DNA from: a virus
IMG/VR virus record: IMGVR_UViG_3300008267_001353
Coordinates: 1 to 27,279 of that record
DNA: 27,279 nt
Strand: one strand, 5' to 3'
Numbering within the stretch: position 1 is the first letter of the stretch; every line of letters begins with the position of its first letter. Both the position numbers and the translations under genes were made by a program. The notes below the pieces were generated by a model that searched no databases, was not told the origin of the DNA, and saw nothing but the letters and a program-made list of their open reading frames with translations. Positions 1-27,279 of the stretch are shown one piece after another.

Positions 1-84
1 TTCAATAGAACGAAGAGGAGCTCCAAGTACGTGACGTACTTTGGTGTAAAGTTCACTTCTTTGAGGTTCGGGAATGACTGCCAT
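1..84 (-). CDS. Neck protein, gp13-like (N-terminal 28 residues, cut by window edge)
   Basis: Reading the minus strand from the ATG at 84-82 gives an open frame to the window edge that begins MAVIPEPQRSELYTKVRHVL and continues GAPLRSIE. The pattern EL..V...LGAP...E resembles the N-terminus of T4 gp13 as I remember it ([20 protein letters not shown]), a neck protein that helps close the filled head and attach the tail. The nearby gp14-like and gp15-like genes support this, although they lie on the other strand. A TATTTATA element in the sense of this gene (plus-strand 99-106) sits 14 nt before the ATG, and there is no Shine-Dalgarno sequence. Only 28 residues are visible, so the family call is moderate; that this is a real gene start is more secure. 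Confidence 0.55.
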   Translation of the reverse strand, partial: MAVIPEPQRSELYTKVRHVLGAPLRSIE

Positions 85-87
85 GTT

Positions 88-108
88 GATATTTTATATA
101 TAAATATC
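88..108. repeat. AT-rich inverted repeat in the leader of the gp13-like gene
   Basis: GATATTT at 88-94 is an exact inverted repeat of AAATATC at 102-108, with a 7-nt TATATAT spacer. It contains the TATTTATA leader element of the minus-strand gene and lies between that start and the end of the superoxide dismutase gene. It could be a promoter dyad or a weak hairpin. Nothing else is visible in this 37-nt gap. Confidence 0.5.
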
Positions 109-121
109 AAAATGGATTTAA

Positions 122-829
122 TTATTTTTTTTCTTTTGTTTTTTGACTATATAATTCATTAACAAATTGCCAATTTACCACCTCCCAAAAGTTTTGAATA
201 TATTCATCTCTCTTGTTTTGATACTTTAAATAGTAAGCGTGTTCCCATAAATCAAGTCCAAGAATAGGAAATCCTCCTTGGTCAATAATATTCATAAGAG
301 GATTGTCTTGGTTTGGTGTTGTCATAATTTTTAAACTTCCGTTTTCTTTTGCCACAAGCCAAACCCATCCTGAACCAAATCTTGATTTTGCGGCTTGCTC
401 AAACTTTGTTCTAAAATTTCTATAAGTTCCAAATTGAGATTTAATTTTATCAAGTATTGGTCCTGATGGAACTTGTGGTTTTGGGGAGAGCATCTTCCAA
501 AAAAGAGCGTGATTAAACGCCCCACCGGCATTATTTCTTATGGTAGTGTTATACTTGGAAATTTGTTTAACAATTTCCTCAAGTTCAACATCCCCATAAT
601 CTTTTTTTCTAAGAGCGGAATTTAATTTTTTTACGTAAGTTTTGTAATGTCTTTTGTAATGAATCTTCATTGTCTCGGGGTCAATGAATCTTCTAATTGC
701 TGAATACGAATAAGGTAATCTATCTATACCAATAGTCTTCGCTTCATTTATGAAGAACTTCAGTTCGTTGGGTTCATCCCCATTAATCTGATTTATTAAA
801 CTCTCTGAAATTAGCTCAAGACGTTTCAT
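122..829 (-). CDS. Superoxide dismutase, Mn-type (Fe/Mn family)
   Basis: Converts superoxide to oxygen and hydrogen peroxide; no signal peptide, so presumably cytoplasmic. The Fe/Mn-SOD family is clear. Numbering from the ATG at 829 (235 aa), the four expected metal ligands are H57 (in MKIHYKRHYKTYV), H107 (NHALFW), D193 and H197 (GLDLWEHAYY). The active-site Tyr equivalent is Y65. Gly at the GG of RNNAGGAFNH together with Gln174 in NQDNPLM is the Mn-type pattern; Fe enzymes carry that Gln near the second His. There is an unusual N-terminal extension of about 35 residues before the normal start of the fold (RLPYSYSAI). An in-frame TTG lies directly before the ATG; ATG is preferred because TATTTATT sits 4 nt upstream of it. 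It lies 13 nt downstream of the helicase stop, so the two may be co-transcribed. Family certain; Mn preference is inferred from motifs. Confidence 0.95.
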   Translation of the reverse strand: MKRLELISESLINQINGDEPNELKFFINEAKTIGIDRLPYSYSAIRRFIDPETMKIHYKRHYKTYVKKLNSALRKKDYGDVELEEIVKQISKYNTTIRNNAGGAFNHALFWKMLSPKPQVPSGPILDKIKSQFGTYRNFRTKFEQAAKSRFGSGWVWLVAKENGSLKIMTTPNQDNPLMNIIDQGGFPILGLDLWEHAYYLKYQNKRDEYIQNFWEVVNWQFVNELYSQKTKEKK

Positions 830-833
830 CAAT

Positions 834-841
834 AATAAATA
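834..841 (-). promoter_or_regulatory. TATTTATT leader element of the superoxide dismutase gene
   Basis: Read on the minus strand this is TATTTATT, 4 nt before the SOD ATG. It belongs to the series of TATTTAT elements found before many starts here. It lies in the 13-nt gap between the helicase stop and the SOD start, so SOD might be transcribed on its own as well as with the helicase. Confidence 0.4.
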
Positions 842-842
842 C

Positions 843-2600
843 TTACCTATTACTGATTTCTTTTAAGATTTGTTCAACAATGTCGGACTCAGTTTCAGTA
901 ATATCACCCATAACCGTTCCGATGATTTGTTTCTTTCTTGACAGGATGTCATAGATTGCCCCTTCGATTGTGTTTTCAAATATCGGGTAGTAAACAAGAA
1001 CGTTGTTTTTTTGTCCGTATCTGTAAGACCTATCTTCAGCTTGAGCGTGGTCTGAAGGTAAAAATGAAAGGTCATTCATAATTACAGCCTCAGCAGCAGT
1101 TAATGTAATACCAACACCCGCGGCTTTAATGTTTCCACAGAAAACTTTAACTTTGTCGTTCTCTTGAAAATCATCCACTGCTTTTTGTCTTGCAGGTTTT
1201 GATGTTGACCCGTCCAAATAAACAGATTGTTTTTTAAAATGTTCGTGGATTTTTTGAAGTGGTTCAGTAAAGTTGGAAAATATGATTACTTTTTTTCCTT
1301 GTTCGATAATATTTTCGGCGACTTCGATTGTTGTTGCAATTTTTTCTTCGGCAATAACTTGACGAACTTTTGTAAGTTTTGAAAACTGAATTGTTAAAGA
1401 TTTTGACTCTTCTTTTTTATTTACATACCAATCATAATATTCACCCATAAGTTCTTCGTATAATCTTGAACTTAGTCTTTGGTAGATTGGGGTAATGATT
1501 TTATCAGGTAAATCTAATACTTCAGTTTTTAATCTTCGAATTACGTGTCTTGAGGTTCTGTCTCTGAGTTCCTCAAGATTTGTTGCCCCATTAACATTCC
1601 AAACTTTTCTCCTCCCAACCGAAAACTGATATCCTCCACAATATCTAATAGCATAAGCCATCCAATTCGCGGCCACAGGACTTTCAATAAGATTTAAAAG
1701 GTTGTAATAATTCATCGGTCGAGATGTCATAGGAGTTCCCGTTAACAACCAAAGTCTTTCAGAATTACTAACTAAATCATTTATAATTTTTGTTCTTTGA
1801 GCTTGTGGATTTGAAATATAATGAGCCTCGTCAATAACAACCAAATCAAAATTTTCTTTAAGTAAAACAGAATCTTTTGATTTTGGTTCGTGGAAGTTTT
1901 TCATTATATCATAATTTATAATATAATATTTGTGACCCTCCTCCCATTTTTTTCCTTCAACAATATAAACTGACTCATTGGTATAAAGAGCAATTTCTCT
2001 TTTCCAATTTATCTTTAAAGTTGCAGGACAAATAATTAAAATCTTTTTTGACCCACTTTCAATTGAAGAGATTACGGTCGAAGTTGTTTTCCCAAGACCC
2101 ATATCATCTGCAACAATGTACTTATCATTTTCCAAAAGTTTAATAATACATTCTTTTTGATGATTTAGAGGAGGGTGATGAGAATATTTTTCCCATTCCA
2201 CTTCAGCGGTTCTTGTCTTAGCTTTATGAATTGCCGTTTTAGGAATCCAAAAATCATGTAGAGTATCCCCACTAAAAATTTTTCCCCAAATATGGTATGA
2301 TTTGTCTTTTTCTACAAGAAGTTTTTCAACATAAATTTTATCAGGTTCTTTAATAAATGGGTTATCATCAACAAGTTTTTTAGCGAAATACGAATCAACC
2401 TCAACCCATTTTTTTGCAACCTTTGGTTCAGTTTGATTAAACCCTATTACATAATCACATTGAGCTCTTGTAGGGATAAATTTAGGATTTACGGCATGTT
2501 GTTGTTTTAACTTTAGGATATAGTTATTTGAACCCTGATAAGTCTCTAAAACTAATAGGGTCTTCTGTTCAATACTTTTAATATCGACTGAATCTTCCAC
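843..2600 (-). CDS. SNF2-family DNA-dependent ATPase / helicase
   Basis: A 585-aa superfamily 2 ATPase. Visible motifs: Walker A DDMGLGKT at residues 165-172, CPATLKINW as motif Ia around 191-199, DEAH at 257-260, LTGTP at 286-290, and the C-terminal RecA lobe with LDGSTSKPARQ, GVGITLTAA and motif VI QAEDRSYRYGQ at 520-530. The DEAH, LTGTP and QAxDRxxRxGQ set is typical of SNF2/SMARCAL1-like enzymes, which remodel or anneal DNA; a role in phage replication-fork or recombination repair, as for T4 UvsW, is inference. About 140 residues precede the helicase core and have no domain I recognise. The start is GTG at 2600; no in-frame ATG lies between it and the core. It is divergent from the gp14-like gene, 37 bp away, and is followed by SOD. 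Confidence 0.92.
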   Translation of the reverse strand: MEDSVDIKSIEQKTLLVLETYQGSNNYILKLKQQHAVNPKFIPTRAQCDYVIGFNQTEPKVAKKWVEVDSYFAKKLVDDNPFIKEPDKIYVEKLLVEKDKSYHIWGKIFSGDTLHDFWIPKTAIHKAKTRTAEVEWEKYSHHPPLNHQKECIIKLLENDKYIVADDMGLGKTTSTVISSIESGSKKILIICPATLKINWKREIALYTNESVYIVEGKKWEEGHKYYIINYDIMKNFHEPKSKDSVLLKENFDLVVIDEAHYISNPQAQRTKIINDLVSNSERLWLLTGTPMTSRPMNYYNLLNLIESPVAANWMAYAIRYCGGYQFSVGRRKVWNVNGATNLEELRDRTSRHVIRRLKTEVLDLPDKIITPIYQRLSSRLYEELMGEYYDWYVNKKEESKSLTIQFSKLTKVRQVIAEEKIATTIEVAENIIEQGKKVIIFSNFTEPLQKIHEHFKKQSVYLDGSTSKPARQKAVDDFQENDKVKVFCGNIKAAGVGITLTAAEAVIMNDLSFLPSDHAQAEDRSYRYGQKNNVLVYYPIFENTIEGAIYDILSRKKQIIGTVMGDITETESDIVEQILKEISNR

Positions 2601-2626
2601 TATATTAATTATAATTCAAAATTAGA

Positions 2627-2634
2627 TATTTATC
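2627..2634 (+). promoter_or_regulatory. TATTTATC leader element of the gp14-like gene
   Basis: TATTTATC lies 3 nt before the ATG at 2638, inside the short dyad GATATTTATC (2625-2634). It belongs to the recurrent leader series of this window. There is no Shine-Dalgarno sequence in this leader. If it were a -10 box the transcript would be nearly leaderless, so a role in translation start is also possible. Confidence 0.4.
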
Positions 2635-2637
2635 AAT

Positions 2638-3153
2638 ATGGCACAAAGGAATGTACCAATTACAAGGTTAAATAAATTTTTTGGGGCTGAAGATTTTGAC
2701 TTAGATGTTGGAATGGGTAGAGAATGGCTCGAAGGGGACATGAACTTTACTCTTGTATTATATAGGGTTGATAAAACTAAAACAAATACTGATGACATCT
2801 ACGGTGAAACTACGATGGACTCAATTAAATTTCATCCTCCTATAGAATTTAAAGCCTTCGTACAAGTATCTGCACCTGAAAACAAATACTTAGGTAATTC
2901 TAAACTTGAGCAAATGGAACCAGGTAATATAAGAATTTCAGTTTATCAATCACATTTGGATGAACTTGGAATTGAAATTGAGTTTGGTGATTATGTTGGT
3001 TATTATGAAAATGAAAAAAGAGTTAGGTATTACTCTGTCGCCAACGATGGTCGTGTTGTTTCTGATAACAAACACACATACGGTGGATATAAACCATTTT
3101 ACAGAACTATTATAGGAGTTCCTGTAAATGCAAATGAATTTAGAGGATTATAA
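2638..3153 (+). CDS. Probable neck / head-tail joining protein (gp14-like)
   Basis: A 171-aa soluble protein without signal peptide or membrane segment. I do not recognise it from sequence alone. Its middle (IRISVYQSHLDELGIEIEFG, then DYVGYYENEKRVRYYSVAND) resembles the T4 gp14 stretch that carries PGLF..EGDLIYFP and an interface motif, and the C-terminus YKPFYRTIIGVPVNANEFRG fits the same pattern. Position supports the call: the next gene is gp15-like, and in T4 the order is 13-14-15. It is shorter than T4 gp14 (256 aa). Stop and next start overlap by one base (TAATG at 3151-3155), indicating translational coupling to the gp15-like gene. Alternative: another head-completion or adaptor protein. 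Confidence 0.5.
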   Translation: MAQRNVPITRLNKFFGAEDFDLDVGMGREWLEGDMNFTLVLYRVDKTKTNTDDIYGETTMDSIKFHPPIEFKAFVQVSAPENKYLGNSKLEQMEPGNIRISVYQSHLDELGIEIEFGDYVGYYENEKRVRYYSVANDGRVVSDNKHTYGGYKPFYRTIIGVPVNANEFRGL

Positions 3154-4211
3154 TGGGAATAGGAAAAAAAATAAAAAAGAATATACGGCTAACACCCGAA
3201 CTTTATGGTCCTGCTCGAAGACAAGAACTTCTTGATAAGATAAATGAACATGGTACTTTTTTACCAAAATCAATACTACACGAAGATTTAGATAGAGGAT
3301 TTTTAGACTTTGTTAAAAATGATTTAAGAGTTGTTGTAGATGGAAAGGTAGTTCCTGTTGTTGACATTTTAATAACTACACAAAACTGGGCTCAGTTTAC
3401 TCAAACTTGGAATATAAATGACTTGGACAAGAACGTTAGTGTTCCTGTAATTACAACAGTAAGAAATCCTGAAGTTAAATACGGAAGTCTACCGTCTTTA
3501 CAATACACAATTCCAAATAGAAAACAATTTTTTTATGCGATGGTCCCAACATGGAGTAATGGTAGAAATGGATATGATGTTTACACAATTCCACAACCTG
3601 TACCTGTTGATATAAAATATTCAATAAAAATAATCTGTAATAGAATGCGCGAATTAAACGCATTCAATAAGTCAGTTGTAGAAAAATTTTCATCAAGACA
3701 AGCTTATACGGTAATTAAAGGTCATTACATTCCAATAATAATGGACGAATTACAAGATGAGTCTGTTACTGAAATTGAAAAAAGAAAATTTTATGTACAA
3801 AGTTATAATTTTACTATGATGGGATTTTTAATGGATGAAAATGAGTTTGAAGTTAAACCGGCAATTAGTAGAACTTTTGCTTTTATAGAAAACCAACAAA
3901 AAAGTACAAGGGTAAAAAAACGTAAGGACACTGATTTAGAGGACACTAATGAAAAATTTTATGTCAATTTTCCAATAGGGGTTACTGCCTACACCCAAAC
4001 TTTTGAATATTCTGCGGATATACAAACAATCGGATTTGATAATGTTTCATCTTACAACATATTTGTAAACGGTTTGTTTTTCGGGACCAACATTTTTAGT
4101 AGTCCAAGTGGTAAATTACAAATTAATACTAATGATGTTTTAACTTTAGAAATTGTTAAAACCGACAATACTCTTGAGTCTATTTTTGAATTTACTTCAA
4201 AATTTGTTTAA
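3153..4211 (+). CDS. Tail sheath stabiliser / tail completion protein (gp15-like)
   Basis: T4 gp15 caps the tail and links it to the neck. This 352-aa protein carries the gp15 pattern over residues about 110-230: a short basic N-part, then VPVDIKYSIKIICNRMRELN, YTVIKGHYIPIIMDELQDES and a conserved-looking KRKFYVQSYNFTMMGFLMDE segment that matches gp15's RRIEWSLTFEVNGWMYP. The C-terminal ~90 residues (YVNFPIGVTAYTQTFEYSAD onward, with VSSYNIFVNGLFFGTN) look like an added beta-rich domain not present in T4 gp15 (272 aa). It is coupled to the upstream gene by a one-base overlap. Its stop overlaps the stop of the minus-strand RHH gene (4208-4211). Family call from synteny plus remembered similarity. 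Confidence 0.65.
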   Translation: MGIGKKIKKNIRLTPELYGPARRQELLDKINEHGTFLPKSILHEDLDRGFLDFVKNDLRVVVDGKVVPVVDILITTQNWAQFTQTWNINDLDKNVSVPVITTVRNPEVKYGSLPSLQYTIPNRKQFFYAMVPTWSNGRNGYDVYTIPQPVPVDIKYSIKIICNRMRELNAFNKSVVEKFSSRQAYTVIKGHYIPIIMDELQDESVTEIEKRKFYVQSYNFTMMGFLMDENEFEVKPAISRTFAFIENQQKSTRVKKRKDTDLEDTNEKFYVNFPIGVTAYTQTFEYSADIQTIGFDNVSSYNIFVNGLFFGTNIFSSPSGKLQINTNDVLTLEIVKTDNTLESIFEFTSKFV

Positions 4212-4393
4212 AGTTCGCCGTACAAGTCTTTTTTCTCTTGGCAGTTTTCTATTATTAAATTTTCCAAAAATTTGTGTATTTTTAAACCTTTTTTTACACA
4301 GTACTTTTTTAGTATTGCGTGTGATTCCTCGGATATTTTAAGGTTTTTAATTTTCAAGGCAGAAAATAGTAAGAATTTTTTCTTACTTATCAA
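4208..4393 (-). CDS. Small ribbon-helix-helix-like DNA-binding protein
   Basis: A 61-aa protein with the ribbon-helix-helix layout: a short strand (KNLKIS) followed by two helices (EESHAILKKYCVKKGLKIHK, then FLENLIIENCQ). Such proteins usually bind DNA as dimers and often repress their own promoter. Start choice is difficult: there is no ATG. TTG at 4393 fits the full frame, and a second TTG at 4357 would give the core domain only. A TATTTATT element overlaps the first TTG. A perfect hairpin (4368-4387) lies between the two possible starts. It is the only minus-strand gene inside the structural module, placed tail-to-tail with the gp15-like gene and head-to-head with the sheath gene. Its small size and rare start lower confidence; the domain pattern raises it. 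Confidence 0.6.
   Translation of the reverse strand: MISKKKFLLFSALKIKNLKISEESHAILKKYCVKKGLKIHKFLENLIIENCQEKKDLYGEL
4368..4387. repeat. Perfect inverted repeat near the RHH gene start
   Basis: AGTAAGAA (4368-4375) and TTCTTACT (4380-4387) form an 8-bp stem with a TTTT loop. It lies about 90 nt before the sheath start and just inside the 5' end of the RHH reading frame. It could be an operator, a weak terminator, or a structure that hides the RHH start in mRNA. There is no run of T after it on either strand long enough to call a terminator. Confidence 0.55.
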
Positions 4394-4399
4394 TAAATA
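4392..4399 (-). promoter_or_regulatory. TATTTATT element at the RHH gene start
   Basis: Read on the minus strand, TATTTATT overlaps the TTG at 4393. It is one of the recurrent leader elements. About 36 nt away, in the opposite direction, lies the sheath element, so the two form a divergent pair. Confidence 0.35.
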
Positions 4400-4431
4400 G
4401 ATTTAAAAATCCAAAACTTTTGATTTTGTTT

Positions 4432-4443
4432 ACACTATTTATT
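4432..4443 (+). promoter_or_regulatory. Putative strong promoter of the sheath gene (ACACTATTTATT)
   Basis: ACACTATTTAT followed by T lies 30 nt before the sheath ATG. The first 11 bases are identical to the element 34 nt before the tail tube ATG (8601-8611). The leader that follows is A/T-rich without a Shine-Dalgarno sequence. Promoter role is inferred from repetition and position. Confidence 0.45.
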
Positions 4444-4473
4444 GAAAAATAAATCTTTTAAAACAAAATTTAA

Positions 4474-7400
4474 ATGGCAGCATCTAACAAAGTTTTCGTT
4501 TCTCCTGGTGTTTATACCACAGAAACCGAACTCTCATTTGTTGCACAAAGTGTCGGTGTTACTACGCTTGGTCTCGCAGGTGAAACACTCAAAGGTCCAG
4601 CTTTTGAGCCGATTTTTGTGACTAATTATGAAGAGTTCCAAGCTTATTTCGGTACAACGTCACCGGAAAAATTTGTGAACACACAAATTCCTAAGTATGA
4701 ATTAGCATATATAGCTAAAGCTTACTTACAACAATCAAATCAACTTTTCGTATCAAGAGTACTTGGTCTTTCAGGTTATGATGCGGGACCGTCATGGTCT
4801 ATTACATCTATAGCAAATGTGGACTCCTCAACAATTATTGAAGGGGATGCAGCTGCTGCTACGGCAACTTTTAACTTTAGTGTTGATTCTGGAACTACGC
4901 CATATACAGTAACTTACACACTTGGAGCGTTTAGTGCGACTCCAGCCGGAACAGAATTCTACACACCTTATGTTAAGTATGATGGTAGTACATCTTCATA
5001 TGCTGATGATTTAAGTGCATTTATCTCAAGTATTGTAGATGGAGTAAGTAATACATCAGTACTTTCAATTTGGGGTTCATTACATAGTTCAGCAACTACA
5101 GTAATTGGTTCAAATATTGTAACTAATAATTTAGGAGTCGGAGGAAATGTATTCTCAGCAAATACAATGACTGACCCTATTAATGACCCATGGTATTATG
5201 CGTCATTTGTCCCAACTGGTGGTGGAACCTACTCTGGTTATTCATGGTATGCCGATGTTACAACTTACACAGCAGGTGCCACACCTACTGGCCAAGTAAC
5301 TTATCAAATTTATCCTTATGCCGGTACTGCTTACACTGATTATGATGATGTGGTAATGGTTACTTTACGCTCAAGAGGTATTTCAACTTACTCAACTTCG
5401 GCACACGGACCACAATATCAAGTAACTGCTAATACTGTAACATTAGATTTTACTGGTTCATATTCCGCAACTAGTGAAAATCCTTACGGTTCTTTTGGAA
5501 TAAGTGTCACTGACAAAGATTCAAATGCAACTACTTTTGAGGTTTCTTTAGATGAAACAAATGCCAATTTTATTAGTAAAGTTCTCGGTACAGGAAATTT
5601 CCAAAAGAATAGAGTTGATTTTCCAGTTTTTGTAGAAGAGCGTTTCCCTACTTTATTGTATCACGGTTACAATAAAGGATATATCAGAGGACTAAATAGT
5701 ACTCCTTTATATTTAGAAGAAGCTCAAGGTTTAGATTCAAATTCAATTGCTAACTATCTTGAAAGGTATCAAACTGCATATTCACCATGGGTTGTATCCG
5801 AACTTCGTGGTAATACAGTTTATCAATTGTTTAGATATATTACAATCTCAGATGGTAATTCTGCAAACAGAGAAGTTAAAGTATCGGTCGCTAATATGTC
5901 ATTTGACCTTATGACTTTTGACGTTTTAGTTAGAGATTACTTTGACACAGACTTAAATCCTGTTGTATTAGAAAAATACACAAGCTGTTCTATGGACCCA
6001 TCATTAAACAATTATGTGGCTAAGAAGATTGGTACTGCTGACGGTGTTTATGCGATTAATTCTAAGTATATTATGCTTGAAATCAATGAAGATGCCCCAT
6101 CTGACGCACTTCCTGCAGGTTTTGAAGGTTACTTAATTAGAACTTATAATGGTGTTAATCCTCCTTTCCCAATCTACAAAACAAAATATAATGCACCTGG
6201 TGATGTTTTATACAACCCACCTTTTGGTACTATTTTGGGTGTAGATAATGAGGTAATTAGTAGTGGTGATAATGCTAGAAGAAGTTACTTAGGTTTTAGT
6301 ACAACTGTTGGTTGGGACGTAAACTTCTTTGATTACAAAGGTAAACAAAATCCATCAGGATTTACTTGTTACGAACAGACTTACGCTAATTGGAGCCATT
6401 TAACTAAAGGTTTCCACATGGATAGTGGAGCAACCGCAGTAACAATTTCGTCTATTTATTCTACTTCAGGTACTCAAGCTTTCGATTGTGGTGTTGGTCA
6501 GTTTAACACTGAACCTATTGACCCAAATGAAACTTATTACAGAACTTATTCTCGTAAGTTTACTGTTTTACCTTATGGTGGTTTTGATGGTTGGGACATT
6601 TACAGAGAGTACAGAACAAATGGTGATGAGTATGTATTAGGTAAGGCTGGTTATTTGTATGGTGGTAGAGCAGGATGTACTCCTTATACAAACGCAACTG
6701 GTTGGGGAGCGTTTAGACAGATTACTGTAGAAGATAACACAGCTGACTACGCTAATACTGACTACTACGCTTACTTACTTGGTATTGAGTCATTCAATAA
6801 TCCTGGTATTATTAATATTAACGTGTTTGCAACACCTGGTATTGACTATGTAAATAACTATAAGTTGGTTAGAGCGGCAATTGACATGGTTGAAATAGAT
6901 AGAGCGGACTCTATTTATGTTACGACAACCCCTGACTTTGATTTGTTACAACCATCAGCTTCTATGGATAACTTTGTATATCCACAAGATGCGGTAGTTG
7001 ATTTAGAATCAACTAATATTGATTCTAATTACACTGTAACTTACTATCCATGGGTATTGACTCGTGACAGTGTTTACAATACACAAATTTACATTCCAGC
7101 AACCGCTGAAGTATGTAGAAACTTGGCATTAACCGACAACATTGCTTTCCCATGGTTTGCAACTGCAGGTTACACAAGAGGTATTGTTAACTCAGTAAGG
7201 GCAAGACGTAGACTTACTCAACTTGATAGAGACACTCTTTACCAAGGAAGACTTAACCCAATTGCAACTTTCAATGATGTTGGTACTGTAATTTGGGGTA
7301 ATAAGACTCTTCAGTTAAGAGAAAGTCCTCTTGATAGAATTAACGTTAGAAGATTGTTGTTACAAGCTCGTAAGCTTATTTCAGCAGTGGCAATCAGATT

Positions 7401-7644
7401 GCTCTTCGAACAAAATGACGCAGTTGTAAGACAACAGTTCTTGGATTCTGTAAACCCAATCTTGGATGCAATCCGTAGAGACAGAGGTATTACTGACTTC
7501 CGTGTAACTGTATCAAACAATCCTGAGGAGTTCGATTCTAACCAAATGTCAGGACGTATATTCTTGAAGCCAACTAAGGCTCTTGAATTTATCGACATTG
7601 AGTTCATTATCACTCCACAAGGAGCAAGTTTCGAAAACATATAA
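4474..7644 (+). CDS. Tail sheath protein (gp18-like)
   Basis: The contractile sheath subunit around the tail tube. The N-terminus FVSPGVYTTETELSFVAQSV followed by GVTTLGLAGETLKGPAFEPI is a typical sheath start, and residues about 890-1056 hold the conserved polymerisation domain: GIVNSVRARRRLTQLDRDTL, GVRxxRLLLQARKLISAVAI-like core, QFLDSVNPILDAIRRDRGIT and the end FIDIEFIITPQGASFENI. At 1056 aa it is far longer than T4 gp18 (659 aa). The extra length lies in residues roughly 110-880, rich in Thr, Ser, Tyr and Gly, so decorated surface domains are likely. It is probably transcribed on its own: an ACACTATTTAT element upstream and a strong hairpin terminator 20 nt downstream. The family is secure from both ends; the middle domains are not identified. 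Confidence 0.95.
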   Translation: MAASNKVFVSPGVYTTETELSFVAQSVGVTTLGLAGETLKGPAFEPIFVTNYEEFQAYFGTTSPEKFVNTQIPKYELAYIAKAYLQQSNQLFVSRVLGLSGYDAGPSWSITSIANVDSSTIIEGDAAAATATFNFSVDSGTTPYTVTYTLGAFSATPAGTEFYTPYVKYDGSTSSYADDLSAFISSIVDGVSNTSVLSIWGSLHSSATTVIGSNIVTNNLGVGGNVFSANTMTDPINDPWYYASFVPTGGGTYSGYSWYADVTTYTAGATPTGQVTYQIYPYAGTAYTDYDDVVMVTLRSRGISTYSTSAHGPQYQVTANTVTLDFTGSYSATSENPYGSFGISVTDKDSNATTFEVSLDETNANFISKVLGTGNFQKNRVDFPVFVEERFPTLLYHGYNKGYIRGLNSTPLYLEEAQGLDSNSIANYLERYQTAYSPWVVSELRGNTVYQLFRYITISDGNSANREVKVSVANMSFDLMTFDVLVRDYFDTDLNPVVLEKYTSCSMDPSLNNYVAKKIGTADGVYAINSKYIMLEINEDAPSDALPAGFEGYLIRTYNGVNPPFPIYKTKYNAPGDVLYNPPFGTILGVDNEVISSGDNARRSYLGFSTTVGWDVNFFDYKGKQNPSGFTCYEQTYANWSHLTKGFHMDSGATAVTISSIYSTSGTQAFDCGVGQFNTEPIDPNETYYRTYSRKFTVLPYGGFDGWDIYREYRTNGDEYVLGKAGYLYGGRAGCTPYTNATGWGAFRQITVEDNTADYANTDYYAYLLGIESFNNPGIININVFATPGIDYVNNYKLVRAAIDMVEIDRADSIYVTTTPDFDLLQPSASMDNFVYPQDAVVDLESTNIDSNYTVTYYPWVLTRDSVYNTQIYIPATAEVCRNLALTDNIAFPWFATAGYTRGIVNSVRARRRLTQLDRDTLYQGRLNPIATFNDVGTVIWGNKTLQLRESPLDRINVRRLLLQARKLISAVAIRLLFEQNDAVVRQQFLDSVNPILDAIRRDRGITDFRVTVSNNPEEFDSNQMSGRIFLKPTKALEFIDIEFIITPQGASFENI

Positions 7645-7663
7645 TAGAAACAAACATAAATTT

Positions 7664-7690
7664 AAAAACCCTCGGAAACGGGGGTTTTTT
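7664..7690 (+). terminator. Rho-independent terminator after the sheath gene
   Basis: An 11-bp stem (AAAAACCCTCG at 7664-7674 with CGGGGGTTTTT at 7679-7689, one T-G wobble) closes a GAAA tetraloop and ends in a T run continuing to 7696. It lies 20 nt past the sheath stop and 22 nt before the HAD gene start, so it separates the two transcripts. Confidence 0.9.
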
Positions 7691-7700
7691 ATTTTTAACA

Positions 7701-7708
7701 TATTTATA
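7701..7708 (+). promoter_or_regulatory. TATTTATA leader element of the HAD gene
   Basis: TATTTATA lies 3 nt before the ATG at 7712, directly behind the sheath terminator, and inside the dyad CATAT-N6-ATATG (7699-7714) whose right arm includes the ATG. Because a terminator precedes it, the HAD gene needs its own promoter, and this is the only candidate element seen. Confidence 0.5.
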
Positions 7709-7711
7709 GAT

Positions 7712-8527
7712 ATGAAATTATTTTTAGTTGAGGGATTCAAAGATGAGTTGACCCCTGATATGAAGTATTATGCATTTGACTGGGACGACAACTTAATGTT
7801 CATGCCTACTCAGATTATTTTAAAAGATTCTGATGGTAAAGAAGTGGGTATGGGAACAGAAGATTTTGCTGAACATAGAATGAAAATAGGTAAAGAAGAT
7901 TTCGAATATAAAGGAAAAACTATAGTTGGGTTTGCAGAAAATCCATTTAGAAATTTTTCAGAGCAAGGAAATAAAAAGTTTATAATTGATTCTCTTTTAG
8001 CTAAAACAGGTCCGGCATGGGATGATTTTGTGGAATGTATAAATGGAGGGTCTATTTTCTCTATTATAACAGCAAGAGGACACTCACCTGAAACAATTAA
8101 ACAGGCAATCGAAAATCTTATAGAAGTTGGTTATAAAGGTCTATCGAAGAAAGAATTAGTATATAATTTAAAGAAATATAGGGAACTTGCCGGAGAAGAT
8201 GAATTAAGTGACTCCGAACTTGTGGAAAGTTATTTAAATATGAACAAGTATTATCCTGTTACTTATGGTAGTGGGTCAGCACAAAGTCCCGAACAAGGAA
8301 AAGTGGATGCGATAAAAGAGTTTTCAAGGTATGTAATTAATTTATCCAAAAAAATAGGGCAGACCCCTTACCTTAAAAATGATGTATCAAATAAATTTAT
8401 TCCTACTATTGGTTTTTCTGACGATGATTTAAGAAATTTAGAAAAGATGAAAAGTGCATTAAAAGATGACCCAGAAAATATTGTTCAAATGTATTCAACA
8501 CACGGAGGTATAAAAAAGAAATATTAA
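7712..8527 (+). CDS. HAD-superfamily hydrolase (probable phosphatase)
   Basis: A 271-aa protein with the four HAD motifs in order: D23-W-D25-D26 (motif I, FDWDDNLMF), T120 in IITARG (motif II), K197 in the QGKVDAIKEF region (candidate motif III Lys), and D237-D238-D239 in GFSDDDLRN (motif IV). HAD enzymes use the first Asp as nucleophile for phosphoryl transfer, and the second Asp as acid/base. The substrate cannot be told; nucleotide or polynucleotide 3'-phosphatase roles are known for phage HAD proteins. The frame is open 43 codons further upstream into the sheath gene, but the ATG at 7712 is chosen because it lies after the terminator and 3 nt behind a TATTTATA element. Its place between sheath and tube genes is odd, since these are adjacent in T4. 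Confidence 0.8.
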   Translation: MKLFLVEGFKDELTPDMKYYAFDWDDNLMFMPTQIILKDSDGKEVGMGTEDFAEHRMKIGKEDFEYKGKTIVGFAENPFRNFSEQGNKKFIIDSLLAKTGPAWDDFVECINGGSIFSIITARGHSPETIKQAIENLIEVGYKGLSKKELVYNLKKYRELAGEDELSDSELVESYLNMNKYYPVTYGSGSAQSPEQGKVDAIKEFSRYVINLSKKIGQTPYLKNDVSNKFIPTIGFSDDDLRNLEKMKSALKDDPENIVQMYSTHGGIKKKY

Positions 8528-8530
8528 TAA

Positions 8531-8538
8531 TATTTATA
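8531..8538 (+). promoter_or_regulatory. Upstream TATTTATA element in the 8528-8645 gap
   Basis: An exact TATTTATA, 107 nt before the tail tube ATG and 4 nt after the HAD stop. It is the farther of two such elements in this 118-nt A-rich gap. The gap shows no ORF with a start and no terminator. Confidence 0.3.
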
Positions 8539-8600
8539 AGTAAGACTAGTGTAAGTTTGATTGAAAAAAAAATAGAAGTAAATAGAAAAATTTAAAACTA

Positions 8601-8612
8601 ACACTATTTATA
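8601..8612 (+). promoter_or_regulatory. Putative strong promoter of the tail tube gene (ACACTATTTATA)
   Basis: ACACTATTTAT, identical over 11 bases to the sheath element at 4432-4442, followed by A. The TATTTATA ends 33 nt before the tube ATG. The leader behind it is almost pure A/T, very rich in A, and lacks a Shine-Dalgarno sequence. Sheath and tube are made in equal stoichiometry in contractile tails, which fits a shared promoter type. Confidence 0.45.
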
Positions 8613-8645
8613 ATAAAAATAAAAGAAAATTAAAAACAAAAGAAA

Positions 8646-9134
8646 ATGGCTGATTTACTAATGAAAATGCCGATACCGTATGAACCCAAAAGGAAGAACA
8701 GGTTCATTTTAAGTTTCCCAAGCGAACTTGGTATCAATGAATGGTATGTTGAATCTGCGGCAAGACCAAAGGTAACTATTAATCCTGTCGCTATACCTTT
8801 CTTAAACACTGAAAGATACGTTGCTGGTAAGTACACATGGGGTACTATCTCTGTAACTTTCCGTGACCCAATCGGTCCATCAGCCGCTCAGGCACTTATG
8901 GAATGGGTTCGTCTACATGCCGAATCTGTTACAGGTCGTATGGGTTATGCTGCTGGTTATAAGAAAGACGTAACACTTCAAATGCTCGACCCAACAGGTG
9001 TTGTAGTTGAAAAGTGGGTTATGATTGGAACATTCCTTTCGGACGTTGACTTCCAAAACTTGTCATACGGTGAAGATGGATTGGCAACAATTCAGGCTAC
9101 ACTCCGTCCTGACTACTGTGTGCTTGTGTACTAA
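8646..9134 (+). CDS. Tail tube protein (gp19-like)
   Basis: Forms the rigid inner tube through which DNA passes. The 162-aa length matches T4 gp19 (163 aa), and the layout fits: KNRFILSFPSELGINEWYVE followed by SAARP, WGTISVTFRDPIGPSAAQAL, MEWVRLHAESVTGRMGYAAG, VTLQMLDPTGVVVEKWVMIG and a C-terminal GLATIQATLRPDYCVLVY. Four of eight Arg codons are CGT, while AGA dominates in most genes here, consistent with codon adaptation in a highly expressed gene. It stands alone between an ACACTATTTAT element and a strong terminator. Confidence 0.93.
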   Translation: MADLLMKMPIPYEPKRKNRFILSFPSELGINEWYVESAARPKVTINPVAIPFLNTERYVAGKYTWGTISVTFRDPIGPSAAQALMEWVRLHAESVTGRMGYAAGYKKDVTLQMLDPTGVVVEKWVMIGTFLSDVDFQNLSYGEDGLATIQATLRPDYCVLVY

Positions 9135-9164
9135 TTTAGAAAAAAAATTCGAATTACTATTTAC

Positions 9165-9190
9165 AAATCCGTACTTTGTGCGGATTTTTT
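9165..9190 (+). terminator. Rho-independent terminator after the tail tube gene
   Basis: AAATCCGTAC (9165-9174) pairs with GTGCGGATTT (9178-9187) in a 10-bp stem (one T-G wobble) with a TTT loop, followed by a T run to 9192. It lies 30 nt past the tube stop. The next ATG (9213) is only 23 nt further on and has no clear promoter of its own, so read-through may supply that gene. Confidence 0.88.
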
Positions 9191-9212
9191 TTGTAAAAAA
9201 AAATATTAAATT

Positions 9213-9965
9213 ATGAACGAATATATTGCAGGACAAGAAAACTTTAATTTACCACATGATGTAATTATGTTACCAAGTCAAGGTAAATTTTATAAGAATA
9301 AGAAAAAAAGTGTTAAAGTTGGTTATTTAACCGCTTCCGATGAAAACCTATTAGGTAATGTAGGAAAATTGTCAGGAGAACAATTAGTACTTAGATTAGT
9401 TAGAAACAAACTTTATGAACCTGAACTCAATCCTTCTGAAATGTTAGAAGGTGACATTGAGGCGATTTTGTTATTTTTAAGAAATACATCTTTTGGTTCT
9501 GAATATAAATTCACACTTACAGACCCTGATACGGGTAATAAGTTTGAAAAATCAGTACTTTTAGATGAACTTTCTTTTAGAAAATCTGAAGTAGAACCTG
9601 ATGACAACGGTCATTATCTAACTAAATTACCAAAATCAGGTCATTCAGTTAAACTTAGACCACTTTCTTATGGTGAGACTACAGACTTGGAAAGAATGGA
9701 AGAAGAATACCCTTCTAACATGATTGCTCCAAAAGTAACATGGAGACTAGCAAAACAGATAGTTGAACTTAATGGTAATACTGACAAGGGTGAGATTGCT
9801 AAATTTATTGAGCAAATGCCAATTATGGATTCAAAATATATCACTAATTTTTTGAAAACAAATGAACCAAGATTAGATTTGAATCGTGAAGTAACAGCCC
9901 CATCAGGAAAAAAGGTAATGGTCAAGATTGCCTTTGGGGCTGAATTTTTTCGCCCTTTCTTCTAA
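9213..9965 (+). CDS. T4 gp26/PF12322-like baseplate or tail-assembly protein
   Basis: A 250-aa protein with the pattern of the T4 gp26-type baseplate family: DVIMLPSQGKFYKNKKKSVK near the N-terminus, GYLTASDENLL at about 38-48, an acidic centre, LPKSGHSVKLRPLSYGETTD in the middle and PRLDLNREVTAPSGKKVMVK near the end. In T4 these proteins act in baseplate hub assembly. Here the gene lies between tube and tape measure, exactly where many tailed phages encode tail assembly chaperones. Its last codons (GAA TTT TTT CGC) hold a possible +1 slip site leading into the 45-aa ORF behind it (see findings). The start ATG lacks a Shine-Dalgarno sequence. Family from memory of conserved motifs; role either hub assembly or chaperone. 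Confidence 0.65.
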   Translation: MNEYIAGQENFNLPHDVIMLPSQGKFYKNKKKSVKVGYLTASDENLLGNVGKLSGEQLVLRLVRNKLYEPELNPSEMLEGDIEAILLFLRNTSFGSEYKFTLTDPDTGNKFEKSVLLDELSFRKSEVEPDDNGHYLTKLPKSGHSVKLRPLSYGETTDLERMEEEYPSNMIAPKVTWRLAKQIVELNGNTDKGEIAKFIEQMPIMDSKYITNFLKTNEPRLDLNREVTAPSGKKVMVKIAFGAEFFRPFF

Positions 9966-9969
9966 TTAT

Positions 9970-10107
9970 ATGTTAAATTTGCTTGACCAGTATTATATAC
10001 TGGCCAAGTATCTTCATACATCATACTCTGATTTCTATAAAATGCCTATTTATCAAAGAAGATATTTGATAGATAAAATAATTGAAATCAACAGTCCAAA
10101 AAGCTAA
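9970..10107 (+). CDS. Small conserved-looking protein, possible frameshift partner of the gp26-like gene
   Basis: A 45-aa frame, MLNLLDQYYILAKYLHTSYS then DFYKMPIYQRRYLIDKIIEI, ending NSPKS. The F-x-x-M-P-x-x-x-R-R-x-x-x-I-D-K pattern is typical of small phage tail proteins in which helices pack around a Met-Pro and an Arg pair. It starts 4 nt after the gp26-like stop and lies in its +1 frame, which is open back through the TTTTTTC run at 9945-9951. It can therefore be made separately from its ATG by coupling, or as a 297-aa fusion by +1 frameshifting. It has no TATTTATA element or terminator before it. The tape measure gene starts 20 nt later. Confidence 0.7.
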   Translation: MLNLLDQYYILAKYLHTSYSDFYKMPIYQRRYLIDKIIEINSPKS

Positions 10108-10114
10108 ATAAGAT

Positions 10115-10122
10115 TATTTATT
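10115..10122 (+). promoter_or_regulatory. TATTTATT leader element of the tape measure gene
   Basis: TATTTATT lies 5 nt before the ATG at 10128, filling most of the 20-nt gap after the 45-aa ORF. AAGG follows at 10123-10126, too close to the ATG to be a normal Shine-Dalgarno site. Confidence 0.35.
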
Positions 10123-10127
10123 AAGGT

Positions 10128-11948
10128 ATGATGCAACTAGGTGAATCTGATGATGTTCCAAGTACGGGAAAAGACCCAAGTAGGTTAGATATACTTGCAG
10201 CTAAAGCCGCAACTGAAGGGGCTGCTTATCTTACTGACATTAATAAGATACTTAACGAAATTGACGACTCTATAATTTTTGTTGATAAGTCATTTAAGGA
10301 TTTAGTCAACACTATGGGTCGTGGTGAAAACTACGCCGCTGGTTTTGGTAAAGTATTAGAGGCTACGGCTAAAGACATAATATTAGCTGGTGGTAAGAGA
10401 GAAGATGCAATAAAAATTCAAACCGAAACTATTAATGTTATGGGTAGAGCTTCGATGCTCTCTCAAAAACAAGCAACTGATTTATTTAATGCGTCAAAAG
10501 TAACAGGGGTTGCATCAAAAGACCTAACAACGGCATTTTTAGATTCAGGGAGAAATTTAAGTAACATCTCCAAAGAAATGTTGGTTGTCAGAGAGACAGC
10601 CCAATCTTTAGGGGTAAATGCTAAACAAGTTTCAAGTTTAGTTACTGCAAATTTAGATAAGTTAAATAGATTTACATTCAGAGGAGGTGTTGAAGGTCTT
10701 GCAAGAATGGCGGCCAACGCTCAGTCCATGAGAGTTGGAATGGAAAGTACATTTGATTTAGTCGATGAATTAATGAATCCCGAAAAGGCCATTGAGATGG
10801 CTTCCGAATTCCAAAGAATGGGAATTGCTTCGGCAGATTTAACTAATCCACTAAAATTAATGTCAATGGAGGCCGGCGAACTCCAAGAAAAAATCGCTGA
10901 AGCCATGTCAAAATACGTCACCATAGGTGAGGATGGTACCAAGACCATTTCACAACAGGGTGTAAGGGTAATGAAACAATTGGCTTCTCAAGGGGTATTA
11001 ACAAGGGGAGAATTAGAAAAACTAGCAATTGGTACAAGAGAAATGCAAGACAAAATGTCTAAAATTAGTTTTGCAGGACTTAATTTAGATGAAGATACTC
11101 AAAAACTTATTGCAAATGTTGCTCAACTTGGAGAAGGTGGTACATATGAAATCCAAACTACGGACGAAAACAATAAAATTGTAAGTAAAAGTATTGAGCA
11201 ATTTGTCCAAGATTTAGGGGGAGACCAAGAAAAAATTAGACAAGCTTTACTTAGTCAAGAACAGAAAACTGGCGATGCAAGTAAAGACATGGGTGCAATT
11301 GCACAAGGTCAATTAGATGCTCTTACCACAATGACCCAACAAAACGCTTTGTTACTTGCAAGTTTAGGATTTACTGTGAGTGCGGGTAAAATGGGACCTG
11401 AGTTATTAAAAGCTTCTGTTGAATTAAACAAATTTATTAATACACCGATATTAAAAAATATTGGAAGTGAAAGTAAACTTGGACAAGGAATAGATGATAC
11501 TGCTGTAGAAATTAAAAATGCTTTAGAAGAATTTAAAAAAGGAGATATAACTGCCGATAGTCTTATGAAGTTACTCCAAGAAGTTGGAGGTACTGGAGGA
11601 AAGTTGGCAGGTAAATTTGGTGAGGCGGGAATAGATGTTGTTAAAGATTATGCTAAAGAATTTGGAATAGGTGAAGAAGCGGTTGACAATTTTATTAATG
11701 GGATTAAAGAAGGACTTCCTGAGGCAAAACAACAAGGAATTGATTTATTTTATGCTGTTTTAGATGGAATGAATGAAATGCTTGAAGAAATGGGGATTAA
11801 AGTGCCTGATGAATTCAAGAAAAAGAAAGAAGAAGAAAAAGAAACTGGAACAGGAAAAACTGAAAAACCAACGAAAAACCAAAACCTCCCGTACTTGGCT
11901 CAAACATTACTCCAGGAACAGGAGGAGACGAAGGATTATTATTCTTAG
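10128..11948 (+). CDS. Tape measure protein, N-terminal part (frame 1 of 2)
   Basis: A 606-aa frame with the make-up of a tape measure protein: long helical stretches, regular Ala/Leu/Lys spacing, few Cys or Trp, and position after the tube and assembly genes. Tape measures set tail length and are ejected with the DNA. Blocks such as RGENYAAGFGKVLEATAKDI, SQKQATDLFNASKVTGVASK and TMTQQNALLLASLGFTVSAG suggest helical and weakly hydrophobic segments. Two ATGs lie in tandem (10128, 10131). The last ~27 residues (after about 580) look unlike the rest and end at a TAG, whereas the -1 frame from 11864 reads on as plausible protein for 983 codons without an own ATG. The true product is probably one ~1562-aa protein. 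Sequence error at an A run or real frameshifting cannot be separated here. Confidence 0.75.
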   Translation: MMQLGESDDVPSTGKDPSRLDILAAKAATEGAAYLTDINKILNEIDDSIIFVDKSFKDLVNTMGRGENYAAGFGKVLEATAKDIILAGGKREDAIKIQTETINVMGRASMLSQKQATDLFNASKVTGVASKDLTTAFLDSGRNLSNISKEMLVVRETAQSLGVNAKQVSSLVTANLDKLNRFTFRGGVEGLARMAANAQSMRVGMESTFDLVDELMNPEKAIEMASEFQRMGIASADLTNPLKLMSMEAGELQEKIAEAMSKYVTIGEDGTKTISQQGVRVMKQLASQGVLTRGELEKLAIGTREMQDKMSKISFAGLNLDEDTQKLIANVAQLGEGGTYEIQTTDENNKIVSKSIEQFVQDLGGDQEKIRQALLSQEQKTGDASKDMGAIAQGQLDALTTMTQQNALLLASLGFTVSAGKMGPELLKASVELNKFINTPILKNIGSESKLGQGIDDTAVEIKNALEEFKKGDITADSLMKLLQEVGGTGGKLAGKFGEAGIDVVKDYAKEFGIGEEAVDNFINGIKEGLPEAKQQGIDLFYAVLDGMNEMLEEMGIKVPDEFKKKKEEEKETGTGKTEKPTKNQNLPYLAQTLLQEQEETKDYYS

Positions 11949-14815
11949 AGGACTTACAAAATTTAGATTTACAACAACTTGCAAGTCAACTTATACAACC
12001 TTTAGAAAAATTAGATATTACTACATCTGAAGTTGGAACTTTAAATGTACAAAATTTAAATATAGGCACGGCATTAGACGGAATCGTAAATGCTCTCGGT
12101 ACAATTCCGCAAAACCAATCACAATTAACAACACTAGTTAATGAAGTTGGAAAACAACAACAAACTTTCCAAGGAGGAAATTTAGAGAATGCAATTACTT
12201 CTTTGAGTGAGGGAACATCAGAGACGACTCAAGAAGGTACAATACAAGTAGAAACTCCACAAGTAGAAACACCTGAGTTTAATGTTGAAGAAACATTACC
12301 TGAAATTGAAGAGGGATTACCCGAAGTAGATACGACATTAAAGAAAACAAGAGGAGGATTTGCAAAAACCGAACCATCGTTTTCAGAAATGGAATATGGT
12401 TCTAAAGCTCCATCTCAGTATGAGAGTTTTAAAAAAGTGTTAGAACAAAATTATGGTGGAGAAATAATTGGTACTGGTGCAGAAGCCTTTGTACGTACAC
12501 CTGAGATGATTGCAGAAGCTAAAAAAAATGCTGAGTTTATAGGTGAGTATGAGCCAAGTGGTATAACTCCTAAAAAAGAAGAAGACGAAGATATAATTAA
12601 ATTAAGAAAAGAAATTGAAGATGAATATGCTCTAAAGGAAAAGGAAGACTTATACTTTAACAATTTATCAGAATTATATAAAGAAATTTCAAACATAGAA
12701 AAGAAAGGTCCTATAGAAGGGGATGATGAAAAAATTTTGAAATCACTTAATGATAGAGTAAATAAAACTATTTTTGACATTGAAAATTTAGGAGAGGAAG
12801 AGACACCGGAAGAAAAAATTAAATCAATTGGGTTAATAGATGACAAGGGGTTAGCACCAATTAAACCAACTTTAGATTCATTACCCGTACCCGAAAAAGA
12901 AGAAAAAACTCCATTAAAAGAAAGATTAAAAGAAGGTATTGGAGGATTAAAAGAAAAATTAAAAGTAAAAAAAGAAGAAGAAAAACCAATTGCCGCTGTT
13001 CCTGAAATACAAGAAGAATTTGTAATTAAGGACAAAGAAGGAAATATAATTGGAAAAAGTGGTAGTGAGAGAGCGGCAAGACTAAAAGGTGAAAAATTTG
13101 CAGGTGGAAAAACAGAGTCTATGGGAGGTTTTACTGTAGAAAAACAAACGGTAACACCACAACCATCTGAAACACCGGCGGTTGGTGTTGAAAAGGCTGC
13201 CGCTGAAGCGGAAGAAAAAACTACATTTAAAGAAAAATTAAAAGAAGGTATTGGTAACTTAGCTCAAAAAGGGAAGGAGAAAGTAAAAGAAAAAGTTGAA
13301 TTAGTTAGAAAAGAAATTGATGAAGTACTTTATCCCGAAGAACAAGTAAATAAAATTGAAACACCGGCGGTTGGTGTTGAACAAGTCACATCTGAAATTA
13401 AAGAACCAAAAACTTTAAGAGAAAAAATTGAAGAAGGTGCTGACAAACTTAGTGGAGGAATTGAAAAGTTTGCTGGTAAATTAGGTAAAAAGTTTGAAGG
13501 AGGTAATTTAAAATCAAAAATTGATGAAATTAGAGGTAAAATAAAACCCCAAGAAGAAGAGTCTAAAATTGAACCTGTTAAACAAGACATGTTCCCACTA
13601 TCTAAAGGATTTGATGGACCATTTTATGAAATGAAAGATGGTAAATTACAAATGAGAGACCCTTATGAAATGTTGGATGAGAAAAATAAAAAAGAAGAGG
13701 GAATCAAACCTGAAAGTATTGTAAGTGACAAAGACAAACTTAAATTAGAGTTTGACGAACAAGAAAGAAAAGATAGGGAAGAAAAACAACAGATGATTAG
13801 GGAGGCACTGACAGGTAGAAAGTCAGAAAAAACCCAACAATATTTAGATGAGGAAAGGAAAAAAACAAAAGAAAAATTAGAAAGTTTAGGAATTAAACCT
13901 AAACAACTCGAATCACTACCAAAGGAAGAATCAGGTTATCTAAAAATGTTAGATGAAAATGATAAAAAAGCAATTCCTTCTTTAACGAGTAAAAGTGGTA
14001 AACCAGTAAATTTAGATGAAACTGAAAAAATAGAGCCAAAATTACCTACAGAAGAAACTAAACCATTTTCAATATCAGACATTAAATTGTCTGATTTTAT
14101 GTCCGAAGACGATGGGACTATAGTTGAACCGGCAGAGGTTTTCCCAACAGAAGACGAGGTAAGACAAAACAAAGAAAAAGAAGAAACAAAGGCTAGAAGT
14201 TTTGCGTATTTGGAAGAATTGAGATTAAGAGAACAAACTCCTACAGTTCCTGAAACGCCGGCAAAAGGAATCGAAAAAATCGCTCAACTTGGACAAAAAT
14301 TCGAAGGAAAAATTGGAAGACTAAAGGGAAAATTATTTGGGAAAAAAGAGGAAGAAGAAAGTTCATTGGCTTACTATGAACCTGGAATATCTACCGAAGA
14401 ACCATACATTTCTGAGGGTATTGAGGAGGCATCAACTGAAGACTATGGTACACTTGCCGAAGAGACAGAATCTGAAGTAACACCACCCCAAGCAATTGAA
14501 GAATCTGTACCTTCAGTACCTGAACCAGCAGTCTCACCATTTGGTCAGTTACAAGATATTATGGGACAAGGTGGTGGAGAACAAGCCGCGGCACAAGGAG
14601 AAACCACACAAAACATTAATATAAGTGCAACTATAGAAATAGTTGGAAATGCGGAATTTGCAAAATTAATAGACCCAAGACAATTCCAACAAAAAATTGA
14701 AAGTATAGTAACAACCTCAATAGGTAAACCACAAATTGCTCAAAAATTCAATTCTGCCACAAGTACTGAAGCGGCATCAATGGGTGTAAAAGATACTAAG
14801 AGAAGAAGGTATTAA
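11864..14815 (+). CDS. Tape measure protein, C-terminal part (frame 2 of 2), charged and repetitive
   Basis: Open in the -1 frame relative to the upstream part from just after TGA at 11861. The first in-frame ATG is at about codon 176 and the first TTG at 12203, so no credible independent start exists near its beginning; the 11864-12202 stretch reads as good protein (LGSNITPGTGGDEGLLF, then LQNLDLQQLASQLIQPLEKL). The middle is very rich in Glu and Lys with Pro, and probably disordered or coiled coil. It contains repeats of an ETPAVGVE-type block followed by a KEKLKEGIG-type helix. The last ~90 residues are ordered-looking again (INISATIEIVGNAEFAKLID, QFQQKIESIVTTSIGKPQIA) and end basic. Could be a separate tail protein if the frame break is real and a TTG start is used, but continuity favours one protein. 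Confidence 0.7.
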   Translation, partial: KTNEKPKPPVLGSNITPGTGGDEGLLFLEDLQNLDLQQLASQLIQPLEKLDITTSEVGTLNVQNLNIGTALDGIVNALGTIPQNQSQLTTLVNEVGKQQQTFQGGNLENAITSLSEGTSETTQEGTIQVETPQVETPEFNVEETLPEIEEGLPEVDTTLKKTRGGFAKTEPSFSEMEYGSKAPSQYESFKKVLEQNYGGEIIGTGAEAFVRTPEMIAEAKKNAEFIGEYEPSGITPKKEEDEDIIKLRKEIEDEYALKEKEDLYFNNLSELYKEISNIEKKGPIEGDDEKILKSLNDRVNKTIFDIENLGEEETPEEKIKSIGLIDDKGLAPIKPTLDSLPVPEKEEKTPLKERLKEGIGGLKEKLKVKKEEEKPIAAVPEIQEEFVIKDKEGNIIGKSGSERAARLKGEKFAGGKTESMGGFTVEKQTVTPQPSETPAVGVEKAAAEAEEKTTFKEKLKEGIGNLAQKGKEKVKEKVELVRKEIDEVLYPEEQVNKIETPAVGVEQVTSEIKEPKTLREKIEEGADKLSGGIEKFAGKLGKKFEGGNLKSKIDEIRGKIKPQEEESKIEPVKQDMFPLSKGFDGPFYEMKDGKLQMRDPYEMLDEKNKKEEGIKPESIVSDKDKLKLEFDEQERKDREEKQQMIREALTGRKSEKTQQYLDEERKKTKEKLESLGIKPKQLESLPKEESGYLKMLDENDKKAIPSLTSKSGKPVNLDETEKIEPKLPTEETKPFSISDIKLSDFMSEDDGTIVEPAEVFPTEDEVRQNKEKEETKARSFAYLEELRLREQTPTVPETPAKGIEKIAQLGQKFEGKIGRLKGKLFGKKEEEESSLAYYEPGISTEEPYISEGIEEASTEDYGTLAEETESEVTPPQAIEESVPSVPEPAVSPFGQLQDIMGQGGGEQAAAQGETTQNINISATIEIVGNAEFAKLIDPRQFQQKIESIVTTSIGKPQIAQKFNSATSTEAASMGVKDTKRRRY
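13169..14275 (+). repeat. Dispersed repeats in the tape measure C-part
   Basis: A 24-nt unit coding for ETPAVGVE occurs identically at 13169-13192 and 13358-13381, and in diverged form (ETPAKGIE) at 14252-14275. In the first two copies, and loosely in an earlier one near 12900, it is followed by a charged helix of the type T(F/L)(K/R)EK(L/I)(K/E)EG. This looks like duplication of a linker-plus-helix module inside the tape measure, which could change tail length in steps. Confidence 0.75.
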
Positions 14816-14823
14816 AAATATAT

Positions 14824-14847
14824 ACTTATCTATTTATAGATATAAGT
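14824..14847 (+). promoter_or_regulatory. TATTTATA leader element in an imperfect dyad, before the large baseplate gene
   Basis: ACTTATCTAT (14824-14833) pairs with ATAGATATAAGT (14836-14847), with a 2-nt bulge. TATTTATA (14831-14838) lies at the centre, 16 nt before the ATG at 14855. The 39-nt gap after the tape measure holds nothing else. Either a promoter dyad or a weak hairpin; the short following TTTT is not enough to call a terminator. Confidence 0.45.
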
Positions 14848-14854
14848 TTTATTA

Positions 14855-17800
14855 ATGGCTGAAAACACACCAAAACCAAATAATTTACTAACTTTTGCTG
14901 GTTCCGAGTCATTTAGAAATGCTCTAGTAGCAAAGAATTTGAAACCTTACAAAACAGAAGGTTCTTATTCATATGATGAGTCAAATCAAAATTATCCTGT
15001 TGTATTTGGAGATTTAACTCCAGTTAATACAGTAGATAATACAACACCCTTAATAGGTGAAAACAAGGCCGCCACACTTATGAATATCTATGGTAGTGGA
15101 GCGGTTACTGATGGTGCCGACTTATTAGCTGGTGGTGGAGGGGTTTCATATCAGCAAGCAGGAGTTGGTAATGTACAAGTTTTACAAAGCGAGCAACAAG
15201 TTGAATATAGTCAGTCATTTGCTGAATTAGAATTATTAAGCGAATTTTACATTAATTCGGCAGCTGTTGTAAATAGGTACATACCACAGGATGGATATGT
15301 TTACACCTATGTTAACTCTGAAAAAATTCTACCAAAAAAAGAATTTGTAGGAAATGAATACCCAAATTTTATTATAGAGGATAATTTTTTTGGAACACTA
15401 CCAACGTTTGAAAACATATATTCCGTAAGTATAATTTCAGGACCAATTTCTAATCAGTCATACTTACAACAAATATCTACAATATTTTTAAGAGAAGCTC
15501 TTGTGACAAGAATTGCAAGAGAGGTTTATCGAGCAACAATCGGTAGAGTTAATCTAGCGGCTTTCTCCGACCCATTTCAAGCGGCGTTACTAGCCTCAGG
15601 ACAAGAACCACTAATTTACAAAAACTATTCAATTACGGTTCCTGATGGACCAATCGACCAAACTTCTTACTTAATACAAAAGTTTACTGGGACATATATA
15701 CCTGTTTCACCGATAGAAGGAGATTATTTTTCAACACCACAAAGATTAAATGGTACTGCGGGACAAATAGACAATCAACCAGGGACTTCACCAACTAGAC
15801 CGAATATTAACCCATCTATTAAGTTTTTAAATAACACAGGTTCGGGACAAAAAAATGTATTATTTACAAGTTTAGGTTATAACAGGTTTAAACCTGAATA
15901 TGAATTTAATAGTACACAAGCAGGACTTGCAATTGATAATCTGTTTAACAAAGAAAACACTTTTACAAATTTTTATGTTGGAACAGAGACAAATGACGCA
16001 ATTACAATTTCTTCACCACCTGATGTTGTACCAGTCGACGCTTACGGTAATATAACAAATACTATTGTTTATGGTCCTGATGAACTTGCAAAAGTTTATG
16101 AGGGAGATAAATTAGACCAAACTTATAATTTTGGATTAAAAACCGCAACAATTGGACCTTTAGGTTCTTTTGTTGATTTAGCATATAAAGACCCAACAGG
16201 TGGATTTTCTTGGACGGACAACGCAAACAAAGCTGCTGCCGGTAAATATCCTACTATGGGTGGCGGTGTTGGAAGTCAGTCACCTTCATTCGGACAAGGG
16301 ATTGGGCAAAATTTTGCAAATTCTGAATCAACAAGATTAAGTCCTGGAGGAGACTCAAAAGATACAGGATTTAAAAAAGGTTCAATATTAGATGAAACAC
16401 AAAGAATTATAAATTCAGCGCCGGCTTCAGGGGCAAGAAGACTTGCTCACGTAGGAAATGCAATGAACCAAGTGTCAAAAGTTTTTCATGATGGGTACAA
16501 AGAAATGACCAAAGGTTCAAGAGTCATGAAGTATGTTAATCAAAATGGAACCCAAGTAGGTGTTGAATATTGTAGAGTTTTTGCTAAAGATATACCATAT
16601 CTTACATATCAAAATTTACAATCAACAGTTGCAAATAATAGCGGATTAGAAACTAACGGTAATATTAGAAAGTTCAGTTATTCGGTTTTAGATTCAACCT
16701 ATAACTTAAATATTGCCCCAACAGCTGGACAATCATCAACAAATATCAAAGACGGTAAGGTTAAAAAGTACATGTTTTCAATTGAAAATTTAGCTTGGAG
16801 AGGAACACCTGAATTTGAGGCATTACCCGAATGTGAGAAAGGACCAAATGGTGGTAGAATTATGTGGTTTCCGCCTTACGATATACAATTAGGACAGGAA
16901 ACTAGTAACCCTAAATTTAATCAAAATATATTCTTAGGAAGACCCGAACCTATATATACTTACGAAAACACTGATAGGTCAGGTAGTATTACTTGGAGTA
17001 TAATTGTTGACCATCCATCAGTATCTAATCTTATTGTTAAAAAAGTTTTAGAAAATACAGATGGGGATACTGCTACACAAGTTGCCGCTTCATTCTTTGC
17101 TGGATGTCAAAAATATGACATTTATGAATTGGCTAAAAGATATAATACTTTAAGTAGAACAACTATTGAAGAATTGTATCAACAAGTTTTACAAAGTAAC
17201 CAAACTACTGACGAAGAAAAAAAACAGGCTTTAAATGAAGCGGGTGATACTGGGGCTCAAAATACTACCGAGTCACCAACGAATGTTCTTGGTAATTTTA
17301 TAAATGCTGGATTTTATTTTCCTTATGTATTTTCAGGCACGGAAGGAACCACAAACTATACTACAATTTATGAGGGTTATGTTGCCGATAAAACATCTTA
17401 TATTGCTGGATTAGATGCAATAAAAATGACTTTATTCTTTAACACATTTTTGTCTGAGAATTATTCATCAATGCAAAATTTAAGAGAACAGATTAAACCA
17501 ATTTTAGAAAATAATGAAGGTATAATTGAAATTACTTTTAATGGGACAAAAGTTCCTGGTTCGGCTGATAGTTCAGTTAGGTCAAACGCTTGGTTTGATT
17601 CGGCAGTTTTATTTTTTACAGATTCACCAGTTGGTAATAAAAAAATAAAAGATTATGTTGCTGAAGGTAAAATAGTTTTTAAAACTCAAAATTTAGGAAG
17701 TGAGAATGGTGTGACCGGATTTTCAACGTCAAATGGTGTAGGGGATTCAATTAATTGTAATCAACCAAATGGAAGTTTTCCAAAACAGTCTTTTGAGCAG

Positions 17801-18235
17801 ACAGCTTGTAGAGCGGTAAGAATTGCAAATATTGTTGTAAACCCAAGTAAACCAACCGAGTCCTCAGGACCTGAAACAACAAGTGATGATAATATACCTA
17901 ATCCTGACGCTAAAACAGGACTCAAACCAAAACAAGAGAGACCTGTCGACGTTAAAGCCCAAGGTATAAGTAAAAAAATACTTCGAGAATTACTCACTGA
18001 ATGTTCATATTTTGAACTAATTCAACAGACTGACAAATTGATTTATGAATCAATAAAAGATAGATTTAAATATTTTAATCCAGCATTTCACTCAATTACA
18101 CCTGAAGGATTAAATTCAAGATTAGTATTTTTAAATCAGTGTGTTAGACCAGGTAGAACAATACCAACAAAATCGGAACCTGAAAGTTCTGAAATTACAG
18201 ACGCATTTAATACAATGAAAATTTATTTGACATAA
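14855..18235 (+). CDS. Large baseplate / tail structural protein, N-terminal part
   Basis: An 1126-aa structural protein. Residues about 660-725 carry a motif set that I associate with T4 gp48/gp54-type tail-tube initiator and related baseplate proteins: RIMWFPPYDIQLGQE, then FLGRPEPIYTYENTDRSGSI and TWSIIVDHPSVSNLIV. The N-terminal half is rich in Gly, Asn, Thr and Tyr, with a Gly run (LLAGGGG) near residue 90. The last residues (SEITDAFNTMKIYLT) end in TAA at 18233, while the -1 frame from 18211 continues as good protein into the next ORF. One ~1600-aa protein is therefore likely, or a gene with a small lesion. TATTTATA lies 16 nt before the start. Baseplate role is from position between tape measure and gp53-like gene. 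Confidence 0.65.
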   Translation: MAENTPKPNNLLTFAGSESFRNALVAKNLKPYKTEGSYSYDESNQNYPVVFGDLTPVNTVDNTTPLIGENKAATLMNIYGSGAVTDGADLLAGGGGVSYQQAGVGNVQVLQSEQQVEYSQSFAELELLSEFYINSAAVVNRYIPQDGYVYTYVNSEKILPKKEFVGNEYPNFIIEDNFFGTLPTFENIYSVSIISGPISNQSYLQQISTIFLREALVTRIAREVYRATIGRVNLAAFSDPFQAALLASGQEPLIYKNYSITVPDGPIDQTSYLIQKFTGTYIPVSPIEGDYFSTPQRLNGTAGQIDNQPGTSPTRPNINPSIKFLNNTGSGQKNVLFTSLGYNRFKPEYEFNSTQAGLAIDNLFNKENTFTNFYVGTETNDAITISSPPDVVPVDAYGNITNTIVYGPDELAKVYEGDKLDQTYNFGLKTATIGPLGSFVDLAYKDPTGGFSWTDNANKAAAGKYPTMGGGVGSQSPSFGQGIGQNFANSESTRLSPGGDSKDTGFKKGSILDETQRIINSAPASGARRLAHVGNAMNQVSKVFHDGYKEMTKGSRVMKYVNQNGTQVGVEYCRVFAKDIPYLTYQNLQSTVANNSGLETNGNIRKFSYSVLDSTYNLNIAPTAGQSSTNIKDGKVKKYMFSIENLAWRGTPEFEALPECEKGPNGGRIMWFPPYDIQLGQETSNPKFNQNIFLGRPEPIYTYENTDRSGSITWSIIVDHPSVSNLIVKKVLENTDGDTATQVAASFFAGCQKYDIYELAKRYNTLSRTTIEELYQQVLQSNQTTDEEKKQALNEAGDTGAQNTTESPTNVLGNFINAGFYFPYVFSGTEGTTNYTTIYEGYVADKTSYIAGLDAIKMTLFFNTFLSENYSSMQNLREQIKPILENNEGIIEITFNGTKVPGSADSSVRSNAWFDSAVLFFTDSPVGNKKIKDYVAEGKIVFKTQNLGSENGVTGFSTSNGVGDSINCNQPNGSFPKQSFEQTACRAVRIANIVVNPSKPTESSGPETTSDDNIPNPDAKTGLKPKQERPVDVKAQGISKKILRELLTECSYFELIQQTDKLIYESIKDRFKYFNPAFHSITPEGLNSRLVFLNQCVRPGRTIPTKSEPESSEITDAFNTMKIYLT

Positions 18236-18261
18236 ATCCTGAGGGTATTGGTGTACAACCA

Positions 18262-19680
18262 ATGATTGCTAAAGTAACTTTATCTTATAATATGATTGGA
18301 GGACAGGGATTGGCAAGGCCTGTAGAAAAATTACAAAATGCTCTATCCTTTAACTATTATGCTAATACTGAGATGTACGATGAAAGAGCGGATGAAACTG
18401 AATCATTAGCGGCTATTGACAACTCATTAATTGAAAGCCTAAGAAATGAGCAAAATCCTGTCACAGTAAATAACGTAAATGATACTAAACAAAATGAAGG
18501 AGGTTCTCCTTTAGGTAAAACAATTGACTCAAAAACTGAAGACAACGGGGTGCAGACAGGAACTACAAGGTACGATGATTTCTTTAATGGATTTATTGAA
18601 CAAACACAAGATTATTTCAATATTGTATTGAATACCTACCAAACATTTGTTAAAGAATATAATATAGGAACATGGTCTCAGGTTAATAAAAGTAGATTAT
18701 ATAGTTATGGATATTATGATAATGTATTTAATTATCAATCTTCACTATTAAATATTTTAGGTAAACAAGGTAATTGGGAAAATAGTTTAAATATTATTGG
18801 TAATTTAATAAAGGCAAGTGCTGATAATGGAACCGACTCCTTAATATCACACATTAATACTCAGCAAACTATTGACTCACAAACGAAAAGTAAAATTAGA
18901 GAAAATTATAAATCTTTTATAACTGAAACCCTATCAACAAATTTTAATCAGGTTGCAATATATATACAGAAACTTACAGACATACAACTGAGTTTTGTTA
19001 AATATATGGCTAAAATGGACTTAGTTGCTGACTCCGCTGACGGTAAAATTTTGTCAACAGGAGAACCAAAACTATTTGTACTTACCGGAACCGATGAAGA
19101 TGGCAGTGATACATATGTTCAGTTTAGGGAAGATTATTTACAAATGATGACTGACTGTACTAATTTTTATAATTTTGGATTAGATAAAATATTTTTAAGT
19201 TCAGGTGCGACATCAGGGGGTACCACATACTATCAACCGATAGTACCATTTAGTAATTCTAATGACAATAATGTTTATACTTTATTATCTAACATTATTT
19301 TAAAAACATCCAAAAGAAATGATTTTATTGACTATCTTATAAAAGACATACAACCAAATTATAAAAATATATCAAAAAATTTAGTCAAAAATTTTGTAGT
19401 AGATAATTGGTTGTCTGAGTTCGAAACCGAAAAAAATGCTGAAGAGGAATCTTTGAATGACTTTAAAAGTGATACATTATATCAGTTTTTTAACAAGTAT
19501 AACCCAACAATAAATGGAATTAGTTTGAAAACAAGGACAAGAGATTTCTTATTTACATCAGACGCTCCTAATAACGCTCCTAATTACTATAGAAGACTAG
19601 CTTTAGAAAATATGTATAAAAACTCTAATACGGATACTAACATAAACATTTTCAACGGTAAATACCAATTCGACAACTAA
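18262..19680 (+). CDS. Large baseplate protein, C-terminal part (frame-shifted continuation)
   Basis: A 472-aa frame from ATG at 18262, but the reading frame is open and reads as protein from 18211: YNENLFDINPEGIGVQP directly before the ATG, then MIAKVTLSYNMIGGQGLARP and VEKLQNALSFNYYANTEMYD. The beta-rich block around the ATG looks like the inside of a domain, not a protein start, and there is no leader element or Shine-Dalgarno site. It is most likely the C-terminal third of the upstream protein. The rest is Asn/Asp/Tyr-rich with helices around residues 180-260. It overlaps the gp53-like start by one base (TAATG, 19678-19682), so it is coupled to it. A separate reinitiated product remains possible. 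Confidence 0.65.
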   Translation: MIAKVTLSYNMIGGQGLARPVEKLQNALSFNYYANTEMYDERADETESLAAIDNSLIESLRNEQNPVTVNNVNDTKQNEGGSPLGKTIDSKTEDNGVQTGTTRYDDFFNGFIEQTQDYFNIVLNTYQTFVKEYNIGTWSQVNKSRLYSYGYYDNVFNYQSSLLNILGKQGNWENSLNIIGNLIKASADNGTDSLISHINTQQTIDSQTKSKIRENYKSFITETLSTNFNQVAIYIQKLTDIQLSFVKYMAKMDLVADSADGKILSTGEPKLFVLTGTDEDGSDTYVQFREDYLQMMTDCTNFYNFGLDKIFLSSGATSGGTTYYQPIVPFSNSNDNNVYTLLSNIILKTSKRNDFIDYLIKDIQPNYKNISKNLVKNFVVDNWLSEFETEKNAEEESLNDFKSDTLYQFFNKYNPTINGISLKTRTRDFLFTSDAPNNAPNYYRRLALENMYKNSNTDTNINIFNGKYQFDN

Positions 19681-20003
19681 TGGCTTCACAATATTTTAAC
19701 AGGTATGAAAACTTAATAGTTAATGGGGAACAAATTAATATTCCCTATGTAAAATTGCCGCCAAAAAGCACTGATTTAGCCTATATCTACAGAGTTGGAA
19801 TTTCTAGATTAGATAAAGTTTCACAGACTTATTACGGGTCTCCATATTTTGGTTGGTTAATTTTACAAGCGAATCCCGAATTTAGCGGGTCAGAAATTAA
19901 CATCCCTAATAACACAACTTTGAAAATACCGTTTCCTTTAATATCATCTCTCTTAGATTATAAGTCAGCATTACAAACTCATTTCTATTACTATGGCAAG
20001 TAG
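19680..20003 (+). CDS. Baseplate wedge protein, gp53-like
   Basis: A 107-aa protein with the gp53 pattern: Y.RVGISRLDKVSQTYYGSP followed by YFGWLILQANPEFSG, comparable to T4 gp53 PEELANAIYGNPQLYWVLLM. T4 gp53 joins wedges around the hub and has a LysM-like fold. The end IPNNTTLKIPFPLISSLLDY fits the final strand. It starts by one-base overlap with the upstream stop and ends in TAG, 11 bases inside the giant downstream gene. In T4, gene 53 also lies directly before a hub gene. It is about half the length of T4 gp53 (196 aa), so a minimal version. Confidence 0.65.
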   Translation: MASQYFNRYENLIVNGEQINIPYVKLPPKSTDLAYIYRVGISRLDKVSQTYYGSPYFGWLILQANPEFSGSEINIPNNTTLKIPFPLISSLLDYKSALQTHFYYYGK

Positions 20004-23000
20004 TACTAATAATCAAATTATATATAATAAAGCATTTGACAATATTTTTGTTATTGACCCAAATAAGGTTATTAACAAAGATGGATTTGCCGAGGAAAGA
20101 AATATTGCCCAAGAAGATTTAATAATGTATGCAAACTTGGAATGTAATTTACAACCAAGAAGTAGATTATTAGTTGGTGAAAATAGCCAAAGTCTTGAAA
20201 CAGTTAATATTGCATCTGTCAATTTTTTAAAACCAAATAATCAAGATTATTTAACCACAAATTGGACAGGTTTACAAAGTGATTTTGCAAACCCAAAGGT
20301 GATAAATAGTGAACTTTTGGGTATTACTAACATAAGTTATGTGTGTAAGTTGGATTTTGCGGCAACTGTTAACATAACTATGGAAGATATTAGAGGAAGG
20401 GCTCTCTTTGAATCTGGAAATGATTCGGTGTATTCTGTATTTTTTAATCAACCTCCTCCCGAATTTTTTTTAACTTTAAAGGGTTACTATGGTAAGGCTA
20501 TAAGATGCCCTTTGTTTTTACAAAAATTTTCAGCAAGTTTAGACCAAACAAGCGGTAATTTCATTATAAATTGTACTTTTAATGCCTACAGGTTTAATGT
20601 AATGATAGACATAACTATGGGTGACATTAAAGGACTACCATTGATGTATCAACGGCAGGTAAATGAAGCAATTCAAAGTGAAACATCAACAACGCAACAA
20701 GCATCAGTTGACCAACTAAATGGAGGGGCAGTTAAAATAAATTCATATCAAAGTTCAGAAGGTAGGGATGTTATGAATCAAGTCTATGATAGGTATAAAC
20801 AATTAGGACTTGTTGATAAAGATTTTCCAAATTTAACTGTTTTAGAACTAATTTCACGACTTGAAAACTTTGAAAAAAAATATCAAGAAAGTTTAGGCCA
20901 AGTATCTACACAGGCAATAACGGATGCAAAACAATTTGATTCGTTATTAACAAATTTTGCACAAGAAATATTTTTTTTAAAAAATCCCCTATCTTGGAAA
21001 GATGAATTTTTGGAAATCAAAGATTATTATGTAGTAAACGATAAAGGAGTTCTACAAAAAGTTTATACATATAATAAAAATACATATAATAATCTCAGAT
21101 TTGACGACGCTCTGGCAAAATTAAATTCAATAATTGAAAAAAATAACAAACTTTTAGAAGATGCTCCAACGTTTGGAATAAAGGGTGGGACTGGAAATCG
21201 CAGAGTTGCTGTAAATATTAAGAATTCTAATGTTGTCCCTAACCCATACTACATAGCAAATCCAAGTACAATAGATGTTGTTGAAACCGCAAAGGAAAGA
21301 TTTGGAACAAAAACCCCATCTAACTCTCAATTGAATATAATTGCGAATGAGTTAAAAAGATTAGACGAAACCCGAATAAAAATTGAAGAGCAAAGGTCTC
21401 AGGCTGAACCTCCTAAAAATCCAGTGGAACTTCCATACTTTTTTAGATTTGATGGGGAAGGATTTTTCCTTGATGAAATTAATAAAGCCAAAAAAGCCCT
21501 TACGGTTCAGGTTCAAGACATAGAAAAAGAAATCGCTGAAAGAATAAATGAAATATTAAAATCTGAGGCGGGAATTGGATTTGAACCAAATATTAGAAAT
21601 ATTTTTGCGGTAATTTTAGCTTCTACTGATGGGTTTTTAAGATTATTAGATAAAGTTCACATAAAGGCTTTTGACGAACGAGACAATCCTAAAAAGAAAA
21701 AAGTTGTTTCAAATGACGTTAAACAGGAACCAAATTCTCCTGTTTATCCATGGCCTGAATATTCTAAAGAAATATTAGTTGACGGAGAGCCAAAATACGA
21801 TTTAAATTATCCTGGTGACCCCGATTCCATCAAAGAAACAGGAGCGGATGACTACCAAGTTTGGCCTGAAGTACAATTTGTCGAAGAATTTCAAAAAGCT
21901 TATTTAGAGAGACTCCCCAAAAATGTAAATACAACACCTGAGGCATCAAACGCAAATGCAATCAAAAGACTTTTAATTGCTGCATTTGATACCCCAAGTA
22001 ATAATGCGTATTCTTTTTTACAAATTTCACCATTTTTATTTGAAATATGGGAAAGAATTCAAGCGATTAGCCATTACCAAGGATTCGCAAGACTAGACAG
22101 ATACGAGAATATTTTGAACTTTTTGGAGGCTTTTGAGGCCACTAATATGAAGATTGGCATAGGTCAAAATAGTACTGAACTAAGTGATTTTTTAAAAGAA
22201 TATAGATTTACCTCCGAAACTTTTTTACAATTTTTAGAATCGAGTTCTCCAAAATCTTATGAATTATTAATAAGAGGACAATATACCACATCTTATTTAA
22301 AAGAAGAATTACAAAATAACTCAAAATTTGTTTTCCAAGAGTTACCACCTGTTGATGCAGCTATTCAAACGGATAGTGATGGGGCAAAAGTTGAGGAAAC
22401 AATGAATAAATATTTACAGGCTACTGATAAAAATTCTTTATTTTTTACCGATATATTACCTTTTGCCTCAGTTGATTGGAATAAAGATAATTTATATGAA
22501 GGAAATGGTAATAATACAATAGATAAAGTTTTTAGAACTAATGCTTCTATTTTTTATAATTCTAAAACCAAAAAAATTGTAAATTATACTTCAGATTTTA
22601 CATTAGATGGGAAAGGTGAAAATAATAAGAATAGACCATTTAACTACTTTGTAAGTACTAGTTCGGTTATTGATTATAATGTAGTTTCTAATGATATGGT
22701 AGGGTTCTTTAATACAAGAGTAACTGAACCTAAAAAATCTTCATATACTGAAGGTAGAATTGATAATTTTTTCTGTGGAGACACTATAACGTCAATTACA
22801 AGTTCGATGTTGAATACCCCTTTCTTTATAAGGGCAATACAACAAGGGGTTACAAGAGAAAGAGCCGGAGACGCAAATCCTTATTTAGAAGCTGGATATT
22901 TTTTCCTAAATAGTTTACCATTAGTGAACTTAAAATGGCCTTACAGAAATTCTGACGATACTAAAAACAATTATCTTGGACCATGTTTTACAAAATATGG

Positions 23001-26000
23001 AGCTATACACAGTGTCCCTAAAATGTGGGCCGCTAAGATAGGTAGTATTTGGTACAGATATAAGACTTGGGTTAATACAGGTAATGATATTTTAAGTGGT
23101 GTTACTGGAAATTTTGACCAAAACGCAAACTATGACCCTATTGGTTCTGACCCAGCAAGAGAGTATAGGTTTACATCTACTACTAATTCATATAGGATTG
23201 TTTTAACAGAATCAGTTGTTGATAGTAATTTATATACTAACGATGTGATTAATGTTGGATTTTATCCGGTACTTCTTAATGACTTCTTTTATTTTTTAAA
23301 TGGTAGAAATTTATATAGTAGTAATGACACTTTAGAGGCTGATATACAAGCTGAAATTGATAATAATAATTTAGTAATTGTTACAAATAGTCTATCACAA
23401 TTAAGTAAAGAAGCGGGATATGACACAAATAATCCTCTCAATTGGTTATTTTATTCAACCTACAGTGTTTTATTTAGGAATGTAAATCCGGCTGCTGATG
23501 GTAATATATTAAACAATTATTATTCAGCCCCTTCCTTTGGTTCAGTTATTTCACAAGTTAAATACGAATGTTTTAAAAATAATTTACTTGTTAAACCTGT
23601 TGTTGGAAATCAAAATGTATATAATGGTTCGGTTAGATTTTTATGGGGAGGAACGCACTTTGGGTATTTCCCAACCATAAATAGGGTAAGCCCACCTGAC
23701 CAATATATTTCGTGGACTAGAAACGATGATTGGTCTTGGCATTTATTCTTAAATACTTTTGGTGAAAGCGGACAGCTAGATTATGTTGAAGATTTATTTG
23801 GTGTTTTTTCATTTGATGAATTAAACGATTTTGAAAATGAGTATTTTAATTTTTGTAAATCAGAAAAACAAACCGTATCTAAATTTAATATTCAAACAAT
23901 ACTAAAAAATAGTATTCAGGTCAATCGAGATGATTTTTGGGATGACGACTCAAACGCCTTATTAAATAAATTTCAAAGAAGTCAACAAGTTAATTTTAAT
24001 TCTAATATTAACACTTTTATTAATGATAATGTTTTATACCAAAAAGGTAATCCGACTAATTTTGATTATCCTTTATTTAGTTATTTTTCAGCCAATCCAT
24101 TAAAAGGAGTTTCAACTGACGTTGAAAAATATCAAACAACTAATAATGCGGTACCAACAACTGCAAATACACAATCTTTTGCAATATCTAAAATTACATA
24201 TCCTGAAGCCTGGAGAACTCTTGAGACTTATGTTGGGTTCTCTTCTTTAAGTGGTGTTGGTTATTTTGGAGAAAGTTCAACAATAACTGATTTTTTCCCT
24301 GACTTTGATATAGCCTTTACAAGTGAAAATATTATAAGGTTTGCGCCTGTAATTAAAATATATGCAACCCAAAAATATTTGGGTAATGTTACAAATAAAG
24401 ATGAGTTTGTTGTATTAATGAGTCAATTTATTGATGGTGTGAATAGTTTTAGAGATATTGTTTTTGACAATACTTACTTAAAATTACAGAACACAATAAG
24501 TAACGCAAAAACAACTACTAAGATAGAGGACAATTCTAAAACAAGTGGAGAACAAGCAAAAATAGAATATTATTATTTGTTTAAATCTATTAACGATAAA
24601 TGGATTTCTGCTAGAAATTATAACACCGACACTCTTTTCCAAGACATTGTTTTCTTAGATAGAGGAAGTAGAGATTTGGGAGGAGAAGTTATTGTTGATG
24701 TATTTTGGGTTGTAGATTTCTTAAAAGGTAATGACGGTATGGCAATATATAATGTTTTAGATGAAATTGCCCGATTCCATAGATTTGTACCTTTTTATAC
24801 TCCAAGTTACTTAAATTTTTACGGTGCAAATGAACCAGGTAGTGGTAGAAATGATGAGGATGAAAATTCCGCGGCTAATTCTATATTTGGAACATTTTTG
24901 GAGGTGGATTATTATGCTTCTAAACCTAAAATGGTTTGTCAGTACACAGAACAACCATCCGAACATTTACCGAGTAAAAATATTAAAAGCGGTTATAAAG
25001 ACGATAGTTGGAATTTTGAACAACCTACAAATAACCCAATTGTTGAAAATTTAAGTTTAAAACAAGAAAAGAATGATTGGAGTAGAACTAATAAAGCTGC
25101 AGGATTAATTGTTGATTTTGGAGTGCAAAACCAAAGTATATTCCAAGCCATACAAGTATCACAAGATTTGGGTAAAGCAACCTCTGAGTCATTTCAAGCC
25201 GAAATAAATTTGGCAAATGTTATGAGAGGTACCAACACTTATACTCAAAATGTTAGTTTATTTAATATATATAAAACTAGGTCATACCAAGCTGTTATAA
25301 CTTTAATGGGGAATGTTATGATTCAACCTATGATGTATTTTGTATTAAGAAACATGCCTCTTTTTGCTGGAACCTACATGATTACCCAAGTAGAACACGT
25401 TGTAACACCATCAAACTTTACAACTAAGATTACAGGTACTAGACAAAAATTGGCAACACTACCTGTTAAAAATAAACTCATGGAAACAATTAAAAGTCAG
25501 TTTGTTGCTAAACTTTTAAATGATTTAGAAACTAAAAGAACCACCCAAAAACAGTTAGAGACTAATTCAATACAGGCTAGAAATAATGTTGCAAATAATG
25601 TAAGTAATAACTTTACCCCAACACAAAATCCAATTTGTCAACCAAACGTTGCGTATAGCTCGTTTAGTGGAGTTACTACACCATCACAACAAACTATACC
25701 TGTTAGGGATATGTTCGATTCAATTTTGGCTAAGATTAGACAGATGAATTCTGGAAGTAATGTGGGAGACAATCTCTCTTACATTGTACACACTCTGTTT
25801 TATATTAAATCATATAAAAACACTTCATTTAATTATTACGGAAATAACCCTGCATTTATACCCATCTCACCAGGAACTCCAAAATGGGGAGGAGATTTGG
25901 GTAATTATTTCAGCAAAGAATATATGTGTTTAACAGGACCGTCAAATACATCTGAATCATATGGAGTATTCCCAAATTTAGATAATGCCATTGAATTTAC

Positions 26001-26229
26001 GGCTTCAAAGTATAAAATAATATTTGACCAAGAAATACAAAATGTTTCAGCTGAAAATATATTTGTTACAGGTTTCACTAAAACATGGATAGAAAAGTTC
26101 CCGTACGATAAATCTAGTTCCACTGCAAATTTATATGAAACATTTAAAACAACAAACCCTGGAGACTTTTCAGAACTTGAAAATAAAGTTAGAGAATCTT
26201 ATAAAATAGTAAGAGCTAGACTTACTTAA
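19993..26229 (+). CDS. Giant baseplate protein with hub-like C-terminal region
   Basis: 2078 aa, the largest gene here, overlapping the gp53-like gene by 11 nt. The N-terminal ~240 residues (ECNLQPRSRLLVG, EFFLTLKGYYGKAIRCPLFL, QKFSASLDQTSGNFIINCTF) look like a beta-rich tail domain. Residues about 250-560 include helical, Lys/Glu-rich stretches. Around 1776-1815 the pattern QPMMYFVLRNMPLFAGTYMI then TQVEHVVTPSNFTTKITGTR resembles the C-terminal barrel of baseplate hub proteins of the gp27/gpD/Mu gp44 type. Residues after about 1900 form a separate globular domain (SYIVHTLFYIKSYKNTSFNY, FVTGFTKTWIEKFPYDKSS), which might be a cell-wall-active domain; no catalytic motif is certain. A fusion of wedge and hub functions is inferred; no similarity search was done. 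Confidence 0.6.
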   Translation: MASSTNNQIIYNKAFDNIFVIDPNKVINKDGFAEERNIAQEDLIMYANLECNLQPRSRLLVGENSQSLETVNIASVNFLKPNNQDYLTTNWTGLQSDFANPKVINSELLGITNISYVCKLDFAATVNITMEDIRGRALFESGNDSVYSVFFNQPPPEFFLTLKGYYGKAIRCPLFLQKFSASLDQTSGNFIINCTFNAYRFNVMIDITMGDIKGLPLMYQRQVNEAIQSETSTTQQASVDQLNGGAVKINSYQSSEGRDVMNQVYDRYKQLGLVDKDFPNLTVLELISRLENFEKKYQESLGQVSTQAITDAKQFDSLLTNFAQEIFFLKNPLSWKDEFLEIKDYYVVNDKGVLQKVYTYNKNTYNNLRFDDALAKLNSIIEKNNKLLEDAPTFGIKGGTGNRRVAVNIKNSNVVPNPYYIANPSTIDVVETAKERFGTKTPSNSQLNIIANELKRLDETRIKIEEQRSQAEPPKNPVELPYFFRFDGEGFFLDEINKAKKALTVQVQDIEKEIAERINEILKSEAGIGFEPNIRNIFAVILASTDGFLRLLDKVHIKAFDERDNPKKKKVVSNDVKQEPNSPVYPWPEYSKEILVDGEPKYDLNYPGDPDSIKETGADDYQVWPEVQFVEEFQKAYLERLPKNVNTTPEASNANAIKRLLIAAFDTPSNNAYSFLQISPFLFEIWERIQAISHYQGFARLDRYENILNFLEAFEATNMKIGIGQNSTELSDFLKEYRFTSETFLQFLESSSPKSYELLIRGQYTTSYLKEELQNNSKFVFQELPPVDAAIQTDSDGAKVEETMNKYLQATDKNSLFFTDILPFASVDWNKDNLYEGNGNNTIDKVFRTNASIFYNSKTKKIVNYTSDFTLDGKGENNKNRPFNYFVSTSSVIDYNVVSNDMVGFFNTRVTEPKKSSYTEGRIDNFFCGDTITSITSSMLNTPFFIRAIQQGVTRERAGDANPYLEAGYFFLNSLPLVNLKWPYRNSDDTKNNYLGPCFTKYGAIHSVPKMWAAKIGSIWYRYKTWVNTGNDILSGVTGNFDQNANYDPIGSDPAREYRFTSTTNSYRIVLTESVVDSNLYTNDVINVGFYPVLLNDFFYFLNGRNLYSSNDTLEADIQAEIDNNNLVIVTNSLSQLSKEAGYDTNNPLNWLFYSTYSVLFRNVNPAADGNILNNYYSAPSFGSVISQVKYECFKNNLLVKPVVGNQNVYNGSVRFLWGGTHFGYFPTINRVSPPDQYISWTRNDDWSWHLFLNTFGESGQLDYVEDLFGVFSFDELNDFENEYFNFCKSEKQTVSKFNIQTILKNSIQVNRDDFWDDDSNALLNKFQRSQQVNFNSNINTFINDNVLYQKGNPTNFDYPLFSYFSANPLKGVSTDVEKYQTTNNAVPTTANTQSFAISKITYPEAWRTLETYVGFSSLSGVGYFGESSTITDFFPDFDIAFTSENIIRFAPVIKIYATQKYLGNVTNKDEFVVLMSQFIDGVNSFRDIVFDNTYLKLQNTISNAKTTTKIEDNSKTSGEQAKIEYYYLFKSINDKWISARNYNTDTLFQDIVFLDRGSRDLGGEVIVDVFWVVDFLKGNDGMAIYNVLDEIARFHRFVPFYTPSYLNFYGANEPGSGRNDEDENSAANSIFGTFLEVDYYASKPKMVCQYTEQPSEHLPSKNIKSGYKDDSWNFEQPTNNPIVENLSLKQEKNDWSRTNKAAGLIVDFGVQNQSIFQAIQVSQDLGKATSESFQAEINLANVMRGTNTYTQNVSLFNIYKTRSYQAVITLMGNVMIQPMMYFVLRNMPLFAGTYMITQVEHVVTPSNFTTKITGTRQKLATLPVKNKLMETIKSQFVAKLLNDLETKRTTQKQLETNSIQARNNVANNVSNNFTPTQNPICQPNVAYSSFSGVTTPSQQTIPVRDMFDSILAKIRQMNSGSNVGDNLSYIVHTLFYIKSYKNTSFNYYGNNPAFIPISPGTPKWGGDLGNYFSKEYMCLTGPSNTSESYGVFPNLDNAIEFTASKYKIIFDQEIQNVSAENIFVTGFTKTWIEKFPYDKSSSTANLYETFKTTNPGDFSELENKVRESYKIVRARLT

Positions 26230-26247
26230 ATTTAATAATAATCGATA

Positions 26248-26255
26248 TATTTATA
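26248..26255 (+). promoter_or_regulatory. TATTTATA leader element of the 74-aa gene
   Basis: TATTTATA lies 14 nt before the ATG at 26270, in an AT-rich gap of 40 nt. GATAT (26244-26248) and ATATC (26265-26269) flank it as an inverted repeat ending at the ATG. No Shine-Dalgarno site is present. Confidence 0.45.
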
Positions 26256-26269
26256 TATAAATTAATATC

Positions 26270-26494
26270 ATGGACGTAAAACAATTATTGGATAATTACC
26301 TTGGAAGAAAAACAAGAATTACAGAAAAAGATGCCGGAAACGGATTTAAAGAAGTTTGTGATTTAGATACAGGAGATTGTTACACAATTAGAATGAAAGA
26401 TGGTTTGATTGAAAGAGTAGATAATACTTACATGTCAAACAGAAAAATTAATGTTGAAACAAAATCTGGAATAAAACAACTATTAAACGGATAA
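26270..26494 (+). CDS. Small hypothetical protein (74 aa)
   Basis: Not recognised. A small, mixed-charge soluble protein: MDVKQLLDNYLGRKTRITEK, then a probable beta hairpin (FKEVCDLDTGDCYTIRMKDG, LIERVDNTY), ending in a KSGIKQLLNG helix. Two Cys (in VCDLDTGDC) flank a turn. It has its own TATTTATA leader element, and the next gene starts 5 nt after its stop, so the two form an operon. Because it follows the giant baseplate gene it may be a tail or head accessory, but nothing in the sequence shows this. Confidence 0.7.
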   Translation: MDVKQLLDNYLGRKTRITEKDAGNGFKEVCDLDTGDCYTIRMKDGLIERVDNTYMSNRKINVETKSGIKQLLNG

Positions 26495-26498
26495 TAAA

Positions 26499-27152
26499 AT
26501 GAATATTTCTGAAACTATCTTAGAAGAACTTAGAAGATATAATAAAATTAATAATTATATATCTGAACAAGAAGTGGGTTTACCACCGGCTGAAGACCCA
26601 GCGGCTGGAGCTCCACCGGCACCAGAAGTGGCACCACCGGCAGAACCGGGGGCAACTCCTACACCTGAGGCTCCGGCAACAACAGAACCTACACCTGTTG
26701 ATGTTGAAAATGACCCGGATGTTGAAAAAATTGGAGAGGAGGAAGATACTACAGAAGAACTTGAAATTACAGACCTTGTAAAATCACAACAAAACATTGA
26801 AACAAAACAGGAGGAGTATTTTAACAATTTATTTGCACAACTTACAAATTTAGAACAGAAACTATCTGATATGGACCAAGTTATGAATAAACTTAATGAC
26901 TTGGAATCAAAAATAGAAAAGTATAGACCAAAGACTCCACAAGAAAAACTTGAACTCAGAAGTTTAGATTCAGGTCCTTATAATCAAAAACTTACCGATT
27001 TTTTTACTGATAAACAACAGGATATTGAAAAATCAGGAAAAAATGAATATGTTTTAACAACTGATGAAGTTGAAGACTATGCACCATCAGAAATTAAAAC
27101 AACTTTTAATGATTATGGTGAACCTGAAGATTTTAGACAACTCAAATACTAA
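26499..27152 (+). CDS. Pro/Ala-rich and coiled-coil protein (217 aa), function unknown
   Basis: Three parts are visible. Residues 1-25 form a helix-like start (MNISETILEELRRYNKINNY). Residues about 27-70 are a linker of Pro, Ala and Glu (PPAEDPAAGAPPAPEVAPPA), unusually GC-rich at DNA level for this genome. From about 90 on there is an acidic helix and a clear coiled-coil region (LFAQLTNLEQKLSDMDQVMN, KLNDLESKIEKY), then a tail ending GEPEDFRQLKY. Scaffold, prohead core or virion accessory proteins can have this layout; that is inference. I-x-E sites near the N-terminus (ISE, ILE, ISE at residues 3-23) match the T4-type head protease consensus (I/L)xE, but such short motifs are common. Probably co-transcribed with the 74-aa gene. 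Confidence 0.75.
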   Translation: MNISETILEELRRYNKINNYISEQEVGLPPAEDPAAGAPPAPEVAPPAEPGATPTPEAPATTEPTPVDVENDPDVEKIGEEEDTTEELEITDLVKSQQNIETKQEEYFNNLFAQLTNLEQKLSDMDQVMNKLNDLESKIEKYRPKTPQEKLELRSLDSGPYNQKLTDFFTDKQQDIEKSGKNEYVLTTDEVEDYAPSEIKTTFNDYGEPEDFRQLKY

Positions 27153-27168
27153 TTGATATTTTATATTA

Positions 27169-27200
27169 TTTGACTTTTACGGCTGACACATTTATTATTG
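27169..27200 (+). promoter_or_regulatory. Possible host-type promoter before the last gene
   Basis: TTTG at 27169-27172 and TATTATTG at 27193-27200, 20 nt apart, approach the Bacteroidota promoter consensus TTTG-N19-21-TAnnTTTG (one mismatch). The same sequence also reads TTGACT-N17-TATTAT, close to a sigma-70 promoter. It lies about 30 nt before the last start, which has no TATTTATA element. It may mark a gene read by the host polymerase early in infection. Confidence 0.35.
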
Positions 27201-27228
27201 TATATTAACTATTAAATTATATTTTATT

Positions 27229-27279
27229 ATGGCGACAAATTCTTTAGATGCTGTTCTCGCTCAGTATGAAAAAGCGAAA
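27229..27279 (+). CDS. Start of a gene cut by the window edge
   Basis: ATG at 27229 opens a frame that runs to the window end: MATNSLDAVLAQYEKAK. The A/T-rich leader without Shine-Dalgarno site matches the other genes, and a host-type promoter lies upstream. With 17 residues the family cannot be told. A short N-terminal helix of this kind is compatible with a gp32-type single-strand DNA-binding protein, but that is only a guess. Confidence 0.5.
   Translation, partial: MATNSLDAVLAQYEKAK

Follow-up and report, generated by a model that had tools for sequence, protein, structure and literature searches.

A leader-bearing superoxide dismutase as a candidate internal head protein in an uncultured clade of T4-like phages

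The viral DNA analyzed here (the window; a complete IMG/VR virus record of 27,279 bases that is itself a fragment) encodes a superoxide dismutase (SOD) that, in our reading, is a Bacteroidota-derived, Mn-preferring enzyme turned internal head protein, which would be targeted by a leader, cut at a gp21-type site, packaged and most likely ejected with the genome. We give this reading a probability of roughly two in three. The enzyme family, the intact active site, selection on the gene, the pattern of leader and site, the protease gene of relatives and the polyprotein architecture are observed. The gene itself is not new, an uncultured relative of 501 residues being already public under the simple name superoxide dismutase, but the head-cargo reading is, and a non-exhaustive literature search that covered few subscription journals returned no report of an SOD among the internal head proteins of a phage. 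The features of the window are collected in Table 1.

Table 1. Positions of the SOD gene, its parts and other genes in the window; a slash marks a predicted cut.
Feature	Position	Strand	Remarks
SOD ORF	122..829	minus	235 aa; ATG 829, stop 122-124; TTG 832 is one codon further out
Leader/propeptide MKRLELISESLINQINGDEPNELKFFINE, residues 1-29	743..829	minus	predicted prohead-protease cut after E29 (FINE/A)
Predicted mature SOD (AKTIGIDRLPY...)	125..742	minus	length of an ordinary bacterial SOD
Metal ligand H57	659..661	minus	invariant
Metal ligand H107	509..511	minus	invariant
Gln174, C-terminal, water-coordinating (SodFM1 / Mn type)	308..310	minus	invariant; rule from PMC10172142
Metal ligand D193	251..253	minus	invariant; Gly191 at D-2, the usual residue of Mn-preferring enzymes
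Metal ligand H197	239..241	minus	invariant
SNF2/UvsW-like helicase	843..2600	minus	directly upstream of SOD; conserved neighbour
Start of next gene, MAVIPEPQRSELYTKVRHVLGAPLRSIE..., cut by window end	1..84	minus	orthologue of head-tail adaptor (PHROG 211, Ad2)
Tail sheath	4474-7644	plus	1056 aa; sheath profiles match the C-terminal fifth only; large insertion/extra domains
HAD-like protein	7712..8527	plus	leader MKLFLVE/G; IVE/G, ILE/G in orthologues; possible second head-packaged protein
Pro/Ala-rich protein	26499..27152	plus	leader MNISETILEELRRYNKINNYISE/Q (..YISE/Q); site kept in G002 (140221) and G003 (238169)

As an enzyme, the protein is a typical representative of a known family. The window SOD matches Sod_Fe_N (E=2e-22) and Sod_Fe_C (E=3e-41), with PF00081 and PF02777 both above their curated cut-offs, contains the three His and one Asp ligands, and has S. 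aureus SodA/SodM as its closest solved relative (E=3e-64). Residues H57, Y65, H107, Q174, D193 and H197 are unchanged across 41 phage SOD homologues. A C-terminal Gln together with a Gly at the second position ahead of the Asp ligand marks the Mn-preferring SodFM1 group (PMC10172142), and both Q174 and G191 are invariant in the phage homologues; by these marks the predicted metal preference is that of a Mn-preferring SodFM1-type enzyme. Comparison with relatives gave dN/dS values of 0.055-0.10, synonymous change far exceeding amino-acid change, which indicates that the gene is under purifying selection. An earlier note on this DNA had described a Mn-type SOD with intact ligands, which the two Pfam domains, the invariant ligands, Q174 and G191 confirm, and had considered it probably active, which the invariant active site and the dN/dS range support at the level of sequence. 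The gene lies where that note had placed it, at 122-829, and on the minus strand, which had not been given.

The nearest cellular SODs, at about 50% identity, are mostly from Bacteroidota. The database search and tree proposed by the earlier note as a check placed all 24 of 24 phage SOD sequences in one clade (100/100) nested among Bacteroidota SODs, and this tree is most simply explained by one acquisition event with a Bacteroidota host as the probable donor. In its nesting the phage SOD has the mark of an auxiliary metabolic gene, that is, a cellular metabolic gene acquired by a phage, so that this part of the earlier note stands, although the plain label misses the likely role as internal head cargo. 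The SodFM1 enzymes of Bacteroidota (Chitinophagaceae and others) share the fold, the four ligands, the C-terminal Gln and the Gly at D-2, but lack the capsid-type leader, and several bacterial copies bear Sec or Tat signals. Among phage isolates, Fe/Mn SODs were found in PA5oct-like phages of Pseudomonas and in the Vibrio jumbo phage 2.275.O, which are likewise tailed jumbo phages; these SODs fall elsewhere in the tree on separate and very long branches, have only 25-30% identity and other neighbours, and show no [LI]xE-ended leader.

SOD sits between the helicase and head-tail adaptor genes, with all three on one strand, and beyond the divergent point from the SOD-adaptor block lie neck, sheath, tube and baseplate genes. 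The same gene order is found in two larger contigs, G002 (294 kb) and G003 (322 kb). Across 80 loci fetched by the adaptor protein alone, without SOD as a query, SOD is on the adaptor's strand in 78 and directly upstream in 77, these being gene calls from a simple script on fragmentary contigs; in both loci that lack SOD the adaptor gene is near a contig end. SOD relatives are encoded on at least 600 viral contigs of up to 322 kb. Bacterial contamination or a mis-joined fragment, the possibility that the earlier note had named as one that would refute its reading, is ruled out by this synteny (78/80), by the recurrence and by the IMG/VR virus record. As for SOD being rarely reported in tailed phages, the same note is right about isolates, whereas in this uncultured T4-like clade SOD looks core. 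Phage-family profiles searched against the window returned no SOD family. The carrier phages probably infect freshwater Bacteroidota. No cultured member of the clade was found in the collections searched, and the cultured phages nearest by capsid protein, Rhodothermus RM378, Flavobacterium immuto and Microcystis Mel-JY01, are all distant.

The phage SODs begin with a leader, mostly of 27-30 residues, which in the model of the window SOD precedes the SOD fold (residues 19-31, pLDDT <50). Its end follows the pattern [FL][IL]xE/[MA]K, with the Glu kept in 65 of 65 distinct leaders; a short N-terminal peptide ending in (L/I)-x-E at a domain boundary, as in T4-type propeptides, is thus present throughout. 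The rest of the leader varies (mean column entropy 2.1 bits, versus 0.7 in the SOD domain), and bacterial SODs lack such a leader, having instead a start near the domain or a signal peptide. The motif [LI]xE is short and common by chance. Sites were scored with a P4-P1 profile trained on non-SOD proteins only. This revealed that E29 and E9 are the two highest-scoring sites in the window SOD, the latter (LISE/S, in MKRLELISE/S) being a possible earlier cut, and that for 36 of 41 SODs the top match lies inside the leader (16% expected). The conserved Glu is among the three best sites in 36 of the 41, and in three it is a weak site of rank 9-12; a six-position profile ranked this Glu poorly because Q/E is favoured after the cut in the other leaders. 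P1' is Met in 53 of the 65 relatives, so translation could begin there. A mis-called start was nevertheless rejected: the window SOD and 11 others have Ala at P1', pattern and length are conserved, and in some fusions the leader follows another domain.

Sec- or Tat-type signal peptides are present in several of the Bacteroidota SODs closest to the phage enzyme, which would suit a leader that acts as a secretion signal for a periplasmic or surface enzyme. The phage leader, however, is charged and amphipathic, and none of 51 phage leaders has a hydrophobic core: the highest 11-residue Kyte-Doolittle mean was 1.29 and 0/51 exceeded 1.8, a value exceeded by 15 of 80 bacterial SODs in the comparison. 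Failing the hydropathy expected of a hydrophobic h-region, a secreted SOD with a signal peptide was rejected, and we regard secretion as highly improbable.

In T4, gp23 loses 65 residues and gp24 loses 10 to gp21, which also trims the N-terminal peptides of internal proteins (PMC9958956), and a T4 capsid-targeting sequence can direct foreign proteins into the head (PMC5694885, PMC9958956). The T4 record gives the sites SFLTE/A at residue 65 of gp23 and MAKINELLRE/S at residue 10 of gp24. In the clade studied here, the propeptide of the major capsid protein ends in [FHY]LINE/A in 79 of 79 contigs (one has LINE/S), and the window SOD counterpart is FFINE/A. Four relative contigs, all of those examined in which the capsid gene is present, contain both the gp21 protease (PF03420) and the gp23 capsid protein (PF07068), which therefore assigns them to a T4-like lineage. 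Capsid site and gp21-family protease thus occur together in relatives, the window fragment covering neither gene. The phage SODs share with the internal head proteins and propeptides of T4 (IPI-III and Alt; gp23 and gp24) a short propeptide ending in [LI]xE, a gp21-family protease and a gp23-type capsid, but their leader is longer (27-30 versus 10-20 aa) and often has two sites, and the resemblance (compare gp24) is one of pattern in a stretch too short for a homology test. Unlike in T4, the putative cargo is a redox enzyme, and it occurs in polyprotein fusions.

In many relatives the open reading frame runs on past SOD, which is often the first domain, while the window SOD is without extension. 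The commonest extension is a domain of 270-282 residues, joined by a linker of low model confidence (pLDDT <50; for example INESTVMKKLITE/GKSE). Of 51 distinct linkers between SOD and this domain, 46 contain the motif [LIV][LIV]xE, compared with 5.4 ± 2.1 in shuffles, although the sequences are related and the count overstates their independence. The extension itself was predicted at pLDDT 87 with a PD-(D/E)XK fold most like that of the archaeal Holliday junction resolvase Hjc (VIA Z 9.0, rmsd 3.3 Å, 102 aligned residues; the Foldseek E-value was only 0.02). Its invariant residues E169, D202, Q215 and K217 correspond to the E, D and QxK of Hjc, but it has about 140 additional N-terminal helical residues, no Pfam match above cut-off and no sequence match among PDB structures. 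By its predicted fold it is most like a Holliday-resolvase-type nuclease domain. In other relatives the leader is preceded by an HEWxH zinc-peptidase-like domain; in L056 the junction is IFE/G, and a three-part fusion there links zinc-peptidase-like, SOD and nuclease-like domains (L056:9590-11731). Stand-alone versions of the zinc-peptidase-like domain occur in G002, near the capsid gene, and in G003. L058 and L362 have in common SOD, the nuclease-like domain and a further domain (L362:672-3419), which in L362 follows another leader-like linker, LTESKKIVITKKQLQRITE/A.

Leader-type starts are also found on other proteins of these genomes. Occurrences of [LI].E[AGSM] in the first 50 residues numbered 55 versus 31 ± 5, 61 versus 32 ± 5 and 37 versus 17.5 ± 4 in the three larger relative contigs and 13 versus 8.6 ± 2.8 in the smallest of the four, and scrambled motifs were mostly not over-represented there. 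A start of the form M-x(1-8)-[LI][TSN]E is present in 95 of 895 genes (~10%), versus 71 of 3601 internal Met positions (p=3e-27). In Flavobacterium phage immuto, the nearest cultured relative checked, the enrichment is not evident (6/174 versus 12/591), and the 150 kb read of that phage contains no SOD motif. Leader families such as MKKIIRLTESDLTRIVKRVINE/Q and MKYLITE/S, which the SOD leader (MKxLNLLSES...) resembles, front unrelated proteins that include polyphosphate kinase 2, an M23 peptidase and peptidoglycan-binding proteins. We consider it an even bet that the heads are loaded with a set of enzymes (SOD, the resolvase-like nuclease, polyphosphate kinase, zinc and M23 peptidases and others) behind interchangeable leaders, some as polyproteins cut in the capsid, with SOD as the antioxidant part of a kit injected from time zero. 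In the window, the HAD-like gene lies between the tail sheath and tube genes and has no Pfam match at 0.1. Elsewhere, the polyphosphate kinase 2 at L113:6806-7903 in G002 (E=2e-72) stands behind the leader MRKLLTEVEKIKEIMGVSLNE/S and is possibly packaged; tandem paralogues of about 100 aa starting MK[YFL]L/IITES occur at G002:C1:1186-3200, near a contig end, and G003:C1:31641-34179; and a DUF5856 protein (L123:11852-12223 in G002; E=2e-19), by eye like Dps/ferritin helices, directly precedes a leader-bearing DHH protein.

We infer packaging, cleavage, ejection and a benefit of the phage SOD as follows. The amphipathic leader would be a capsid-targeting sequence that carries SOD into the scaffold core, a gp21-type prohead protease would cut after FINE (residue 29) to leave an ordinary SOD packaged with the DNA, and the same protease would separate the domains of the nuclease and peptidase fusions. 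By T4 practice for such proteins, SOD would most likely be ejected with the genome and could remove superoxide near the entering DNA during the first minutes, ahead of phage gene expression, the superoxide arising from entry or from stressed, light-exposed hosts; it may also protect DNA packaged in the capsid. No phage catalase was found, an AhpC-like match being below cut-off, and hydrogen peroxide removal would therefore rely on the host. The suggestion of the earlier note that the extra N-terminus targets or anchors the protein in the virion is well supported as to targeting, by what would be a cleavable capsid-targeting propeptide, but not as to an anchor.

Were SOD instead held by its leader in the neck, tail or outer head, its place next to the head-tail adaptor gene would be expected, but an anchor should not bear a capsid-protease site at the domain boundary, and the adjoining helicase means that the locus is not purely structural; we think this quite improbable. 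It is also unlikely, if less so, that SOD is an ordinary auxiliary metabolic gene whose product is made late and works in the cytoplasm of the infected cell, the leader being incidental or an aid to folding or oligomerisation. An intact enzyme under selection fits such a role, as do the SODs of the PA5oct-like and Vibrio phages, which have no such [LI]xE-ended leader and lie among metabolic or replication genes; left unexplained are the invariant [FL][IL]xE between leader and domain, the second site in the fusions and the same leader type on unrelated proteins.

There is a precedent for a virus-encoded SOD carried in the particle: the Cu/Zn SOD of chlorovirus PBCV-1 (A245R) is packaged in the virion and has been connected with lower superoxide levels early in infection (PMC7019647). 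That enzyme belongs to an unrelated family and to an algal virus, with no prohead-protease processing described there. Judged by sequence, the phage SOD would stand apart among T4-type head cargo by its delivery signal, its polyprotein forms and its place as a core gene of a large uncultured clade. If internal packaging is correct, the particles of an entire uncultured phage clade contain an antioxidant enzyme and deliver it before phage gene expression, which would connect the very first step of infection in surface waters with oxidative stress and provide a phage counterpart to the SOD of chlorovirus virions. With its calibration on the capsid protein of the phages themselves, the sequence rule would further allow head cargo to be read off among unknown proteins, a prediction that can be tested directly on dozens of genes without known function. 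As a separate observation, many 'phage' SOD matches in INPHARED look bacterial and inflate phage-SOD counts (OR850395, OR845917, AFYI01000005, MW462191 and others); MW462191 has host-like genes around SOD, and bacterial contig records are among the entries.
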